The notes under the pieces are model-generated. The model saw only the letters and a program-made list of their open reading frames with translations. It was not told where the DNA came from and made no database searches. Shown piece after piece: positions 1 through 64,000 of a stretch of DNA of 64,000 nucleotides. The stretch's first letter is position 1. Every line of letters starts with the position of its first letter. Origin of the DNA: Lachnospiraceae bacterium (GTDB lineage Bacteria > Bacillota > Clostridia > Lachnospirales > Lachnospiraceae); the NCBI GenBank assembly GCA_017517305.1, contig JAFWZV010000010.1:62001-126000 (forward strand), read 5' to 3'. The position numbers and the translations under genes were made by a program.

Positions 1-180
1 ATTTTTGACTTCAGAAAAGTTGATTGCTCAAACATGTTTTTTAACATAGTGTACATTTTTAGTATAATGATAATGGTATTTGGAGTTTGTGCAGCTTTAG
101 ATTTACTAAGACAAAAGCTATTCAATTTGTTCAAAAAGAAAGGTAAGAATAGCGAATCAATGTCAGAAAATAATGGTTAA
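1..180 (+). CDS. C-terminal end of a membrane protein (partial)
   Basis: The reading frame is open from the first base and ends at TAA 178-180, giving 59 residues; the start lies outside the window. What is visible is one hydrophobic segment (about residues 12-36, rich in Ile, Met, Phe and Val) followed by a basic tail (LRQKLFNLFKKK) and a polar end. That is typical of the last membrane helix and cytoplasmic tail of a polytopic protein; acyltransferase-3 type enzymes end this way, but nothing diagnostic remains, so the family is not assigned. A small gene follows 26 bp downstream. Confidence 0.6.
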   Translation: MFDFRKVDCSNMFFNIVYIFSIMIMVFGVCAALDLLRQKLFNLFKKKGKNSESMSENNG

Positions 181-206
181 TTGCAGATTAGTATAGGAGA
201 TAAGAT

Positions 207-377
207 ATGGAAACAGTATATTATATAGTTAAAAGCATAGATGGAGATTATGCAAATTTAGTTAGAGAAGATGAACCAAGTGGTGAACCAAAGCTTGTTG
301 CAAGGGCACTGCTGCCTGAAAATATAAGTGAAGGTTGTAGATTAAAATATGAATTTTTACAGTATGAAATATGTTAA
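207..377 (+). CDS. DUF3006-like small protein
   Basis: ATG at 207 with upstream TAGGAGA (194-200) gives a 56-residue acidic protein ending at TAA 375-377. The pattern IDGDYANLVRED near the N-terminus and ALLPENISEGCRLKYEF toward the C-terminus resembles DUF3006-type small proteins (IdGdyA...v...LPe.ikEGdvl). No signal peptide or membrane segment is seen. It probably shares a transcript with the gene ending at 180. Function is unknown in the family. The spacing and motif argue for a real gene despite its size; the family assignment is by eye. Confidence 0.6.
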   Translation: METVYYIVKSIDGDYANLVREDEPSGEPKLVARALLPENISEGCRLKYEFLQYEIC

Positions 378-435
378 TGTAAAAATAGTTCACCAAGGAA
401 ATCTACAAACATATGAACAATTATCGAAATAACTC

Positions 436-464
436 TTGACATTATGTTTTTCGCATGCTATTAT
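436..464 (+). promoter_or_regulatory. Promoter of the riboswitch leader
   Basis: TTGACA (436-441), 17-bp spacer, TATTAT (459-464): a near-consensus housekeeping promoter. The start would fall near 471, just before the riboswitch aptamer. Confidence 0.8.
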
Positions 465-479
465 ACCCTCATAGAAATT

Positions 480-567
480 CCTATGAGGGAGTAGCAGACG
501 TTTATGACGTAATAAGTCAACATCCTGGCCGAAAGGTCTGGCTTATTTTAAATTGCGAGACTCATGT
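480..567 (+). ncRNA. yybP-ykoY (manganese) riboswitch aptamer
   Basis: The segment shows the hallmark pieces of the yybP-ykoY family: closing stem ATGAG (483-487) with CTCAT (561-565), conserved GGGAGTAGC directly after the 5' arm (487-495), and GCGAGA (555-560) just before the 3' arm. The central part holds a GGCC-GAAA-GGTC hairpin (528-538). Family members sense Mn2+ and usually turn on Mn efflux or Mn-related genes. Here the aptamer is followed by a transcription terminator and then an ABC exporter. The assignment rests on motifs, not a covariance-model score. Confidence 0.75.
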
Positions 568-579
568 ATTGCTAATAAA

Positions 580-645
580 GCTATACGTGTGTCTTATTTT
601 TTATGATTTTAACCGGGTATAGCAATTAGCGTACCCGGTCTTTTT
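580..645 (+). terminator. Riboswitch expression platform: terminator with competing antiterminator
   Basis: ACCGGGTA (612-619) pairs with TACCCGGT (632-639), followed by CTTTTTG: an intrinsic terminator. GCTATAC (580-586), just after the aptamer, is exactly complementary to GTATAGC (617-623), which overlaps the left arm of the terminator. The two pairings are mutually exclusive, as expected of a transcriptional switch. Confidence 0.75.
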
Positions 646-659
646 GCGCGTTGCAATGA

Positions 660-864
660 GCCGTGCTGGATAATGGATTAATTGTTCGTTGGGTGCTTGC
701 ACACATAAGAACATATTAATCCATTAGACAATGCGGCGAATGCCGCGACACTGAGCGACACGAAGTGTTGCGATGTGTCAGCACGGCGAGGAGTGACACT
801 GAGTGACACTGAACGACACTGAGCGACACGAAGTGTTGCGATGTGTCAGCACGGCGAGGAGTGA
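660..864 (+). repeat. Repeat-rich structured leader
   Basis: A 51-bp direct repeat lies at 746-796 and 814-864, joined by a decamer-like array (GACACTGAGT, GACACTGAAC, GACACTGAGC). Each copy can form a CGACAC/GTGTTG hairpin. Upstream, TAATGGATTAAT (671-682) pairs with ATTAATCCATTA (714-725) and GCCGTGCTG (660-668) with CAGCACGGC (779-787). There is no convincing open reading frame. The stretch sits between the riboswitch terminator and the ABC transporter start, so it is probably a long structured 5' UTR or an intergenic repeat insertion. Confidence 0.7.
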
Positions 865-897
865 ATTTCCTACACATAAGAAAGGATGGTAAAAATT

Positions 898-1596
898 ATG
901 TTTCTTGAAATCAGCGGAATTAAAAAGCACTTTGGAGAGGGTGATAGCAGAGTAGATGTACTTAAGGGTATCGACCTTCAAATCGAAAAGGGAGAGATTT
1001 GCGTTCTTCTTGGACCATCAGGCTCAGGTAAGTCAACACTTCTTAACATTATAGGAGGAATTGATGATGCAGATAGTGGCTACATATCAATAAATGGTGA
1101 GAAGACTGCAGACATGAATGAAAAATCTCTAACAAAGTATAGAAGAAAGCATCTTGGATACATTTTCCAGATGTATAATCTTATTCCTAATCTAAACATC
1201 AAAGAAAACATCGAGGTTGGCGCGTATCTTAGTGACAATCCTTTAGATGTAGACGAAATTCTTAAAACTCTTGGCTTGTATGAGCATAGACACAAGCTTC
1301 CAAATCAATTGTCAGGTGGCCAGCAGCAGAGATGCGCTATCGGCCGTGCTATAGTTAAAAACCCGGATATTTTACTTTGTGATGAGCCTACAGGTGCTCT
1401 TGATTACAACACTTCAAAGGATATTCTTAAGCTTATTGAAGATGTTAATAAAAAGTATGGAAATACAGTTATAATGGTAACCCACAATGATGCTATAAAA
1501 AATATGGCCGATAGAGTGGTTAAGCTTAGAGATGGTGTTATTCGTAAGAATTACCTTAACGATGAAAAGATTGCTGCTATGGATCTTGATTGGTAG
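898..1596 (+). CDS. ABC transporter ATP-binding protein (MacB/LolD type)
   Basis: A 232-residue nucleotide-binding subunit: Walker A GPSGSGKST at about residues 39-47, Q-loop in IFQMYNLIP, signature LSGGQQQR, Walker B ILLCDEPTGALD, H-loop in VTHND. This is the typical set for ATPases working with FtsX-type permeases. An ATG at 886 lies inside the AAAGGATGG ribosome site, so 898 is the better start. The permease follows after 12 bp with its own GGAGG site. It should energise export or extraction of a substrate at the membrane, for example peptide antibiotics or lipids. The upstream Mn-type riboswitch is unusual for this class. Confidence 0.9.
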   Translation: MFLEISGIKKHFGEGDSRVDVLKGIDLQIEKGEICVLLGPSGSGKSTLLNIIGGIDDADSGYISINGEKTADMNEKSLTKYRRKHLGYIFQMYNLIPNLNIKENIEVGAYLSDNPLDVDEILKTLGLYEHRHKLPNQLSGGQQQRCAIGRAIVKNPDILLCDEPTGALDYNTSKDILKLIEDVNKKYGNTVIMVTHNDAIKNMADRVVKLRDGVIRKNYLNDEKIAAMDLDW

Positions 1597-1608
1597 GAGG
1601 TGTAGATT

Positions 1609-3858
1609 ATGAAGAATCCACTTAATAAACGATTTGTTAGAGAGCTTAAAAGCGATTTTGGAAAGTACATAGTTCTATTTGTATTTATAGTAGCAATGAT
1701 AGCTATAGTTTCAGGTTTTCAGGTTGCTGGAAATAGTATGATAAAGGCTTATGAAGAAAGCTTTGAAAAGTATAATATCGAGGATGGTAATTTTGAGCTT
1801 ACTGCTAAAGCAGATGAAGAGCTTATTAGTAAGATTGAAGAAAATGATGTGACTATCTATGAGAACTTTTACTTAGAAGAGGAAACTACATTAGGTACAA
1901 CAATGAGAATCTTCAAGAATCGTGAAGAGGTAAATAGAGCCTGTTTAATGTCAGGAGAGTTTCCAGTAGCAGATAATGAAATAGCCATAGATAGAATTCA
2001 TGCTAATAAGAATGAGCTTGAGATAGGAGATACTATTATAGTATCAGGTAAAGAACTTAAGATATCAGGATTGGTAGCTCTTACCGACTATAGCGCATTA
2101 TATCAAAGTCCAACAGATACTATGTTTGATACTAAGATGTTTGGTGTTGGTGTAATGACAGAAGAAGGTTTTGAGATTATAGGTGATGACAGACTTCACT
2201 TTAGTTATTCCTGGAGATATGAGGAAAGACCTGTTGATGATATAGAGGCTAAGAAAATGTCAGATGAATTAATGGGGTCTTTGTTACAGTGTACAATGCT
2301 TGAAAATTATATTCCTGCTTATAATAACCAAGCTATACAGTTTACCGGTGATGATATGGGCAGAGATAAATTGATATTTGGAGGTTTCTTATATCTAGTA
2401 GTTGCGATAATTGCCTTTATTTTCGCCATTACAACTAGCAATACTATAACAAAGGAATCAACAGTTATAGGAACTCTTAGAGCTTCTGGATATTCTAAGG
2501 GAGAGCTTATAAGGCATTACCTTGCTATGCCTATGCTGGTTACTCTAATAGCAGCAGTAGTGGGAAATATTTTAGGTTATACTGTCATGGAAGATTTTGC
2601 AGCAGATATGTACTACAACAGCTATTGTCTTACAACCTACGAAATTCTTTGGAATGCCAAGGCCTTTGTCAGTACAACAGTGATACCACTTGTAATAATG
2701 TTTTTGATTAATTTCCTCATACTTGTTAGAAAGTTTAAGCTTTCCCCATTAAGATTTATTAGACGTGATCTTAGCAGAAAAAAGAATAAGAAGGCATTTA
2801 AGCTTAATACTAAAATTAGTATCATGAAGCGCTTTAGACTTAGAATTATATTTCAAAATATGCCTAACTATATCACAATTGTATTTGGTGTACTTTTGGC
2901 TAATGTAATAATGATTTTTGGATTAGCATTTCCTGCTCTTTTGAAAAATCACAGTGAGAAGTTATCTGATAATATGCTGAGTCAGTATCAGTACATATTG
3001 AAAATGCCATCTGAAACAGATAATGAAAGTGCAGAAGCATTTACAGCGTATTCCTTAAAAACTTTAGAGATTAGAGGCTTTACTGAACAGGTAAGCTTAT
3101 TCGGTGTAGTTGATGATAGTAAATATATTGATGTAGATTTTGAAAAAAATACAGTGTTTATATCAAGTGCTTACTCAGAGAAGTACGATGTTCAGGCAGG
3201 TGATACCATAACCTTGAAAGAAGAGTTTGAGGATAAGGAATATAAATTTAAGGTTAAAGGTGTATATGATTATTCCATAGGAATAGCTGTATTTATGGCT
3301 CAGGAGGAGTTAAATACCTTGTTTGGTTATGAGGAGGGATACTTTAATGGATATTTCTCTAATGAGGAAATTACTGATATTGATGATGAGCTTATTGCAA
3401 CAGTTATAACAAAGGATGATATGGATAAGTTATCAAGACAGCTTATGGACTCCATGGGCAATATGATGGGACTATTTTTCGTAGTGGGAATTTTGATGTT
3501 TATGCTTATCATTTATCTGTTATCAAAGATAGTAATTGAAAAGAACTCTCAAAGCATATCTATGGTTAAGATACTTGGTTATGACAATAAGGAGATAAAT
3601 AAGCTTTATATTGTAACAACTGCAATTGTTGTAATAGCATCTCTAATTATTACAATGCCGTTACTAGATTCAGTTATGGCTGTGCTTTTAGAGTATATGT
3701 TCTTTATGTATTCAGGCTGGATGACATACTATGTTCCGATGAGCCAATATGTTCTAGTAGTGGTTGCCGGTATAGCATCCTACGCAGTTATCGCATTCCT
3801 TCAGATGCAGAAGGTAAAAAAGATTCCTATGGAGGATGCACTAAAAACTGTAGAATAA
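1609..3858 (+). CDS. FtsX-like ABC transporter permease
   Basis: A 749-residue permease with duplicated FtsX architecture: N-terminal helix (about 19-41), extracytoplasmic domain (45-250), three helices (about 258-372), a basic linker, then a second helix/ectodomain/three-helix unit (helices near 417-440, 620-642, 660-690, 705-730). This is the organisation of large Firmicute permeases of the BceB/MacB/LolC superfamily. It pairs with the ATPase immediately upstream. Such complexes commonly handle peptide antibiotics or lipoprotein-like substrates; the substrate cannot be read from sequence. A long structured terminator element follows 8 bp after the stop. Confidence 0.88.
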   Translation: MKNPLNKRFVRELKSDFGKYIVLFVFIVAMIAIVSGFQVAGNSMIKAYEESFEKYNIEDGNFELTAKADEELISKIEENDVTIYENFYLEEETTLGTTMRIFKNREEVNRACLMSGEFPVADNEIAIDRIHANKNELEIGDTIIVSGKELKISGLVALTDYSALYQSPTDTMFDTKMFGVGVMTEEGFEIIGDDRLHFSYSWRYEERPVDDIEAKKMSDELMGSLLQCTMLENYIPAYNNQAIQFTGDDMGRDKLIFGGFLYLVVAIIAFIFAITTSNTITKESTVIGTLRASGYSKGELIRHYLAMPMLVTLIAAVVGNILGYTVMEDFAADMYYNSYCLTTYEILWNAKAFVSTTVIPLVIMFLINFLILVRKFKLSPLRFIRRDLSRKKNKKAFKLNTKISIMKRFRLRIIFQNMPNYITIVFGVLLANVIMIFGLAFPALLKNHSEKLSDNMLSQYQYILKMPSETDNESAEAFTAYSLKTLEIRGFTEQVSLFGVVDDSKYIDVDFEKNTVFISSAYSEKYDVQAGDTITLKEEFEDKEYKFKVKGVYDYSIGIAVFMAQEELNTLFGYEEGYFNGYFSNEEITDIDDELIATVITKDDMDKLSRQLMDSMGNMMGLFFVVGILMFMLIIYLLSKIVIEKNSQSISMVKILGYDNKEINKLYIVTTAIVVIASLIITMPLLDSVMAVLLEYMFFMYSGWMTYYVPMSQYVLVVVAGIASYAVIAFLQMQKVKKIPMEDALKTVE

Positions 3859-3865
3859 AAGAAAA

Positions 3866-3977
3866 GCGGTTGTGCGAGTTAAATGTACTGGCCGGCCTGC
3901 CTAGGGATTGGACCGCGCAGCATAGTCCAACCCTGTTGCGGCCGAAATATAGTATATTGGCGCACAACCTCTTTTTA
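3866..3977 (+). terminator. Long hairpin terminator containing a conserved core element (copy A)
   Basis: Outer stem GGTTGTGCG (3868-3876) pairs with CGCACAACC (3961-3969), followed by TCTTTTT. Inside lie ATGTACT/AGTATAT, GGCC/GGCC, AGGG/CCCT and TTGGAC/GTCCAA helices forming one extended hairpin of about 100 nt. The core (GGCCGGCCTGCCTAGGGAT ... ACCCTGTTGCGGCC) recurs in reverse-complement form at 50238-50310. Confidence 0.75.
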
Positions 3978-3991
3978 TACCTACAGTATAG

Positions 3992-4020
3992 TTGCCTGAT
4001 TTGATTAAAAGTGTTATATT
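3992..4020 (+). promoter_or_regulatory. Promoter for the lipoprotein gene
   Basis: TTGCCT (3992-3997), 17-bp spacer, TATATT (4015-4020), located after the terminator and 52 bp before the ATG at 4073. Confidence 0.55.
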
Positions 4021-4072
4021 ATGCTGTAACTTGTTGTCATATGTAAAAATCATTGATTAGGAGGCTGGTTTT

Positions 4073-4648
4073 ATGGGAGCTATTCGTAATGCATCAGATA
4101 AACAGAAATTAATTATATTGTCTTTAGGTAGTATTATATTAGTATGTATATTATGTTTATCAGGTTGCAATAAGAAATCAGCTAAAATTCCTGCTCTAGA
4201 TGGGCTTTCTCTACATTCTGATGAATTACTTCTAGAGGAATTAAAGGGAGTTGATAGAAAAGATTTAAATGAAGCATGGGGTAATCCAGATGAATTTGGA
4301 ATGGGATTGCCTTTTGATATTTGGTATTTGGAAGATGAGTTTGAGAAGAGAGGAGACTTTATTAGGGTATTTTACAACGATGGTAAGGTATCAAGTGTAA
4401 GTTATACAGCTGTATTTTATGCTACTATACTTGAGGTGCATGAGAATCATATTCTTGTGAAGCCAGTAGAGGGAGAGTGGGAGCTAAATAGCACAGACCA
4501 AATAATAGTGTATACAGATAAAACACCAGAGCAGACAAAGGTACAATTTGTTGAGGGTGTAAATATTAAAATATGCTATAATGGGTTGATTATGGAAACA
4601 TATCCTGCACAGATTAATCATGACTCTCTAGAAATATACATTGAATAA
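4073..4648 (+). CDS. Hypothetical lipoprotein
   Basis: A 191-residue protein with a polar N-terminus, hydrophobic stretch (about 13-30) and lipobox LSGC, so it should be lipid-anchored outside the membrane. The first half of the mature part contains DLNEAWGNPDEF and an FYNDGKVSSVSY strand, recalling SmpA/OmlA-like folds; the second half (VYTDKTPEQ, FVEGVNIKICYNG, ETYPAQI) resembles small beta-domains common in Firmicute lipoproteins (DUF3221-like). GGAGG at 4060-4064 supports the start. The MATE gene follows after 30 bp and could be co-transcribed. Function unknown. Confidence 0.7.
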   Translation: MGAIRNASDKQKLIILSLGSIILVCILCLSGCNKKSAKIPALDGLSLHSDELLLEELKGVDRKDLNEAWGNPDEFGMGLPFDIWYLEDEFEKRGDFIRVFYNDGKVSSVSYTAVFYATILEVHENHILVKPVEGEWELNSTDQIIVYTDKTPEQTKVQFVEGVNIKICYNGLIMETYPAQINHDSLEIYIE

Positions 4649-4678
4649 TACTTTTACTTAATATGTGAGGCGATAATT

Positions 4679-6079
4679 ATGATAAGGGAATTCAAGAGAA
4701 AATTCATAGGCGACAAGGAATTCTATAAGTACATAATATTTCTAGCCCTTCCTATGATTGCACAGAATGCCATAACAAGCTTTGTCAGCTTTCTGGATAA
4801 TATTATGGTTGGTAAGATTGGAACAGAGCAAATGTCCGGTGTTGCCATAGTTAACCAACTTATATTTGTATTTAACATAGCTATATTTGGAGCGGTTTCA
4901 GGAGCCGGAATATTTGGAACTCAGTTTTATGGCAAGGGAGATTACGAAGGGCAAAAGTATGCATTTCGATTTAAGATGTACGCGGCAGTTTGTATAACAG
5001 CTATAGCCTTGTATTTATTCTTCTTCGCAGGAACGGAGCTTATTAATCTGTATCTTACAGATAGCGGTGATGTGGGCGATATAGGTCTTGCATTAAAGTA
5101 TGGTGAAGAATATTTAGGTATAATGATGATAGGACTTGTTCCTTTTGCCCTAAGTCAGACCTACATAAATTCCATTAGGGAGACGGGGCACACAGTAATT
5201 CCTATGGTTGCAGGAATTGTGGCTATGCTTACAAACCTAGCACTTGATATTATCTTAATATTTGGCATAGATGGTTTTGTACCTGCTATGGGTGTAAAGG
5301 GTGCGGCAATAGCAACAGTAATATCGAGATTTGCAGAATTTATTATAGTTGTTATATGGACTCATACTCATAAGGAGAAGAATCCATACATTAAAGGTGC
5401 ATATAAGGGATTCAGCATACCAAGGAGAATACTTAAGGATATTCTTATTACAGGAACTCCACTTATGGTAAATGAGTTCTTATGGGCAGCAGGTATGGCA
5501 ACCATAGTGCAATGCTACGCAGTCAGGGGATTAGAGGTTGTGGCAGCTCAGAATATATCATCTACCATAACAAACCTTTTCAACGTAGTATATATACAGC
5601 TTGGTGCCTGTATAGCCATAGTGGTTGGTCAGAGACTTGGAGCAGGTCTTATAGATGAAGCTAGGGATGTGGCTAGAAAGATGATGTTCTTTAGTGTTGT
5701 TGCCTGTGCTTTTGTGGCTGTAATTATGATTATTGTTGGTGGATATTTTCCAGATATATATGAGACCGAGGAAAGCATAAAGGATTTGGCAAGAACATTT
5801 ATAACTATATCGGCTATAATAATGCCAGTTTGTGCTTTCTGTCACTGTAGCTACTTTACATTAAGGTCAGGAGGAAAGACAATTATTACCTTCCTTTTTG
5901 ATAGCGTGTACACATGGGTAATTGTAATTCCTGTGGCTACATTACTTGCCAAGTACACTAGCTTAGGGATAGCGCTAGTATTTTTGTTAGTACAAAGCTT
6001 AGAATTCATTAAGGCTATAATCGGATTCTTTATGGTAAAGAGTGGAGTATGGCTTAATAATATGGTAGAAAAAATATAA
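4679..6079 (+). CDS. MATE family multidrug efflux transporter
   Basis: A 466-residue polytopic protein, the usual MATE length, with about 12 predicted helices in two similar halves. Family-typical segments include the first-helix stretch LALPMIAQNAITSFVSFLDNI followed by MVGKIGTEQMSGVAI, NLALDIILIFG at the end of the first half and GTPLMVNEFLWAAG at the start of the second. MATE proteins expel cationic drugs and metabolites using H+ or Na+ gradients. The GTGAGGCG upstream (4662-4669) is an acceptable ribosome site. No regulator is adjacent; substrate unknown. Confidence 0.92.
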   Translation: MIREFKRKFIGDKEFYKYIIFLALPMIAQNAITSFVSFLDNIMVGKIGTEQMSGVAIVNQLIFVFNIAIFGAVSGAGIFGTQFYGKGDYEGQKYAFRFKMYAAVCITAIALYLFFFAGTELINLYLTDSGDVGDIGLALKYGEEYLGIMMIGLVPFALSQTYINSIRETGHTVIPMVAGIVAMLTNLALDIILIFGIDGFVPAMGVKGAAIATVISRFAEFIIVVIWTHTHKEKNPYIKGAYKGFSIPRRILKDILITGTPLMVNEFLWAAGMATIVQCYAVRGLEVVAAQNISSTITNLFNVVYIQLGACIAIVVGQRLGAGLIDEARDVARKMMFFSVVACAFVAVIMIIVGGYFPDIYETEESIKDLARTFITISAIIMPVCAFCHCSYFTLRSGGKTIITFLFDSVYTWVIVIPVATLLAKYTSLGIALVFLLVQSLEFIKAIIGFFMVKSGVWLNNMVEKI

Positions 6080-6169
6080 AACTAAGTAGTGTTTTCCATA
6101 AAATAGAGCATTTATGCAGTATATTACATATAGTTATAAATTCTTTGTTCGAAAGGAAGGAAATGTGTT

Positions 6170-6415
6170 ATGGAAAAGATTAAAGGGAAAAAGAAAATAG
6201 GAATAATTATAATAGTTATAGTTTTGATTATATTATTATTTCCAATTCCACTTCATTATAAGGATGGAGGCACTGTTGAATATAAGGCTATAGCATATAG
6301 TGTAACAGATTATCATGCTATACACAGTGCAGAGGGTGAATATCTTGTTGGACAAACTATAGAGATTTTTGGTATTGAAGTATTTGATAACACAAGAGTA
6401 GAGAAGATCAATTAG
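6170..6415 (+). CDS. Small membrane-anchored protein
   Basis: An 81-residue protein: basic start MEKIKGKKK, one strong helix (about 10-27), then a short exported domain beginning PIPLHYKDGGTVEYKA and ending IEIFGIEVFDNTRVEKIN. The YKDGGTVEYKA and EIFG patterns recur in small uncharacterised Lachnospiraceae proteins. AAAGGAAGGAAA precedes the ATG. It stands alone between the MATE gene and a terminator, so it may be the last gene of that transcript. Function unknown. Confidence 0.65.
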   Translation: MEKIKGKKKIGIIIIVIVLIILLFPIPLHYKDGGTVEYKAIAYSVTDYHAIHSAEGEYLVGQTIEIFGIEVFDNTRVEKIN

Positions 6416-6450
6416 AAAATATATAGATTTTGATCTTATATAATAATATG

Positions 6451-6493
6451 CCTAGAATAGGGTTTAATAATAAAACCTTATTCTAGGCTTTTT
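6451..6493 (+). terminator. Intrinsic terminator
   Basis: CCTAGAATAGGGTTT (6451-6465) pairs with AAACCTTATTCTAGG (6473-6487), followed by CTTTTTC. It closes the transcript of the small membrane protein. Confidence 0.85.
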
Positions 6494-6537
6494 CTATGGT
6501 GTGTGTTATAATTTTGATTAATAATAAGGAGAGGGTT

Positions 6538-6894
6538 ATGAAAGAAACATTTTCTATGACTACTAGAGAGTCAATAATAGAATATTGTATGGAATTTGAT
6601 GATGTGTACGCCGACACACCATTTAAGGATCCTAATTGGATACTTCTTAGATATAGGAAGAATACCAAGGCTTTTGCATGGACCTATGAGAAGGATGGGT
6701 ACATCTGTGTCAATGTAAAGGTTGACCCTGAGTGGAAGGATATATGGAGGAGTACATACAAATCAGTAATTCCAGGATATCATCAAAATAAGAATCATTG
6801 GAATACTATAATATTAGATGGTTCTATTCCTGATAATGAAATCAGGAGGATGATAGGTGAAAGCTATGATTTAATTGCAAGTGGGAAGAATTAA
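6538..6894 (+). CDS. MmcQ/YjbR family protein
   Basis: A 118-residue protein of the MmcQ/YjbR (DUF419) family, seen in the motifs DVYADTPFKDPNWILLRYRKN, FAWTYEKDGYICVNVKVDP, and the C-terminal HQNKNHWNTIILDGSIPDNEI followed by a final helix ending YDLIASGKN. The fold is CyaY-like and thought to bind nucleic acid; the biological role is unknown. The start at 6538 is chosen because AAGGAGAGG (6527-6535) precedes it; an in-frame ATG at 6496 would begin inside the preceding terminator. Confidence 0.88.
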   Translation: MKETFSMTTRESIIEYCMEFDDVYADTPFKDPNWILLRYRKNTKAFAWTYEKDGYICVNVKVDPEWKDIWRSTYKSVIPGYHQNKNHWNTIILDGSIPDNEIRRMIGESYDLIASGKN

Positions 6895-6911
6895 TGTAAG
6901 GGAGGTTGCCT

Positions 6912-8222
6912 ATGAAGAGTAAGAAGATTATTGTAACGATTTTGGTGTTATTGCTTGTGGCCTGTGCTGCTGTTTTAACTATATTATTCCTGAAAAAAAA
7001 GGAGTCCTACAGAATTATCAAGGTTTATGAGTATGAAGGGGAAGGTGTGGTAAATAGAGATTCTACAGGTGATATAGAGCCATATACAAATATGGTTTTA
7101 GAGTCAGGTGATAATGTTAAGCTTAATTCGGGACTTATGAATCTTAAGCTTGATGATGACAAATATGTATATGTTGAAGAACAAACAGAATTTACATTAG
7201 TGGCTACAGGTACAAAGGAAAATAGCAAAACAAGTATTGAGCTAAAAAGCGGAGCTATCACTAATGATATACAGAAGAAGCTTAATGGTGAGTCCTCTTA
7301 TGAGATTAATACACCTAATGTTACTATTTCAGTTAGAGGAACAAACTACCGTGTAAATGTATATGAGGATTCTAAAGGTGCTACCTGTTCAAGGATTTCC
7401 GTATTCGATGGAACAGTTGTAACCAAGCTTATAAATGCTGATGGAACTATATCTGATGAGGAAGTAACTGTTGATTCAGGATATGAGGTTATAGTATTTA
7501 CTGATGATAACACTACAGATTATCAGGGCGATGTACAAGAGATTGACTATTCAACACTTCCACAGTCAGTTGGTGGTACTTTAGAAGAGGGTCAGTCCGA
7601 TGCAGATATTAAGGAAGACACAACCGAAGATGCAAATTCTGAGGAAAATGAGCAGGTAGAAGCAGACCTTACTGCTGAGGAGATAGATAGTCTTACTATA
7701 TTTGCAAAATATGTAACCTCAACTCAGGCACCGGCAGCAGAATCTATAGAGAATATGACTCTTCAGATGTCTGATGAGGTTGTAATGACGATGATAGGAA
7801 CCCTTGCAAATGATGCTATGGGATATAATGATGAAGCAGACAGCCTGAAAACATATGTCGTCTCAGGTACTCATGATGCAGGATATATGTCTGTATCTAA
7901 GGAGGACATAGACACCTATGTTGCAAATGTATTCGATTACACAGGCATAGTCTATTATGAGCAGGGTAATGTTATGGCCGGAGCAAATGGCTATGAAATC
8001 TGGGAACATCAGGGATTCTGTGATACTACAATAACCATAAATGAAACCTATATGGAGGGAGAAAACTATGTGATTAAGGGTGTTGCAAATCTTAATTACA
8101 GTGATATATTTGACCCTATGTTTATGGATGCAGAGTTTACATTTACTGTAAGAAGAAATCCGGATAGTCCATTTGGATTTACCTATGTGGACCTTGTGTT
8201 TGGAAAGGTAACTAAGTATTAA
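6912..8222 (+). CDS. FecR-domain membrane-anchored protein
   Basis: A 436-residue protein with one N-terminal helix (about 6-27), then a FecR-like beta domain (about 50-200): VLESGDNVKLNSG, DDDKYVYVEEQTEF, ELKSGAI, YEINTPNVTISVRGTNYRV, ISVFDGTV. An acidic linker (about 205-255) leads to a C-terminal domain of unknown family. In Gram-positives stand-alone FecR domains occur in surface proteins and are not tied to iron-citrate signalling. GGAGG (6901-6905) selects the ATG at 6912 over an upstream TTG. The gene begins 17 bp after yjbR. Function not assigned. Confidence 0.75.
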   Translation: MKSKKIIVTILVLLLVACAAVLTILFLKKKESYRIIKVYEYEGEGVVNRDSTGDIEPYTNMVLESGDNVKLNSGLMNLKLDDDKYVYVEEQTEFTLVATGTKENSKTSIELKSGAITNDIQKKLNGESSYEINTPNVTISVRGTNYRVNVYEDSKGATCSRISVFDGTVVTKLINADGTISDEEVTVDSGYEVIVFTDDNTTDYQGDVQEIDYSTLPQSVGGTLEEGQSDADIKEDTTEDANSEENEQVEADLTAEEIDSLTIFAKYVTSTQAPAAESIENMTLQMSDEVVMTMIGTLANDAMGYNDEADSLKTYVVSGTHDAGYMSVSKEDIDTYVANVFDYTGIVYYEQGNVMAGANGYEIWEHQGFCDTTITINETYMEGENYVIKGVANLNYSDIFDPMFMDAEFTFTVRRNPDSPFGFTYVDLVFGKVTKY

Positions 8223-8376
8223 TACAATAATTATTTGCAATATTTGGTAGGGCTATAATAGTTAGTGATCCTTTGCATATGAAAAGAGCGATGCTGTTGG
8301 CTAAGGATGCTGGCATATAAGTGGTATAGGATATTTGAATAGAAATATTAATTTTATTATATTTAAGGGGGATTTT

Positions 8377-9636
8377 ATGAGAAAGAAAAGTGTTTTATTA
8401 GGAATTATTGCTGTGGCTGTATTATCACTTAGTGGTTGTGGTAATGAGAAAAGTGATAAAACCACAGAAGTCGTAACAGAAGCTTCTTCAACAGAAGATG
8501 CTATTACAACAGAAGGGTTAACAGAGGCAACAACAGAGGCCAAAACGGAAATTACAACAGAAGCTACCACAGAAGCAACTCAAGCTACTGATATTAAGAT
8601 AGCAGTTGTTGGAGACGGTCTAAATGAATCTCAGGAATACTACGAAAATATGTACCGAGATGTGCTTAATTTAAACTACAAAATAGTAATTGAGGGAATA
8701 GATAATTATGAGTATTCAGAAGGAACCTCCGGTATAGGAGAGGTTGTTATGAGCGGAAGCGAAAATGCCATGGATACTATAGGATACACATTCGTAGATT
8801 CAAATAATGATGGTGTAGCTGAGCTTATTATTGGAGCAATATCTGGGGAAGAGAATGGAAAATATTATGGTGAGTATATTTATTCTGTATACACCTATGA
8901 TGTTATGCCACAGCTGATTTTAGAGGGATGGTCTCGTAATAGATGCTTTTTACTTAACGATGGAACATATTATACTGAGGGTTCAAGTGGTGCCATGTAC
9001 AGTGTGTTTGAGAATTATAAGCTAGGTGCAAATGAGACAGAGCTTACCTGTATGGATTATTATTTTACTAAGGAAAAGGACAAAACTTTTGAGGAGTATG
9101 GATTTTATCATAACACTTCAGGAGAGTGGGATATAACTGTATCAGAGGAGTTAGATGAGGAGAAGTACTGGAATATATCAGAAGCTTATAGCGGAAGAAT
9201 AATTTCTCTGGAATATAAACCATTTGCAAAGTACGAGTATGTGGATAATGAAGCGGGCTCTAAAGAGGTTTCTGTGGAATGGATAACCAAGGAAGAACTT
9301 CATGAGACTCAGATGGGTAATTTTGTGGCAGATACATCAGAGTTTGAAGTCATTGCTGCAATTACTGCTCATGAAAATATAAAGAATCTTAAGATTCTAT
9401 CGCTTACATATGAGGAATCAGATGATATGGGGAATACAATATTTTCTGTTGAAGAGCTATATACCTATGGTGATTTTGAGGCAGGTATACCATTTGCCAT
9501 TACTCTTACTATGTATGGAACTATACCTAGTTATGGAATATCATACGAGACAGCTGATGGCATGACTCACTATTATGCTATAAGCGAGAGTGGTATGGAT
9601 GGGTCTGCTGTGTTGGTTGAGTTTGTTGCTAAGTAA
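8377..9636 (+). CDS. Lipoprotein with Thr/Glu-rich linker
   Basis: A 419-residue lipoprotein: short basic start MRKKS, hydrophobic core and lipobox LSLSGC around residue 22, followed by a low-complexity Thr/Glu/Ala linker (about 26-70) and a globular domain (VDSNNDGVAELIIG, LILEGWSRNRCFLLNDG). The DSNNDGVAELI stretch is a calcium-loop-like motif common in Clostridia lipoproteins. The start at 8377 follows AAGGGGG; an earlier in-frame ATG (8335) would add a polar extension ahead of the signal peptide. About 150 bp upstream contains no clear gene. Extracellular, function unknown. Confidence 0.75.
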   Translation: MRKKSVLLGIIAVAVLSLSGCGNEKSDKTTEVVTEASSTEDAITTEGLTEATTEAKTEITTEATTEATQATDIKIAVVGDGLNESQEYYENMYRDVLNLNYKIVIEGIDNYEYSEGTSGIGEVVMSGSENAMDTIGYTFVDSNNDGVAELIIGAISGEENGKYYGEYIYSVYTYDVMPQLILEGWSRNRCFLLNDGTYYTEGSSGAMYSVFENYKLGANETELTCMDYYFTKEKDKTFEEYGFYHNTSGEWDITVSEELDEEKYWNISEAYSGRIISLEYKPFAKYEYVDNEAGSKEVSVEWITKEELHETQMGNFVADTSEFEVIAAITAHENIKNLKILSLTYEESDDMGNTIFSVEELYTYGDFEAGIPFAITLTMYGTIPSYGISYETADGMTHYYAISESGMDGSAVLVEFVAK

Positions 9637-9663
9637 TAATTTGCAGAATATTTGAGGTATAAT

Positions 9664-10383
9664 ATGGCTAAAAATGTAATGATTACAGGAACGGGAAGAA
9701 GCTATGCTTTAGGCTATAATATGGTTCTAAGATATCTGGAGAATGGTGACAATGTTATAGCTACTGTTAGAAAAGAGTCAGATGAACTTGAAAAACTAAA
9801 ATCAGTATATGGCGAAAAGCTCTTAGTAGTAACAATGGACATAGGCAGTACAGAATCTGTTAACAGTGCTATGGAAATGGTGCAGAAACATTTTGATCAT
9901 ATTGATATTTTGATAAATAACGCAGTTACAGTGTCAGAGGACTGTGATAAGGAATTTTTTGATACAAATCTTGATTATATAGCTCATACAGTAGATGTAA
10001 CCGGAGTTGGCCCACTTAGGGTAATTAAAGCATTTTATCCATTACTAATTCAAGGGCATAACATGTCACTTGTGATTAATATTACCTCTGAGGCAGGAAG
10101 CATAAGCAAATGCTATCGAACTAATCTAATAGATTATGGTATGGCTAAAGCTGCTCTTAATATGGGAACTATGAACCTGGTAAATGTATTCAAGGATGAT
10201 GAAAGAATTAACATATTCTGTGTTCATCCGGGATGGATTAGAACAGATGGTAAACCGGATAACCAAGCTCCTTTGTCTGCCTATGATGCAGCAGAAATAT
10301 TAAGAAAGCTATTTGACGAGAAGAGGTACGATAAAACGGGTCCTAGGTTTATAACAAATGAGGGTGAGGAGTATCCGTTTTAA
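9664..10383 (+). CDS. Short-chain dehydrogenase/reductase
   Basis: A 239-residue classical-type SDR: nucleotide-binding start MITGTGRSYALGYNM (a variant of TGxxxGxG), acidic loop TVRKESDE, VTMDIGS, NNAVTV (NNAG-like), and active-site YGMAKAAL with Ser in INITSEAGS upstream. The C-terminal HPGWIRTDGKPDNQAP is typical. It should perform NAD(P)-dependent oxidation or reduction of a small molecule; substrate unknown. TGAGGT (9653-9658) precedes the ATG. It forms an apparent operon with the epimerase-like gene 27 bp downstream. Confidence 0.88.
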   Translation: MAKNVMITGTGRSYALGYNMVLRYLENGDNVIATVRKESDELEKLKSVYGEKLLVVTMDIGSTESVNSAMEMVQKHFDHIDILINNAVTVSEDCDKEFFDTNLDYIAHTVDVTGVGPLRVIKAFYPLLIQGHNMSLVINITSEAGSISKCYRTNLIDYGMAKAALNMGTMNLVNVFKDDERINIFCVHPGWIRTDGKPDNQAPLSAYDAAEILRKLFDEKRYDKTGPRFITNEGEEYPF

Positions 10384-10410
10384 CTATAATTTTTTGAGGA
10401 GAAATGTGTT

Positions 10411-11277
10411 ATGAATATACTTGTTATTGGTGGAACCAGATTTTTTGGAGTTCATATGGTGAATGAGTTGATTGAGATGGGGCACCAAGTCACAATCGGA
10501 ACTAGGGGATTAACGCCAGATCCTTTCGGTGATAAAGTAAGCAGAATTAAGCTTGACCATACTAATCCAGATAGTATGAAAGATGCTCTTAAGGGATTTC
10601 ATTTTGATGTGGTTATTGATAAGGTGGCATACTGTTCTAATGATGTTAAATATGTTATGGAAGCTGTTAACTGTGACAGGTATATCTATATGTCTAGTAC
10701 AGCCATATATGAATTAGATCACAAGGATGTTAGAGAGGATGAGTTTGATGGACTTTCAGGAGAGTTAGTTTGGTGTAACAGACCAGACTATTCATACAGT
10801 GAAGTGAAAAAACAGGCAGAATATGCTTTGTGGCAGAAGTATGGTGATAGAAAATGGATTGCCGTAAGATATCCATATGTTGTGGGAGAAGACGATTATA
10901 CCAAAAGATTGTTTTTCTATGTGGATAATGCAATAAAGGGAAATCCTATGAATATTGATAATATGGATAGTCAAATGAGCTTTATTAAGTCAGATGAAGC
11001 AGGAAAGTTTATGGCATATCTTGTGGATAAGGATTTTACTGGCCCGGTTAATGGTTGCTCTTATGGAACAATATCCATAAGGGAAATACTTGATTATGTA
11101 GAAAAGAAGACAGGAAAACAGGCTGTGATTACTGATACAGGTGAAGTGGCACCATATAATGGTACAAGATCCCATAGTGTTAATATGGATAAGGCTGCAG
11201 GACTTGGGTATGAGTTTTCTAATATAAAAGAATGGATATATAAGTTGATAGATAGGTATATCGAGCTTCTGAACTAA
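10411..11277 (+). CDS. NAD-dependent epimerase/dehydratase family protein
   Basis: A 288-residue extended-SDR protein. The Rossmann motif is MNILVIGGTRFFGVHMV (GGTRFFG), followed by TIGTRG, DHTNPDSM, YIYMSSTAIYE and the YSEVKKQAE segment that supplies the YxxxK pair. GGTRFxG variants are typical of atypical epimerases and reductases acting on nucleotide-sugar-like or isoflavone-like substrates; the actual substrate is unknown. TGAGGAGA lies 11 bp before the ATG. It shares the + strand run with the SDR and methyltransferase, but no biosynthetic pathway can be reconstructed. Confidence 0.85.
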   Translation: MNILVIGGTRFFGVHMVNELIEMGHQVTIGTRGLTPDPFGDKVSRIKLDHTNPDSMKDALKGFHFDVVIDKVAYCSNDVKYVMEAVNCDRYIYMSSTAIYELDHKDVREDEFDGLSGELVWCNRPDYSYSEVKKQAEYALWQKYGDRKWIAVRYPYVVGEDDYTKRLFFYVDNAIKGNPMNIDNMDSQMSFIKSDEAGKFMAYLVDKDFTGPVNGCSYGTISIREILDYVEKKTGKQAVITDTGEVAPYNGTRSHSVNMDKAAGLGYEFSNIKEWIYKLIDRYIELLN

Positions 11278-11300
11278 TTTGAGTACATAAGGAGGAAATT

Positions 11301-11588
11301 ATGGATATACTGTTTGAGATTATCATTGAGTTAATGGTTGAGCTTACTATAGGAGATTTAGATTTTCCGTCAAATAATAAGCTTAGTAAGCCGGTAAAAA
11401 TAATAATTACAATACTATTTGTTGCATTATACATAGCTTTAATAGTGATAATTACATGGGCTGCGATAGCAAGCCTGAATAAAGGTGAATATGAAATGTT
11501 TGCGTTTCTACTTGTGGTTGATATAATTGTAGCAGTGGGTATTATTTGTGCTTTAGTAAAGAAATACAAAAAGGTAAGGAAGATGTAA
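11301..11588 (+). CDS. Small two-helix membrane protein
   Basis: A 95-residue protein with an amphipathic acidic N-terminus (MDILFEIIIELMVELTIGDL), then two hydrophobic helices (about 34-57 and 66-86) and a basic tail KKYKKVRKM. GGAGG lies 6 bp before the ATG. Its stop codon is immediately followed by the ATG of the methyltransferase, so the two are translationally coupled. The LTIGDLDFPS segment recurs in small Clostridia proteins of unknown role. Function not assigned. Confidence 0.65.
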   Translation: MDILFEIIIELMVELTIGDLDFPSNNKLSKPVKIIITILFVALYIALIVIITWAAIASLNKGEYEMFAFLLVVDIIVAVGIICALVKKYKKVRKM

Positions 11589-12374
11589 ATGGAAATAATA
11601 GACAAGAATTTAGATGGAGGAAAAGCCTTCGATTGGGGAAAAACATCAAGTGACTATGCAAAATATCGTGATATCTACCCTCAGGAGTTTTATGATAAGA
11701 TTGTAAGCCGTAATATGTGTATAGATGGACAAGCTGTGCTTGATCTTGGAACTGGAACTGGAGTTATACCAAGAAATATGTACCAATATGGTGCAAAATG
11801 GATAGGAACAGATATCTCAGAAAACCAGATTGAACAGGCTAAATTACTGTCACAGGGAATGGATATTGAGTATTATGCAAAATCAGCAGAGAATATTGAT
11901 TTTCAGCAGAATTCATTTGATGTGATTACAGCATGTCAGTGCTTTTGGTACTTTGACCATGAAAAGATTATGCCTACATTGCATAAGTTACTTAAGGTAG
12001 ATGGTCGCATACTTGTATTATATATGGCATGGCTTCCTTATGAGGATAAGATAGCTGGAGAAAGTGAAAAATTGGTGCTTAAATATAGTCCTAACTGGAG
12101 TGGTGCAGGAGAAACTATACATCCTATATTTATACCAGATTGTTATAACGATAAATTTGAATTAGTATATCATGATGAATACAAGCTAAATGTTCATTTC
12201 ACAAGAGATAGCTGGAATGGAAGAATGAAGGCTTGCAGAGGTGTGGGAGCATCCCTCTCAGAAAGTGAAATAGCAAGCTGGGAAAAGGAGCATATGGAGT
12301 TACTTGAGAGTATAGCCCCAGAGGAGTTTGATATACTTCATTATGCTGCCATTGCGGAGCTTAAGAAAAAATAA
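11589..12374 (+). CDS. Class I SAM-dependent methyltransferase
   Basis: A 261-residue methyltransferase with motif I VLDLGTGTGVIP, acidic motif II WIGTDISENQIEQAK, the post-motif AENIDFQQNSFDVITACQCF, and WYFDHEKIMPTLHKLLKVDG. This Methyltransf_11 arrangement suggests a small-molecule acceptor. The acceptor cannot be identified. The gene starts directly on the stop of the preceding small membrane protein and is followed 13 bp later by the AraC regulator, suggesting one transcript. Confidence 0.88.
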   Translation: MEIIDKNLDGGKAFDWGKTSSDYAKYRDIYPQEFYDKIVSRNMCIDGQAVLDLGTGTGVIPRNMYQYGAKWIGTDISENQIEQAKLLSQGMDIEYYAKSAENIDFQQNSFDVITACQCFWYFDHEKIMPTLHKLLKVDGRILVLYMAWLPYEDKIAGESEKLVLKYSPNWSGAGETIHPIFIPDCYNDKFELVYHDEYKLNVHFTRDSWNGRMKACRGVGASLSESEIASWEKEHMELLESIAPEEFDILHYAAIAELKKK

Positions 12375-12387
12375 AGGATTATTATTT

Positions 12388-13278
12388 ATGAGTTTATTGG
12401 AAAGTACTTTAAACACACGAACCATCCTTCCGGGCAGCTTACGCTACATAAGAAGTGATGTTCCAAACAATTTAATTGGCAAATATGTAGACTTTGATTC
12501 TTCAATGTATGATTGCTATATAAGAGAGAATATCGGTATATTTATACCTATATGTGATGACCTTGATAATAATGATTTAAAACATAATCATCCATCATAT
12601 GAGATAATAATCAATTTCAGTAGGGACTCAGATAAGCCAAAGCATTATTGGGCAGAAATTACTTCACCGGGGGTTGAGCATAACAAAAATCAATGTGCCC
12701 ACTGTTATTCTATATTTATAGATAAAGAGTATTTCGAAGCTAGATTTAGAATGTATGAGAAGGAAATACCTTTATTTAAGGGCAAATGCTTTGAATTTTG
12801 TTCGGATATATTAAAAGCTTTAAACACATTTGTCTTTGAATATAGTAAATCTATGATGAATTCAGATATAACCTTGGATGCTCAGACAGAAATAATCACT
12901 CATTGGCTTATAAGGAGTATATTTGGTGAAACCTTGGATATGAGAGCAGTTTCATCTGACTATTCCATAGCCAGAGCTCAGCACTATATAGAACAGCACT
13001 ATATGGAGCATATTACCATAGAAAAGCTTGCTAATCTTGGTTATATGTCCAAGAGTACCTTTAACAGAAGATTTAAGAGTGAGATAGGGATTACACCTAT
13101 AGAGTACCTTATAGAGGTTAGGATTAAGATGGCCAAGCTTATGCTTATAAGAAAGGATAACCAGCTTACTGATATTGCTATAAGATGTGGTTTTGGCAGT
13201 GGAGCATATTTTTCGTCCTGTTTTCAAAAATATGTTGGTATTACTCCAACCGAATATCGAGATAAGTATGCCAATTAG
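12388..13278 (+). CDS. AraC family transcriptional regulator
   Basis: A 296-residue regulator. The N-terminal 180 residues look like a cupin-type sensing domain (IFIPICDDLDN, KHNHPSYEIIINF) and the C-terminal 100 residues carry the two AraC helix-turn-helix motifs: IEKLANLGYMSKSTFNRRFK and LTDIAIRCGFGSGAYFSSCF, closing with the signature YVGITPTEYRDKY. The start at 12388 avoids the longer frame that would overlap the methyltransferase. The next gene, a PNPOx-like protein, has a palindrome at its -35 region and is a plausible target, though that is inference. Confidence 0.9.
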   Translation: MSLLESTLNTRTILPGSLRYIRSDVPNNLIGKYVDFDSSMYDCYIRENIGIFIPICDDLDNNDLKHNHPSYEIIINFSRDSDKPKHYWAEITSPGVEHNKNQCAHCYSIFIDKEYFEARFRMYEKEIPLFKGKCFEFCSDILKALNTFVFEYSKSMMNSDITLDAQTEIITHWLIRSIFGETLDMRAVSSDYSIARAQHYIEQHYMEHITIEKLANLGYMSKSTFNRRFKSEIGITPIEYLIEVRIKMAKLMLIRKDNQLTDIAIRCGFGSGAYFSSCFQKYVGITPTEYRDKYAN

Positions 13279-13311
13279 CATTATTTTGTAAAGATTTGAA
13301 TGTATATTAAA

Positions 13312-13356
13312 AGACTAGTCTAGTTGCTTCTTGTATAATAACTGAAAATTATACAA
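13312..13356 (+). promoter_or_regulatory. Promoter with palindrome over the -35 region
   Basis: AGACTAGTCT (13312-13321) is a perfect palindrome placed where a -35 box should be, 17 bp before TATAAT (13334-13339); no -35 consensus is present. TTGTATAAT (13331-13339) and ATTATACAA (13348-13356) also form an inverted repeat before the GGAGG. This suggests an activated or repressed promoter. Confidence 0.5.
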
Positions 13357-13369
13357 GGAGGATGACATT

Positions 13370-13795
13370 ATGAACGAGAAAGAAATGTATGCATTGATGA
13401 ATGCAAATCCTGGATTTCACTTGGCAACAGTAGAGGGAGACCAGCCAAGAGTAAGAGGAATGTTTTTGTTTAGAGCAGATGAAAATGGTCTTATATTCCA
13501 TACAGCATCCACAAAGGATGTGTATGCTCAGATTATGAATAACCCAAAGGCTGAAATGTGCTTCTTCGGAGATGGTACACAGATAAGAGTAACAGGTGTA
13601 TTAGAGCATGTCATAGATGATGAGTTAAAAGAAGAAATATTTAATCATCCATCTAGAAAGTTTTTACAAGCTTGGAAGGCTAATGGTATAGACCATTTAT
13701 TACAGATTTTTAGAATGAAGAATTGTCAGGCTGTTACTTGGACTATGGAAACTAATTTTGATAAAAAAGAGCCTGTACAGTTATGTAGAGGATAA
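13370..13795 (+). CDS. Pyridoxamine 5'-phosphate oxidase-like protein
   Basis: A 141-residue single-domain protein of the flavin-binding split-barrel/PNPOx-like family: FHLATVEGDQPRVRGMFLF, GLIFHTASTKDVYAQIMNNPKAEMCF, GTQIRVTGVLE. Length and motif order match small FMN or F420-type reductases and general-stress proteins, not true PdxH. AAGGAGG precedes the ATG. It follows the AraC regulator and ends in its own terminator, so it is probably a monocistronic, regulated gene. A redox role is likely; the substrate is unknown. Confidence 0.85.
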   Translation: MNEKEMYALMNANPGFHLATVEGDQPRVRGMFLFRADENGLIFHTASTKDVYAQIMNNPKAEMCFFGDGTQIRVTGVLEHVIDDELKEEIFNHPSRKFLQAWKANGIDHLLQIFRMKNCQAVTWTMETNFDKKEPVQLCRG

Positions 13796-13809
13796 TTATA
13801 TGATTTTAG

Positions 13810-13841
13810 AGGCGTTTCTACTGATAGAAACGTCTTTTTTT
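13810..13841 (+). terminator. Intrinsic terminator
   Basis: AGGCGTTTCTA (13810-13820) pairs with TAGAAACGTCT (13825-13835), followed by a run of T. Confidence 0.9.
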
Positions 13842-13882
13842 CTCTTGAAGTGGTAAAGATTTTGAAATATAATAAAAAAAGA

Positions 13883-13911
13883 TTGACAAATTATAAATCG
13901 TATGATTAGAA
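13883..13911 (+). promoter_or_regulatory. Promoter of the CLC gene
   Basis: TTGACA (13883-13888), 17-bp spacer, TTAGAA (13906-13911). The -35 is perfect, the -10 weak. No fluoride-riboswitch motif is visible before the gene. Confidence 0.5.
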
Positions 13912-13947
13912 ATTACTTACTTTAATAACTTAGGAGAAATATACAAG

Positions 13948-15240
13948 ATGAACGAAAAAACAGAAGCGGTCTATGGTGAGATAGAGAAGCAGAGTAAGAG
14001 ATTACTAAGCTTTATTAAATGGGTTGTTATTGCGGGAATTATAGGAATAGCATTGGGCTTAGTTGGTACTGCATTTTACTATGGTTTACATTATGTAACA
14101 GATTTTAGAAATGCAAATCCTATGATTGTATTAGGACTACCCTTTGGTGGTTTGCTTATAGTATTCCTATATCATATCGCTAAAAGAGATGATGATCAGG
14201 GGACTAATAGCGTATTAGCTGCGGTTAGGTCTGAGGAAAAGCTTAGATTTAGAACTGCTCCACTTATATTTGTAGGAAGTATAATTACACACCTTTTTGG
14301 TGGTTCTGCAGGTAGAGAGGGTGCTGCCCTTCAGATGGGTGGTAGTGTAGGAAATGGCATCGGTAAGCTGTTTAAGCTTAACGAAAAGGATATGCATGTA
14401 GCGGTTATGTGCGGTATGAGTGCCTGCTTTGCAGCGCTTTTTGGAACTCCTATAGCAGCTACATTTTTTGCTATGGAGGTAGTAAGTGTTGGTATTATGT
14501 ACTATGCAGCACTGGTTCCTTGTGTATTTTCTAGCCTAATAGCTGTGGAGATAGCTAAGTTCTTCGGTATAAGAGGAGAGACATTTACCATATCTGTTGT
14601 GCCGGATTTTACTGCCACAAGTGTTGGTAAGATAGTGCTAGTGTCAATACTTTGTGCAGCACTTAGTATATTCTTCTGTATAGCTATGCATGCAGCATCA
14701 AAGTATACAAAGAAATGGATTTCTAATCCATATCTTAGGATTTTTGTATTTGGTATTATTATAGCTATTATTCAGCTATTGACTAAAACAACAGACTATA
14801 TGGGTGCAGGTATGGACGTTATAGAACGAACAATGCACGGTGAAGTAAATGGCGAGGCTGTATTATTTAAGTTAGTACTTACAGCCATAACTCTTGGTGT
14901 AGGCTTTAAGGGAGGAGAAATCGTTCCATCCTTCTTTGTAGGAGCCACCTTTGGTTGTTTACTTGGTCATGCATTTGGAGTTTCACCATCTATGTGTGCT
15001 GCAGTTGGTATGATTGCAGTATTCTGTGGTGTAACTAATAGCCCTGTAACCTCTGTATTGCTAGGATTTGAGTTATTTGGTATGGCTGGAATAAACTTTA
15101 TTCTTATCGGTGTAGCGGTTAGCTATATGCTGTCAGGATATTACAGTCTGTATAATTCTCAGAAGATTATGTACTCTAAGTTTGATGCAGAGTACAGAGG
15201 AAATGTTTGGAACACAAAATCAGCTTCCATAAACCATTAA
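13948..15240 (+). CDS. CLC-family anion channel/antiporter (possible CLC-F fluoride type)
   Basis: A 430-residue CLC protein with about 10-12 helices. The ion-path motif GGSAGREGAALQMGGS contains the gating glutamate E124; GVGFKGGEIVPSFFVGATFG and FCGVTNSPVTSVLLGFELF are the later pore motifs. The position of the classical GSGIP loop reads QGTNSVL (N87), lacking the central serine that favours chloride; fluoride-exporting CLC-F proteins also lack it. With FluC 3 kb downstream, fluoride export is a reasonable inference, not proven. It converges on and overlaps the end of the dehydratase gene by 3 bp. Confidence 0.85.
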   Translation: MNEKTEAVYGEIEKQSKRLLSFIKWVVIAGIIGIALGLVGTAFYYGLHYVTDFRNANPMIVLGLPFGGLLIVFLYHIAKRDDDQGTNSVLAAVRSEEKLRFRTAPLIFVGSIITHLFGGSAGREGAALQMGGSVGNGIGKLFKLNEKDMHVAVMCGMSACFAALFGTPIAATFFAMEVVSVGIMYYAALVPCVFSSLIAVEIAKFFGIRGETFTISVVPDFTATSVGKIVLVSILCAALSIFFCIAMHAASKYTKKWISNPYLRIFVFGIIIAIIQLLTKTTDYMGAGMDVIERTMHGEVNGEAVLFKLVLTAITLGVGFKGGEIVPSFFVGATFGCLLGHAFGVSPSMCAAVGMIAVFCGVTNSPVTSVLLGFELFGMAGINFILIGVAVSYMLSGYYSLYNSQKIMYSKFDAEYRGNVWNTKSASINH

Positions 15241-16994
15241 TAGTCTAAATATGCCCCCTTCATAGGGCTTACCGCATGTTCGCTGAACATGCGAAGAACG
15301 CCCTTGTTGTAGCGGGGCATTTTTGGTGTCCATTTTTCTTTTCTGTCCGATAATATCTTGTCTATTTCTTCTGGTGTTTTTTCTTCACCACCCACTCCGA
15401 TTATATTAATACGTCTCTCGGGGATATTTATTTCAATTAAATCACCGGTTTCTACCAATGCTATAGGTCCACCACTTGCTGCTTCTGGGCTGCAGTGACC
15501 TATTACAGGACCTGTGGATGCTCCTGAGAAACGACCATCTGTGATAAGTGCAATGCTTTTGCCTAATTCCTTATCACTACTTATAGCCTGTGTTGTGTAA
15601 AACATTTCAGGCATGCCACTTCCCTTTGGACCCTCATAGCGGATGAATACGGCTTCACCTTTATTAATTTTATGAGTAAGTATTGCTTCTATACATTCTT
15701 CCTCACTGTCAAATGGTCTTGCAACAAGAACTGTGTTAAACATTTCCTTAGGGCAGGCAGTATGTTTTATTACAGCTCCCTCAGGAGCAAGATTACCACG
15801 TAAGATAGCAATACTTCCTTCGGTTCCAAGGGCCTTATGATAAGGAAGAATAATGTCTTCCTTTGTAAGGGAAACATTGTAGCGCTTATTAAAATCCTGT
15901 AGATATAGGTGACATCTGTCGTAAAAGCCGCTTGTTTTAAGCTCTTCTAGGTTTTTACCTAAGGTTTTTCCTGTAATAGTCATAACATCTAGGTGTAAGT
16001 GTTCTTTAATCTCTTCCATAATTGCTGGAACACCACCGGCGTAGTAGAAGCATTCTGCCGGCCATTTGCCTACAGGGCGAATGTTTAATATATATCTGGC
16101 ATTTCTGTGTAAACGGTCGAAATCATCACCTGTAATTTCAATTCCAAGCTCATGGGCAATAGCAGGAATATGTAGCAAACAGTTAGTGCTACCTGATACT
16201 GCGGCATGAACTAATATTGCATTTTCAAAGCTTTCCTTGGTTAGTATAGTGCTAGGTGTCATATCAGGCATAGTTGCCAGCTTAACTGAAAGCTTTCCTG
16301 CTTCTTTTGCAAAGATTAGAAGCTCAGGACTTGTGGCAGGCATTAGAGCACTTCCAGGAAGGGTAAGACCAAGAGCCTCAGCCATAATCTGCATGGTAGA
16401 AGCCGTACCCATAAATGAGCAGGCACCGCAGGATGGACATGCATTTTCTTTAGCCCATATAAATTCATCTTCATTAATTTCGTTACGCTTATATTTTGCG
16501 CTATATTCGCCTAGCTGGTTTAGAGTAAGCATATTAGGTCCTGCATTCATAGTACCACCAGGAACCACAATAGCAGGGGTGTTAACACGACATAATCCCA
16601 TGAGACATCCTGGCAAGCCCTTATCACAGCTTGATATATAAACACCTGCATCAAATGGGGTTGCATTAGCTTGAATTTCAATCATATTTGCAATCATTTC
16701 ACGACTTACAAGGCTGTAATTGATTCCATCTGTTCCCTGGCTTTCTCCGTCACACATATCCGTACAGAAATATCTGGCTCCATATCCACCGGCTTCATAT
16801 ATTCCTTTCCTAACTTCTTTAACCAATATATCCAGATGACCACTTCCGGGATGGCTGTCACCAAAGGTGCTAGAGATGAAGACTTGAGGCTTTTCAAGGT
16901 CTTTGGTGGTCCATCCTGTTCCTATGCGCAGAGGATCTAGCTCTGGTGCGTTTTTTCTTAATATCTGACTGTTTAATTGTATTGTATTGTCCAT
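15237..16994 (-). CDS. IlvD/EDD family dehydratase
   Basis: A 585-residue Fe-S dehydratase of the IlvD/EDD family. Cysteine motifs SSCDKGLPGCLMG and CPSCGACSFMGTASTMQIMAE hold the cluster ligands and the C-D-K metal-site residues; GRFSGASTGPVIGHCSPEA and SGSTNCLLHIPAIA are further family blocks. The family includes dihydroxy-acid dehydratase (branched-chain amino acids), 6-phosphogluconate dehydratase and sugar-acid dehydratases. DMCDGESQGTDGINYS differs from typical IlvD, so a sugar-acid substrate is possible. No ilv or sugar genes adjoin it. AGGAGG lies 8 bp before the start. One of the few - strand genes here. Confidence 0.85.
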   Translation of the reverse strand: MDNTIQLNSQILRKNAPELDPLRIGTGWTTKDLEKPQVFISSTFGDSHPGSGHLDILVKEVRKGIYEAGGYGARYFCTDMCDGESQGTDGINYSLVSREMIANMIEIQANATPFDAGVYISSCDKGLPGCLMGLCRVNTPAIVVPGGTMNAGPNMLTLNQLGEYSAKYKRNEINEDEFIWAKENACPSCGACSFMGTASTMQIMAEALGLTLPGSALMPATSPELLIFAKEAGKLSVKLATMPDMTPSTILTKESFENAILVHAAVSGSTNCLLHIPAIAHELGIEITGDDFDRLHRNARYILNIRPVGKWPAECFYYAGGVPAIMEEIKEHLHLDVMTITGKTLGKNLEELKTSGFYDRCHLYLQDFNKRYNVSLTKEDIILPYHKALGTEGSIAILRGNLAPEGAVIKHTACPKEMFNTVLVARPFDSEEECIEAILTHKINKGEAVFIRYEGPKGSGMPEMFYTTQAISSDKELGKSIALITDGRFSGASTGPVIGHCSPEAASGGPIALVETGDLIEINIPERRINIIGVGGEEKTPEEIDKILSDRKEKWTPKMPRYNKGVLRMFSEHAVSPMKGAYLDY

Positions 16995-17175
16995 AGATAT
17001 ATCCTCCTGCTATGTGTAGTAGTTAAATTATGTATATTTTATCATATCAAAGCTTTTAAGCATACTAAATATGTGGTTGTTTATTTTTTTTGAGTGTTAT
17101 TTATCTAAAATTCTAATGTAATAAAACGAATTAGAAGAATTCGACTAATAGAATATATAAATTTTTTAAGAATAG

Positions 17176-17184
17176 TGGTATAAT
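17176..17184 (+). promoter_or_regulatory. Extended -10 promoter
   Basis: TGGTATAAT (17176-17184) is an extended -10 element about 80 bp before the VOC gene; no good -35 is seen. Confidence 0.45.
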
Positions 17185-17264
17185 TTGACTTGTGGAGAAT
17201 TTTTGGACATAGAGTGTGTGGGCTGATGCATTTTAGATATTGGTCCAAGCTTGATGGAGGATTA

Positions 17265-17633
17265 ATGTCTATGAAACTAAGAAATATATTGATAGTGGTA
17301 AAGGATATAGAGAAGTCAAAGCAGTTTTATCACGACTTATTTGGTCTTGATATGGTGCTTGATAATGATGGAAATATGATTATGACAGAAGGTCTTGTGC
17401 TTCAGGATGAGAAAATCTGGAGAGAGTTTTTGGAGAAGGACATAACACGTGAGAATAATTCCTGTGAATTATATTTCGAAGAAAGGGATATAGAAGCATT
17501 TGTAGAGAAGCTGGAAAGACTTTATCCGGATATTAAGTATGTAAATAAGCTTATGGAACATAGCTGGGGACAGAAGGTTGTCAGGTTTTATGATTTGGAT
17601 GGAAATCTGATTGAGGTGGGAACACCTATGTAG
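17265..17633 (+). CDS. VOC (glyoxalase/bleomycin-resistance) superfamily protein
   Basis: A 122-residue protein with the paired beta-alpha-beta-beta-beta fold of VOC proteins: MKLRNILIVVKDIEKSKQFYHDLFGLDM, then CELYFEERDIEAFVEKLER and VVRFYDLDGNLIEVGTPM. The final Glu in LIEVG is a usual metal ligand, but the first-strand His is replaced (NILIVV), so metal-dependent chemistry is uncertain. GGAGG (17256-17260) is 4 bp before ATG 17265 and 10 bp before ATG 17271; either could be used. A further in-frame start at 17190 lacks a ribosome site. Confidence 0.85.
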   Translation: MSMKLRNILIVVKDIEKSKQFYHDLFGLDMVLDNDGNMIMTEGLVLQDEKIWREFLEKDITRENNSCELYFEERDIEAFVEKLERLYPDIKYVNKLMEHSWGQKVVRFYDLDGNLIEVGTPM

Positions 17634-17707
17634 CTTTGATATGGATTAGATTTGAATCTATTATTAAGAAATTAATATGATTTTATGGAAATGGTAGGTA
17701 TATAAAT

Positions 17708-18091
17708 ATGCGAATAGAACATATTGCAATGTATGTAAATGATTTGGACTCTGCCAGAGACTTTTTTATAAGGTATTTCAATGCAACATCTAATGATGGT
17801 TATCATAATAAGACTACAGATTTTCGTTCTTATTTCCTAAGCTTTGATGATGGGGCACGCTTGGAGATAATGAAGAAGCCTGTAATGAAAGATGATGAAA
17901 AAGTTATAAACCGTACAGGATATATTCATATTGCTTTTAGTGTGGGAAGTAAGGAGGCTGTGGATGGCCTTACCAAAAGGCTTAAAGCTGATGGTTATGA
18001 GGTTATAAGTGGTCCAAGAACCACAGGTGATGGTTATTATGAGAGCTGTATAGTAGGGATTGAAGGTAATCAGATAGAGATTACGGTGTGA
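17708..18091 (+). CDS. VOC superfamily protein (glyoxalase I-like)
   Basis: A 127-residue VOC protein: [56 protein letters not shown], and the C-terminal GNQIEITV. All four expected metal-site positions are filled (His5, Glu in RLEIM, His in YIHIAF, Glu in IEITV), so a metal-dependent lyase, isomerase or resistance role is plausible. It resembles FosX or lactoylglutathione-lyase-like proteins; substrate unknown. GTAGGTATATAA precedes the ATG. It ends a few bases before the FluC ribosome site, indicating an operon. Confidence 0.88.
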
Positions 18092-18105
18092 CGGAGGAAA
18101 ACAGT

Positions 18106-18468
18106 ATGCTAAATGCAATTGTTGTAGGTTTAGGTGGCTTCGTTGGAGCCATATGCAGATACCTAATTGGTTTGATTCAAGTTAATGAGGTTACAACATT
18201 TCCTATAAAGACATTTCTCATTAATGTAATAGGTTGTATAGTTATTGGAATTATTACAGTAGCTGCTACAAAGAATAGTTCTATAAATCCACAACTTGTA
18301 CTATTTCTTAAGGTTGGTGTGTGTGGAGGATTTACTACATTTTCAACCTTTGCGCTAGAAACTGCAGACATGATAAAAGCTGGTAATCCACTTATGGCAT
18401 TTATTTATGTTCTGGGAAGTGTTTTGATTGGTGTTGGAGTGATATTTGCAGTGGAATACCTTTCATAA
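18106..18468 (+). CDS. fluC: Fluoride ion channel FluC/CrcB
   Basis: A 120-residue, four-helix protein with the FluC signatures: GLGGFVGAICRYLIG, FPIKTFLINVIGCIVIG (conserved Asn40) and GVCGGFTTFSTFALE (TTFSTF at 77-82). FluC is a dual-topology dimeric channel that lets fluoride leave the cell. ATG at 18106 has GGAGG (18094-18098) 7 bp upstream; a GTG at 18088 would overlap the previous gene's end. Some Firmicutes carry two fluC paralogues forming heterodimers; only one is in this window. No fluoride riboswitch is visible. Confidence 0.93.
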   Translation: MLNAIVVGLGGFVGAICRYLIGLIQVNEVTTFPIKTFLINVIGCIVIGIITVAATKNSSINPQLVLFLKVGVCGGFTTFSTFALETADMIKAGNPLMAFIYVLGSVLIGVGVIFAVEYLS

Positions 18469-18499
18469 GGATAATGTGAGATATATAAGGAGAAAAAGT

Positions 18500-19042
18500 A
18501 TGACATTTGAGACAGATAGATTAATTCTTCGCCCTTGGGTGGAGGAAGATGCAGAGGATTTATATGAGGTAGCTAAGCATCCGGATGTTGGCCCCATAGC
18601 AGGTTGGCCAGAGCATCGATCTGTGGAAAATAGTAGAGAGGTTATCAAGGAGATACTTTCCGCAGAGGGTACATATGCAGTGGTGTTAAAGAGTAATAAT
18701 AAGCCAGTAGGAAGTGTAGGGCTTACATTTGGCGAGGCAAGTACCCTTAACTTGTCTGATAAGGAAGCAGAGATAGGGTATTGGATTGGTGTACCTTATT
18801 GGGGCCAGGGATTAATACCTGAAGCCGTAAATGCATTGTTATATTATGGCTTTGAGATGCTAGAGCTAGATAAAATCTGGTGTGGATATTTCCATGGTAA
18901 TATAAAGTCAAAGCGTGTTCAGGAAAAGTGTGGCTTCAAATATCACCATACCAAGGAGAATTTCTACTGGGCACTTATGGATGACATTAGAACAGAGCAT
19001 GTGACCTGTCTTGTAAAAGAAGAATGGTTGGAAGAACAATAA
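18500..19042 (+). CDS. GNAT acetyltransferase, RimJ/RimL-like
   Basis: A 180-residue GNAT enzyme of the Acetyltransf_3 type: TDRLILRPWVEEDAEDLYEVAKHPDVG at the start, then EIGYWIGVPYWGQGLIPEAVNALLYYGFE, the acetyl-CoA-binding block with the (Q/R)xxGxG-like WGQGLI, and SKRVQEKCGFKYH. Such proteins acetylate N-termini of proteins or small amines. AAGGAGA precedes the ATG at 18500. It follows fluC after 31 bp. Substrate unknown. Confidence 0.88.
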   Translation: MTFETDRLILRPWVEEDAEDLYEVAKHPDVGPIAGWPEHRSVENSREVIKEILSAEGTYAVVLKSNNKPVGSVGLTFGEASTLNLSDKEAEIGYWIGVPYWGQGLIPEAVNALLYYGFEMLELDKIWCGYFHGNIKSKRVQEKCGFKYHHTKENFYWALMDDIRTEHVTCLVKEEWLEEQ

Positions 19043-19074
19043 TTTAAGAAAGACATAATAAGGAGACTTGTAGT

Positions 19075-19545
19075 ATGAACATTAGAAGAGCAAAATTGGA
19101 AGATATGCCTGGCATAAATAAGCTTCTTAATCAGGTTTTGATGGTTCACCATAACGGAAGACCTGATTTATTTAAGTCAAATGTGAAGAAATATACGGAT
19201 GAAGAACTAGCAGAGATTATAGAGAATGACCAAAAGCCTATCTTTGTGGCAGTTGATGATGATAATCAAGTGCTGGGATATGCATTTTGTGTGTATCAGC
19301 AACACATTAACGATAACATACTGACAGATGTTAGGACCTTGTACATAGATGACCTTTGTGTTGATGAGGATAAAAGAGGTCTTCATATTGGCAAACAGCT
19401 ATATGACTATGTAGTTGATTTTGCAAAGGAGAATAATTTCTATAACCTGACTTTAAATGTATGGTCTTGCAATGAAAGTGCCATGAAGTTTTATGAGACC
19501 TGTGGACTTGTACCACAGAAGGTTGGTATGGAGAAAATACTGTAA
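19075..19545 (+). CDS. GNAT acetyltransferase
   Basis: A 156-residue single-domain GNAT: NIRRAKLEDMPGINKLLNQ, LYIDDLCVDEDKRGLHIGKQLYDYVVDFAKEN (acetyl-CoA loop KRGLHIGKQL), and LNVWSCNESAMKFYETCGLVPQK. The pattern is that of general N-acetyltransferases. AAGGAG lies 9 bp before the ATG. It follows the RimJ-like gene after 32 bp and is probably in the same transcript. Substrate cannot be assigned. Confidence 0.88.
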   Translation: MNIRRAKLEDMPGINKLLNQVLMVHHNGRPDLFKSNVKKYTDEELAEIIENDQKPIFVAVDDDNQVLGYAFCVYQQHINDNILTDVRTLYIDDLCVDEDKRGLHIGKQLYDYVVDFAKENNFYNLTLNVWSCNESAMKFYETCGLVPQKVGMEKIL

Positions 19546-19644
19546 AAATCCTTGTAAATAGCCAATGTTAACTTGCGTTGCTTGTGGCAACGGGTGTTTT
19601 GGGCATATGATTTGCTTACCAAAAACATTTAGGAGGTTAAGGGT

Positions 19645-20097
19645 ATGTTTAATGAAAATTTAAGAGAGCTTAGAAAGAGCAAAGGATTTACACAGGAGGA
19701 ATTAGCTACTAAGATAAATGTAGTTCGTCAAACAGTGTCTAAATGGGAAAAGGGACTTTCCGTGCCTGATGCAGATTCACTTCAGAAAATTGCTGATGTT
19801 TTAGATGTGGAAGTAAGCCAGTTGCTTGGAGCTAATATTGAAACTGAAGCAAGTAAGAACGAAATCGCAGAGCAGCTTTCTAGAATTAACGAACAGCTTG
19901 TGATTAAGAATAGAAGGACTAAGAAGATAGTAACTGCTATATGTGTTATATTACTATTACCACTGATTATCTTTATAATTATGATTATTTTAGCTAATTT
20001 CTTTTATGCTAATGTAGAAGAAACTGGTTCATATGAAATTGATGATACAGTTATAGAATATTATGATGAGGAACATGAAGATACAATAGAAGAGTAA
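19645..20097 (+). CDS. XRE-type regulator with C-terminal membrane helix
   Basis: A 150-residue protein: helix-turn-helix at residues 1-60 (LRKSKGFTQEELATKINVV, then RQTVSKWEKGLSVPDADSL), a charged linker, one strong membrane helix (about 93-117) and a short acidic external tail. Many Firmicute XRE proteins carry such a C-terminal anchor, suggesting DNA binding tuned at the membrane. AGGAGG precedes the start, and a terminator follows, so it is probably monocistronic. The 100 bp upstream hold a CGTTGC/GCAACG hairpin but no clear promoter. Confidence 0.88.
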   Translation: MFNENLRELRKSKGFTQEELATKINVVRQTVSKWEKGLSVPDADSLQKIADVLDVEVSQLLGANIETEASKNEIAEQLSRINEQLVIKNRRTKKIVTAICVILLLPLIIFIIMIILANFFYANVEETGSYEIDDTVIEYYDEEHEDTIEE

Positions 20098-20104
20098 TGT
20101 TTAT

Positions 20105-20131
20105 AAGCCTGCACAATGTGCGGGCTTTTTT
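20105..20131 (+). terminator. Intrinsic terminator
   Basis: AGCCTGCAC pairs with GTGCGGGCT, then TTTTTTA. Confidence 0.88.
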
Positions 20132-20249
20132 ATGTGAAAGCTTTCTGGCAAAATAATAATGACATTGTCACCTTTTTGGTATTATAATCGTTTTATCTAT
20201 GAAGGGGTAATACATGTAGAACACTTTATAGTAAGCGAAGGAGAGAACA

Positions 20250-20732
20250 ATGAGTAACAAAGCAACTAATGCAGATTTGGAAAACACAATACTAAAATAC
20301 AGTGATTTGCTGTATAGGATATGTTTTCTTATATTGAAAAATGAACAGGATGTAGGGGATGTAATCCAGGAGACATTTATTCAATATATGAAGAAACATC
20401 CGGATTTTGAATCCGAGGAGAAGAAAAAAGCCTGGCTGATTAAGGTGTCCCAGAACAAATGCAAGGATTTTCTTAGATTTCATAAGAGACACAGCTATGT
20501 ACCATTAGATGAGGTGGAAGATATATTGATGGGTACATCAGATGTGGAACCATCACATAAGGTTCAGCTAGAAGAGATATGGGAGCTTGATTATAAGCTA
20601 AAAAGTGTTGTGATTTTATACTACATAGAAGGCTATTCCATTAAGGAGACTGCCAAGATGCTAGCCATATCTGAGTCAGCCTGTAAGAAACGCCTAGAGC
20701 GAGCCAGAAACAAGCTGAAGGAAATGCTTTAG
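20250..20732 (+). CDS. ECF-type RNA polymerase sigma factor
   Basis: A 160-residue sigma-70 family protein with only regions 2 and 4: LKNEQDVGDVIQETFIQYMKK (region 2) and VVILYYIEGYSIKETAKMLAISESACKKRLERARNKLK (region 4 helix-turn-helix). Length and layout mark an ECF sigma factor, usually held inactive by a membrane anti-sigma protein. The next gene, 15 bp downstream, is a membrane protein with a short cytoplasmic N-terminus and is the natural candidate. GAAGGAGAG precedes the ATG. Target promoters are unknown. Confidence 0.92.
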   Translation: MSNKATNADLENTILKYSDLLYRICFLILKNEQDVGDVIQETFIQYMKKHPDFESEEKKKAWLIKVSQNKCKDFLRFHKRHSYVPLDEVEDILMGTSDVEPSHKVQLEEIWELDYKLKSVVILYYIEGYSIKETAKMLAISESACKKRLERARNKLKEML

Positions 20733-20747
20733 AAAGGGGAACATAAT

Positions 20748-22007
20748 ATGAACGGTGATAATAGAATTAATAATCCAATCATTTCTAACCTGACTATGTC
20801 AGAGGAAATGAAGCAAAACATATTAGATAATTGCAAAAAGGGGAAGAGAACCACTGATAAGCTATTTAGATATTCAAAGCTTATAGTTTTATTTATAGCA
20901 TTTAGCTGTGTATGCTTAGGTGGTTTGGGTACCCACGCTGCCATATCAGCTGTGCAAAATCGTATGGAGAATATGTCTGATGAAGAAAAGGATGCTTATC
21001 TAGAGATAAATGTGATAGGCGCTGATGCGGAGCATTATACCAGAGCTTTTACGGATACTGAAGTAGAACGACTATTGGTGCTTCAGGAGGAATATAAGAA
21101 TGGTAGATTTCCTGAAGAAACTATCCTTATAGTAGATAAAATATCTGATATAAATGATGACCAGTTAGCATTTGTCAGGGAAGATGGAAGAGTGCATCTG
21201 CCTAAGGGTGAGATGACAGATGAAGAGCTACTACAGTTAATTGACCACGACGAGAAGAATAAATACACCATGGAGACAGGCATTGATGAACCTAATCCTT
21301 ATGCAACAGGTGTGCTTGATGAAGAAATTATGCTAGAAGAATCCCATATCTCCCAGCCAACTACTGTAGGAGCTGCTACAGAGGAAAATATGGTGGAAGA
21401 AGCTGATGAGGAAGAAAAGCTAGAAATTGATGATGTCTATGACTACTCAAAGGAAATGGTACTGAAATACTTTGGAATAGAGTTGGATGATAGCTGGGAA
21501 TACTATGTATATCAGTATGACCGTGAAGGTGATGCAGAAACTAAGGAATGGTTAGATGAGGTTTACCCGGATTATGATGTAATTTATGAGGTGGAGTACT
21601 CAAAAGATGGCATTATTAATGAAGGTTACCAGCTTACCATATGTGGAGATAACGGAAGACTATTATCTATTAATATTGGTGGTTCAGCAATTGCGCCTGG
21701 CTATACTCCTAGTGTGGAAGAGGCTACAGAAAAAATACCTGTAGGTCAAGAAACAGTAACTAGATATGCAGAAGAAGTGCTAGGTCTTGATATGGACTTG
21801 ATAAAGTTATATGCTGGATTTAATGAATTTATGGACGTGGTTACAACAGATTTTTGCTATTATTATATTCTTGATACTAACGGAAATGGTTATAGAATAA
21901 GATGGATAGTGGCAACCGATGAGATTACAGAAGTAAAATTTGATTGGGATGTTGATGAGGGCAATATAAATAGTGGAAGTATAAAATACACATTGATGGA
22001 AAAGTAG
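20748..22007 (+). CDS. Membrane protein, candidate anti-sigma or sensor partner
   Basis: A 419-residue protein: cytoplasmic N-terminus of about 45 residues (SEEMKQNILDNCKKGKRTTDK), one helix (about 46-67), then a large acidic extracytoplasmic domain. The far C-terminus (DFCYYYILDTNGNGYRIRW) looks like a PepSY/YcdB-type beta domain. Genes of this shape following an ECF sigma often encode the anti-sigma factor, with the NILDNCKKGK segment as the sigma-contacting part. No zinc-binding HxxxCxxC motif is present. The AAAGGGGAA site precedes the ATG; a terminator follows. The regulatory role is inferred from position. Confidence 0.7.
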   Translation: MNGDNRINNPIISNLTMSEEMKQNILDNCKKGKRTTDKLFRYSKLIVLFIAFSCVCLGGLGTHAAISAVQNRMENMSDEEKDAYLEINVIGADAEHYTRAFTDTEVERLLVLQEEYKNGRFPEETILIVDKISDINDDQLAFVREDGRVHLPKGEMTDEELLQLIDHDEKNKYTMETGIDEPNPYATGVLDEEIMLEESHISQPTTVGAATEENMVEEADEEEKLEIDDVYDYSKEMVLKYFGIELDDSWEYYVYQYDREGDAETKEWLDEVYPDYDVIYEVEYSKDGIINEGYQLTICGDNGRLLSINIGGSAIAPGYTPSVEEATEKIPVGQETVTRYAEEVLGLDMDLIKLYAGFNEFMDVVTTDFCYYYILDTNGNGYRIRWIVATDEITEVKFDWDVDEGNINSGSIKYTLMEK

Positions 22008-22016
22008 ATAACAGGA

Positions 22017-22056
22017 AAGGGTGAACCTATAGAATATATGGGTTCATCCTTTTTGT
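22017..22056 (+). terminator. Intrinsic terminator of the sigma operon
   Basis: AAGGGTGAACCTATA pairs with TATATGGGTTCATCCTT, followed by TTTTGTT. Confidence 0.88.
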
Positions 22057-22136
22057 TGTAATGAGGTGGTAAGGAATGGTATAATTGTTCTGTTGAAAGT
22101 ACTTGTAATCAGTAAGAAGATAATGTAGGAGGGCCT

Positions 22137-22667
22137 ATGGAAGAAAAGAAAGAGAAACAGAAGAAAAAACATCCTTTGTGGTTAGTAATAATAGTACGAG
22201 CTTTAGAGATTCTCTTTGCTCTACTTATAATGGCCGTTTTAATAGTGTTTATAGCTGAAGGTGGCTTTTCTTATAATATGAAAGGCAATATAAGAGTTTC
22301 TGTAAATGGAGAAATAGTAGAAGCGAAAAATATTGTGTGTTACAGAGGTTCGGGAGACCGTGAGACTCAGAAAACGAAATTGCACTGGAAGGAAGAGTAT
22401 TATTTCATTAAGGCAAAAGCAGATTCCTATGACGGATATAATTTTGAGTTTGATGTTGACACGGAAGATGGTATTAAGCATTTTCACTTTAGAGTATTTA
22501 AAACTCATAATGGCAGTCCAACGGTAAACTTTGATTATGAATTAAAGCTTTGTATGGAGGATGGTGAGTGGGTTGCCTATGTATCTTTAGGTGATGAGTA
22601 TGGAACAAAACCTGAACGAATTTTGCTTAAGGATGATCCTGAAGCTTTTATCTCAATAGGACCATAA
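22137..22667 (+). CDS. Hypothetical membrane-anchored protein
   Basis: A 176-residue protein with a very basic start (EEKKEKQKKKHP), one helix (about 15-40) and a 130-residue external domain rich in beta-type segments (IRVSVNGEIVEAKNIVCYRG, YNFEFDVDTEDGIKHFHFRV, WVAYVSLGDEYG). The family is not recognised. TAGGAGGGCC sits 5 bp before the ATG. The threonine aldolase gene follows after 13 bp with its own GGAGG, so the two may be co-transcribed although no functional link is evident. Confidence 0.65.
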   Translation: MEEKKEKQKKKHPLWLVIIVRALEILFALLIMAVLIVFIAEGGFSYNMKGNIRVSVNGEIVEAKNIVCYRGSGDRETQKTKLHWKEEYYFIKAKADSYDGYNFEFDVDTEDGIKHFHFRVFKTHNGSPTVNFDYELKLCMEDGEWVAYVSLGDEYGTKPERILLKDDPEAFISIGP

Positions 22668-22680
22668 TAAGGAGGAAAAT

Positions 22681-23706
22681 ATGATTTCATTCGAAAGTGA
22701 TTATACAAACGGAGCACATCCGGTTATATTACAAAAACTTATAGATACAAATGATGAGATGCTGGCTACATATGGCTTTGACAAGTATTCAGAGAGTGCT
22801 AAGGAGAAGATTAAAGCGGCATGTCAGTGCCCAGAGGCTGAAGTACATTTCCTTACAGGAGGTACTCAGACCAATGCTATAGTGATATCAACTATGCTTA
22901 AGGATTATGAGGGAGTGGTGGCAGCAGATACAGGACATATAAGTTCTCATGAGGCTGGTGCAATAGAGTACACAGGTCATAAGGTTTTAACTGTGGGACA
23001 GGAATTAGGAAAGGTTAAGGCAGATGAGTTAGATAAGTATTTGGATTCCTTCTATGGTGATGAAAATCACGAGCATATGGTGTTCCCTGGTATGGTGTAC
23101 ATTTCACATCCTACTGAGTATGGAACCTTGTACAGTAAGGGTGAACTTCAGGAATTATCTAGAATATGTAACAAGTATCAGCTTCCTCTTTATATGGACG
23201 GTGCAAGACTTGGATATGGTCTTATGAGCTATGATACAGATGTAACACTTGCTGATGTGGCAAAGTATTGCGATGTTTTCTATATTGGAGGAACAAAGGT
23301 GGGAGCACTTTGTGGTGAGGCAGTGGTATTTACCAAGAATAACGCACCTAAACATTTTATGACTATGATTAAACAACACTGTGCTTTGCTTGCCAAGGGT
23401 AGATTAATTGGAGTACAGTTTGATGCATTGTTTACAGACGATTTGTATTTTAATATAAGCAGACATGCTATAGATATGGCAGAGGAGCTAAAGAAGGCGC
23501 TACAGGAGAAGGACTGCAGATTCTTTATTGATTCACCAACTAATCAGCAGTTTGTAATACTTGAGGATGAGAAGTTGAACACGCTTAAGGATGAATTAAA
23601 GGTAAGCTTCTGGGAGAAGTACGATGAGAATCATACAGTGGTGAGATTTGCTACAAGCTGGAGTACAAAGCCAGAGGACATAGAAGCACTAAGGGAATTG
23701 TTGTAA
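22681..23706 (+). CDS. Low-specificity threonine aldolase (beta-eliminating lyase family)
   Basis: A 341-residue PLP enzyme. The substrate and cofactor residues are visible: DYTNGAHP at the start, GGTQTNAIV, DTGHISSHEAG (His86 stacks on PLP), YMDGARLGYG (Asp173, Arg176) and FYIGGTKVGALCGEA with the Schiff-base Lys206. It cleaves L-threonine or allo-threonine to glycine and acetaldehyde, or acts in the reverse direction. Length matches LtaE. AAGGAGG lies 5 bp upstream. No dedicated pathway genes adjoin it. Confidence 0.9.
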   Translation: MISFESDYTNGAHPVILQKLIDTNDEMLATYGFDKYSESAKEKIKAACQCPEAEVHFLTGGTQTNAIVISTMLKDYEGVVAADTGHISSHEAGAIEYTGHKVLTVGQELGKVKADELDKYLDSFYGDENHEHMVFPGMVYISHPTEYGTLYSKGELQELSRICNKYQLPLYMDGARLGYGLMSYDTDVTLADVAKYCDVFYIGGTKVGALCGEAVVFTKNNAPKHFMTMIKQHCALLAKGRLIGVQFDALFTDDLYFNISRHAIDMAEELKKALQEKDCRFFIDSPTNQQFVILEDEKLNTLKDELKVSFWEKYDENHTVVRFATSWSTKPEDIEALRELL

Positions 23707-23736
23707 GAAGAGAATATTACACGAAATATTGAAGTT

Positions 23737-24273
23737 ATGTTAACTAAAATAAACAAAGAAGAATTTAAACAAGTATATAGAATAATGGAGTCAAGCTTCC
23801 CACCTGACGAGCATAGACCATATGAGGAACAGCTAGAACTTATGGAAAATCCGAATTATCAAATATATGTGGCAAAGGAAGATGATAATATCCTTGAAAT
23901 CCAAGGCTTTATGGCAGTGTGGCAGTTTGAGAGCTTAAGCTTTATAGAGCATTTTGCAGTGGATAGCAAGTATCGAAACATAGGGCTTGGATCAAGGATG
24001 CTACAGGAGATAAAGAAGCATCTGACAGGACGAGTCTGTTTGGAGGTGGAGCTACCAGATAATGATATAGCTAAGCGAAGGATAGAATTCTATAAGAGAA
24101 ATGGACTTTATTACAATGATTATCCCTACATTCAGCCAGCTATATCCAAAGGTAGAAATCCCATACCACTTAGTATAATGACTAGTGGAGGAGTAGTTAG
24201 CCAAGGGGAATATCAGGAAATAAGAGATATACTTTATAGAGAGGTATACAGGGTGGAGCATATGCCCAATTAG
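23737..24273 (+). CDS. GNAT acetyltransferase
   Basis: A 178-residue GNAT protein: INKEEFKQVYRIMESSFPPDEHRPYEEQ at the start, FIEHFAVDSKYRNIGLGSRMLQEIKKH as the acetyl-CoA block (RNIGLGSR), and CLEVELPDNDIAKRRIEFYKRNGLYYND. The ribosome site before the ATG is weak. It follows the aldolase gene by 30 bp and precedes another GNAT gene by 12 bp. The NDYPYIQP C-terminal part recurs in uncharacterised Firmicute GNATs. Substrate unknown. Confidence 0.85.
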   Translation: MLTKINKEEFKQVYRIMESSFPPDEHRPYEEQLELMENPNYQIYVAKEDDNILEIQGFMAVWQFESLSFIEHFAVDSKYRNIGLGSRMLQEIKKHLTGRVCLEVELPDNDIAKRRIEFYKRNGLYYNDYPYIQPAISKGRNPIPLSIMTSGGVVSQGEYQEIRDILYREVYRVEHMPN

Positions 24274-24285
24274 AACGGAGATAAA

Positions 24286-24765
24286 ATGGATTACTTAATT
24301 CGAGCAATTGAAGCAAGAGATAATAAACAGGTAGAGAACGTAATTCGCACCTGCCTCATAGAATTTGGCGGAAATCATGAAGGCACCGCATGGGCTGACC
24401 CAGATTTGGGAAGATTTTCAGAGATTTATAATACTGAAGGTAACTGCTACTGGGTTGCAGAGGATGAGGCTGGAAATGTAGTAGCCGGTGTTGGAATAGG
24501 TCAGCTAGAGGGTTTAGCAGATGTATGTGAGCTACAGAAAATGTATTGTTTGCCAGAAGCAAGAGGTACTGGTGTGGCACATAGGCTGATGAAGATAGCT
24601 CTAAAATACGCAAAGCTATATTATAAGAGATGTTATCTGGAAACTCTTGATAATATGATTGCTGCACAGAAGTTTTATGAAAAGTACGGATTTGAAAGAG
24701 TGGATAAGCCTTTGCTTGAGACAGCACATTTTTGTTGTGATGTGAGGTATATAAAGGAGTTATAA
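24286..24765 (+). CDS. GNAT acetyltransferase
   Basis: A 159-residue GNAT: LIRAIEARDNKQVENVIRTCLIEFGG, CELQKMYCLPEARGTGVAHRLMKIALKYAK with the acetyl-CoA loop ARGTGVAHRL, then CYLETLDNMIAAQKFYEKYGFERVDKP. The ETL...A..FYEKYGF ending is typical of amino-acid or polyamine-type GNATs. It overlaps by one base a short downstream frame that has a good ribosome site. Substrate not assigned. Confidence 0.87.
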   Translation: MDYLIRAIEARDNKQVENVIRTCLIEFGGNHEGTAWADPDLGRFSEIYNTEGNCYWVAEDEAGNVVAGVGIGQLEGLADVCELQKMYCLPEARGTGVAHRLMKIALKYAKLYYKRCYLETLDNMIAAQKFYEKYGFERVDKPLLETAHFCCDVRYIKEL

Positions 24766-24875
24766 TGGGTAGAACACCTGCCAGAAACCAAGCAATACAG
24801 CCAATGTTACATATAGTTGCGGAAATGTTACATTTGCTTGATAGACAAAAGTCGAACAGAAAAGTACTATCATAA
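24765..24875 (+). CDS. Possible 36-residue small protein
   Basis: ATG 24765 overlaps the last base of the preceding stop (TAATG) and has AAGGAG (24754-24759) 5 bp upstream, good conditions for coupled translation. The product is basic, with an N-terminal MGRTPARNQAIQP and a helix-prone centre (MLHIVAEMLHLLDRQKS). No family is recognised and there is no second copy to test conservation. The frame could also be a chance reading between two regulated genes. Confidence 0.35.
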   Translation: MGRTPARNQAIQPMLHIVAEMLHLLDRQKSNRKVLS

Positions 24876-24908
24876 CAACAAATATGTAACACGAAAGTGA
24901 GGATTATT

Positions 24909-25346
24909 ATGAAATTTGAAGAAAAACTAATTAAGCTAAGAAAGAGTAATGGAATGTCTCAGGAACAGTTGGCAGAAAAGCTTGGAGTGTCCAGACAGGC
25001 TATCTCTAGATGGGAGTCAGGGGATTCAACTCCTGATATGATTAATCTGCTGGGGTTATGTGAGTGCTTTAAGGTGTCTTCTGATTATCTAATTCATGAT
25101 GATTACGAAAGTGATGAGGATATGCCTACCATTCGGGAGAAGAATGATGAGATAACTAATATTCGAACTAAAAGTAAAAAATATCATCTAATATCAGCCA
25201 TATGTTTTCTTCTATCAGTTTTTTGTAGTGTATTTAGTATGCTTGTTAGTGTTAATGATGTTCAGTTTGTGCTTTCTGTATTTACGTGTGCCGTATTATC
25301 AGCATTAACAGTTGTTCAGTTTGTACTGTATTTGAAAAAAGAATAG
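24909..25346 (+). CDS. XRE-type regulator with C-terminal membrane helices
   Basis: A 145-residue protein: helix-turn-helix at residues 1-65 (LRKSNGMSQEQLAEKLGVS, RQAISRWESGDSTPDMINLL), a charged middle (DEDMPTIREKNDEI), then two hydrophobic segments (about 93-113 and 118-138). Together with the XRE protein at 19645 it makes two membrane-tethered XRE proteins in the window. The ATG at 24909 follows GTGAGGA; the frame opens slightly earlier at a weaker start. A terminator follows directly. Confidence 0.88.
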   Translation: MKFEEKLIKLRKSNGMSQEQLAEKLGVSRQAISRWESGDSTPDMINLLGLCECFKVSSDYLIHDDYESDEDMPTIREKNDEITNIRTKSKKYHLISAICFLLSVFCSVFSMLVSVNDVQFVLSVFTCAVLSALTVVQFVLYLKKE

Positions 25347-25356
25347 TAGTTATATA

Positions 25357-25386
25357 AAGTCTTGCCTAGTGCAAGACTTTTTTTTA
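25357..25386 (+). terminator. Intrinsic terminator
   Basis: AGTCTTGC pairs with GCAAGACT, then a run of eight T. Confidence 0.92.
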
Positions 25387-25404
25387 TTCGGATAAATCTT
25401 ATTA

Positions 25405-25450
25405 TTTACTTTTTGCGCTAGGTGGTTTATAATACAACCACGCATTGCGT
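25405..25450 (+). promoter_or_regulatory. Promoter with palindromic operator ACGCATTGCGT
   Basis: TTTACT (25405-25410), 17-bp spacer, TATAAT (25428-25433). The 11-bp palindrome ACGCATTGCGT (25440-25450) sits at the expected transcription start. The same palindrome, extended to 15 bp, lies before the paralogous HTH gene at 31164. Confidence 0.7.
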
Positions 25451-25472
25451 TTAGAAAGGCGTGGAGGTAATA

Positions 25473-26201
25473 ATGACTATTAATGAACAAATTGTAGAAT
25501 TAAGAGTAGCAACTTGTATGAGTCGTAAGGAATTTTCAGAACATTTTGGAATTCCATTGAGAACATTGGAGGATTGGGAGGCAAATCGTAGGACACCTCC
25601 TAATTATCTGCCTAGGTTGTTGTGCTATCAATGGAAATATGAAATCCTTATAAAGGAGAAGGATGTAAAGAAAAAATCAAGTAACAGAAATGTGAATATT
25701 GTAGTTGATACTAATGGAAATAAGATAGTTATTATTCATGATACAATAATTAGAAACAAGCAAAATATTAATTGGTCAGAAGTAGAACAGTATATAAAGC
25801 AATATATTGGAGAAATGTACACAATTGCTGATGATGGTGAAAAAATCTATATTGGTAAGGATTTGCCAGATGAATATTCAAATTCTAGATACACTGCAAA
25901 ACTAAAGGGTGCATTGGCTAAAACAAAAGCAAATGCATCACAAGCTATTCCAGAATTAATAGAAATATCAACGAATGGCACATATAGTGAAAATTTTGAA
26001 TCTAAGCATTCAATTGATGCAAAATATGGATGGTATCGTTATGATTCACGGTTTGCCTTAGCAATTTATAATAATGATGGTGAAATAGATAAATATAATT
26101 ATTTTAAAGTGAGAATGATTATCAGATGTGATGCGGATGGGAAGAAGTATTTATACGATATTATAAATATAAAAAAGGAACCGAGTACCCCGCTTGGCTA
26201 G
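25473..26201 (+). CDS. HTH protein fused to an uncharacterised C-terminal domain
   Basis: A 242-residue protein. Residues 1-60 form a helix-turn-helix (MSRKEFSEHFGIPLRTLEDW, then EANRRTPPNYLPRL), closely similar to the 69-residue protein at 31164. Residues 75-242 form a separate domain with KLKGALAKTKANASQAIPEL, DAKYGWYRYDSRFALAIYN and a strand-rich end (GKKYLYDIINIKKE). This domain recalls pieces of large polyvalent mobile-element proteins (LPD3-like), a low-certainty impression. GGAGG (25463-25467) sets the start. The terminator's 5' arm lies inside the last codons. A self-regulated effector from mobile DNA is the best guess. Confidence 0.6.
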   Translation: MTINEQIVELRVATCMSRKEFSEHFGIPLRTLEDWEANRRTPPNYLPRLLCYQWKYEILIKEKDVKKKSSNRNVNIVVDTNGNKIVIIHDTIIRNKQNINWSEVEQYIKQYIGEMYTIADDGEKIYIGKDLPDEYSNSRYTAKLKGALAKTKANASQAIPELIEISTNGTYSENFESKHSIDAKYGWYRYDSRFALAIYNNDGEIDKYNYFKVRMIIRCDADGKKYLYDIINIKKEPSTPLG

Positions 26202-26240
26202 ATATAATATCTACGTACGGTAATAAACCGGTTCCCTTTT
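26172..26240 (+). terminator. Terminator overlapping the end of the HTH-fusion gene
   Basis: AAAAAGGAACCG (26172-26183, in codons) pairs with CGGTTCCCTTTT (26229-26240), which ends in T residues. Confidence 0.7.
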
Positions 26241-26294
26241 ATAAAAGTATATTAGAGTTTTGATACAAAATCAAGTAAAAAATTCAATTTCTTA

Positions 26295-26414
26295 TTGACT
26301 TTACTAATAGGGAGTTAATACTACAATTCTTGAATAGACTCCATTAGCCTTCGGAGATGGTACGTAAAGAGATGAACATTAAAGAATGGGAAGATTATCT
26401 TCCCATTCTTTTTT
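26295..26414 (+). ncRNA. Candidate small RNA between terminator and LytTR promoter
   Basis: TTGACT (26295-26300) is followed by a weak AATACT/ATACTA -10 at 16-17 bp, then about 85 nt with CTCC/GGAG and CCAT/ATGG pairings, ending in the strong hairpin AAGAATGGGAAGA/TCTTCCCATTCTT plus T run (26382-26414). No reading frame with a ribosome site fits. The terminator is clear, the RNA is inferred. Confidence 0.35.
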
Positions 26415-26435
26415 CCAAGTTAAACTACCCGCACC

Positions 26436-26514
26436 CAAATAAGTGCCACTAACCCTCAAATAAGTGTCACTTACCACTTATAGTATTGAATTTAAACTAA
26501 TCCCTTGCTAAAAT
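26436..26514 (+). promoter_or_regulatory. LytTR-type direct-repeat operator and promoter
   Basis: Direct repeat CAAATAAGTGYCACTWACC at 26436-26454 and 26457-26475, period 21 bp (two helical turns). It ends 10 bp before TTGAAT (26486-26491), 17-bp spacer, TAAAAT (26509-26514). Twin repeats with a 21-bp period ahead of the -35 are how AgrA/ComE-like LytTR regulators bind; the first gene downstream encodes a LytTR protein. Confidence 0.7.
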
Positions 26515-26544
26515 CACAGCATAGAATACATTTTGGAGGAAATA

Positions 26545-26994
26545 ATGAAGTACACCATTAATAATATATCTACTGGTGAAGACGAGGTAATAGTCAATTA
26601 CCTTCGTATGACCCCTGAGGTAGAGCGAATAGTAAACTTTATAAAGGGTGAACAGACTAAGCTTATTGGCTGGAGGGATAAGGAACAAAAGCTTATAGAT
26701 ATTAAGACAATTCTTTACATAGAAACTGTTGATGGAAATACCTTTGCTTACACTGAAAAAGAGGTTCTAAAGCTTGATTATACATTAACTCAACTAGAAC
26801 AGCTGCTTAATGATATTAATTTCTTTAGGTGTAGTAAGTCTATGATTATTAATATTGATAAGGTGGATAGCTTAAGAAGTCTGCCATCTAATCGTATAGA
26901 TGCAAGGATGGTAAATGGAGAGCATATTATAATTTCACGTACTTACGCATCGGATTTTAGAAGAATACTTAGGAAAGGAGCAGGGCATGAGTAA
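26545..26994 (+). CDS. LytTR family DNA-binding regulator
   Basis: A 149-residue protein with an N-terminal part of about 45 residues and a C-terminal LytTR domain: KLIDIKTILYIETVDGNTFAYTEKE, LEQLLNDINFFRCSKSMIINIDKVDSL, HIIISRTYASDFRRIL. The FFRCSKSMIINIDKV block is diagnostic. There is no receiver domain. GGAGG (26535-26539) sets the ATG. It overlaps the DUF3021 gene by 8 bp, a standard LytTR/DUF3021 pairing in which the membrane protein often restrains the regulator. It probably activates its own promoter through the direct repeat upstream. Confidence 0.92.
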   Translation: MKYTINNISTGEDEVIVNYLRMTPEVERIVNFIKGEQTKLIGWRDKEQKLIDIKTILYIETVDGNTFAYTEKEVLKLDYTLTQLEQLLNDINFFRCSKSMIINIDKVDSLRSLPSNRIDARMVNGEHIIISRTYASDFRRILRKGAGHE

Positions 26995-27457
26995 GAAGAA
27001 TAATGGATTAACCGGACTAGAGAGATATCTGTTAGAGGAAATAGGCGTAGAATTCAAGGCTTGTATATATTTCTTCTGTTATTTGTTCTACTACAGTATG
27101 TATAAGCTTATAGGTGGAAGCACAAGTGCCAGCATAATACATATGGCAGAGCTGATATTTCTTACCTATGGTATGTGCTACCTTCAGATATACCTTATGA
27201 ATGGCTTTGATGAGGGAGAGGAATTTAAGCTTAGAGAGCTACTTTTAAGTATAGTGTGTAGCATAATCTACACTACAGCATCCTGGTTATTTGGCTGGTT
27301 CGATAAAAATGTACCAGTGACCATAGGATTCTTCCTGTTTGTAGTATTTGCTTATATTTGTGGCTTCTTGGTATATAAAATTAGGAGGACATTAGAATCT
27401 AAGGCTTTAAATGAGGATTTACAAGCATTTAAGGAAAGGGGACATATAAATGAGTAA
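26987..27457 (+). CDS. DUF3021 family membrane protein
   Basis: A 156-residue protein with four helices (about 22-40, 46-66, 81-101, 110-132) and a charged C-terminal tail ending FKERGHINE. Length, helix count and coupling to a LytTR gene match DUF3021 proteins, thought to modulate the neighbouring LytTR regulator. It overlaps both neighbours by 8 bp, so the three genes are translated from one message. Confidence 0.85.
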   Translation: MSKKNNGLTGLERYLLEEIGVEFKACIYFFCYLFYYSMYKLIGGSTSASIIHMAELIFLTYGMCYLQIYLMNGFDEGEEFKLRELLLSIVCSIIYTTASWLFGWFDKNVPVTIGFFLFVVFAYICGFLVYKIRRTLESKALNEDLQAFKERGHINE

Positions 27458-28274
27458 GGTAATAGAGATTGCAAACCTAACAAAATACTACGGCAAGCAT
27501 CGTGGTGCGGAGGATGTAACATTTTCAGTAGAAGAGGGAGATATATTCGGATTCTTGGGACCAAATGGAGCTGGTAAAAGTACAACCATTCGTTCTATGC
27601 TTGGACTTATACAGTTTGAGAAGGGAAGTGTTAAAATCCTTGGCAAGGAGCTTCAAATAGCCAAGGAGGAGATACTTTCACAGGTGGGATATATGCCATC
27701 AGAGGCAATGTTTTATCCTGATATGAAGGTTAAGGATGTAATTAAGATGGCCGCAGATATAAGAAGGATGGATTGCAGGGATGAGGCGGCTATGCTTTGT
27801 GAGAGATTAAAAGTAGATACAGAGAAGAAGATTAACGAGCTTTCTCTAGGTAATCGAAAGAAGGTAAGTATAGTATGTGCTATGCAGCATAAGCCTAAGC
27901 TATTTGTCTTTGACGAGCCAACTAGTGGATTAGACCCTCTTATGCAGACAGAGTTTTTTAAGCTAATCCAGGAGTATGTGGAAAAGGGAGCAACCTGTAT
28001 GCTTTCCACCCATGTTCTTTCAGAAGTTAAAAACTATTGCAAAAATGTGGCTATTATGAGAGAGGGTAAGCTTATAAAGGTAGATACTGTTGCAGAGATT
28101 ACCAAGACTAACGCCAAGAGAATTAAGATGATTAGAGATGGCAAGCAGGAGAATTTCCTGTATAAGGGAGATTTGAATAAGATAGTAGATGAGTTAGCAG
28201 GTCACAATATAGAGGATATCTTAATAGAGGATCCATCTCTTGATGAGATATTTATGCACTATTATGAGAAGTAG
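27450..28274 (+). CDS. ABC transporter ATP-binding protein
   Basis: A 274-residue ATPase: Walker A GPNGAGKST (about 37-45), Q-loop region QVGYMPSEAMFYPD, signature LSLGNRKK, Walker B LFVFDEPTSGLDP, and STHVLSE. The C-terminal 60 residues form the usual extension of DrrA/CcmA-type exporters. The signature lacks the second Gly of LSGGQ (LSLGN), common in this subfamily. It works with the permease at 28287. Likely function: export of drugs, peptides or lipids under LytTR control. Confidence 0.9.
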   Translation: MSKVIEIANLTKYYGKHRGAEDVTFSVEEGDIFGFLGPNGAGKSTTIRSMLGLIQFEKGSVKILGKELQIAKEEILSQVGYMPSEAMFYPDMKVKDVIKMAADIRRMDCRDEAAMLCERLKVDTEKKINELSLGNRKKVSIVCAMQHKPKLFVFDEPTSGLDPLMQTEFFKLIQEYVEKGATCMLSTHVLSEVKNYCKNVAIMREGKLIKVDTVAEITKTNAKRIKMIRDGKQENFLYKGDLNKIVDELAGHNIEDILIEDPSLDEIFMHYYEK

Positions 28275-28286
28275 GAGGATGATGTT

Positions 28287-29078
28287 ATGTTAACTATATT
28301 CAAACACGAGATTAAATTATTATATAAGTCCTTCCTTATCTGGACTCTTTCAGTAGGTGGTATGTGCTTTGTGTGTATATTGCTATTTAATTCCATGAAG
28401 GACACCATGTCCGGTATGGCGGAAAGCTTCTCCCAGATGGGTGCATTTGCAGATGCATTTGGCATGAGCCAGCTAAGCATCGCTACATTGGCAGGCTTTT
28501 ACTCCACTGAGGTTGGAACTATACATAGCCTAGGTGGCGCAATGTTTGCAGCCATAATTTCTACGGTAATGCTTTCGAAGGAGGAGGACGGGCATACAAG
28601 TGAGTTTTTATTTACCTTGCCTATAGCCAGAGAGAAGGTCATCACATCAAAGCTTCTTGCTATATTATCAAATGTTGTGATGTTCAATGTGATATCAGTA
28701 GGAGCTTACTTCCTTGGAATAGTTATACTTGGAGAGGATATAAGCTATGAGAGATTCTTTCTATACCACGGGATGCAGCTTTTGATGCATCTTGAGATTG
28801 CAGGCATATGCTTTGGAATATCAGCATTTATGAAGAAGAACAAGCTTGGACTAGGACTTGGAATAGTAATGATATTCTATGCCTTTGACCTTATGGCTAG
28901 AATGATACCTGATCTTAAGGACTACAAGCTGCTTACTCCATTTTCATATTCCAATGCGGCTGATATATTCAGCACAGGAAATGTAGACGACACTGCGTTA
29001 GTGCTTGGTATGGTTGTAATGGTGGTAGGAATCGTGGTAGCTTATGTGAGATATGGCAAGAGAGACCTGGCGGCGTAG
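28287..29078 (+). CDS. ABC-2 type transporter permease
   Basis: A 263-residue permease with six predicted helices (about 18-38, 70-94, 123-146, 160-183, 188-208, 238-258). EDGHTSEFLFTLPIAREKVITSKLL is the ABC-2 coupling segment found in Firmicute permeases of this kind. AGGAGG lies close before the ATG. It is the last gene of the LytTR/DUF3021/ATPase/permease operon, closed by a bidirectional terminator. Substrate unknown. Confidence 0.9.
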   Translation: MLTIFKHEIKLLYKSFLIWTLSVGGMCFVCILLFNSMKDTMSGMAESFSQMGAFADAFGMSQLSIATLAGFYSTEVGTIHSLGGAMFAAIISTVMLSKEEDGHTSEFLFTLPIAREKVITSKLLAILSNVVMFNVISVGAYFLGIVILGEDISYERFFLYHGMQLLMHLEIAGICFGISAFMKKNKLGLGLGIVMIFYAFDLMARMIPDLKDYKLLTPFSYSNAADIFSTGNVDDTALVLGMVVMVVGIVVAYVRYGKRDLAA

Positions 29079-29086
29079 GAAAAATC

Positions 29087-29139
29087 AAGGGATTATTGCA
29101 GTTTATATGTTATTGCAATAATCCCTTTAGTTTATTTTT
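29087..29139. terminator. Bidirectional terminator
   Basis: AAGGGATTATTGCA (29087-29100) pairs with TGCAATAATCCCTT (29114-29127), with T-rich flanks downstream. It separates the convergent permease and - strand genes. Confidence 0.85.
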
Positions 29140-29542
29140 GCTCAAGCTCAGTGTAATTCCAATCTGGATAAATCATATTTGATTCTTCAGGTACACCGGC
29201 ATATATTCTGTAAGAAGTAGTTCTTGGTAAAAAGCCAACAAATATCTTATCGCCATTGGATAGCTTTGTTTTAAAATCTTCCCCTAGGATTTCTTCCATC
29301 TTGCTGTATCCATCACCATCATTTTGGTGAATTACCTCTAACTCCATAATATACCAAGTATTAGTGTCACTTCCGAAAGTATATTTATAGTTGGAATTGG
29401 CAATGGTTTCGCACATCTCTTTTATTTGGTTGATTTTTTCATAATCATTTTTTATCTTTTCTTCATTTTTGGTCTTTATTTGGTTGAAGATAAATAATCC
29501 AATTAATGCGATAATAGCAAAGGTTAGTATCTTTTTCATCAT
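29132..29542 (-). CDS. Hypothetical membrane-anchored protein
   Basis: A 136-residue protein with a short basic start (MMKK), one helix (about 4-21) and an external domain containing SNYKYTFGSDTNTWYIMELE and PRTTSYRIYAGVPEES. AGGAGG lies 7-10 bp before the two possible ATG codons (29542 and 29539). The family is not recognised. It is one of the few - strand genes and shares a terminator with the LytTR/ABC operon. Confidence 0.65.
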   Translation of the reverse strand: MMKKILTFAIIALIGLFIFNQIKTKNEEKIKNDYEKINQIKEMCETIANSNYKYTFGSDTNTWYIMELEVIHQNDGDGYSKMEEILGEDFKTKLSNGDKIFVGFLPRTTSYRIYAGVPEESNMIYPDWNYTELEQK

Positions 29543-29682
29543 ATTATGCCTCCTATATTATATATTATAAATGATATTAGCATATTATCTGTAAAACAAC
29601 AATTATAGATTTACATTAAATTGACCCATGAATATTTGTGTGATACTATGACCTAAATTATTATATTTTGGGAGGATTATTT

Positions 29683-29787
29683 ATGGGGAAAGTACATGTA
29701 TCAGTGGTGGTGTCGGCACACAATGAAGAGGAATATGATAAGCTGTTAGATGGGATGTTTTATAGTTATAATGATATACATAGGTAA
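29683..29787 (+). pseudogene. Short orphan frame, probable gene remnant
   Basis: GGGAGG (29670-29675) and ATG 29683 begin a 34-residue frame ending at 29787. The start VSVVVSAHNEEEYDKLLDGM resembles the first strand of family 2 glycosyltransferases (SVVVPAHNEE), but the frame stops at once and no glycosyltransferase sequence follows in other frames. With the immunity-like genes next to it, it is best read as debris or a short peptide of unknown role. Confidence 0.35.
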
Positions 29788-29827
29788 GATGAAAATTTAA
29801 AGTTTACGCATTATGGAAGGGGATAGA

Positions 29828-30187
29828 ATGAATACATTAATTTTAGTGTTAGAACAAATGGATTTTAATGATTTGGATATTGATGATTTGTTGGATAATC
29901 GAGGTTTGGCGGTGTTTGATACAGAATGGATCAGGGTTTATAATGTAGTTGAGTCATTGAAAAATGAGGGGAATTATTCGGAAGAGGAAAACAAAAATAA
30001 TACAAAACTTAGAGAACAAGTTTTTCAAATGATTTATGAATTTACGAACGATAGTGATTTGGCTGGATATGTATCGGATGATTTTGGTTTGATTTCAGAT
30101 GCAAGATTATTAGGATATAATGATTTGTGGTTGGATAAAATGGTTGCTTGTTATGAAAAAGGAAGTATTCCTTGTGGAAGCTTATAG
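29828..30187 (+). CDS. Small acidic protein, probable immunity protein
   Basis: A 119-residue cytosolic, very acidic protein (MNTLILVLEQMDFNDLDIDD, GNYSEEENKN, YVSDDFGLISDARLLGYNDLW). No signal or membrane segment. Its size, acidity and position, next to a SUKH-type immunity gene and a gene fragment, fit an immunity protein of a contact-dependent or polymorphic toxin system, but no named family is recognised. GAAGGGGA (29816-29823) favours the ATG at 29828 over one at 29813. Confidence 0.6.
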   Translation: MNTLILVLEQMDFNDLDIDDLLDNRGLAVFDTEWIRVYNVVESLKNEGNYSEEENKNNTKLREQVFQMIYEFTNDSDLAGYVSDDFGLISDARLLGYNDLWLDKMVACYEKGSIPCGSL

Positions 30188-30249
30188 TAAAATGAGCTTA
30201 CATTGAGGATGTAAACAGGTGAAACTTTGAATTTGACGGAGGATATATT

Positions 30250-30837
30250 ATGGATTATGCAAAGGTTGTAGAGCGATTTAAAAAAGTGTTTGAGGGAAAC
30301 GGTGCAGTGGAGGAGAGCGATTATCCATATTTTGTGCCTGCTGATAAGGAACAGCTTACATATCTGACAGATTTATATGGAACGTTTAATTACGGGACAC
30401 AGATTTACTTGGATAATGAATTAGAAACCCTAAAGGATTATAAAGTACCACCGGTGGTTGTTGAATTTTATGCACAGTATGAACCAAAGGATATTCCTAT
30501 GACAAATGCGGGAATATATTTGTTGGATTTGGAAGCTATAAAGGATGAAAATTCTTCTGATGCTGGCGGTGGAGTACTGTTAAAGTATGGTTTAATAACA
30601 ATAGCAACAACTATCGGAGGTGACCTTGTTTGTATAGATTTAAATGATATGAAAAATAATGACCCCAGGGTAGTGATTATTGAACATTGGTGTTGTTGTA
30701 GTGTAGATTCAGTTGAAAATTATGAGGATGTACAAGAAATAGAGCATTTGATTTCCGAAAGTTTTAGTGAGTTTTTGTGGAAACTATCAGGTGATGAGTA
30801 TGAGGATTTTGAGGATACTTATTTGAATGAAGATTAG
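30250..30837 (+). CDS. SMI1/KNR4 (SUKH) family immunity-like protein
   Basis: A 195-residue acidic protein with the SUKH pattern: an N-terminal helix with acidic start, ELETLKDYKVPPVVVEFYAQYEPKDIPM (the P..l..FY...NG-type block), IYLLDLEAI, a GLITIATTIGGDLVCIDLND strand pair, and a terminal acidic helix SESFSEFLWKL. SUKH proteins neutralise many nuclease and deaminase toxins of polymorphic toxin systems. No toxin gene is intact nearby. GGAGG precedes the ATG. It is the best-defined member of the local immunity cluster. Confidence 0.75.
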   Translation: MDYAKVVERFKKVFEGNGAVEESDYPYFVPADKEQLTYLTDLYGTFNYGTQIYLDNELETLKDYKVPPVVVEFYAQYEPKDIPMTNAGIYLLDLEAIKDENSSDAGGGVLLKYGLITIATTIGGDLVCIDLNDMKNNDPRVVIIEHWCCCSVDSVENYEDVQEIEHLISESFSEFLWKLSGDEYEDFEDTYLNED

Positions 30838-30841
30838 TTAG

Positions 30842-30943
30842 TCACATATTTCAGATTTACAGGAATTGGTCATGCCGACAGAACCACAAGTAGGAGAAGG
30901 CACACCAAAATTTCAGTTTTACGAAGTACAAATTTATATTTAA
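30842..30943 (+). pseudogene. C-terminal fragment of a lost gene
   Basis: A frame open from the TAG at 30839-30841 to TAA 30941-30943 reads LQELVMPTEPQVGEGTPKFQ and ends FYEVQIYI. The protein-like composition and the absence of a start or ribosome site indicate the 3' end of a gene whose upstream part was deleted, probably another toxin or immunity cassette. A terminator follows 9 bp later. Confidence 0.4.
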
Positions 30944-30951
30944 TTATACAT

Positions 30952-30992
30952 ATAGCCATTATGAAGTGAAATTCTTCGTAATGGCTATTTTG
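30952..30992 (+). terminator. Intrinsic terminator
   Basis: ATAGCCATTATGAAG (30952-30966) pairs with CTTCGTAATGGCTAT (30974-30988), followed by TTTG. Confidence 0.75.
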
Positions 30993-31031
30993 TCCCTTAT
31001 TTTACACATTCAAGTATTTGTTGAGAATATG

Positions 31032-31110
31032 TTGGAATAATGATATATGTAGCAGTTATAATATGTATATACGAATCCTGTTGAAAATTACAGAACAACG
31101 CATTGCGTTG
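31032..31110 (+). promoter_or_regulatory. Promoter and 15-bp palindromic operator of the HTH/RhuM-Fic operon
   Basis: TATAAT (31057-31062) with TTGGAA (31032-31037) 19 bp upstream. CAACGCATTGCGTTG (31096-31110) is a perfect palindrome whose core ACGCATTGCGT is identical to the operator at 25440-25450. The rest of 30993-31163 holds no gene. Confidence 0.65.
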
Positions 31111-31163
31111 TGATATATTATATGTTATAGTAAATATAAGTTATGACATAAGGAGGGCATGAT

Positions 31164-31373
31164 ATGGAGATTCAAAACAAAATTAAAGAATTGAGAGCTC
31201 AGACTGGTATGAATAGAAAAGAATTTTCAATTCATTTAGGTATTCCTCTTCGAACTATTGAAGATTGGGAAGCTGGTAGAAGAACACCACCAGATTATAT
31301 TCCTAGATTGATAGCATATCAGTTGAAGTATGAGGAGTTAATGAGAAATCAAAATAAAAAAAATGTTGATTAA
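31164..31373 (+). CDS. Small HTH regulator
   Basis: A 69-residue, single-domain helix-turn-helix protein: IKELRAQTGMNRKEFSIHLG, then IPLRTIEDWEAGRRTPPDYI and PRLIAYQLKYEEL. It closely resembles the N-terminal domain of the protein at 25473, including PPxYxPRL after the recognition helix. AAGGAGGGC precedes the ATG. The RhuM-Fic gene follows after 14 bp, so this is probably the autoregulator, and possibly the antitoxin, of that operon, acting on the upstream palindrome. Confidence 0.85.
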   Translation: MEIQNKIKELRAQTGMNRKEFSIHLGIPLRTIEDWEAGRRTPPDYIPRLIAYQLKYEELMRNQNKKNVD

Positions 31374-31387
31374 GAAGGGAGTGTATC

Positions 31388-32311
31388 ATGATGAATGAAT
31401 TAGTTATTTTTTCTGATGGTGATTTGAATTTAGAAGTGCCTATATCACCTGACAAAGAAACAGTGTGGTTAACACAAGAGCAAATGTCGGAATTGTTTGA
31501 TACAGCCAGATCTTCTGTAGCATATCATATAGGAAAGATATTTAGTGAGGGAGAGTTGGATAAAGATACTTCTGTCGGAATTTTCGACAGAAGTGAGGGT
31601 AATGCACATAGACCACCCATGTATTATAATTTAGATGTGATTATTTCAGTAGGTTATCGAGTGAAATCAAAACGTGGCGTTGCATTTCGTAAATGGGCCA
31701 ATTCTGTATTAAAACAGTACATAATCAAGGGTTATGCAGTAAATAATAATCGTATCAATCAATTAAATCAGGTGATTCAGATTATGAAAAGAGTTGAAAA
31801 TTCCATAGATACAAAGCAGGTATTATCAGTTGTTGAAAAGTATAGTACAGCTTTAGATTTACTAGATGCATACGACCACCAGAATATGCCACGTCCAAAA
31901 GGCAATGAAGCAATCTATGTACTTACTTATGAAGAGTGTCGTGAAGTTATTGAGAGTATGAAATTTGGTGACGAGAGTGACCTGTTTGGAAATGAGAAGG
32001 ATGATTCTTTTAAGGGGAGCATAGGTGCAATCTACCAAAGCTTTGGAGGAAAAGATTTATACGAGTCCTTAGAAGAGAAGGCAGCACATTTGTTATATTT
32101 TGTTACAAAGAATCACAGCTTTTCGGATGGAAATAAGCGTATAGCTGCCACAATGTTTTTGCATTTTCTTGATAGAAACAGCGCATTATTTATAAATGGT
32201 AGAAAACGTATAGATGATTATACATTAGTTGCGCTTACCATTATGATTGCCGAGTCAAAGCCTGAAGAAAAGGATATGATGGTTAGTGTTGTAATGAATT
32301 GCTTGGCGTAA
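31388..32311 (+). CDS. RhuM-Fic/DOC fusion protein
   Basis: A 307-residue two-domain protein. Residues 1-110 are RhuM-like (TVWLTQEQMSELFDTARSSV, MYYNLDVIISVGYRVKSKRG, FRKWANSVLKQYIIKGYAVN). Residues 180-307 are Fic/DOC-like with the motif HSFSDGNKR (His242), near the HxFx(D/E)GN(K/R)R consensus for AMP or phosphate transfer to a target protein. Such fusions are annotated in many gut bacteria as RhuM/Fic/DOC proteins. The Gly-for-Gly and Lys/Arg residues needed for nucleotide binding are present; no inhibitory (S/T)xxxE(G/N) helix is evident. The preceding HTH gene suggests a toxin-antitoxin-like operon. Confidence 0.85.
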   Translation: MMNELVIFSDGDLNLEVPISPDKETVWLTQEQMSELFDTARSSVAYHIGKIFSEGELDKDTSVGIFDRSEGNAHRPPMYYNLDVIISVGYRVKSKRGVAFRKWANSVLKQYIIKGYAVNNNRINQLNQVIQIMKRVENSIDTKQVLSVVEKYSTALDLLDAYDHQNMPRPKGNEAIYVLTYEECREVIESMKFGDESDLFGNEKDDSFKGSIGAIYQSFGGKDLYESLEEKAAHLLYFVTKNHSFSDGNKRIAATMFLHFLDRNSALFINGRKRIDDYTLVALTIMIAESKPEEKDMMVSVVMNCLA

Positions 32312-32333
32312 TACTTTTGAAGATGGGGATTAT

Positions 32334-32370
32334 AAAACTCTGTTGATTGAATCAATGGAGTTTTTATTTT
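32334..32370 (+). terminator. Intrinsic terminator
   Basis: AAACTCTGTTGATT pairs with AATCAATGGAGTTT, then TTATTTT. Confidence 0.82.
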
Positions 32371-32391
32371 AGCTTAATATAAAAAAATCTA

Positions 32392-32455
32392 TTGACAGTA
32401 ATTCAAATATATGATTAAATGTTCATATAATCAATGCATGAATAAGTGTTCATAT
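32392..32455 (+). promoter_or_regulatory. Promoter with two ArsR/SmtB-type operators
   Basis: TTGACA (32392-32397), 17-bp spacer, TTAAAT (32415-32420). Two imperfect palindromes, ATATGA-N7-TTCATAT (32409-32428) and GCATGA-N7-TTCATAT (32436-32455), overlap the -10 and start region. Their form matches ArsR-family operators. No ArsR gene lies nearby. Confidence 0.6.
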
Positions 32456-32479
32456 ATCAAAATAAAGGAGGTTTTACAT

Positions 32480-33115
32480 ATGAACTCTAAAATATTTTAC
32501 AACATAATAGCTTGGGCATATGGTTTGCTTGATGTGATATATTTCAATAATTACGAGAGAAGTCCTAGAAAAGCGGTTTTGGATTCAATTAATTCAGAGG
32601 ATACTGTACTTGATATGTGCACAGGGACAGGAGCGAATGCATTGAAAATAGCAGAGAATCTTCCACATGCAAGAGTAATTGGAGTGGATCTTTCTCAGGG
32701 AATGCTTAAGATTGCTAAAGAAAAAACAGTGAAGGAAGATATAGGGAATGTTAAGTTTTATCAAATGGATGCTACAGATATGAAGTTCAAGGACAGATGT
32801 TTTGACAAGGTTTCTATTGCATTGGTTCTTCATGAGACAGATGAAGAGTTGGCAGGTAAGCTTATATTAGAGGCAAAGAGAGTTCTTAAAGATGATGGAG
32901 AGATAATTATAACCGAATGGGAGACAAGTAAACAGTGGTGGAGAAGAATATTGTTTGTACCGGTAGCTTTACTTGAACCAAAGCCATATAAGGACTTTAT
33001 TAAGAAGGATTTGGATGATTATTTCAAGAAGTTTGGTTTGGCGGTAGTTGAAACAACGCATTGTGATTATACAAAGGTACTTAGAGTTAAAAAAATAATT
33101 AGAGAAAAAATATAA
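32480..33115 (+). CDS. Class I SAM-dependent methyltransferase
   Basis: A 211-residue enzyme: motif I VLDMCTGTGANALKIAENLP, motif II VIGVDLSQGMLKIAKEK, FYQMDATDMKFKDRCFDKV, and HETDEELAGKLILEAKRVLKDDG. The profile is like UbiE/COQ5 and phospholipid N-methyltransferases. AAAGGAGG (32464-32471) sets the ATG at 32480; an earlier in-frame ATG at 32411 would fall in the promoter. It is first in a probable four-gene operon under the ArsR-like operators. Confidence 0.9.
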   Translation: MNSKIFYNIIAWAYGLLDVIYFNNYERSPRKAVLDSINSEDTVLDMCTGTGANALKIAENLPHARVIGVDLSQGMLKIAKEKTVKEDIGNVKFYQMDATDMKFKDRCFDKVSIALVLHETDEELAGKLILEAKRVLKDDGEIIITEWETSKQWWRRILFVPVALLEPKPYKDFIKKDLDDYFKKFGLAVVETTHCDYTKVLRVKKIIREKI

Positions 33116-33131
33116 AGGAAGGCTTGAAATT

Positions 33132-33776
33132 ATGAGTAAGAATAGTAACAAGGATAACAAAGATAATAAGAAGTTCTGGCAGAGATACGCACCTATATAT
33201 TCATTGTTTATGAAGAATGCAGATGCTGAATACAATGAGATATCTGATAAGATAAAGCCATATTTGAGTAAAGATATGAATGTACTAGAGCTTGCCTGTG
33301 GAACAGGAATGTTTACATATATACTTGCTGACAAGGTAAATACCTGGAAGGCAACTGATTTCTCTGAGAATATGGTTAAGGAGGCAAAAAATGCTGCTAA
33401 GAAACACAAGGTAATACCAGGCTTGAGCTTTTCTGTGGAGGATGCTACAAATCTTCCTTATGAGGATTCTAGCTTTGATGCAGTTATGATTGCAAATGCA
33501 CTTCATATTATGCCTAACCCAGAAAAAGCGTTGGCAGAGATAAAGAGAGTTCTTAAGGATGATGGTATAATGTTTGCACCTACATTTGTTCATGGAGAGG
33601 GTGTAGGCTTTAAGCTTAGAACTAAATTCATAGAGTTCTTTGGATTTAAAGCATTTATCGAGCCTACAAATGACGAGTTTAAGAAGTTTATAGAAAGTAA
33701 TGGATTTAAAGTAATGGAATATGATAGAGTTGGAAGTAAGTTGGCACCTATCTGTTGTATGATAGCGAAGAAGTAA
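33132..33776 (+). CDS. Class I SAM-dependent methyltransferase
   Basis: A 214-residue methyltransferase: motif I VLELACGTGMFTYILADKV, WKATDFSENMVKEAKNAAKK, FSVEDATNLPYEDSSFDAV, MIANALHIMPNPEKALAEIK. It resembles the preceding enzyme only in general fold. The N-terminus begins with a Lys/Asn-rich stretch then FWQRYAPIYSLFMKN, as in UbiE-like enzymes. It follows the first methyltransferase by 16 bp. Two methyltransferases in tandem suggest stepwise methylation, possibly of a phospholipid head group; this is inference. Confidence 0.9.
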   Translation: MSKNSNKDNKDNKKFWQRYAPIYSLFMKNADAEYNEISDKIKPYLSKDMNVLELACGTGMFTYILADKVNTWKATDFSENMVKEAKNAAKKHKVIPGLSFSVEDATNLPYEDSSFDAVMIANALHIMPNPEKALAEIKRVLKDDGIMFAPTFVHGEGVGFKLRTKFIEFFGFKAFIEPTNDEFKKFIESNGFKVMEYDRVGSKLAPICCMIAKK

Positions 33777-33788
33777 GGCGGGATTGAA

Positions 33789-34283
33789 ATGGTTTTATTA
33801 GTTCAGTGTGTTGTTTTTTGTATATTATTTACATTGATGGTCATGCCATCTTTGTATAAGAATCCTATTAATTGGGTGATGGATTTTCCACCAATGATTA
33901 TCAAAAGAGTTGAATCCCTGCCACAATATAAGGATAAGATAAAGAAGAAGGAAAAAAGACATATAAAGAAGAAAATATTAGCAGTGATTGCTTTCGTTCT
34001 TGTGTTATCATCTGTGGCTTATTTTTCAGGATGTAGAAGTTTCTTAGATACTTTTCTATATGTGTTTATAATATTTGTAGCAGTTAATTTATATGACTTG
34101 GTTGTTTTGGATTGGGGAATTGCCTGCCACAGCAAAAAAATCAGAATCCCGGGAACAGAGGATATGGATAAGGAATATAAGAATTATTTGTTTCATACTA
34201 GAGGTTTTTTCATAGGCTGCGTGCTTGGTTTGATAGTTGCATTGCTGTCTGGTGGTGTGGTTCAATTAATTAGTTTATTATAG
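33789..34283 (+). CDS. Four-helix membrane protein
   Basis: A 164-residue protein with helices at about 2-20, 65-82, 88-108 and 140-162, and a basic loop (KKKEKRHIKKK) between the first two. YDLVVLDWGIACHSKKIRIPG lies between the last helices, a motif seen in uncharacterised Firmicute membrane proteins. It follows the methyltransferase by 12 bp and precedes the MBL enzyme, all in one apparent operon. Function unknown. Confidence 0.7.
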   Translation: MVLLVQCVVFCILFTLMVMPSLYKNPINWVMDFPPMIIKRVESLPQYKDKIKKKEKRHIKKKILAVIAFVLVLSSVAYFSGCRSFLDTFLYVFIIFVAVNLYDLVVLDWGIACHSKKIRIPGTEDMDKEYKNYLFHTRGFFIGCVLGLIVALLSGGVVQLISLL

Positions 34284-34316
34284 AATACATACTAAAATAC
34301 GAGAGGAGCAGTACAT

Positions 34317-35141
34317 ATGATAAAAGTAACCACCTTTGTTGAAAACACATCAATTTCCCCAGACTATGCACATAAGCATGGCTTGTGTTTATATATTGAA
34401 ACTACAAATCACAAAATACTCTTTGATTTAGGTTCTAATGGCTTATTTCTTGAAAATGCAAAAAAGCTGGGAGTAAATATTGCTGAAATTGATACTGTGA
34501 TTATATCCCACGGACATGCAGACCATGGCGGAGCATTGAAGCTTTTCTTGGAGAGTAATAATACTGCTAAAGTATATGTTAGAAGGAATGCATTCGATAG
34601 TCACAAGATAAAGGTGCTGGGGTTATTCTTTAGTGTAGGACTTGATAGTTCGCTTAAGAAACATCCACAAATAGTTTTGACTGATGCAAGAACAGTAATA
34701 GATGATGAACTGATGTTATTTTCTGATATTGATAATCACATGTTCCCTACAAAAGCCAACAAAAAGCTATATGCCAAGGTGGATGGTAAGATGATAGTTG
34801 ATGATTTTACCCATGAACAGAATTTAATTATTACAGAGGGTGATAATAAAATCTTGTTTGCAGGCTGCGCCCATTCAGGTATAGTAAATATTAAGGATAA
34901 AGCGGAGAAAATCATAGGTGAAAAGCTTGATTCAGTGATTGGTGGATTTCATCTGTATAATCCCGCATCAAGAAAGAGAGAAAGTGATGAGTTGATAGAT
35001 GGAATAGCTGATAGCTTAAATGATGGCGTTACAATGTATTATACCTGTCACTGTACTGGAAAGAAGGTATTTGAAATGATGAAGAAGAAGCTTACGGATA
35101 GGATTCAGTATATTTCAGTTGGAACGGTATTAAAAATATAA
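34317..35141 (+). CDS. MBL-fold metallohydrolase
   Basis: A 274-residue metallo-beta-lactamase-fold protein with the metal motif SHGHADHGG (His65, His67, Asp69, His70), later AGCAHSGIVNI and GGFHL, plus a C-terminal YYTCHCTG block. This pattern matches the family that includes dihydropteridine (methanopterin-related) RFAP synthase-like MBL proteins in Clostridia. The exact reaction is unknown. GAGAGGAG lies 7 bp before the ATG. It ends the operon and is followed by a strong terminator. Confidence 0.9.
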   Translation: MIKVTTFVENTSISPDYAHKHGLCLYIETTNHKILFDLGSNGLFLENAKKLGVNIAEIDTVIISHGHADHGGALKLFLESNNTAKVYVRRNAFDSHKIKVLGLFFSVGLDSSLKKHPQIVLTDARTVIDDELMLFSDIDNHMFPTKANKKLYAKVDGKMIVDDFTHEQNLIITEGDNKILFAGCAHSGIVNIKDKAEKIIGEKLDSVIGGFHLYNPASRKRESDELIDGIADSLNDGVTMYYTCHCTGKKVFEMMKKKLTDRIQYISVGTVLKI

Positions 35142-35151
35142 TAGTAAATTA

Positions 35152-35202
35152 AAGGAACTATTTAAAATGTGACTAAAGTCATATTCTAAATAGTTCTTTT
35201 TT
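35152..35202 (+). terminator. Intrinsic terminator
   Basis: AGGAACTATTTA pairs with TAAATAGTTCTTTTTT, with an inner GTGACT/AGTCAT pairing. Confidence 0.85.
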
Positions 35203-35207
35203 CACTT

Positions 35208-35237
35208 TTGCCACAAATCTAAAATTGCTATTATAAT
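35208..35237 (+). promoter_or_regulatory. Promoter of the ABC-2/two-component operon
   Basis: TTGCCA (35208-35213), 18-bp spacer, TATAAT (35232-35237), about 50 bp before the ATPase gene. Confidence 0.6.
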
Positions 35238-35287
35238 CACAGAAACTATGGTGATACACAAAAATACGAATATTAAAGGAGTACATT

Positions 35288-36049
35288 ATGTCAGATATCA
35301 TTTTAAAGACAACAGATTTAACTAAGAAATATCACAACAAGGCAGTGGTTGATAATCTAAATATCGAAATCAAAAAGGGAGAGATTTTCGGTTTACTTGG
35401 ACCTAACGGAGCAGGAAAATCAACTACCATGAATATGATTTGTTCCATAGTAAAGCCTACAGCGGGTGTAGTAGAGCTTTTTGGAAAGGATCCTCGCAAG
35501 CAGAAGAAGGAGGTTATTCATAAGCTTGGTTATATTCCACAAGAGCTTGCAATACATGGCAATCTTAAGGCTTGGGAGAATGTTGAACTATTTACTTCTT
35601 TGTATGGATTAAAGGGGGATGAATTAAAGAAGGCAATAGACGATTCTTTGGAGTATGTTGGTCTTCTTGAGAGAAGAAATGAGTTTGCCAAGAACTTCTC
35701 AGGTGGTATGAAGAGAAGACTTAATATCGCCTGTGCCATAGGTCATAAGCCTGACCTTCTTATATTTGACGAGCCTACAGTGGGAATTGACCCACAGTCT
35801 AGAAACTTTATCTTAGATAAGATTAAAGAATCTAACAAGAATGGGGCAACTGTTATATATACAAGCCACTATATGGAAGAGGTTGAGGCTATATGTACTA
35901 GAATAGCTATCATGGATAATGGAAAGATTATTGCCTGTGGAACTAGTCAGGAGTTAAAGAAGCTTGTTTCAAAGGGTGATGAGGATATCACTTTAGAGGA
36001 GGTATTCCTTACACTTACTGGCAAGAAGCTTAGAGATTACGCAGAGTAA
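35288..36049 (+). CDS. ABC transporter ATP-binding protein
   Basis: A 253-residue ATPase: Walker A GPNGAGKST (about 40-48), LGYIPQELAIHGNLKAWEN, signature FSGGMKRRLN, Walker B LLIFDEPTVGIDP, SHYMEEVEAIC. The layout is DrrA-like, used with ABC-2 permeases in drug or peptide export. The two permease genes and a NarL-type two-component pair follow directly. AAGGAG precedes the ATG. Confidence 0.92.
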   Translation: MSDIILKTTDLTKKYHNKAVVDNLNIEIKKGEIFGLLGPNGAGKSTTMNMICSIVKPTAGVVELFGKDPRKQKKEVIHKLGYIPQELAIHGNLKAWENVELFTSLYGLKGDELKKAIDDSLEYVGLLERRNEFAKNFSGGMKRRLNIACAIGHKPDLLIFDEPTVGIDPQSRNFILDKIKESNKNGATVIYTSHYMEEVEAICTRIAIMDNGKIIACGTSQELKKLVSKGDEDITLEEVFLTLTGKKLRDYAE

Positions 36050-36064
36050 TGTGAGGAGAAAAGG

Positions 36065-37156
36065 ATGATTAGATATTTAATTAAGAATAATTTTAAGCTA
36101 ATGCTTAGAAATAAATGGGCTGTTTCACTGCTGATTCTTTGTCCATTATTAATCGTTGGAATTTTGGCAAGTGCATTCAATGAATTGCTAAAGTCATATG
36201 AGAATGTGGAAACATTTTCAGTTGGATATAGTGTTATGGAAGAAAGTACATTTTCTGAATATATGCCTGTTATAAAGACATCAGGAGAAGAAGCAGGTCT
36301 AAGCTTTGTAGAATACGCACAGGAAAGTTCTGTGGAGGCCCTTAAAAGTGGAGATATAGCTGTGTTTGTTGAATTTGGTACAGATACATATACCATATAT
36401 AAGAGTGAAGACCACAAGGTAGAGGGAATAAGTACTGAATATTTTATGCATAAGGTGTTTTCAGAGATGGCAAATATGAAGCTTCAAACCATGACACCAG
36501 AGGTGTCATCTCAGAATATTACAATTCCTGTTGAAAGCATCTCATATATGCCTGATGTAGACTCGAAGAACTATTATGGTATAGCCTACTGTGTCTTCCT
36601 TACCTGGATTGGAATAATATGTGCTATTGGTGTTATAAGCAGTGAGAAAAAGAATTGTATAGCAAGAAAATATCAGGTGTCCACATTATCAAGCTTTAAG
36701 CTTTTTATGAGCTTGCTTATTCCTGTAATATTGACAGTACTTGTATGTATGAGTATATCAACCATCCTATCTACTATAATGTACGATATAAGTTGGGGGA
36801 ATTTACTCGTTGCCGTAGTACTATTTGTACTAAATATAGTTGCCAGCTCTGCCTTCGGGCTAATGCTGGTAAAGGTATTCGATAATATGGTATCAACAAT
36901 CATAATGCTATTTTTGACAGTTTGGTTTATGGGATTTTTTGGTGGAAGCTTTGAGACATATATGTTCTCGTCTATGCCGGATACACTAAAGCATGCTTCC
37001 CCTATATATCATATAACAAGAGCATTGGTTGAAAATTCTGTTATGGGAGAGAGTGATTATATTGTAAGCAGTATAATATACGCTCTTATAGTTACATTAA
37101 GCAGCACTATAATTGCTATGGTAGCAGATGGATTAAGAAAGAGAGGTAAGGCATGA
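36065..37156 (+). CDS. ABC-2 type permease subunit 1
   Basis: A 363-residue permease: first helix (about 18-37), a large extracytoplasmic loop (40-170), then five helices in the C-terminal half (about 177-197, 217-240, 250-275, 282-300, 333-355). SSEKKNCIARKYQVSTLSSFKLF is the coupling segment. The ATG overlap of its stop with the next start (ATGA) shows tight coupling. It probably forms a heterodimer with the next permease. Confidence 0.88.
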   Translation: MIRYLIKNNFKLMLRNKWAVSLLILCPLLIVGILASAFNELLKSYENVETFSVGYSVMEESTFSEYMPVIKTSGEEAGLSFVEYAQESSVEALKSGDIAVFVEFGTDTYTIYKSEDHKVEGISTEYFMHKVFSEMANMKLQTMTPEVSSQNITIPVESISYMPDVDSKNYYGIAYCVFLTWIGIICAIGVISSEKKNCIARKYQVSTLSSFKLFMSLLIPVILTVLVCMSISTILSTIMYDISWGNLLVAVVLFVLNIVASSAFGLMLVKVFDNMVSTIIMLFLTVWFMGFFGGSFETYMFSSMPDTLKHASPIYHITRALVENSVMGESDYIVSSIIYALIVTLSSTIIAMVADGLRKRGKA

Positions 37157-38424
37157 ATAGAATAATTGCATTACTTAAAATGAGTATACGGATATTGCTT
37201 AGGAATAAGGGATTTTTGTTCTTTCTGTTTGTAACGCCGGTACTATCAACGATGGTTCTATCCATTCAGTCAGGCTATAGCATAGTGGGAGAAGATGGCT
37301 CAGGAGTTGAACAAATTATTGAACTTTCGGACTGTGATGAAAGAGCTATCTATAAAAGTGATAATTCGAGATTTGTAGTAAAGGTTTATGATGGGGCAAA
37401 AACCGAGCTTTCAGAGTACACATTAAATAAGCTTGCAGCAACAGGAATGTATTCAGTATGCAGATGTGATGTAAGTCAGATAACTGATGAAGAAATCATG
37501 GAACAGGCCAAGAAGGATGCTTTTGATGACAAAACAGGTACTATATTGTATCTAAAAGAAGATTTTGATAAGGCTGTGTCTGAAGGAAATTATGAAGCAG
37601 CAGTACTTCTTTTTACCACATCTGATGATGAAAGATATGAGCTTTTTGTAGAGGATTTGAAAAATTCATTAGCTACTGTTAATCGGGTTGTAGAGTTAGT
37701 TAGTGGTGATACCACCCAAACCATCACGATTTTAAATGATATGGATAACTCTATACCTGATAAAACCATAGTAAATGTTGGTGGAAAGGGTCAGCGAGCA
37801 TTAACCGACAAGCAGTTTAGTCAGAAGCAGAATATGGGATATGCATTTGCAATCATTACACTAGGATTTTTATTCTGTGGTGTTTGTGTGGCACATACTG
37901 TTATTGAGGAGCAAAATAACAAGGTATATACCAGAGTTATGCTTTCTCAAGTGTCAAAGTGGGAGTATCTATTCTCTAAGTTTATTATTACCGTTGCGAT
38001 GGCTGTAGGGCAGACAGTGGTTACAGGTGTTAGTATATTATTTATCCTAAAGGATATAGATTTTGGAATGAGTAGATTAAGTTTTCTCTTTATTATCTTT
38101 TGTTTAGGAATAATATTTGGTACAATAAGCTTTGTAATGGGAATATTAATAGGTGATGTAATGAGCTCAAACTTTGCTACATTCATTATATGGAATCTTT
38201 CGGCATTGCTTTCGGGATTATATTTCCCTATAGATGGTACTACGATGGCGCTTAAGACTATGTCTGCTGTTATGCCACATCGTTGGTTTATGGATGTTGT
38301 GGAAATGGTATTCATAGGTGATGGTAAAGCCTACTCCATGGTGCTTTGTGTTACAGCAGCGTATCTCATTATAACTATATGCTTGGGATGTGTTGGTCTT
38401 AAGCTTAAGGAAAATGAAGCGTAG
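37153..38424 (+). CDS. ABC-2 type permease subunit 2
   Basis: A 423-residue permease with the same plan as its upstream partner but a longer ectodomain (about 40-235), then helices near 235-257, 283-305, 312-336, 343-362 and 395-415. EEQNNKVYTRVMLSQVSKWEYLFSKF is the coupling segment and LSGLYFPIDGTTMALKTMSAVMPHRWFMD is typical of ABC-2 permeases. It overlaps the upstream gene by 4 bp. Export substrate unknown. Confidence 0.88.
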   Translation: MNRIIALLKMSIRILLRNKGFLFFLFVTPVLSTMVLSIQSGYSIVGEDGSGVEQIIELSDCDERAIYKSDNSRFVVKVYDGAKTELSEYTLNKLAATGMYSVCRCDVSQITDEEIMEQAKKDAFDDKTGTILYLKEDFDKAVSEGNYEAAVLLFTTSDDERYELFVEDLKNSLATVNRVVELVSGDTTQTITILNDMDNSIPDKTIVNVGGKGQRALTDKQFSQKQNMGYAFAIITLGFLFCGVCVAHTVIEEQNNKVYTRVMLSQVSKWEYLFSKFIITVAMAVGQTVVTGVSILFILKDIDFGMSRLSFLFIIFCLGIIFGTISFVMGILIGDVMSSNFATFIIWNLSALLSGLYFPIDGTTMALKTMSAVMPHRWFMDVVEMVFIGDGKAYSMVLCVTAAYLIITICLGCVGLKLKENEA

Positions 38425-38476
38425 AGTGAAAACAAAAACTAAGAAAAATTTGGATAGAAACTAGGATAAAAGGGAA

Positions 38477-39613
38477 ATGTCAGAACAGCTTAGAGATAAT
38501 TACTTTTTGGCAGTAAAGATTATTATGCTTATTGCCCTGGAATTATATATAGCATTAACTAAGAATGTTTTAACAGGAGCATCTGGAATGGTGCTCCTGC
38601 TTTTGGCGCTTCTAATAGGTTGTTTTTCTCTTGTTCAGCTCTTAGATAAACTGAGAAGATGGATGTGCTTATGTGGGTGTATTATATTACTTATTGTAAT
38701 TACTACTAACATAGACAAAGCATTTGTATTATTAGGTATTTGTTTGGCATATGATATCATTTCTTATTTGAAACCTAGCTTTATATGGTACTTTACACCG
38801 TTAATATTTGGAATTATTGAGAGCGATATTAACTCTTATGTAAGAATACTTGCATGCCTGTTCATAGGAATTATACATATTCAACATGACTTTATTGTTG
38901 AGTCATATAGAAAGCAAACTGTGGAGGATACTCTATCTGAACAGCAACTTAAGAAAAATATATATAAGAAGGAGCATGAGATGCAGGAGGAGATGCGAAA
39001 AGGTTTGCTTCAGGCAGAGAATCAGCTCCTTGAGGAGAGAACACAGCTTTCTCAAACCTTGCATGATAAGCTTGGACATAATATTAACGGTTCGGTATAT
39101 CAGCTTGAGGCCATAAAGGTTATAATGGATAAAGAGCCTGAAACATCTAAGAGGATGATTCAGGGAGTAATAGATCAGCTTAGAACAGGTATGGATGAAA
39201 TAAGGGCTATTCTAAGAAAGGAAAGACCTAAGAAATACAGACTTGCCACAATTCAGCTAGAGAAACTATGTGAGGATTGTGTCAGTAAGGGTGTAGATGC
39301 CAAGCTTGTTACAGATGGTGATTTATCTAATGTTCCTGATAAGTATTTGGAAATTGTATTGGATAATGCGTACGAGGCAGTGTCAAATGCTATGAAATAC
39401 GCAAGATGTACTAAGATAGAGATTAAAATACATGTGCTTAATCAAATGCTTAGATGTAGCATATCAGATAATGGTATTGGCTGTAAGGAGATAGAAGACG
39501 GTATGGGAATCTCCGGTATGCGTAGAAGAGTAAGAGACGTAAATGGTGTATTAGATTTTGAAACAGAGGCAGGATTTACAATTAATATGCTGCTGCCGAT
39601 TAATGAGGGTTAA
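38477..39613 (+). CDS. Sensor histidine kinase, NarL/DesK type
   Basis: A 378-residue kinase: five or six membrane helices in the first 130 residues with almost no external sensing domain, a coiled-coil (about 150-190), HisKA_3-type phospho-acceptor TLHDKLGHNINGS (His196), and ATPase motifs LDNAYEAVSNAMKYA (N-box) and DNGIGC/GISGMRRRV. The intramembrane-sensing plan is like kinases linked to ABC exporters. It is followed 4 bp later by its response regulator. Likely it senses an envelope signal and controls the ABC genes upstream. Confidence 0.9.
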   Translation: MSEQLRDNYFLAVKIIMLIALELYIALTKNVLTGASGMVLLLLALLIGCFSLVQLLDKLRRWMCLCGCIILLIVITTNIDKAFVLLGICLAYDIISYLKPSFIWYFTPLIFGIIESDINSYVRILACLFIGIIHIQHDFIVESYRKQTVEDTLSEQQLKKNIYKKEHEMQEEMRKGLLQAENQLLEERTQLSQTLHDKLGHNINGSVYQLEAIKVIMDKEPETSKRMIQGVIDQLRTGMDEIRAILRKERPKKYRLATIQLEKLCEDCVSKGVDAKLVTDGDLSNVPDKYLEIVLDNAYEAVSNAMKYARCTKIEIKIHVLNQMLRCSISDNGIGCKEIEDGMGISGMRRRVRDVNGVLDFETEAGFTINMLLPINEG

Positions 39614-39617
39614 GAAT

Positions 39618-40256
39618 ATGGATAAGATAAAGGTAATAATTGCAGATGATAGTGATTTCGTAAGAGACGGAATGAGAATAATACTTAGCGTTGATGAGGA
39701 GTTTGAGGTTATAGGCTGTGCTTCGAATGGTAGAGAAGCCATAGAAATAGCCAAGGATAATGCGCCTGATATATTTCTTATGGACATTCAGATGCCAGAG
39801 ATGGATGGTATAGAAGCTACAAAGTACATAGTAGAAAATAATCTTGGCAAGGTACTTATTCTTACAACCTTTGATGATGATGAACTTGTTCAGCAAGCCT
39901 TAAGTAACGGAGCCAAGGGTTATCTTATTAAAAATCACACTCCTGAGCACCTCAAGCAGATGATTAAGTCGGTATATAATGGAACAGGAGTTATGGAGGA
40001 AAATATATTAGAGAACCTTACAAAGAACAGTGAGGTTAAGTCATCGAGCTTTAATGAGGAAGGATATACAGCTAGAGAGATGGATATTATTAAGGCTGTG
40101 GCTGATGGTTTGTCTAATAAGGAGATTGCTAATAAGCTATTTATAAGTGAGGGAACTGTTAAGAATTATATAACTTCAATACTTGCTAAGGAGAATCTTT
40201 CTCATAGAACAGCCCTTGCTGTTTATTATCTAACAGGTAAAAAGCAGGGGGAGTAA
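39618..40256 (+). CDS. LuxR/NarL family response regulator
   Basis: A 212-residue regulator: receiver with phospho-acceptor Asp56 (LMDIQMPEMDG), Thr in LILTTFDDDE and Lys in GAKGYLIKN, then a LuxR helix-turn-helix (YTAREMDIIKAVADGLSNKE, IANKLFISEGTVKNYITSIL). The ATG at 39618 is chosen because upstream in-frame codons overlap the kinase gene. It forms the partner of the preceding kinase; the operon order ATPase, two permeases, kinase, regulator suggests autoregulation of an export system. Confidence 0.92.
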   Translation: MDKIKVIIADDSDFVRDGMRIILSVDEEFEVIGCASNGREAIEIAKDNAPDIFLMDIQMPEMDGIEATKYIVENNLGKVLILTTFDDDELVQQALSNGAKGYLIKNHTPEHLKQMIKSVYNGTGVMEENILENLTKNSEVKSSSFNEEGYTAREMDIIKAVADGLSNKEIANKLFISEGTVKNYITSILAKENLSHRTALAVYYLTGKKQGE

Positions 40257-40267
40257 AGGGGGGAATT

Positions 40268-40918
40268 ATGCGCATTTTATGTATCGGAGACAGTAACACC
40301 TGGGGCTATGACCCAGTGGATGGATTTAGACATAAAAATAGATGGACAAGGGTTTTGGCTAGTCTTATGCCAGAGCACGAGATTATAGAAGAGGGGCTAA
40401 ATGGCAGAACTATACTTAGCGTTGACCCATACATGCCAGAAAGGTGTCTTATACATAATCTCAAGCTTATTTTGATGTCCCATAAGCCCGTTGATATGGT
40501 GGTGCTTATGGTGGGAAGTAATGAGCTAAAAAATACATTTCCATGTACTGCAAAATACATTGCACAGGGCATAGAGGAATGTGTTAAGATTATGCTTAAT
40601 AAGGATATGTGGGATAGATTTAATGTTCCTAAACTTTTTATTGTTTCTCCAATACTAATCAGAGATGAGATGGTAACAAATGGTGGCGCATTTGCCTGGG
40701 AGTTTGATGAGACAAGTGTGAGAGAGTCTAAGCTTTTGGCAGAGGAATATAAGAAGATTTGTGAAAAATATCAGCTAGAGTTTATGGATGCATCTTTATA
40801 TGCAGAGGCTTCGCTGGTAGATAATCTTCATATGGATGAGGAAAACCATAAAAAGCTGGCAAAGGCTATGTATGATAAATTGAGAACTTCTAATTTATAT
40901 AATAAAAGGGAGGCTTGA
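40268..40918 (+). CDS. SGNH/GDSL hydrolase (acetylhydrolase-like)
   Basis: A 216-residue SGNH hydrolase: block I ILCIGDSNTWGYDP (nucleophile Ser9), block III LMVGSNELKNTF (Asn), and the C-terminal Asp/His pair in LVDNLHMDEENHKK. The family includes arylesterases and acetyl-xylan or peptidoglycan deacetylases. No signal peptide is present, so it acts in the cytosol. It follows the response regulator by 11 bp. Its stop lies inside the hairpin that starts the toxin-like module downstream. Confidence 0.88.
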   Translation: MRILCIGDSNTWGYDPVDGFRHKNRWTRVLASLMPEHEIIEEGLNGRTILSVDPYMPERCLIHNLKLILMSHKPVDMVVLMVGSNELKNTFPCTAKYIAQGIEECVKIMLNKDMWDRFNVPKLFIVSPILIRDEMVTNGGAFAWEFDETSVRESKLLAEEYKKICEKYQLEFMDASLYAEASLVDNLHMDEENHKKLAKAMYDKLRTSNLYNKREA

Positions 40919-40933
40919 TTTATCGAGCCTCCC
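40900..40933 (-). terminator. Terminator of toxin-like transcript, copy 1
   Basis: On the - strand GGGAGGCT pairs with AGCCTCCC (40908-40915/40926-40933), followed by TTTTATT. The equivalent stem in copy 2 is GGAAGGCTT/AAGCCTTCC: both arms changed together, so the stem is conserved. Confidence 0.75.
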
Positions 40934-41050
40934 AGTGTATAATCTACATAGGAAGCAATCGGAAGCGATTTCTGGTTGCCCTCAGTATTTATACTTATTA
41001 AGAAATAAGCATCCTACTTAATGGCGGTTAGAGGATGCTTATTTCTTTTT
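40915..41050 (+). ncRNA. Candidate antisense antitoxin RNA, copy 1
   Basis: Promoter TTGATT (40915-40920), 17-bp spacer, TATAAT (40938-40943). The RNA would start near 40950, contain a GCAATCG/CGATTTCTGGTTGC hairpin and end at AGAAATAAGCATCCT/AGGATGCTTATTTCT (41001-41046) plus T run. It is about 100 nt and complementary to the 3' part of the toxin-like mRNA, including its last codons. The same promoter, spacing and terminator occur in copy 2 (46535-46668). Confidence 0.65.
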
Positions 41051-41122
41051 ATTATGTCTGTCGATATATGTCAATGCAGCGAAAACTAAAATCAATAAGT
41101 CAATAATCTCGTGTGTAGTCAT
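41039..41122 (-). CDS. Small hydrophobic type I toxin-like peptide, copy 1
   Basis: A 27-residue peptide: MTTHEI, one hydrophobic helix (IDLLILVFAALTYI) and a basic tail DRHNKKK. This is the plan of Fst/TxpA/holin-like type I toxins, which insert in the membrane. AAGGAGG (41131-41137) lies 8 bp before ATG 41122; a second in-frame ATG at 41128 is too close to the site. The ribosome site can be masked by GAGGG/CCCTC pairing (41146-41150 with 41130-41134), another type I trait. Copy 2 (46657) encodes the identical peptide with seven synonymous changes. Confidence 0.8.
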   Translation of the reverse strand: MTTHEIIDLLILVFAALTYIDRHNKKK

Positions 41123-41195
41123 CGGCATCCCCTCCTTATGTACTAGAGGGCAACTTGAGAAATTCGCATCCACTTCCCGTAGAAAATACAAGAAT

Positions 41196-41224
41196 ATTAT
41201 AACATAAAACGAACATATGTTCAA
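41196..41224 (-). promoter_or_regulatory. Toxin-like gene promoter with LexA (SOS) box
   Basis: On the - strand: TTGAAC (41219-41224), 17-bp spacer, TATAAT (41196-41201). The palindrome GAACATATGTTC (41211-41222) covers the -35; read on the + strand, CGAACATATGTTCA matches 13 of 14 positions of the Bacillus LexA box CGAACRNRYGTTYC. DNA damage control is therefore likely. Confidence 0.72.
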
Positions 41225-41320
41225 TGGCTTGCGCGTATGTATACAATAAATTATTGTGGAGAAAAAGTTTTTATAGTAATATATTCTTATAAGGTAATTG
41301 TGGATGAGGTGACACTCAAA

Positions 41321-41761
41321 ATGAAAGATAAGATAATAAAAAGAATATTAATAATTATATTATTTTTAATGGTTTGTATTAGCTTTTTCGTACCATGGTT
41401 CACGATAAATCCAGTGGTAATGGGTTATATTCCAGGTATTATTATTTTCCCCGGAATTATAAGCATAACATTGATTTATCTAGCTGTATTTTTGGTTACA
41501 AAATTACACGATAAAATTTCCGTAATAGTGGCAGAAGTATGCGCTATTGCTGTCATTGTAATTTCAGTTCTATCCCTGGGACAATGGCCAGTAGTATGGA
41601 TGATTTCAGATGATTTCAAATGGAAACTAGAGTACACTGTTCCTACATATTGGCTATCCCTAGGAATACAGGTGCTATTCTTTATAGTATTGCAATTTGT
41701 AATAAAAAATAGGAAAAACATATCTAAAGATAATGATGAGTGTAAAGGATTTAATTGGTAA
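41321..41761 (+). CDS. Four-helix membrane protein
   Basis: A 146-residue protein: basic start MKDKIIKR, helices at about 7-26, 36-56, 64-84 and 108-130, and a short polar C-terminus. GAGGTGA (41305-41311) lies 9 bp before ATG 41321; the frame extends upstream into the toxin-like promoter, but without a ribosome site. No family is recognised. The acetyltransferase gene follows immediately. Confidence 0.6.
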   Translation: MKDKIIKRILIIILFLMVCISFFVPWFTINPVVMGYIPGIIIFPGIISITLIYLAVFLVTKLHDKISVIVAEVCAIAVIVISVLSLGQWPVVWMISDDFKWKLEYTVPTYWLSLGIQVLFFIVLQFVIKNRKNISKDNDECKGFNW

Positions 41762-41766
41762 AGAAT

Positions 41767-42249
41767 ATGAATAATAAAAACGAACTAACCTACCGTTTCG
41801 CAACAATTGAAGATATAGACATCTTAGTATCCACCAGAATGGATATTCTTATAGATATGCTTAAGCTAGATCCAGATACAGATATGTCAGAGCTTGAAGC
41901 AGCCACAAGGCCTTACTATGAAAGGGCTATTGCTGATGGAACTCAGCTTGCGGTACTAGTATTTGATGGAGATAAATTTGTAGGTGCAGGAGCAGTGTGT
42001 CTTTATGCGGTTATGCCAACCTTTTACAATATAAGTGGCAAGAGAGGATATATTATGAATATGTACACCTGTCCTGAGTATAGAGGTCGTGGAATTGCTA
42101 CTAAAACCGTGGATATGCTTGTAAATAAGTGTAAGGAATTAGGATACACACATATCACCCTTGCTGCTACAGACATGGGTCAGCCAGTATATGAAAGATA
42201 TGGCTTTAAAAAGCAGGAAGACCAAATGGTTTATAAGATTACAGATTAA
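41767..42249 (+). CDS. GNAT acetyltransferase
   Basis: A 160-residue GNAT: YRFATIEDIDILVSTRMDIL, KRGYIMNMYTCPEYRGRGIATKTVDMLVNKCKE with the acetyl-CoA motif YRGRGIATK, and HITLAATDMGQPVYERYGFKKQED. It resembles GNATs annotated as N-acetyltransferases near maltose-acetyltransferase-like genes. The ribosome site is weak, so translation may depend on the preceding gene. Its end touches the next gene's upstream region. Confidence 0.85.
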   Translation: MNNKNELTYRFATIEDIDILVSTRMDILIDMLKLDPDTDMSELEAATRPYYERAIADGTQLAVLVFDGDKFVGAGAVCLYAVMPTFYNISGKRGYIMNMYTCPEYRGRGIATKTVDMLVNKCKELGYTHITLAATDMGQPVYERYGFKKQEDQMVYKITD

Positions 42250-42266
42250 TGAAAAGAGGATTAGTA

Positions 42267-42899
42267 ATGACAGATAAGCTATTAACTGAAAAAGAAAAGA
42301 TGATTGCAGGGAAAATATATGATCCATCGGGAGAAGAATTGGCAAAGGGTCGAGCTAAGGCCCACAGACTTTGCTCAGACTATAATTGTACCTATGAGGA
42401 AGAGGAGGAGAAGAGATTATCTATCCTTAAGGAGTTAATTCCAACACTTTCTAAGGGTGTGTATCTTCAGGGTCCAATACAGTTTGACTATGGTTACAAT
42501 ACATTTATAGGGGAAAATTCCTATGCGAATTTTAATTTTACAGTTTTAGATTGTAGCACTGTAACCATTGGTAAGGATGTGTTTTTCGGACCAAATGTTA
42601 GCCTTGTCACTCCTGTGCATCCATATCTTCCAGAGGAGAGAAGAATGCGCTTTAGAGAGGATGGCTCAGCCTACGATTTAGAGTATGCTAAGCCTATAGT
42701 AATCGGTGATGACTGTTGGTTTGGGTCAAATGTAACTGTAATTGGTGGTGTTACCATAGGAAGTGGAACAATAATTGGTGCAGGAAGCGTTGTTACCAAG
42801 GATATCCCATCGGGAGTGTTGGCCGCAGGCAATCCATGTAGGGTTATAAGAGAGCTTACACAGTCGGATTCCATAGAGCTAAAGAAGGAATTGTGGTAA
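42267..42899 (+). CDS. Sugar O-acetyltransferase, maltose/galactoside acetyltransferase-like
   Basis: A 210-residue left-handed beta-helix enzyme of the LacA/Maa type: Mac domain at the start (KMIAGKIYDPSGEELAKGRAKAHRL), then hexapeptide repeats (DYGYNTFIGENSYANFNFT, VLDCSTVTIGKDVFFGPNV) with the catalytic His in TPVHPY, and IGGVTIGSGTIIGAGSVVTKDIPSGVLAAGNPCRVIR. It transfers acetyl from acetyl-CoA to sugar hydroxyls. AGAGGA precedes ATG 42267. Confidence 0.92.
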   Translation: MTDKLLTEKEKMIAGKIYDPSGEELAKGRAKAHRLCSDYNCTYEEEEEKRLSILKELIPTLSKGVYLQGPIQFDYGYNTFIGENSYANFNFTVLDCSTVTIGKDVFFGPNVSLVTPVHPYLPEERRMRFREDGSAYDLEYAKPIVIGDDCWFGSNVTVIGGVTIGSGTIIGAGSVVTKDIPSGVLAAGNPCRVIRELTQSDSIELKKELW

Positions 42900-42926
42900 A
42901 AAACAAATATTACGGAGATATTTGAT

Positions 42927-43982
42927 TTGAAGGATATAAAAAAAATTAAGGATAAATTTAATATAACTGAGAAGTCTATTAAGTATAAGACTGCACTTGG
43001 AAGAGAGAAGACTATAAGAAAGTCCAGTTTGAGCAAGGCTTATCTAGATGAAAAGAAAAATAAATATTATTTCTATAATAAAGATAATGAAAAGCTATTC
43101 TCGATTAGTAGAAAAATAAGTGGTAGTGAAGAGCTTATTGATGATTTTATTCAAATAGTCTCAGATAATAAGGCTGGAGAACTGGGATTTATTATGGAGC
43201 CTGTGCTTGAAGAACTTTTGGAGAAGGAAAGGCCTGTATCAGAAAAATATATTAAAAGAGTGAAGAAGTGGAGCAATATATGGTGTGGACTTAATTTTAT
43301 GTTCTATGTGATACTAGCTATCATCATTTCTGCTGGTAATGTGCTATCTATAGATAAGTATGCGGCCTTAATTTGTGTACCAATATTAAATATGTATACA
43401 TTTGCCTGGAAATTTAGTGATGTAGTAAGCTGGTGTGAGCCAGGGAAAATTAATAAATATGAACCAACTAAGGAATATAGAATGCGAATAAATAAGTGGA
43501 AAAAAAACCATGTGGTTTATATGATGCATTTTATAATTATTATGCTTCCGTTTTTTGTATTATCCACACCGGTGTGGAACATGGGTATAAGTATAATTAA
43601 GGGGGAAATACTACTTTATTTGTTTGCATTTGCAATAACTATAGCTATAGTATGTTTGTTTGTGCCTCGAATTGGTAAACACAAATCAAAACTTTTCGAT
43701 TATATCTCCTTAAGCATACTTACATTGGGAATATCATTGTTGTTGTCATATTGTATTATAACTGTGTCTGGTAAAGAGACATGTAGATATGAATCACCTA
43801 TTAATGAATTTAATCGGTCGGAGAAGGATGGTGATTATATCATGGTTGGTATAAATATTGATGGGGAAACCAAACTACAAGATTTTGATGCGGACAATAT
43901 TAATGTTACAAAAGATTTGGCTCAGGTTGTACACTATGAGGGGTTACTTGGCGTAGAATGGGTTAGAATATATATAGATTAA
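42927..43982 (+). CDS. Hypothetical membrane protein with TTG start
   Basis: A 351-residue protein. The N-terminal 110 residues are cytosolic and basic (KDIKKIKDKFNITEKSIKYK), followed by helices at about 115-136, 143-163, 192-212, 219-241 and 253-273 and a polar C-terminal domain (EKDGDYIMVGINIDGETKL). The first internal Met is near residue 91, so a TTG start at 42927, 9 bp after GGAG, fits best. No family is recognised; a role cannot be inferred from the neighbours. Confidence 0.6.
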   Translation: MKDIKKIKDKFNITEKSIKYKTALGREKTIRKSSLSKAYLDEKKNKYYFYNKDNEKLFSISRKISGSEELIDDFIQIVSDNKAGELGFIMEPVLEELLEKERPVSEKYIKRVKKWSNIWCGLNFMFYVILAIIISAGNVLSIDKYAALICVPILNMYTFAWKFSDVVSWCEPGKINKYEPTKEYRMRINKWKKNHVVYMMHFIIIMLPFFVLSTPVWNMGISIIKGEILLYLFAFAITIAIVCLFVPRIGKHKSKLFDYISLSILTLGISLLLSYCIITVSGKETCRYESPINEFNRSEKDGDYIMVGINIDGETKLQDFDADNINVTKDLAQVVHYEGLLGVEWVRIYID

Positions 43983-44006
43983 TGTATTGATTAAGGAGGA
44001 ATTAGT

Positions 44007-44936
44007 ATGTCTAATATTTATACATCAGTAGATCAGCTTGTAGGAAGAACTCCTATACTCGAGCTGGCGCATATAGAAAAAGAATATGATTTAAAGGCTA
44101 GATTACTTGCCAAGCTAGAGTATTTTAATCCTGCAGGTTCCATAAAGGATCGTGTAGGTAAGGGAATGATTGAGGCGGCGGAAAAGTCGGGACAGTTAAA
44201 ACCTGATTCAGTTATTATAGAACCAACCTCAGGCAATACAGGCATAGGTCTAGCATCTGTAGCAACTTCCAAAGGCTATAGATGTATCATAGTTATGCCA
44301 GATACTATGTCTGAGGAGAGAAGAAAGCTTATTAGAGCCTATGGCGCCGAGCTTGTGCTTTCTGAAGGAAGCAAGGGTATGGCTGGAGCTATAGAAAAAG
44401 CTGAGGTGCTTAAAGCTGAGATTCCTAATAGTATAATAGCAGGACAGTTTGTAAATCCGGAAAATCCTAGAGTTCACTTTGAGACAACTGGTCCGGAAAT
44501 ATATGAGGATACAGATGGAGATGTGGATATTCTAGTTGCAGGTGTTGGAACAGGCGGTACCATTACAGGGATCGGACAGTATCTTAAGTCTAAGAAGCCG
44601 GATGTAAAGGTGGTTGCAGTAGAACCTGCATCATCACCACTTTTGTCTACCGGAAAGGCAGGACCTCATGGCTTGCAAGGGATTGGTGCCAATTTTGTAC
44701 CTGAGATTTTAGATACTAAGGTTTATGATGAGATTATAACAGTTACAGAGCAGGATGCTTATGATAAAGCTTCTATGGTGGGTAAAAAGGAAGGATTCTT
44801 GGTTGGAATATCCTCAGGAGCAGCACTTTGGGCAGCTATAGAGGTTGCAAAACGTCCTGAAAATGAAGGAAAAAATATAGTTGTAATTCTGCCGGATGGT
44901 GGAGATAGGTATTACTCTACACCGATATTTGAATAA
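44007..44936 (+). CDS. cysK: Cysteine synthase A (O-acetylserine sulfhydrylase)
   Basis: A 309-residue PLP enzyme with the CysK signatures: NPAGSIKDR with the Schiff-base Lys47, EPTSGNTGIGLA (substrate loop), GVGTGGTITGIGQYLK (phosphate-binding glycine loop) and GISSGAA near the C-terminus. It makes L-cysteine from O-acetylserine and sulfide. Length and motif order match CysK rather than cystathionine beta-synthase. AAGGAGG lies 9 bp upstream. No other sulfur genes are close. The palindrome after its stop doubles as terminator and PadR operator. Confidence 0.95.
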   Translation: MSNIYTSVDQLVGRTPILELAHIEKEYDLKARLLAKLEYFNPAGSIKDRVGKGMIEAAEKSGQLKPDSVIIEPTSGNTGIGLASVATSKGYRCIIVMPDTMSEERRKLIRAYGAELVLSEGSKGMAGAIEKAEVLKAEIPNSIIAGQFVNPENPRVHFETTGPEIYEDTDGDVDILVAGVGTGGTITGIGQYLKSKKPDVKVVAVEPASSPLLSTGKAGPHGLQGIGANFVPEILDTKVYDEIITVTEQDAYDKASMVGKKEGFLVGISSGAALWAAIEVAKRPENEGKNIVVILPDGGDRYYSTPIFE

Positions 44937-44952
44937 TTTTTTTAAAATTTCA

Positions 44953-44992
44953 TCACGGCTACTTGACAATACAAAGTAGCTGTGATATTTTT
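44953..44992 (+). terminator. Hairpin after cysK that repeats the PadR operator
   Basis: ATCACGGCTACTT (44953-44965) pairs with AAGTAGCTGTGAT (44973-44985), then ATTTTTTATTT. The loop side contains TTGACA. The central 23-bp palindrome GCTACTTGACAATACAAAGTAGC recurs at 45000-45022. Confidence 0.7.
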
Positions 44993-45032
44993 TATTTAAG
45001 CTACTTGACAATACAAAGTAGCTTAATAATAG
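44963..45032 (+). promoter_or_regulatory. PadR promoter region with duplicated palindromic operator
   Basis: GCTACTTGACAATACAAAGTAGC occurs at 44958-44980 and 45000-45022, 42 bp apart (about four helical turns). Each copy embeds a TTGACA -35 (44963-44968 and 45005-45010); -10 candidates are TATTTT (44986) and TAATAG (45027-45032). A PadR dimer bound here would block both promoters. Confidence 0.65.
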
Positions 45033-45077
45033 CTATTATGAAAACCAAGACATTAATATGAATATGGGAGGAATTAT

Positions 45078-45419
45078 ATGGACGATACACAATTAATGAA
45101 GGGTATCCTAGAAGGTTGTGTATTATCAGTTATCGCAAGGGGAGAGACCTACGGTTATGAGATTTTAACTGAGATGGAGCGTGTAGGCTTTGATGATTTA
45201 GGAGAAGGAACCCTATATCCGGTGCTTACCAGACTAGATAAGAATGGGTATATTTCCTGTAGAAAGGCTAAATCACCACTAGGACCAATTAGAAAGTATT
45301 ATACCATAACTGATACAGGTCGTGAGAGACTGGATGGCTTTAAGAAAAGCTACAGCAAGATAACAGATAGTACAAATAAGGTTTTATTCGGGGAATCAAA
45401 TATTAAGAGGGAGGAATAA
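45078..45419 (+). CDS. PadR family transcriptional regulator
   Basis: A 113-residue PadR protein: LMKGILEGCVLSVIARGETYGYEI, the winged-helix signature GEGTLYPVLTRLDKNGYISCRK, and a short C-terminal dimerisation helix. PadR regulators repress operons for detoxification or membrane stress. GGGAGG precedes the ATG. It sits 2 bp before its partner gene, and the duplicated palindrome upstream is the probable autoregulatory operator. Confidence 0.93.
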   Translation: MDDTQLMKGILEGCVLSVIARGETYGYEILTEMERVGFDDLGEGTLYPVLTRLDKNGYISCRKAKSPLGPIRKYYTITDTGRERLDGFKKSYSKITDSTNKVLFGESNIKREE

Positions 45420-45421
45420 CT

Positions 45422-46504
45422 ATGATTGATACATTAGCTATGGCCAACTTGTTAAAGGGAGAGTATAAGGAGGCTTTTACAAAGATTGATATGTTCGGTA
45501 GCATGGGGAATGTGAACATAGATATCTACGAGGACAGAATATTGAATCTGTATGATATGTTTATGGAAGCACAGGAAGAGGGGAAGCCTGTGGAGAAGAT
45601 TATCGGTAAAGATATAGAGGGGTTCTGCAAGGCATATTATAACTGCAGCGAGGAGAAAAAGTGGTATGTAGACTTGGCTAAGAGATTTTGCAACATAATG
45701 ACAATATTATTTGTATATTGCTTGTTGGAGATCTTTTGGGTAAGGGAGGATAAGATAGTCTTCTTTGAAGATAGAATTAATATCATGCCTATAGTGGTTG
45801 GATTAATTGTTGGATTTATACTTGTTGGCCTTGGAAAGCTTATTAATAAGCAGGTTACATTTAAGAAGGAAAAGGTTAATCCGGCGCCGTATTCCATATT
45901 GCTATTGGTGGTATTTGTTGTAGGAGTTATATTCGCTCCTTTATTTAAGGATGACATTAATATATCTTTACCTCTTGGTGTCACAACAATTGTGTCGGGA
46001 GCTATTACAGGAATATATTTGCTTACTATAATTATAATAAAGATTGTTAATAGGGATAAGAATAAGCTTCTTAAGGAAGAAAAGGCACAGCGTAAGGAAG
46101 TTCTTGATGAGATAGAGTTTAGGGCTGGAATCAAGGATGTAGCTGATGGCATGGTTACTAGATATAATAAAAAGGTTACAAAGCACCAGAAGAAGGGCAA
46201 GACTTATACCTATGATGAATTCATCCAAAGCATACGTAAGGAGATTAAGGATGAAAAACAGTGTAATATTGTTGTAGGGGTGATTTTGCTAATCTGGGCC
46301 GGAATCAATGTGGTTAAATGCTTCTTTGAACCTGAACCAATACCTTTGATTGTATTTACAGTAATATTAATCGTGGTTGAAATATTCATATACAAATGGT
46401 TTGTAAAGTTCAATAGGGAGCAGACTATGTCCTATGAGATTATACTTGGGGAATGTGAGAAGAGGGATATAACTGTTGATGAATATGTAAAAGAGATGGA
46501 ATAA
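45422..46504 (+). CDS. DUF1048-like membrane protein, PadR partner
   Basis: A 360-residue protein. Residues 1-80 resemble the DUF1048 helical domain (RILNLYDMFMEAQEEGKPVE, KIIGKDIEGFCKAYYNC), followed by helices at about 95-115, 124-142, 160-180 and 190-210, a long basic helix, and two more helices at about 289-325. PadR genes are often paired with DUF1048 or DUF1700 proteins whose substrate is unknown. GGGAGG overlaps the end of padR and is 9 bp before the ATG, so the pair is coupled. Confidence 0.75.
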   Translation: MIDTLAMANLLKGEYKEAFTKIDMFGSMGNVNIDIYEDRILNLYDMFMEAQEEGKPVEKIIGKDIEGFCKAYYNCSEEKKWYVDLAKRFCNIMTILFVYCLLEIFWVREDKIVFFEDRINIMPIVVGLIVGFILVGLGKLINKQVTFKKEKVNPAPYSILLLVVFVVGVIFAPLFKDDINISLPLGVTTIVSGAITGIYLLTIIIIKIVNRDKNKLLKEEKAQRKEVLDEIEFRAGIKDVADGMVTRYNKKVTKHQKKGKTYTYDEFIQSIRKEIKDEKQCNIVVGVILLIWAGINVVKCFFEPEPIPLIVFTVILIVVEIFIYKWFVKFNREQTMSYEIILGECEKRDITVDEYVKEME

Positions 46505-46520
46505 GGTAAAAACAGATATT

Positions 46521-46553
46521 TGTAAAAGGAAGGCTTGATTTCTCAAGCCTTCC
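46521..46553 (-). terminator. Terminator of toxin-like transcript, copy 2
   Basis: GGAAGGCTT pairs with AAGCCTTCC (46528-46536/46545-46553); on the - strand it is followed by TTTTACA. It covaries with the copy 1 stem. Confidence 0.7.
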
Positions 46554-46668
46554 AGTATATAATCTACTTAGGAAGCAATCGGAATACGATTTCTGGTTGC
46601 CCTCAGTGAATATGTCTATTGAAATAGCATCCTACACTTTGGACGGTTGGAGGATGCTATTTCTTTTT
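46535..46668 (+). ncRNA. Candidate antisense antitoxin RNA, copy 2
   Basis: Promoter TTGATT (46535-46540), 17-bp spacer, TATAAT (46558-46563), identical in form to copy 1. The RNA would start near 46570 and end at GAAATAGCATCCT/AGGATGCTATTTC (46621-46663) plus T run. It overlaps the last codons of the peptide gene on the other strand. Confidence 0.65.
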
Positions 46669-46740
46669 GTTATGTCTGTCTATGTATGTCAATGCAGCGA
46701 AAACTAAAATCAACAAGTCTATTATCTCATGTGTAGTCAT
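46657..46740 (-). CDS. Small hydrophobic type I toxin-like peptide, copy 2
   Basis: Encodes the same 27-residue peptide as copy 1 (41039-41122). Compared codon by codon, all seven differences (His, three Ile, Leu, Tyr and Asn codons) are synonymous and the stop is TAG instead of TAA. The ribosome site AAGGAGG and the GAGGG/CCCTC masking hairpin upstream are unchanged. The promoter has diverged (TTGAAC-17-TAATAT) and its LexA box is incomplete. Confidence 0.78.
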   Translation of the reverse strand: MTTHEIIDLLILVFAALTYIDRHNKKK

Positions 46741-46813
46741 CGGCATCCCCTCCTTATGTACTAGAGGGCAATCAAGAAAATCGCATCTACTTCCTGTTCG
46801 ATTATACAATATC

Positions 46814-46842
46814 ATATTAACATAATTTCGGATATTGTTCAA
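46814..46842 (-). promoter_or_regulatory. Toxin-like gene promoter, copy 2
   Basis: On the - strand: TTGAAC (46837-46842), 17-bp spacer, TAATAT (46814-46819). The GAAC half of the LexA box is kept; the GTTC half is replaced by ATATCC. Confidence 0.55.
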
Positions 46843-46894
46843 ACGGAAATGCAAAATATTATAGTATTATTCGATGCGATATAATCAAGTTTTA

Positions 46895-46903
46895 TGTTAT
46901 AAT
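46895..46903 (+). promoter_or_regulatory. Extended -10 promoter of the second FtsX-type exporter
   Basis: TGTTATAAT (46895-46903), about 80 bp before the permease start; the -35 is poor. Confidence 0.45.
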
Positions 46904-46983
46904 AAAATTGTTAAATCTTTTAAGGAATTTTTAATAATTTATATATTATTATCCAAGCAGATAGATTAAGAAGGAGGCAAATT

Positions 46984-49383
46984 ATGAATTTTAAGATTTT
47001 AAAAAGAAGCTTAAAAAGTAAGAAAACCATTAATTTTATACTGCTTGTTTTTATTATGTTAGCAGCTATGTTTATAGCAGGTAGTGTGAATAATCTTATT
47101 CTTATAACAGGTGGTTTGAATTCCTACTTTGAGAAGGCAGAGGTTGGTGACTATGTAATAATATCTTGTGTAGGAGGGAGTGCGGAAAACCCTCTTGAAG
47201 CCCAGGTTATGCTGGAGGATTATCTGACTGAAAATGAATATGTTGACAGCTACACTATGGATCATGCGATCCTTACTGGAAATAGTCAGATTAAAAAGGA
47301 GGATGGTTCAGACCTTGAATTAAATGGTACAGTATTAATTATGTCCTATAATTCAAAGCAACAAAAGTACTTTGATGAGCATAACAAGGAGATAACTAAT
47401 GTGGAGGATGGTTCTATATACCTTCCTAGAAGAGAGTTTGAGGCAAGCGATTTAAAGATAGGTGATAAGCTTAGCTTTAAAATGTCCGATGGCACTGTTA
47501 TGAAGCTTACTGTTAAGGGAATGTGTAAGGATGCCTGTCTAGGTTCTGATATGATGGGTACTCACAGATTCATTGTTAGTGAAAATGACATGGATAGACT
47601 TCTTGCTGATGGAGGTTACTTGTATAGTAGACTATATTCCCTTGAATTAAACAACTTAGAAGAGTTCAAAAATGAATATGCAAAGCAGGATATTCCAGTT
47701 GTATTTGGAGATGCTAAAGATACATTTAAGATTGGCTACATAATGGATATGATTATAGCTGCAATATTTATTATTGCATCTATACTTCTTGTGATTATAT
47801 CTGTTGTAATCTTAAGATTTGCTATAGTCTTTACAGTTAATGAGGATTACAAGGAAATAGGTATTATGAAGGCTATAGGTATTGGCGATAAGGGAATCAG
47901 AAAGCTGTATGTTATGAAATATATGTTGATTTCTGTAGTTGGCGCACTTATAGGATTTGGTCTAAGTATTCCATTTTCGGATGCATTAATTAGGTCTGCC
48001 ATGAGGAATATGGTTATAGAAAATGGTGGAAGTAATATATTAATTCAGCTTGTAATATGTATAGTTGTGGCAGTGGTAGTAATTCTATTTGCTTACCTCA
48101 GTACATCTAAAATTAAGAAATTAACTCCTATGGATGCCATAAGAAGTGGAAACAATGGGGAAAGATTTAAACGCAAGGGATTAATTAAGCTTCATGGAAG
48201 TAGAAAAGAAACAACCACATTTATGGCATTTAATGATGTATTTAGTGAGTTGAAGAAGTATCTTATATTACTTTTTGCTACTATGATAGGTGTGTGGATG
48301 GTAGTAATGCCAATTAATACCATAAACACTCTTCGATCAGAAAAAATTGCCGATTGGTTTTCAGTACAGGTTTCAGATATTGTTATTTCCAACGAGGTAG
48401 CATTTAATGAAGTTTCTACCAATGCCAATAAACAAGGATATTATGATTTGATGGATGAAACTGAAGAAATTATTGAGAATAATGGTTATGAAGTTGGAGA
48501 AACCTATATGGAGATAGGTTGGCAGGGAATTAAGGTGACATTTGGTGATAAGGTTACTAAAACCATTGTTTTCCAAGGCTTAGGAACGGACACATCTGAT
48601 TATGTGTATACAAAAGGTTCAGCTCCAAAATACGAAAATGAAATTGCCATGACTCATGTTGTAGCGAAAAGACTTGGCGTAGATATTGGAGATACAGTAT
48701 ATATATCCATAAAGGGGGAAGATAAGCCTTTTGTTATAACTGCTATATATCAGTCCATGAATAATAATGGTGAAGGAATAAGAGTTACAGAGACTGTAGA
48801 GCTTGATTACTCCTTAGTATCATTCTGCTTTGGTGTACAGTGCGACTTTATAGATGACTTAACTGATGAGGAAAAAGAGAAGGCTATAGATAAGCTTGAA
48901 GTAGCAATGCCAGAATGTCAGGTTGAAAGCTTTATTGAATTTATAGATAGAATGATAGGTGGTATATCGGATATGCTAGTTCCTATCAAGTATGCTATGC
49001 TTGGTATTGTAATAGTAGTAAACATTCTAATTGTTGTTCTTATGCAGAAAATGTTTCTGGTTCGTGAGCGAGGGGAGATGGCTATGCTTAAATCAATAGG
49101 ATTTTCTAATGGGAAAATAATAAGCTGGCAGACCAAAAGAATTGCCATAGTACTATTCCTTGGAGTAGTCCTTGGAACACTTACAGGAACACCTTTCTCT
49201 CAGCTTACATCAGGTCAGGTGTTTAAGTTTATGGGAGCTAGTAAGATTGAATTTGATATTAATTATCTTGAGGTATATGTAATATACCCACTAGTAATAT
49301 TTGCAGCATCAGTTCTTATGTGTATGGTCACAATGCTTAGCGTTAGAAAGATAACTGTAAATGATATGAATGAGATTGAGTAA
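46984..49383 (+). CDS. FtsX-like ABC transporter permease
   Basis: A 799-residue permease: first helix (about 16-38), ectodomain (40-245), three helices (about 255-282, 308-330, 352-374), a basic linker, a helix near 425-445, a second ectodomain (450-660), then helices near 668-692, 718-742 and 766-790. It has the two FtsX modules of the MacB/LolC superfamily, and NEDYKEIGIMKAIGI and REMAMLKSIGF-like segments mark the coupling helices. The ATPase follows after 25 bp. Substrate class: peptides, lipids or antimicrobial compounds. AAGGAGG precedes the ATG. Confidence 0.9.
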   Translation: MNFKILKRSLKSKKTINFILLVFIMLAAMFIAGSVNNLILITGGLNSYFEKAEVGDYVIISCVGGSAENPLEAQVMLEDYLTENEYVDSYTMDHAILTGNSQIKKEDGSDLELNGTVLIMSYNSKQQKYFDEHNKEITNVEDGSIYLPRREFEASDLKIGDKLSFKMSDGTVMKLTVKGMCKDACLGSDMMGTHRFIVSENDMDRLLADGGYLYSRLYSLELNNLEEFKNEYAKQDIPVVFGDAKDTFKIGYIMDMIIAAIFIIASILLVIISVVILRFAIVFTVNEDYKEIGIMKAIGIGDKGIRKLYVMKYMLISVVGALIGFGLSIPFSDALIRSAMRNMVIENGGSNILIQLVICIVVAVVVILFAYLSTSKIKKLTPMDAIRSGNNGERFKRKGLIKLHGSRKETTTFMAFNDVFSELKKYLILLFATMIGVWMVVMPINTINTLRSEKIADWFSVQVSDIVISNEVAFNEVSTNANKQGYYDLMDETEEIIENNGYEVGETYMEIGWQGIKVTFGDKVTKTIVFQGLGTDTSDYVYTKGSAPKYENEIAMTHVVAKRLGVDIGDTVYISIKGEDKPFVITAIYQSMNNNGEGIRVTETVELDYSLVSFCFGVQCDFIDDLTDEEKEKAIDKLEVAMPECQVESFIEFIDRMIGGISDMLVPIKYAMLGIVIVVNILIVVLMQKMFLVRERGEMAMLKSIGFSNGKIISWQTKRIAIVLFLGVVLGTLTGTPFSQLTSGQVFKFMGASKIEFDINYLEVYVIYPLVIFAASVLMCMVTMLSVRKITVNDMNEIE

Positions 49384-49408
49384 GGATATGATATAGGAGG
49401 AAATAGAT

Positions 49409-50203
49409 ATGGTAACAGCATTAAAGGTAACAGATCTTTGTAAAACATATATAACTAACAAGAGACAAAACAACGTACTAAAAAATGTTAATTTCCAGAT
49501 AGAAGAGGGAGAGATGGTAGCTATTATGGGACCATCAGGTTCAGGTAAATCCACACTTTTATACAGCGTATCAGGTATGGATAGAGCAACAGCAGGAACT
49601 GTAGTACTTGGAGATATGGAGATTACAAACCTAAGTGAAAAGGATTTGGCAGAGGCTAGACTAAAATATATGGGCTTTATATTCCAGCAGATGCATATGC
49701 TTAAGAACCTTTCGGTTATGGATAACATTATCCTTCCTGCCTATGAGGCAACTAAAGACTCTGACGAGAGAAAGAAAATCGATGATAACTGCAAGAAGCT
49801 TATGCATAGATTAGAGATATCGGAGATTGCAGATAATGATATTACTGAGGTATCAGGAGGACAGCTTCAGCGTGCATGCATCTGTAGAAGTCTTATCAAT
49901 AATCCTAAGATTATATTTGCCGATGAGCCAACAGGAGCCCTTAACAGAAGTGCATCAGATGAGGTTATGAGCATCCTTAATTCTCTTAACGATGATGGAA
50001 CAACTATGATGATTGTAACTCACGATATGAAGGTTGCTGCAAAGTGTAGCAAGGTAATGTACATAGTTGACGGAAACATCAAGGGAGAGCTTGAACTTGG
50101 AAAACTTAGTGCTTCTGAAGAAGGTACTATAAAAGATGTGAAGACAGTAGTAAAGGAACGCGAGAAAAAAATCAACAACTGGCTATCTGATATGGGATGG
50201 TAA
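49409..50203 (+). CDS. ABC transporter ATP-binding protein (MacB/LolD type)
   Basis: A 264-residue ATPase: Walker A GPSGSGKST (about 40-48), FIFQQMHMLKNLSVMDNI, signature VSGGQLQRACI, Walker B IIFADEPTGALN, VTHDMKVA. Walker B ends in ALN where ALD is usual, a conservative change in the D-loop. A C-terminal extension of about 40 residues follows. It pairs with the permease upstream. A structured terminator follows 9 bp after the stop. Confidence 0.92.
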   Translation: MVTALKVTDLCKTYITNKRQNNVLKNVNFQIEEGEMVAIMGPSGSGKSTLLYSVSGMDRATAGTVVLGDMEITNLSEKDLAEARLKYMGFIFQQMHMLKNLSVMDNIILPAYEATKDSDERKKIDDNCKKLMHRLEISEIADNDITEVSGGQLQRACICRSLINNPKIIFADEPTGALNRSASDEVMSILNSLNDDGTTMMIVTHDMKVAAKCSKVMYIVDGNIKGELELGKLSASEEGTIKDVKTVVKEREKKINNWLSDMGW

Positions 50204-50211
50204 AATATTAA

Positions 50212-50342
50212 ACAGGGCTGTGGCAATAAACTTCATTCCGGCCGCGACAGGGTAATGCGAAGACGACCGTCTTAAGTGTCGTCGGAGCATTATCCCTAGG
50301 CAGGCCGGCCAAGGAGTATAATGCACAGCCCTGTGTCTTTTT
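50212..50342 (+). terminator. Long hairpin terminator containing the core element (copy B, inverted)
   Basis: ACAGGGCTGTG (50212-50222) pairs with CACAGCCCTGT (50324-50334), then GTCTTTTT. Inside, CCGGCCGCGACAGGGT ... ATCCCTAGGCAGGCCGGCC is the reverse complement of the core in copy A at 3890-3943, with a nested GACGAC/GTCGTC hairpin in the loop. Confidence 0.75.
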
Positions 50343-50418
50343 ATAATATATTATGGAATAAAAGGTACATTTGTAGTATAATCTCAGCAAATAGTTTGAC
50401 ACTTTGGGAGGGAATCTT

Positions 50419-50997
50419 ATGAAGAAATTTAAAATTACGTTTAACGCACCTGTGGTACTTATATTTTCCATAATATGCTTAATTGCAACCGTGCTTGGCA
50501 TGATTACTAATGATGCTAGCACAAGAGCGGTATTTATGACCTATCATTCATCGCTGGCAAATCCTATGACCTATGTGAGAATGTTTACTCATGTATTCGG
50601 ACATGCCAACTGGTCACATTTTATGGGTAATATTGCATATATCCTGCTTCTTGGACCACTTCTTGAGGAAAAGTATGGTGCCAAGGATTTGATAGAGGTT
50701 ATAGCACTTACAGGACTTATAACAGGAATTTTGAACTATATATTCTTCCCTAATATAGCTTTATGTGGAGCAAGTGGTGTGGTATTCGCATTTATACTTC
50801 TTTCATCCTTTACAAGCTTTAAGCAGGGGGAGATTCCGCTTACATTTATACTTATTGCAGTTATATACATTGGACAGGAAATCTACAGAGGTATTGCTAT
50901 AGATGATAATGTGTCTAACCTAGCACATGTACTTGGCGGTATCGTGGGAAGTATCGCAGGTTATGTAGGAAATAAGAATGATAAGGCTGTTGCCTAG
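50419..50997 (+). CDS. Rhomboid family intramembrane serine protease
   Basis: A 192-residue, six-helix rhomboid. The catalytic Ser119 lies in CGASGVVFAF and the partner His170 in NLAHVLGGIVG; HANWSHFMGNIAYILLLGPLLE is the family's L1/helix-2 block with the conserved His and Asn. Rhomboids cleave membrane proteins within or near the membrane. GGGAGGGA sets ATG 50419. Substrates are unknown; the next gene is DUF1653. Confidence 0.92.
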   Translation: MKKFKITFNAPVVLIFSIICLIATVLGMITNDASTRAVFMTYHSSLANPMTYVRMFTHVFGHANWSHFMGNIAYILLLGPLLEEKYGAKDLIEVIALTGLITGILNYIFFPNIALCGASGVVFAFILLSSFTSFKQGEIPLTFILIAVIYIGQEIYRGIAIDDNVSNLAHVLGGIVGSIAGYVGNKNDKAVA

Positions 50998-51036
50998 TTT
51001 AAATTATAGATAGTATGAATTAATTAAGAGGTAAAT

Positions 51037-51246
51037 ATGACAGGATTATACCAACACTATAAAGGGAATAAATACAAGGTTCTAGGTATTGCAAAGCATA
51101 GCGAAACCTTAGAAGAGATGGTGGTTTACCAGGCGCAGTATGGGGATTATGGAATTTGGGTTAGGCCAAAGGATATGTTTTTTGAAATGATTGAAGTGGA
51201 CGGTAAAACTGTTCCTAGATTTAAGAAGCTAGATGATAGTAACTAG
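51037..51246 (+). CDS. DUF1653 family small protein
   Basis: A 69-residue protein with the DUF1653 pattern: GLYQHYKGNKYKVLGIAKHSETLEE, VVYQAQYGDYGIWVRPKDMF and VPRFKKL. The fold is a small beta-barrel; the function is unknown in the family. AGAGG precedes the ATG. Length is full. It sits between the rhomboid and DUF2809 genes. Confidence 0.9.
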   Translation: MTGLYQHYKGNKYKVLGIAKHSETLEEMVVYQAQYGDYGIWVRPKDMFFEMIEVDGKTVPRFKKLDDSN

Positions 51247-51274
51247 GATTAGTTCTTGATATAAGGAGAAAGTG

Positions 51275-51679
51275 ATGAGGTCAAGAAGAGTAACATACTT
51301 TATTGTCACAATAGTTTTATTAATAATCGAAGTTATGATTGCCTTATTTGTCCACGATAACATAATTCGCCCATATGTGGGAGATGTATTGGTTGTGGCG
51401 GTGATTTATACATTTATTCGTATATTTCTACCTAATAAAGTTAAATTGTTACCGTTGTACATATTCTTGTTCAGTGTGTTTGTGGAACTAATGCAGTATG
51501 CTAATATTGTGAAGCTGTTAGGATTGCAGGATAATAAATTTTTTAGTGTACTAGTAGGAACTACATTTGATATAAAGGATATTATATGCTATGGGGTTGG
51601 TTGTTTGTTCATAGCAATTGGTGGTAAGTTGTATGTGTTAATGTATGGAGAGCAAAATGGGGAACAAAACATTAAGTAA
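51275..51679 (+). CDS. DUF2809 family membrane protein
   Basis: A 134-residue protein with four helices (about 6-26, 34-52, 58-76, 102-122). PLYIFLFSVFVELMQYANIVKLLG and GTTFDIKDIICYGVGC are DUF2809 signatures. AAGGAGA lies before ATG 51275, preferred over the GTG at 51272. It overlaps the next gene by 23 bp. Function unknown. Confidence 0.85.
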   Translation: MRSRRVTYFIVTIVLLIIEVMIALFVHDNIIRPYVGDVLVVAVIYTFIRIFLPNKVKLLPLYIFLFSVFVELMQYANIVKLLGLQDNKFFSVLVGTTFDIKDIICYGVGCLFIAIGGKLYVLMYGEQNGEQNIK

Positions 51680-52235
51680 GCCATGGAAAATATTTGGGTA
51701 TATAATACTTGCAGTGATAGCTGTTCTTATAGTATTTGATGCAACTGTATGGATTGTGTATAAGATACAGTGGAATAAGTATTCAGAGAATTATAGGGAG
51801 GCTAGAGAAGCCGGATATCCTGATAGCTATGATATATGTACCAGACAGGGTAATATAGTAATAGATGGTAGGGAATATCTTCTATTTGAGGCACATCGAG
51901 AGGTTTGGTTAGATGGAGACTATTATGAGAATTTGATAGTTTCTATGGATGATGAATATGTGGATAAAAATCCTGCCAGCAATGATAATCTAGAAATTTT
52001 TGCTAAAAAGCTAGAGTATGTGGATCATACTGACCAAGAGAGATACACACTTATTGACGTGTATAGGATTGATTTGTGCAGACAACGTATATCGGGAGAT
52101 TGGGCCTTTAGAGCCTTAGGTATAACAATCATAGCAGTTCCTATTATTTTGGTAGCAGGATTAGTGTGGTTAGTAGGCTTTATATTACATAAAAGGAAGG
52201 TAAAAAATGGCGGATATAATAGTAGTAGAGGATAA
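51657..52235 (+). CDS. Hypothetical two-helix membrane protein
   Basis: A 192-residue protein with an N-terminal helix (about 9-32), an external domain (about 40-145, with IVIDGREYLLFEAHREVWLDG) and a C-terminal helix (about 152-178) followed by a basic tail. GGAG (51647-51650) favours ATG 51657 over ATG 51645. It overlaps the response regulator start by 29 bp, so it is probably co-expressed with the two-component genes. Family unknown. Confidence 0.65.
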   Translation: MGNKTLSKPWKIFGYIILAVIAVLIVFDATVWIVYKIQWNKYSENYREAREAGYPDSYDICTRQGNIVIDGREYLLFEAHREVWLDGDYYENLIVSMDDEYVDKNPASNDNLEIFAKKLEYVDHTDQERYTLIDVYRIDLCRQRISGDWAFRALGITIIAVPIILVAGLVWLVGFILHKRKVKNGGYNSSRG

Positions 52236-52869
52236 TGAGGAAATAGGAGGTCTCCTGCAAGACTTCCTCATAGCAGAAGGATATGATGCGTACCTTGCCG
52301 TGACAGGGGAAGAGGGCTTGGAGGTATTTGAGTCAGAAGGTGCAAAGCTATTTATATTAGATATTATGCTTCCAGGAATAGATGGTTTTGCTGTGTGTAG
52401 TAAGATTAGAGAGAAGGACAATACCCCTATAATCATAGTTAGTGCCAAGGACAGTAAGGAAGATAAGCTTAATGGTATATTACTTGGAGCTGATGATTAT
52501 ATAGAAAAGCCATACGATATTGATATACTGCTTGCAAAGGTGCAGGGAATATTCAAGAGAAGATATTCCACAGACGAGATTATTTGCGGTGATATTAAGC
52601 TGGATAAGATAGGTCATAGAGTATATAAGAATGGGGAAGAGAAGTCTCTTAATGCTAAGGAATATGCTCTACTTTTATATATTATGGAGAATAAAGACAA
52701 GGTAATATCTAAGGATGAGCTTTTTAATAAGATATGGGGCTTTGACAGCGATAGTGAGCCACAGACTCTTACCGTACATATTAAGTGGCTTAGAGAAAAA
52801 TTGGAGGATGATCCTAAGAAGCCCGTACATATACAGACAGTATGGGGTGTTGGATATAGATTTTGTTAG
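52207..52869 (+). CDS. OmpR family response regulator
   Basis: A 220-residue regulator: receiver with acidic pocket VVEDNEE, phospho-acceptor Asp52 (FILDIMLPGIDG), Ser/Lys in IIVSAKDSKED and DDYIEKPYD, then a winged helix-turn-helix (NAKEYALLLYIMENKDKVISKDELFNKIWG, TLTVHIKWLREKLEDD, VWGVGYRF). AGGAAGG lies before the ATG within the previous gene's end. The kinase gene is not next but separated by an unknown 185-residue gene. Confidence 0.93.
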   Translation: MADIIVVEDNEEIGGLLQDFLIAEGYDAYLAVTGEEGLEVFESEGAKLFILDIMLPGIDGFAVCSKIREKDNTPIIIVSAKDSKEDKLNGILLGADDYIEKPYDIDILLAKVQGIFKRRYSTDEIICGDIKLDKIGHRVYKNGEEKSLNAKEYALLLYIMENKDKVISKDELFNKIWGFDSDSEPQTLTVHIKWLREKLEDDPKKPVHIQTVWGVGYRFC

Positions 52870-52881
52870 GAGAGAATGGTA

Positions 52882-53439
52882 ATGACTATTTTTTCAGATG
52901 AAAGAGATGAATTGTATAACAATGAATATGGAAGCTGTGCTTATATAGTAGGTGCTATACGAGTGATAACAGATAATTTCGATATGGCATTGTATGAGGC
53001 TGGAGTTCATTATGAAGCTTTGGCTAGTGATGTGTTTTGTATTGATGGATTAGATGAAAGCATTATAAAAAAACACATAATAGAACGCATTAGAAATCTT
53101 GTGGAAGATAAATTAGAAGATAATTTTGATGAAAAGCTTTTAGCTGAAATTGAAAAGCTTGATATCAAGCCAACGAATATGTCTATGCAAGAAACTATTT
53201 TTAGATATTACAAGAATAGATTAGATTGTGATAATGAAAAGGTAAAGGCCACAACCGAAAAGTATGCTAAGGGTGTGGAGTATTATCTTGGTAAGCCTAA
53301 AAATGTTTATGAGGCAGATAAGGACACTATAGATGTTTGTGGAATACTATCAAGTGCTTATCTAGGTATTTTGTTTAATATTGTATTTGTTGAATATGAG
53401 AAGCATATGCTTATGTTTTTGCATGGCAGTTGCGAGTAA
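52882..53439 (+). CDS. Unknown protein between response regulator and kinase
   Basis: A 185-residue, mostly alpha-helical, acidic protein with no signal peptide. Visible parts: SDERDELYNNEYGSCAYIVG at the start, GLDESIIKKHIIERIRNLVEDKLEDNF, and ILSSAYLGILFNIVFVEYEKH near the end. AGGAGAG (52868-52874) is 7 bp before ATG 52882; an ATG at 52876 is too close. The family is not recognised. Its insertion between a regulator and its kinase suggests an accessory role in that signalling pair, as inference only. Confidence 0.65.
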   Translation: MTIFSDERDELYNNEYGSCAYIVGAIRVITDNFDMALYEAGVHYEALASDVFCIDGLDESIIKKHIIERIRNLVEDKLEDNFDEKLLAEIEKLDIKPTNMSMQETIFRYYKNRLDCDNEKVKATTEKYAKGVEYYLGKPKNVYEADKDTIDVCGILSSAYLGILFNIVFVEYEKHMLMFLHGSCE

Positions 53440-53472
53440 AAGAACAACATATATTATATAAGGGTATGTTAT

Positions 53473-54780
53473 ATGAAAAAGATAGACAGATTGTTTATAA
53501 TTGGAATAATTATTTTTATAGCATGTATAGTGTCTCTAAATGTAATAGTTCATCATTATGATTTTTCGGACAATAGCAGAGAACACAAGATTGCACTAAA
53601 TCGTGTAGAACAGGCTATAAAAGCTTATGAAAAGACAGATAATAGGGCTCCTGATTCCCTTGAGGAGCTTTATTTGGTTTGTAGGATGGAACCATATGAT
53701 TGCTTGACTAGCTTAGAGTCAATACAAATAGATGAAACGGGAGCATCAATAAGTGACTTAGTCGAATATGAAAATGAAGACTACTATATAGTGGCAACAG
53801 ATAGATATATTTATAAAATTACATATATTCCTACAAGCTCAGATAATAACAAGGTTTTGCTGTTCCTAAATATTGTGCTTGTAATTGTAGGAGTAGTATT
53901 GCTGTTGGTATATCTATACCTTAGAAATAATATACTAAAACCATTTTATGAATTCTCTGAGCTTCCTTATGAGCTTGCAAAGGGTAATATGAATAAGCCA
54001 CTAGAGGAGTCTAAGAATAAGTATTTTGGCCGATTTATCTGGGGTATGAATATGCTTAGGGAAAACCTAGAGGAGAGTAAGGCTAGAGAATTAGAGGTTC
54101 AGCGTGATAAGAAGATGCTTCTGCTTTCCTTGTCCCATGATATTAAGACTCCACTTAATGCCATATCCTTATATGCCAAGGCAATCAGCAAGAATCTTTA
54201 CAAGGATGAGAATAGAAAGAAAGAGGTTGCTGACAACATAAATCTTAAGGTTGATGAGATAGAAAGCTATATATCTGATATTGTAAAGGCATCCAGCGAG
54301 GATTTCCTTACCTTTGAGGTTAGCAATACAGAGGTTTATACAGGTGAGGTATTAAGCTTTATAGAAGACTATTATAGAGATAAAACTACCCTCAATAATA
54401 TAGATTTTACCATTGCTGACTATAAGAATTGCCTTGTAAATGGTGACAAGGATAGACTTATAGAAGTAATTCAGAATATTGTGGAGAATGCTATCAAATA
54501 CGGTGATGGCAGAAGAATATGGATTGAGACTACAAAGGATTCAGAGGAATATGTTATAAGCATTAGTAATACAGGCTGTAAATTGCCGGATAATGAGCTT
54601 AGCCATTTATTTGACAGCTTTTTCAGAGGTACCAATGTTGAGAATAAAAATGGTAGTGGTCTAGGACTATATATTTGTAGGCAGCTGCTTCACCTTATGG
54701 AGGGTGAGATATTAGCTGAGATAAAATCTGAAAAGGATGAAAGAATTATGGAGATAAAGGTTATACTTAAAATGTTATAG
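53473..54780 (+). CDS. Sensor histidine kinase
   Basis: A 435-residue kinase: helix (about 6-25), external domain (28-125), second helix (130-152), HAMP-like linker, HisKA motif LSHDIKTPLNAIS (His222), then ATPase motifs NIVENAIKYGDGR (N-box), ISISNTGCKLPDNE, FFRGTN and GSGLGLYICRQL. TGCKLP in place of the usual DNGxG is a degenerate G1 box, but the rest is intact. It probably phosphorylates the OmpR-type regulator at 52207. The signal is unknown. Confidence 0.9.
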   Translation: MKKIDRLFIIGIIIFIACIVSLNVIVHHYDFSDNSREHKIALNRVEQAIKAYEKTDNRAPDSLEELYLVCRMEPYDCLTSLESIQIDETGASISDLVEYENEDYYIVATDRYIYKITYIPTSSDNNKVLLFLNIVLVIVGVVLLLVYLYLRNNILKPFYEFSELPYELAKGNMNKPLEESKNKYFGRFIWGMNMLRENLEESKARELEVQRDKKMLLLSLSHDIKTPLNAISLYAKAISKNLYKDENRKKEVADNINLKVDEIESYISDIVKASSEDFLTFEVSNTEVYTGEVLSFIEDYYRDKTTLNNIDFTIADYKNCLVNGDKDRLIEVIQNIVENAIKYGDGRRIWIETTKDSEEYVISISNTGCKLPDNELSHLFDSFFRGTNVENKNGSGLGLYICRQLLHLMEGEILAEIKSEKDERIMEIKVILKML

Positions 54781-54836
54781 GAATTAAGATTTGTAATGAT
54801 TAAGCAGAAACCGTAAGCAACAGTAGGTGATGAATT

Positions 54837-55526
54837 ATGGAGTCAGAAGAAAGAGGTAAGAAGCTACAGAAAACAAGAAAGGTAGTCAGGATTATTCTTA
54901 TTATTCTGGCTCTTCTTTTCTGTGCATTTTTGGGATATGTAATTGTAAAATTTGCTACTAATAGAGAATTGTTTAAAACTTGGATGAATGATTATGGCGT
55001 TTTAGGCGCTGTGATATATGTGATAATGGTTATATTCCAAGTAATAGTAGCATTGGTGCCTGGTGAGCCTGTGGAAATTGCTGGCGGATATGCTTTTGGA
55101 GCTATTCAGGGAACTGTGCTATATCTTATAGGTTCAACTATAGGAAGCATGATTGTATTTCTGCTTGTTAGGAAATATGGAATAAGATTAGTAGAGATGG
55201 TATTTTCTAATAAGGATATTAAGGGCTTAGAGTATTTAAGAAACAAAAAAAGAGAGGCAATTCTTATATTGTTATTTGTTATACCGGGAACACCGAAGGA
55301 TTTACTATGTTATTTTGCAGGTCTTACCAACATAAGTACTAGAATCTGGTTGGTTGTTTCCTCTTTAGGAAGAATACCATCCATTGTAACCTCTACGATA
55401 GGAGGGGATGCATTAGAAAAAAGCGATTACACTTGGTCGATAGTGGCATTTTCTATAGCGTTAACCTTGAGTTTGATAGGAATTATTATATATAAAATAA
55501 TGCATAAAAAACACAATGAAGAATAA
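54837..55526 (+). CDS. TVP38/TMEM64 family membrane protein
   Basis: A 229-residue protein with about six helices. The VTT/SNARE-associated domain signature is seen in VPGEPVEIAGGYAFGAIQGTVLYLIGSTIGSMIVFLLVRKYG, and FVIPGTPKDLLCYFAGLTNIS and RIPSIVTSTIGGDALE follow. Bacterial DedA/TVP38 proteins are needed for membrane homeostasis and lipid-carrier or phospholipid flipping. It fits the envelope theme of the neighbourhood. A short spacer separates it from the kinase gene. Confidence 0.9.
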   Translation: MESEERGKKLQKTRKVVRIILIILALLFCAFLGYVIVKFATNRELFKTWMNDYGVLGAVIYVIMVIFQVIVALVPGEPVEIAGGYAFGAIQGTVLYLIGSTIGSMIVFLLVRKYGIRLVEMVFSNKDIKGLEYLRNKKREAILILLFVIPGTPKDLLCYFAGLTNISTRIWLVVSSLGRIPSIVTSTIGGDALEKSDYTWSIVAFSIALTLSLIGIIIYKIMHKKHNEE

Positions 55527-55572
55527 CTTAATTATCATGACGTTCAAAATACGGAAAATACGATATCCCCTC

Positions 55573-55601
55573 TTGCCCTGAAGCTAAAAATGTATTATAC
55601 T
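55573..55601 (+). promoter_or_regulatory. Promoter of the XRE regulator
   Basis: TTGCCC (55573-55578), 17-bp spacer, TATACT (55596-55601), 42 bp before ATG 55644. Confidence 0.6.
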
Positions 55602-55643
55602 AGGTATATCGTTAAGAAATACATAAGGAACAGGAGAAGAAAA

Positions 55644-55991
55644 ATGATTATTAGTGAGCGTATTTATAAGATGATGGCGGATAAAAAGATTTCTCAGATT
55701 GAGTTTTCTAGAAAGACAGGTATCTCCCAGAGTACAATCAGTGACTGGAGAAGAAAGGGAACTAATCCTTCTGCAGATAAGCTTATGATAATATGTGAGG
55801 CACTTGATTGTTCTGTGTATGATCTTCTTCTTGATACTAAGAATAAGAAGCACAAGGAGTATAAAGCTACGGAGACTGTAGTTATCGATAAGGACTCAAA
55901 GGATTACAAGATAATCGAAGCCTATAACAAGTTGGATCTTGATAATCAGAAAAGATTAGAGGGTTATCTGGACGCATTGTCAGGAAAGTAA
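55644..55991 (+). CDS. XRE-type regulator
   Basis: A 115-residue protein: helix-turn-helix at residues 1-65 (SERIYKMMADKKISQIEFSR, KTGISQSTISDWRRKGTNP) followed by a charged segment and a C-terminal helix (YKIIEAYNKLDLDNQKRLEG). No membrane segment, unlike the two other XRE genes in the window. AGGAG sets ATG 55644; the frame opens earlier without a ribosome site. A terminator follows. Targets unknown. Confidence 0.9.
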   Translation: MIISERIYKMMADKKISQIEFSRKTGISQSTISDWRRKGTNPSADKLMIICEALDCSVYDLLLDTKNKKHKEYKATETVVIDKDSKDYKIIEAYNKLDLDNQKRLEGYLDALSGK

Positions 55992-56010
55992 ATAATAGTT
56001 AAAGTATTAA

Positions 56011-56038
56011 AGCAACAAGTTAATCTTGTTGCTTTTTT
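56011..56038 (+). terminator. Intrinsic terminator
   Basis: AGCAACAAG pairs with CTTGTTGCT, then TTTTT. Confidence 0.92.
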
Positions 56039-56124
56039 ATAAATCTTTTAATTCAGAATAAAATGATGTATAATCACATAATGAATGAAAACATCAATGT
56101 AATCTTGAATAAATGGGGGATATT

Positions 56125-58233
56125 ATGATGAAGATATTGTGTGGGAAAAGAAGATATATTCTTAAATTTCTGCTGTCATTGATAATAATTATATCTATGA
56201 TGGTTTCCAATTCAATAAGTGTAATGGCAACTGATGGTATGGCATCTCCTGTGGAGACTCTTGGGGAAGAATCAGAGCAGGAAGAGTTGGCGCATTTGTT
56301 GTTTTCAAAGCTTGTGTATGATTATTTGGATGGCTATGAAGGTAAAACTGTTAAGGAATACGTAAAGGCTAACTCTAAGCTTTATGATTCAGAAATATGG
56401 GATGATTCTGGCATTACATATATAGAACTTTATAATCTGGTTATAGGTGATTGGGAGATTTATAAGCTTTATAATAACAATACCAAAACCGGTTTTTACG
56501 GGGCTGCATTTAAGAAGGATTCCAAGGTTGTTATTGCATTTCGAGGTAGTGAAATGTTTACAGAGGAATTTGCCCTAGATGAGAGCAACGACTGGACTGG
56601 AACAGATTTTAAATTTGCCCTTTTTAATGAGCTTAGTGCCCAGTTTGAGGATGCAGATTATTTCTATCAAACAGTTTTATTTCAGCTAGGGAGAGATGGA
56701 TACAAAGAAAATAGAGTAGATATAACTCTTACAGGACATTCTCTAGGTGGTGCCTTATGTGCCTATGAGTCCTTAATAAGTGGAAAATATGGCTACTGCT
56801 TTGATGGAGCATGTGGACATATTATAGATTTGACATATTTTTATGGTTACTTGGATATAGATAATTTTACAGGAACAGATGATTTGGATAATATTCCATT
56901 TTGTAATTATACAGACAAAACTGGATATGCTGTGGCAGATTTGATTCAACACACCAATGCTGATTATATGTATCAGGTAGATAGAGAGACGAATTTGGAT
57001 GGGTTAAATGAGTACACTTTAATTCCCAAGACAGCAGATGCAGGCTCACATATTATCTGGTCCACATTACAGGCTGATAAGGGTATGGTAACATTCACAG
57101 ATAAGGTTAATGCCAATTCTAATGGTTTTACATATGAGCCATATGGGCCAATATATTTAGATATAACTAAGAATGTTATAGAGGCAGGTATGGAGAATGT
57201 GAATTTTGATACCCCATGGAATATTATAGATTATGAAAATATTGATTATCAGCAGTTGGCAGGTTCATTGACAGGAATTATAAAAAATGGTCGAGTTGTT
57301 TTGTCTTCATCCTACGGTGGAACAGTAACAGCTTATGATAATGTAGGTGTTAACAGTGCATTTGATCTTGATACTGTTATGTATGGTGGCAAGGGAGATG
57401 ACCATCTGATTGGTTATGTGGCAGATGATGTACTTATTACTGGTACAGGAACAGATATCTTAGACGGTAATTTGGGAGACGATACATACGTAATCGATAA
57501 TAACCCAGGATATGTGACTACAATTAAAGATATTGGAGGAACTAAGGCTACAATTATTCTTAGGAATTCAAATATTAAGAGTCTAAAGGACATATCGGTT
57601 GATGGTAATGGTAGAATCAGCTTGGGTAATGACCAATATATTGAATTAGACTTAGCTATAAAGGCTGATAAGGTTGAATTATATACATATAATCAAGGAA
57701 AGCTAAAAGGTATTGGTAAGCTGGATGAACTGGGCAAGGATAAGGTTAGTCGCATATATAAGGATGATGAACTGGCTAAATTTGCGGGAAATGGACTTAA
57801 TGTAGTGTTCTTGGATGGCGTTGGAACCTATGAGATAAGCTCGCCTGATTCTTTGGATACCACAAAGGTTACAAACGATGTAAAGAGTACCACAGATATA
57901 GAGGATGCATGTGATTCAACGGTTGAAGTTACCTATTATGATTGGGGAATGGCTTACGCTGACACAAGCATAGTTAATCCAAGCCTTTTCGTAGTAGTTA
58001 AGGATGGGTATCAGGTACATGTGAAAACAGATGAAAAATGTGACCTTGCAGTGGGGGTTATAGACGAAAACAACACATTTAAGGGTTGTGACAGAAAATA
58101 TAGTATGAAATACAGAAATTATGAAGTGAAATTCGACCTGGTATCTGCATACGGTAGTGAACAGGGAGAGGTTGACTGGGTGGATACCTTAGTTGAGGGT
58201 ATTAATATATTAGATCAATGGTTTGGAAATTAG
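56125..58233 (+). CDS. Secreted class 3 lipase-like protein with RTX-type repeats
   Basis: A 702-residue protein with a Sec signal peptide (MMKILCGKRRY, hydrophobic core, SVMATDG). The lipase core (about 60-330) has VVIAFRGSE and the nucleophile elbow LTGHSLGGAL (Ser206); AGSHIIW may supply the His. From about residue 415 come RTX-like calcium loops: YGGKGDDHLIG, GTGTDILDGNLGDDTYVID. The last 200 residues match no recognised family. RTX repeats usually go with type I secretion of Gram-negatives, so a Sec-exported RTX lipase is unusual. GGGGGAT selects ATG 56125. Confidence 0.85.
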   Translation: MMKILCGKRRYILKFLLSLIIIISMMVSNSISVMATDGMASPVETLGEESEQEELAHLLFSKLVYDYLDGYEGKTVKEYVKANSKLYDSEIWDDSGITYIELYNLVIGDWEIYKLYNNNTKTGFYGAAFKKDSKVVIAFRGSEMFTEEFALDESNDWTGTDFKFALFNELSAQFEDADYFYQTVLFQLGRDGYKENRVDITLTGHSLGGALCAYESLISGKYGYCFDGACGHIIDLTYFYGYLDIDNFTGTDDLDNIPFCNYTDKTGYAVADLIQHTNADYMYQVDRETNLDGLNEYTLIPKTADAGSHIIWSTLQADKGMVTFTDKVNANSNGFTYEPYGPIYLDITKNVIEAGMENVNFDTPWNIIDYENIDYQQLAGSLTGIIKNGRVVLSSSYGGTVTAYDNVGVNSAFDLDTVMYGGKGDDHLIGYVADDVLITGTGTDILDGNLGDDTYVIDNNPGYVTTIKDIGGTKATIILRNSNIKSLKDISVDGNGRISLGNDQYIELDLAIKADKVELYTYNQGKLKGIGKLDELGKDKVSRIYKDDELAKFAGNGLNVVFLDGVGTYEISSPDSLDTTKVTNDVKSTTDIEDACDSTVEVTYYDWGMAYADTSIVNPSLFVVVKDGYQVHVKTDEKCDLAVGVIDENNTFKGCDRKYSMKYRNYEVKFDLVSAYGSEQGEVDWVDTLVEGINILDQWFGN

Positions 58234-58245
58234 GAGGAAAAATAA

Positions 58246-59076
58246 ATGCCTGACTTTATAGAGATTTTAAAGGTTATATTCCTTGGAATAGTGGAGGGTA
58301 TAACTGAATGGTTACCTGTAAGTAGTACAGGACATATGTTACTTGTGGATGAATTCATTAAGATGAATGTGTCAGAGGAGTTTAAGGAGTTATTCTTTAT
58401 CGTTATTCAGCTTGGCGCTATTCTTGCTGTTGTAATGATATTTTGGCAGAAGATGTGGCCCTTCGGATTAACTGATGAGAAGAAGCCTATGGTGAAGAAG
58501 GATATTTTCTCTATATGGTTTAAGGTGGTTGTGGCTTGTATTCCAGGAGCAGTAGTTACCATACTTTTTGATGATTTTATAGAGGAGCATTTACATACTC
58601 CTACAGTAATAGCTATAGCCCTTATATTCTACGGTATAGCATTTATAGTAATTGAGAATTGGAACAAAACTAGAGAAGCAAAGGTAGCTACATTAGCGGA
58701 TATTACTTATATGACAGCATTTATCATAGGAATGTTTCAGGTACTTTCTATTATCCCAGGTACATCACGTTCAGGTGCAACCATAATAGGCGCTCTTATT
58801 ATCGGTGTATCAAGAGTGGCAGCAGCAGAGTTTACATTTTTCCTTGCAGTTCCTGTAATGCTTGGTATGAGCTTACTTAAGATTCTCAAAATTGGATTAG
58901 CATTTTCATCAGGTGAGCTTGTAATACTTGCAGTGGGAACAATTACAGCATTTGTTGTATCTGTAATTGTAATTAAGTTCCTTATGAGCTATATCAAGAA
59001 GAAGGATTTCAAGCTGTTTGGATGGTATAGAATTGTGCTTGGAGCCCTGGTACTTGTGTACTTTGCTTTGGCGTAA
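58246..59076 (+). CDS. uppP: Undecaprenyl-diphosphatase UppP
   Basis: A 276-residue polytopic protein with both catalytic motifs: LGIVEGITEWLPVSSTGHM (Glu-rich, with Ser and His) and IPGTSRSGATI. It dephosphorylates undecaprenyl diphosphate to recycle the cell-wall lipid carrier, and gives bacitracin resistance when raised. Length is as usual (265-280). GGAGG lies just before the ATG, 12 bp after the lipase stop. A two-component pair follows within 90 bp, fitting envelope-stress control. Confidence 0.95.
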   Translation: MPDFIEILKVIFLGIVEGITEWLPVSSTGHMLLVDEFIKMNVSEEFKELFFIVIQLGAILAVVMIFWQKMWPFGLTDEKKPMVKKDIFSIWFKVVVACIPGAVVTILFDDFIEEHLHTPTVIAIALIFYGIAFIVIENWNKTREAKVATLADITYMTAFIIGMFQVLSIIPGTSRSGATIIGALIIGVSRVAAAEFTFFLAVPVMLGMSLLKILKIGLAFSSGELVILAVGTITAFVVSVIVIKFLMSYIKKKDFKLFGWYRIVLGALVLVYFALA

Positions 59077-59163
59077 GAATGTTATTTGTACAAGATATTG
59101 ATTATAATATCATGAGTAAGCCATATAAGATAAAATATTAAATGACGAAATGGAGAAATGACA

Positions 59164-59820
59164 ATGAACAGAATATTAATTGTGGAGGATGAGATTGCAA
59201 TTGCCAAGATGATATCTATGAATCTTACAGTTGCAGGCTATGAGACAAATATGTTTCATGATGGTGCAGAGGCTTATAATGCTATGGAGGGGGATCATAG
59301 CTATGATTTGGCGCTGCTTGATGTGATGATTCCTGGTAAGGATGGTTTTGAATTATTAGAAATCATGAATAGGTATGATATACCGGTTATATTCTTAACA
59401 GCTAAGGACGATGTGTCATCTAAGATACAGGGACTTAAGGGTGGAGCAGAAGATTATATAGTTAAGCCCTTTGAGATGCTGGAACTTTTAGTTCGAATTG
59501 AGAAGGTGTTGGAACGTACAAATAAATTAAGCAATGTAATAAAGATTTTAAATATGGAAATAAACTTTGAGGAGCATTCTGTTAGAGTTGATGGTGAAGA
59601 GGTTGCACTTAAGCCTATGGAGTTTGAGCTACTTGCAGTTTTAGCTAAGAATAAGAATATCGCCATATCCAGAGAGAAGCTTCTCAGAATGGTATGGGGT
59701 GTGGATTACGTAGGTGAAACCAGAACTGTAGATGTACATATTGGTCAGCTTAGAAAGAAGCTTGGACTTAGTGATAATATTAAGACTGTATCTAAGCTGG
59801 GCTATCGTTTGGAGGAATAA
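59164..59820 (+). CDS. OmpR family response regulator
   Basis: A 218-residue regulator: receiver with VEDEIAIAK, phospho-acceptor Asp53 (ALLDVMIPGKDG), IFLTAKDD and EDYIVKPFE, then a winged helix (LKPMEFELLAVLAKNKNIAI, SREKLLRMVWGVDYVGETRT, VDVHIGQLRKKLGL). GGAGA favours ATG 59164 over ATG 59158. The kinase follows after 3 bp. The receiver and DNA-binding parts are complete. Confidence 0.94.
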   Translation: MNRILIVEDEIAIAKMISMNLTVAGYETNMFHDGAEAYNAMEGDHSYDLALLDVMIPGKDGFELLEIMNRYDIPVIFLTAKDDVSSKIQGLKGGAEDYIVKPFEMLELLVRIEKVLERTNKLSNVIKILNMEINFEEHSVRVDGEEVALKPMEFELLAVLAKNKNIAISREKLLRMVWGVDYVGETRTVDVHIGQLRKKLGLSDNIKTVSKLGYRLEE

Positions 59821-59823
59821 GAA

Positions 59824-61215
59824 TTGAAACTTAAAACGAAGATTATGTGGATTAGTTCCGTAGCAATATTTATAGCCCTTCTTATAAGCGATGTGATTAT
59901 ATTTACTTTAGTTAGAAAAAGCTATATGGAGGAAGCTGGTGCAAAGGCAACTAATGAATATCAAAAAGTTGTAAATTCATTATATCAAGCGAATGCTAGT
60001 GAAAATGATGTTCCGACTAACAATTACATAGAATTTAAGCTAAAACAGATGAATGATGATTATAATTTGGCTTTTGAATATGCAACAGATAGCGAAGATA
60101 AAATATTGTGGAGTAAGGAAATCTATAATCATACTATATTTGAATTCGATGATTTATATAATTTAAATTACGAGTATGTTAACAGTGAATATATGTCCAC
60201 ATATTATAGGTATAGTGGAAGACAATATATTATATTTAAAAGTGTAAATAATACATTTGATATTGCTGTATTTAGAATTGTAGATATAACCTATGTTTGG
60301 GATGAGCTATCTCTTATTGTATTAGGTATGTTAGCTATTATGATAGGAATCATACTGTTGGTAGTAATAATTGTATCTATGATAATGAATAGAGTATTGA
60401 AACCATTAGAAGAGTTAAATGAAACTGCAGAAAAAATAGCAGACGGAGAGTATTTTCATAGAATCGATATAAGTTCAAATGATGAGATAGGTCAGCTTAG
60501 TGAAAACTTTAACAAGATGGCAGAGGCGGTGGAGATAAGAACCAAGTCTCTTCAGGAATCGGAGCGTAAGAAGACCTTGTTTATGGGTGATTTGACACAC
60601 GAGCTTAAAACTCCTATGACTGCAATTTCCGGATACTCTCAACTTTTGCTTACAACAAAGCTAAGTGAAGAGCATAAGGAAGAAGCTTTGTTGTATATTT
60701 ATGAAGAATGTGGCAGACTGGAACGTTTGGCTAAGAAGATGATGAAGCTTCTTGAACTTGATTATGAGGAGGCCTTAGTGCTTGAGGAGATATCCGTAGA
60801 AAAACTTTTTGATTCGGTTTCACGGTCTTGTAGTCAGCTTCTTAAGAATAAAAATATGACTCTTGAGTGTATTCAGGATGGGGAAGTATTTATGGTTGAT
60901 GTGGATCTTATGACAGATGCACTTATTAATTTGGTTGATAATGGAATTAAAGCTAGTGCAGATGGAAGTAAGATAGTTTTGAAGGCAGAACCTAAGATGA
61001 TTTCGGTTATTGACTACGGTAAGGGAATACCAAAGGAAGAACAGGACAAGATATTGGAACCATTTTATATGATTGATAAATCGAGAAGCAGGCAAAGTGG
61101 TGGTGCAGGACTTGGTCTGGCTTTGACAGCAACCATAATAAATAAGCATAATTGTAAATTGGTTATAGATAGTGAGGTTGGCAAGGGTACAACTATGATT
61201 TTACAATTTGTTTAA
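59824..61215 (+). CDS. Sensor histidine kinase
   Basis: A 463-residue kinase starting with TTG 59824, 8 bp after GGAGG (59811-59815). Helix (about 8-28), external domain (30-165), second helix (170-195), HAMP domain (PLEELNETAEKIADGEYFHRI), HisKA motif LTHELKTPMTAIS (His259), then ATPase motifs NLVDNGIKASADG (N-box), VIDYGKGIP and SGGAGLGLALTATI. The DYGKGIP G1 box is complete. It is the partner of the preceding regulator. Confidence 0.93.
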   Translation: MKLKTKIMWISSVAIFIALLISDVIIFTLVRKSYMEEAGAKATNEYQKVVNSLYQANASENDVPTNNYIEFKLKQMNDDYNLAFEYATDSEDKILWSKEIYNHTIFEFDDLYNLNYEYVNSEYMSTYYRYSGRQYIIFKSVNNTFDIAVFRIVDITYVWDELSLIVLGMLAIMIGIILLVVIIVSMIMNRVLKPLEELNETAEKIADGEYFHRIDISSNDEIGQLSENFNKMAEAVEIRTKSLQESERKKTLFMGDLTHELKTPMTAISGYSQLLLTTKLSEEHKEEALLYIYEECGRLERLAKKMMKLLELDYEEALVLEEISVEKLFDSVSRSCSQLLKNKNMTLECIQDGEVFMVDVDLMTDALINLVDNGIKASADGSKIVLKAEPKMISVIDYGKGIPKEEQDKILEPFYMIDKSRSRQSGGAGLGLALTATIINKHNCKLVIDSEVGKGTTMILQFV

Positions 61216-61237
61216 AAAATGATGAATACTTGATGAA

Positions 61238-61272
61238 AATGTCCATGATACTATACAGAAGTCATGGACATT
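61238..61272 (+). terminator. Hairpin after the two-component pair
   Basis: AATGTCCATGA (61238-61248) pairs with TCATGGACATT (61262-61272). The following sequence is only moderately T-rich, so termination may be partial and readthrough into the lipoprotein gene possible. Confidence 0.55.
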
Positions 61273-61314
61273 ATTGTTGGACAAAAGAATTTTTGTATTT
61301 AAAGGAGAAATAAT

Positions 61315-62874
61315 ATGAAGAAGAAATACGGTTTATTATTAGGGGCTGCATTTATGCTTGCTTTTACAGGCTGCTCAAAGGATGAAGGGGAATCTATTAT
61401 TAAAAATGATGATTTAGATAATATGATAGAGGAAGCAACTGTAACTGAAGAAACATTTGATATGGAAAGCCTGTCACAGGATGTAGAGGAGAACTACACC
61501 TCATATAAGACTACAATAAAAGATGATAAATTACAGGTAACTGTAAATGTGGATGCACAGGTTGAGATTCCTACTACAGATAAACTTTCTGTGTATGGTA
61601 TTAAACAGGTGGATATAAATCAGGATATGCTTGATAAGGTGAGAACTGCTTTGGCTCCTAATGTTACCTTTTATGATGGCGCTTTATTAAATATTCGAAC
61701 TAAAGCAGATATAAAAGCTGAAATAGAATATTATAAAGATTCATTATCCACATTGGGTAGTAATGGCAGAGATTATTCTCCGGAAGAAATTGAGGCTGAA
61801 AAAGTAGAAATAGAGTACAAAATATCAAGTCTTGAAGAAGAATATGAGAATGCCCCTCATGAGGTATCATTTGAGGATTATAAATCTGATAATATGATAC
61901 ATACTATATTAGAGAAGAAGCAGGAATATCCTGATTCAGAGTACTATGATTGGCAAAGTCAGCAGACAATGCTTGAGGATGAAGTATTCTATGGAGTTAG
62001 TGATGGAGATAATGGTGAATACATATCCTTGTATGTTCAAAATAATACTGACTATGGAAATGTAATTAGATATACAAAGAATACTATAGGACATAATTTT
62101 GCATCAAATCTATTTGTAGGAGATACAGCATCATATGACTTATTTCAGGAAGGTGAAGAAAGTGATTTTGCTATGGATAATACAGTAAAAATTACTTGTA
62201 CAGATAAGGAAACACTAGATTTATCTATAAGTGAAGCAAAGGAGGAGGCTGATACACTCCTTAATGACTTAGGCTTGAATGATTTTGCTTGTAGTAAAGA
62301 AGGAAAATATTTTGAAATACCAGATATAAGAAACACTGATGAACTGTATTATAGACCTGTATATAAATTTACATATTTACGTTCAATTGACAATACAATG
62401 GTAAGTAATGAGGCAGGTCCTAAATATATGGAGGGTGTGTATGGTGATGATTATGTTAAGAAAGCTTGGTGTGGAGAATCAATAGTTATTATGGTTAATG
62501 ATACAGGAATAGTAGGCTTTTATTACAATGCTCCTATAAAAATTACTGAGACTGTAGTAGAAGAATCACAGCTTATGGCTTTTGAAGATGTTAAAGGTAC
62601 CTTCGAAGAAACAGTGGCTATAGCTTACGGAGAAGATGAGTATGCTTATGGAGATTATGTTTATAATATCGATGTAACTAATGTTGTTCTTAGATATGCA
62701 AGAATAAGTGACCCTAACGAATTCGATGATGGATATTTGGTGCCGGTATGGGATTTTGAGGGATATATTGATGTATATGATGGAGAAGATTTATTGGAGG
62801 GTAATTTATTACAAAGCGTACTTACAATTAATGCCATAGATGGTTCGGTTATTGACCATACATTAGGGTATTAA
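61315..62874 (+). CDS. Large lipoprotein, DUF6034-like
   Basis: A 519-residue lipoprotein: short basic start, hydrophobic core and lipobox AFTGC, an acidic stretch (SIIKNDDLDNMIEEATVTEE), and a long mature domain with KLQVTVNVDAQVEIPTTDKL, repeated acidic helices (EIEAEKVEIEYKISSLEEEY) and a strand-rich C-terminus (YNIDVTNVVLRYARISDP, LVPVWDFEGYIDVYDG). It resembles large uncharacterised Lachnospiraceae lipoproteins (DUF6034-type), assigned by eye. AAAGGAGA precedes the ATG. Placement after UppP and a two-component pair suggests it belongs to the same stress module. Confidence 0.65.
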   Translation: MKKKYGLLLGAAFMLAFTGCSKDEGESIIKNDDLDNMIEEATVTEETFDMESLSQDVEENYTSYKTTIKDDKLQVTVNVDAQVEIPTTDKLSVYGIKQVDINQDMLDKVRTALAPNVTFYDGALLNIRTKADIKAEIEYYKDSLSTLGSNGRDYSPEEIEAEKVEIEYKISSLEEEYENAPHEVSFEDYKSDNMIHTILEKKQEYPDSEYYDWQSQQTMLEDEVFYGVSDGDNGEYISLYVQNNTDYGNVIRYTKNTIGHNFASNLFVGDTASYDLFQEGEESDFAMDNTVKITCTDKETLDLSISEAKEEADTLLNDLGLNDFACSKEGKYFEIPDIRNTDELYYRPVYKFTYLRSIDNTMVSNEAGPKYMEGVYGDDYVKKAWCGESIVIMVNDTGIVGFYYNAPIKITETVVEESQLMAFEDVKGTFEETVAIAYGEDEYAYGDYVYNIDVTNVVLRYARISDPNEFDDGYLVPVWDFEGYIDVYDGEDLLEGNLLQSVLTINAIDGSVIDHTLGY

Positions 62875-62932
62875 TATGAGATATATTGCTTGTTTACATA
62901 TATTTCGCTTCATAGATACAAAGAAATATGAT

Positions 62933-62976
62933 AAAATTAATGCGGACCTTGATGTAAGGTTGGCATTAATTTTTTG
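62933..62976 (+). terminator. Intrinsic terminator
   Basis: AAAATTAATGC pairs with GCATTAATTTTTT, with an inner GACCTT/AAGGTT helix. Confidence 0.88.
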
Positions 62977-63055
62977 TGTTACAGAGGATGAAATAGATAA
63001 TAATCTGGAAGGAAAGGTATAGTAAAGGGTTAAGCTTACTATATAGGGTGGTTAT

Positions 63056-64000
63056 ATGAATAGATTGGGAAATATACAAGATATAAAAAATGCAATGACA
63101 CTAGAGGAAAAGGCAAAACTAGTTAACGGAGCTACATTTTTCGGCTCTGCTGCCATTGAAAGATTGGGTATTCCAAGAATGCAGCTTTTAGATGGTGGTA
63201 CTGGTATGAACTTTGAGCAGCTATTCGGAGATATGACTCAGGTGTTTAATTATAGTGATGAGAATATGATAGGTGGCTCTGCATTGGTTAATGTTATAGA
63301 TAGCTACTATGAGCCAGAGAAGCTAGAGGCTAAGAATATAGAGCTACATGACTGGATAGCTGATAAGCTTGAAGGGCGTATGATGGATACCATAGGAACA
63401 ACTGATTATGCACCAGGATGCTTTCCACCGGGAATATTGCTTGGTTCTACATGGAATAAGGATACAGTGAAAAAGGTGGGTCAGGCTCTTGGAATTGAGG
63501 CCTGTATATTTGGAGTGCATATGTTACTTGGTACTCCTAATGTAAACATTCACAGAGACCCTTTAAATGGCAGACTCTTCGAGGGATATTCAGAGGACCC
63601 TTGTCTTGTAAGTAAGCTTGCACCAGAGCTTGTTAAGGGTGTGCAGGAGTACGGAGTTATAGCTAATGTTAAGCATTTTGCTGCAAATAATCAGGAGACC
63701 AATAGAGTTGGGATCAATGAGACTATATCTCCTAGAGCTTTGGAGGAGATTTACCTTCCTGGTTTTAAGGCTTGTGTGACTGAGGGAAATGTTAAGACAG
63801 TAATGAGCGCCTATAATAAGATTAATGGCGTACCTTGTACAGAGAGTACATGGTTACTGGGTGACAAGCTAAGAAAGGAATGGCGCTTTGATGGCTTTGT
63901 TGTATCTGACTGGGGTGCTGTGGCTAATCCAGTAAAGGCACTTGTAGGTGGCAATGACTTAGTTATGCCAGGACCTCATGAGTGGGAAAGTGTATATAAT
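63056..64000 (+). CDS. Glycoside hydrolase family 3 enzyme (N-terminal part)
   Basis: ATG 63056 opens a frame that runs off the window end after 315 codons. The product has GH3 barrel motifs: LLDGGTGMN, TPNVNIHRDPLNGRLFEGYSEDP, NVKHFAANNQETNR (the KHF block), VMSAYNKINGVPC and the nucleophile motif VVSDWGAV (Asp285). The family includes beta-glucosidases and beta-xylosidases; the substrate is not resolved from this half. There is no signal peptide, so it acts on imported oligosaccharides. TAGGGTGG is a modest ribosome site before the ATG. Confidence 0.93.
   Translation, partial: MNRLGNIQDIKNAMTLEEKAKLVNGATFFGSAAIERLGIPRMQLLDGGTGMNFEQLFGDMTQVFNYSDENMIGGSALVNVIDSYYEPEKLEAKNIELHDWIADKLEGRMMDTIGTTDYAPGCFPPGILLGSTWNKDTVKKVGQALGIEACIFGVHMLLGTPNVNIHRDPLNGRLFEGYSEDPCLVSKLAPELVKGVQEYGVIANVKHFAANNQETNRVGINETISPRALEEIYLPGFKACVTEGNVKTVMSAYNKINGVPCTESTWLLGDKLRKEWRFDGFVVSDWGAVANPVKALVGGNDLVMPGPHEWESVYN

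What the first reader, a model, noticed from the sequence alone, without database searches (positions are those of the whole stretch)
41039..41122. Duplicated 27-residue hydrophobic peptide gene under strong purifying selection
The - strand frames at 41039-41122 and 46657-46740 encode identical 27-residue peptides (acidic start, one hydrophobic helix, DRHNKKK tail). Their DNA differs in seven codons, all synonymous, plus TAA/TAG stops. In so short a gene this pattern is strong evidence of selection on the protein. The size, helix and basic end are those of type I toxins. Gene finders usually miss such frames.
Basis: partly seen in the sequence, partly recalled or inferred. Interest (0 to 1): 0.88.

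Follow-up and report, generated by a model that had tools for sequence, protein, structure and literature searches.

The report
Twin toxin–antisense RNA modules

Summary
In detail: two minus-strand frames encode the same 27-residue peptide and differ by seven synonymous codons. The type I toxin reading is supported and now has a likely antitoxin. Each copy is a cassette of about 300 bases: sense promoter, structured leader, peptide, terminator, and a convergent plus-strand promoter. That promoter would drive an antisense RNA of about 100 nt whose terminator lies on the toxin's stop and lysine codons. A profile finds relatives in 81 of 397 genomes of the family, some of them longer Hol_Tox peptides. 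Others lie in ICE-like and phage contexts. Two mutually exclusive pairings are conserved in the window's class: leader CCCUC with the ribosome-binding site, or leader with the 3' UTR. In models the second opens the site and antisense binding closes it. This resembles published bsrG/SR4. The peptide is related to Pfam Hol_Tox minus four residues but fails the Pfam and NCBIfam cut-offs, and the RNA fails Rfam's. New member of a known kind; no expression or toxicity data here.

The parts
41196..41224 (-). copy 1 toxin promoter, TTGAAC-17-TATAAT with TG before the -10
   Evidence: 77 of 88 class A cassettes have an extended -10 pattern upstream
41146..41171 (-). copy 1 leader, GGATGC to CCCTC; pairs with the 3' UTR (GAGGGCAA, 40976-40983), or its CCCTC (41146-41150) pairs with the ribosome-binding site
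41129..41135 (-). copy 1 ribosome-binding site GGAGGGG
41039..41122 (-). copy 1 toxin frame, 27 aa
41001..41050 (+). copy 1 antisense terminator: hairpin (arms 41001-41015 and 41032-41046) followed by T-run on the Lys codons 41042-41050
   Evidence: not reported by the simple terminator scan
40915..40943 (+). copy 1 antisense promoter TTGATT-17-TATAAT
   Evidence: ATTATA (its -10 on the other strand) in the expected interval in 84 of 88 class A cassettes
40950..41050 (+). copy 1 predicted antisense antitoxin RNA, about 101 nt
   Evidence: ends inferred from the -10 and the T-run
40904..40933 (-). copy 1 toxin mRNA terminator hairpin and T-run
   Evidence: T-run in 83 of 88 class A cassettes; the simple terminator scan reported none here
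46814..46842 (-). copy 2 toxin promoter, weaker (TTGAAC-17-TAATAT)
   Evidence: read; not reported by the scan
46764..46787 (-). copy 2 leader, GATGC to CCCTC; pairs with GAGGGCAA at 46597-46604
46747..46753 (-). copy 2 ribosome-binding site GGAGGGG
46657..46740 (-). copy 2 toxin frame, 27 aa
46621..46668 (+). copy 2 antisense terminator: hairpin (arms 46621-46633 and 46651-46663) and T-run on the Lys codons 46660-46668
   Evidence: not reported by the simple terminator scan
46535..46563 (+). copy 2 antisense promoter TTGATT-17-TATAAT
46570..46668 (+). copy 2 predicted antisense antitoxin RNA, about 99 nt
   Evidence: weak Rfam ctRNA_pT181 match here (46584-46676, 32.6 bits against gathering 56, E 0.19), none on copy 1
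46524..46553 (-). copy 2 toxin mRNA terminator
   Evidence: not reported by the scan

Best explanation
Each copy is a complete type I toxin-antitoxin module. The minus strand encodes a small membrane toxin. The plus strand encodes a cis-antisense RNA of about 100 nt overlapping the toxin's last codons and 3' UTR. While the mRNA is nascent, leader CCCUC masks the ribosome-binding site. In the finished mRNA the 3' UTR captures the leader and exposes the site. The antisense RNA closely resembles the leader; it takes the leader's place on the 3' UTR, CCCUC falls back on the ribosome-binding site, and the duplex is probably cut by RNase III. Shown by sequence: the frames, promoter and terminator signals, the pairings and their conservation. 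Modelled: accessibility of the ribosome-binding site. Inferred: transcription, translation, toxicity, membrane action, RNase III.
For: Class A is 88 of 160 unique cassettes, picked by patterns that include the start-site, leader and 3' GAGGGC motifs; features outside the filter are antisense -10 in 84, extended sense -10 in 77, lysine-codon pattern in 83, T-run in 83 of 88. Leader-to-3'UTR duplex energy in 85 of the 88: cognate mean -29.7, permuted partners -27.7 (sd 0.27, best of 2000 -28.6), shuffled leader -12.8 kcal/mol. On the 44 rows of A3 both alternative structures form standard pairs in 89.5 and 90.0% of cells, with covariation scores that none of 500 shuffles reach. Ribosome-binding-site openness in 84 of those 85: nascent 0.04, full length 0.27, antisense-bound 0.05; opens in 78 of 84 and closes in 77 of 84. 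Shuffling the 3' UTR removes the opening (0.06; real higher in 77 of 84). Window copies: 0.15, 0.84, 0.15 and 0.15, 0.81, 0.15. The logic matches bsrG/SR4 as described in passages of PMC6562991.
Against: No RNA or protein evidence. Absolute opening in class A is modest (mean 0.27). The cognate preference is a mean effect: cognate beats the row mean in 62 of 85 and its median rank is 24 of 85. Further pair types do not exceed shuffles, and the counts treat related sequences as independent. In the 27 other short cassettes of A4 the opening is weak (13 of 24) although leader and 3' UTR still pair (24 of 27). Copy 2's toxin promoter is weak. The simple terminator scan found none in either region, and promoter-like hits were 6 against 3.3 expected and 3 against 3.2.
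Confidence: 0.82

Rival explanations
1. The peptide is a non-toxic regulator of membrane machinery, like ComI, the competence inhibitor of Bacillus plasmid pBS32, held in check by an antisense RNA.
For: NCBIfam ComI (profile of 30 positions) is the only family in NCBIfam, Pfam or PHROGs that P0001 touches at E up to 1 (E 0.0098, 15.7 bits), and 14 of 22 short relatives touch it (best 0.0091).
Against: 15.7 bits against a cut-off of 55. The layout (dual control, ICE and phage carriage, decayed copies) is that of an addiction module. In one search ComI also matched 24 of 32 rows of A2, which mixes short and 31-residue peptides, so the match does not separate ComI from Hol_Tox.
Confidence: 0.1
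2. The conserved thing is an RNA (regulatory sense and antisense pair) and the small frame is incidental.
For: Strong RNA structure: fold z-scores -8.3 and -6.6, conserved pairings, and constraint on lysine codons at the DNA level.
Against: Seven of seven silent changes and pN/pS 0.25; a good ribosome-binding site in front of the frame; peptide similarity survives when leader and UTR letters differ (A3, A4 and the 31-residue loci).
Confidence: 0.04
3. Phage holin-like lysis peptide carried by prophage remnants.
For: The Pfam relative is named putative holin-like toxin, and some relatives lie in phages, for example between terminase and portal genes (L198).
Against: The ten proteins scanned around the window copies show no phage Pfam family at E up to 0.001 (two of them match nothing); other relatives sit beside conjugation genes (21 of 171 loci). 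That a holin would not need a cis-antisense RNA is inference.
Confidence: 0.04

Closest known systems
bsrG/SR4 of Bacillus subtilis SP-beta (type I TA)
   Same: Small hydrophobic toxin with charged tail; antisense RNA overlapping the 3' end with 100-140 bp complementarity in this group of systems; antisense binding extends masking of the ribosome-binding site (passages of PMC6562991, and PMC8309996). That helix P1 of bsrG is a 5'-3' helix like this one is my inference from a figure legend.
   Different: Peptide 27 rather than 38 residues; not compared with BsrG by sequence; in bsrG masking goes from 4 to 8 bp, here the model is open versus closed.
Pfam PF16935 Hol_Tox
   Same: Profile-profile match of the short family to 16 peptides of 30-31 residues (98.2%, E 5.9e-14). 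Eight of those were among the 32 rows of A2, where Hol_Tox matched 13 rows with best E 9.3e-16. The longer loci keep leader-UTR pairing in 18 of 19.
   Different: Four residues, about one helical turn, are missing; P0001 has no match at E up to 1 and short relatives at best 0.077 (6 of 22).
timP/TimR and aapA3/IsoA3 (type I TAs with alternative mRNA folds)
   Same: Mutually exclusive folds control the ribosome-binding site; nascent mRNA is kept off (abstracts).
   Different: From Gram-negative bacteria; timP uses a pseudoknot; sequences not compared here.
ComI (NF052249), plasmid pBS32
   Same: Profile of 30 positions, on a mobile replicon; weak profile similarity.
   Different: Far below cut-off; described as an inhibitor of natural transformation (PMC10601692 passage).

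Membership tests
Type I toxin-antitoxin system | small hydrophobic peptide with charged tail, under selection | tested here: met
Type I toxin-antitoxin system | cis-antisense RNA gene overlapping the toxin mRNA (promoter and terminator in place) | tested here: met
   sequence only; the terminator is by inspection and folding, the simple scan missed it
Type I toxin-antitoxin system | antisense RNA is transcribed and blocks toxin synthesis | not testable with these tools
   no expression data
Type I toxin-antitoxin system | peptide is toxic when made alone | not testable with these tools
   bench test
PF16935 Hol_Tox | score over Pfam's gathering cut-off (23.3 bits) | tested here: not met
   P0001 no match at E up to 1; own genome none over the cut-off, two weaker matches elsewhere
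NCBIfam NF052249 ComI | score over the curated cut-off (55 bits) | tested here: not met
   15.7 bits
Rfam RF00242 ctRNA_pT181 | score over gathering (56 bits) | tested here: not met
   32.6 bits, E 0.19, copy 2 only; nothing at gathering in the window
bsrG/SR4-like control | antisense pairs with the 3' part, opens the 5'-3' helix and leads to masking of the ribosome-binding site | tested here: inconclusive
   supported by models and conservation in class A; only weakly by the accessibility model in other cassettes; no probing

The most novel reading that the evidence does not exclude
The antitoxin's recognition segment (terminator loop and linker, about 45 nt) is hypervariable between otherwise near-identical cassettes, like the loops that set plasmid incompatibility (recalled comparison), so that modules on different mobile elements do not neutralise one another. 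In 14 non-overlapping pairs with at most 3 differences in the frame, this segment differs at 14.5% of sites against 4.9% at synonymous sites, 4.4% in the leader and 6.7% in the 3' element, and the loop letters differ in 9 of 14 pairs. Against it: copies within one genome share loops no less often than chance (0.19 over 26 pairs against 0.15 between genomes), and block exchange without selection would look alike.
Probability: 0.25. Interest if true: 0.68.

Novelty: new member of a known kind. Interest (0 to 1): 0.47.

Why it matters
Frames this short are commonly left out of annotation (abstract start of PMC7667032 in the listing), and the RNA half is invisible to it. Here is a family found, longer relatives included, in about a fifth of sampled genomes of one gut bacterial family (81 of 397), carried in part on conjugative elements and phages, with enough natural variants to test an RNA switch by comparison. 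If it works as proposed it would help explain how such elements persist, and it shows an antitoxin RNA that resembles the leader of its own target.

Tried and rejected
Empty-site test in the one same-genus genome in the sample (G180): it has no copy, but the neighbours of copies 1 and 2 match there only at 30 and 33% identity, so the region is not shared and the test says nothing. Hol_Tox in the own genome: none over cut-off. Plasmid collection, queried with the peptide of relative L003 and not with P0001: no match; phage collection, same query: MT835472.1 at 84.6% and two weak Pseudomonas phage matches (E 8 and 9). Orphan antitoxin or relic in the own genome: a DNA search gave the two copies and ten short pieces at E 0.2 or worse, two of them on the other strand of copy 2 itself. 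Insulation between copies of one genome: it looked striking in three pairs, but sharing of loops within genomes is not lower than by chance; rejected as a within-genome rule. Slippery-frame reading of AAAAAG: by eye, in both window copies the base before AAAAAG is T or C rather than A; dropped without a count. Structure prediction: the peptide is too short for the tool. Literature: searches listed no account of this family in the held open-access library (listings, up to 20 shown each; one search matched 4,170 papers, of which 20 were listed); subscription papers and supplements were not seen.

Full report
CHECK. The two minus-strand frames 41122-41039 and 46740-46657 encode the same 27 residues. 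Seven codons differ, all silent, and the stops are TAA and TAG. Under uniform mutation the chance that all seven are silent is 1e-5 to 1e-4 depending on transition bias. The held genome shows no further copy; it is 98.7% complete in 25 contigs.

ANATOMY. Aligning the two regions shows that the shared unit is the cassette, from the leader to a terminator beyond the frame, with dissimilar flanks; 85% identity over 303 bases. On the minus strand copy 1 has TTGAAC-17-TATAAT with TG before the -10; copy 2 has a weaker TAATAT that the scan did not report. On the plus strand both copies have TTGATT-17-TATAAT, 10 of 12 matches, facing the frame. Promoter-like hits as such were 6 against 3.3 expected and 3 against 3.2, so it is position and conservation that count. 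The simple terminator scan found none in either region; the terminators are read from the sequence and the folds. The plus-strand RNA would start near 40950 or 46570 and end in a hairpin spanning the toxin's stop codon, followed by the complement of AAAAAGAAA, the lysine codons.

RELATIVES. With the single peptide 105 of 397 genomes of the same family match at E up to 1. With a 22-row profile 81 of 397 match at E up to 0.001; in both, part of the weaker matches are the longer Hol_Tox peptides. That the family is Lachnospiraceae is inferred: contigs of the same length turn up with that name (219056 and 73056 bases). In the order sample 10 of 196 match, 5 of them outside the family; in the class sample 3 of 391, all three inside it. 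A scan of named species gave 253 confirmed stretches, 80 kept, among them Roseburia, Blautia, Eubacterium ramulus, Butyribacter, Anaerostipes and Mediterraneibacter. IMG/VR gave 11 loci. Of 178 cassettes that passed the E-value, length and flank filters, 160 are unique, 11 of them of the longer type. 88 fall in class A, to which both window copies belong, by patterns that include the letters before the start codon, the leader GCCCTC-like motif and 3' GAGGGC. In these 88, features not used for the choice are: antisense -10 in 84, extended sense -10 in 77, lysine-codon pattern in 83, T-run in 83, post-stop arm in 78. At the last three codons of 146 short relatives AAA, AAG, AAA are used 93, 110 and 127 times, so the tail is constrained as DNA as well as protein. 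Pooled pN/pS is 0.25 over 3069 pairs, median 0.20 over 945 of them; the pairs are not independent.

THE RNA SWITCH. The leader is nearly complementary to the 3' UTR. In 85 of the 88 class A cassettes (copy 1 among them, copy 2 not, since its leader begins AGATGC) the leader pairs better with its own 3' UTR (-29.7) than with another's (-27.7, permutation sd 0.27, none of 2000 as low), and far better than a shuffled leader (-12.8 kcal/mol). It is a mean effect: cognate beats the row mean in 62 of 85, median rank 24. Leader base 6 and its 3' partner change together: where the partner was found, C faces G in 23 and T faces A in 18, with 11 other combinations (2 C-A, 1 C-T, 6 T-G, 2 T-T); in 33 of 85 the simple pattern found no partner. 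CCCTC has a second partner, the ribosome-binding site. Pair counts on 44 aligned cassettes support both. The 5'-3' helices plus the post-stop hairpin give 89.5% standard pairs, 7 pairs with changes on both sides (4 of 500 shuffles reach that) and a covariation score that none of 500 reach. The site-masking hairpin plus the post-stop hairpin and the 3' hairpin give 90.0% and 9 such pairs (0 of 500). The number of further pair types is not above shuffles in either (364 and 118 of 500). Sliding the partners by 1-3 columns drops pairing to 29-47%. Partition-function models of 84 of the 85 cassettes put openness of the ribosome-binding site at 0.04 in leader plus frame, 0.27 in full length and 0.05 with the antisense footprint blocked. 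Replacing the 3' UTR by dinucleotide shuffles gives 0.06. For the window copies the values are 0.15, 0.84, 0.15 and 0.15, 0.81, 0.15. The antisense RNA carries a segment that closely resembles the leader (by eye), so it could replace it.

LIMITS OF THE SWITCH. The 27 other short cassettes of A4 (mostly with another leader, class B; a few, such as L085 and L103, fit neither) and 19 longer Hol_Tox cassettes keep leader-UTR pairing (better than mononucleotide-shuffled leaders in 24 of 27 and 18 of 19). Opening is seen in only 13 of 24 and in 16 of 17, and is small in both. The antisense -10 letters of class A were found in only 6 of 19 Hol_Tox loci. So the layout is shared more widely than the exact model.

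PLACE AMONG KNOWN THINGS. P0001 matches no Pfam or PHROG family at E up to 1 and only ComI weakly in NCBIfam; PADLOC was not searched. The short family aligns with 30-31-residue relatives of the Hol_Tox kind, with a four-residue gap. Rfam has only a sub-threshold ctRNA_pT181 match on the antisense strand of copy 2. In B. subtilis, SR4 binds the 3' end of bsrG mRNA and extends masking of its ribosome-binding site from 4 to 8 bp, while RatA and SR5 are thought only to promote decay (passages of PMC6562991). Nascent-mRNA masking is known from aapA3 (abstract) and fold switching from timP (abstract and start of introduction). A review of clostridial type I systems centres on C. difficile and reports no sequence homology of its toxins with those studied elsewhere (abstract and section 3). 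[quoted passage not shown] Hence: works like bsrG/SR4; relative of Hol_Tox, not a member by the curated cut-off.

CARRIAGE. In 21 of 171 cassette loci (12 of 160 unique cassettes) the held flank carries a type IV coupling protein and an S1-domain gene of a conjugative element, or in one locus the S1 gene alone. Some places were fetched twice, and the flanks are short. In the six of them whose neighbours I mapped, the cassette lies just downstream of the S1-gene-sized frame; two of the six were identified with Pfam. Of the 11 IMG/VR loci I scanned neighbours of six: one cassette lies between terminase and portal genes, one near an integrase. The window copies sit among chromosomal genes: a two-component pair, a GDSL lipase, acetyltransferases, a PLP enzyme, a permease.

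HYPERVARIABLE SEGMENT. Cassettes nearly identical in leader, frame and 3' element can differ in the terminator loop and linker, for example L019 and L184 (leader 0.98, frame 1.00, segment 0.67, 3' element 1.00 identical). In 14 non-overlapping pairs the segment differs at 14.5% against 4.9% at synonymous sites (one-sided P 0.008); gaps were ignored, five pairs keep the loop, and the pairs are not corrected for phylogeny. L015, L167 and L174 share loop and linker in different combinations, which suggests block exchange. Binned by flank identity, pairs within one genome do not differ more in this segment than pairs between genomes, and copies in one genome do not avoid sharing loops.

VERDICT. 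A real duplicated locus with the full sequence anatomy of a type I module, antitoxin gene included; ordinary in kind, not described in the papers my searches listed, and unusually good material for testing a leader-mimicry switch.

Noticed in passing
L116, L117, L118, L148, L168, L181 (and 15 more loci): The cassette sits beside a conjugative coupling protein gene and an S1-domain gene, a recurrent address on ICE-like elements across several genera; the best named hit (L114, 74%) and two further copies from the same MAG (L176, L178) are in this context.
   Followed up: partly
L198 about 5001-5081; L194: Cassette between terminase large subunit and portal genes of a phage contig; another near an integrase.
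   Followed up: partly
L007 (363 bases apart), L019, L048, L066, L068: Tandem or close pairs of cassettes with nearly the same toxin but, in several, different antitoxin loops.
   Followed up: partly
L008, L066 (second copy), L073, L082, L098, L099, L105, L108: Copies with no in-frame ATG upstream of the conserved stretch, probably decayed, as expected of modules that can be lost.
   Followed up: no
L042 and most of the other cassettes of A4: A sister class with different leader and UTR letters (GGATAGTC and GGCTATCC) but the same layout.
   Followed up: partly
window 38477-49383: Two neighbour proteins tested match the only same-genus genome in the sample at just 30 and 33% identity, so the neighbourhood of both copies may be an accessory region.
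   Followed up: partly
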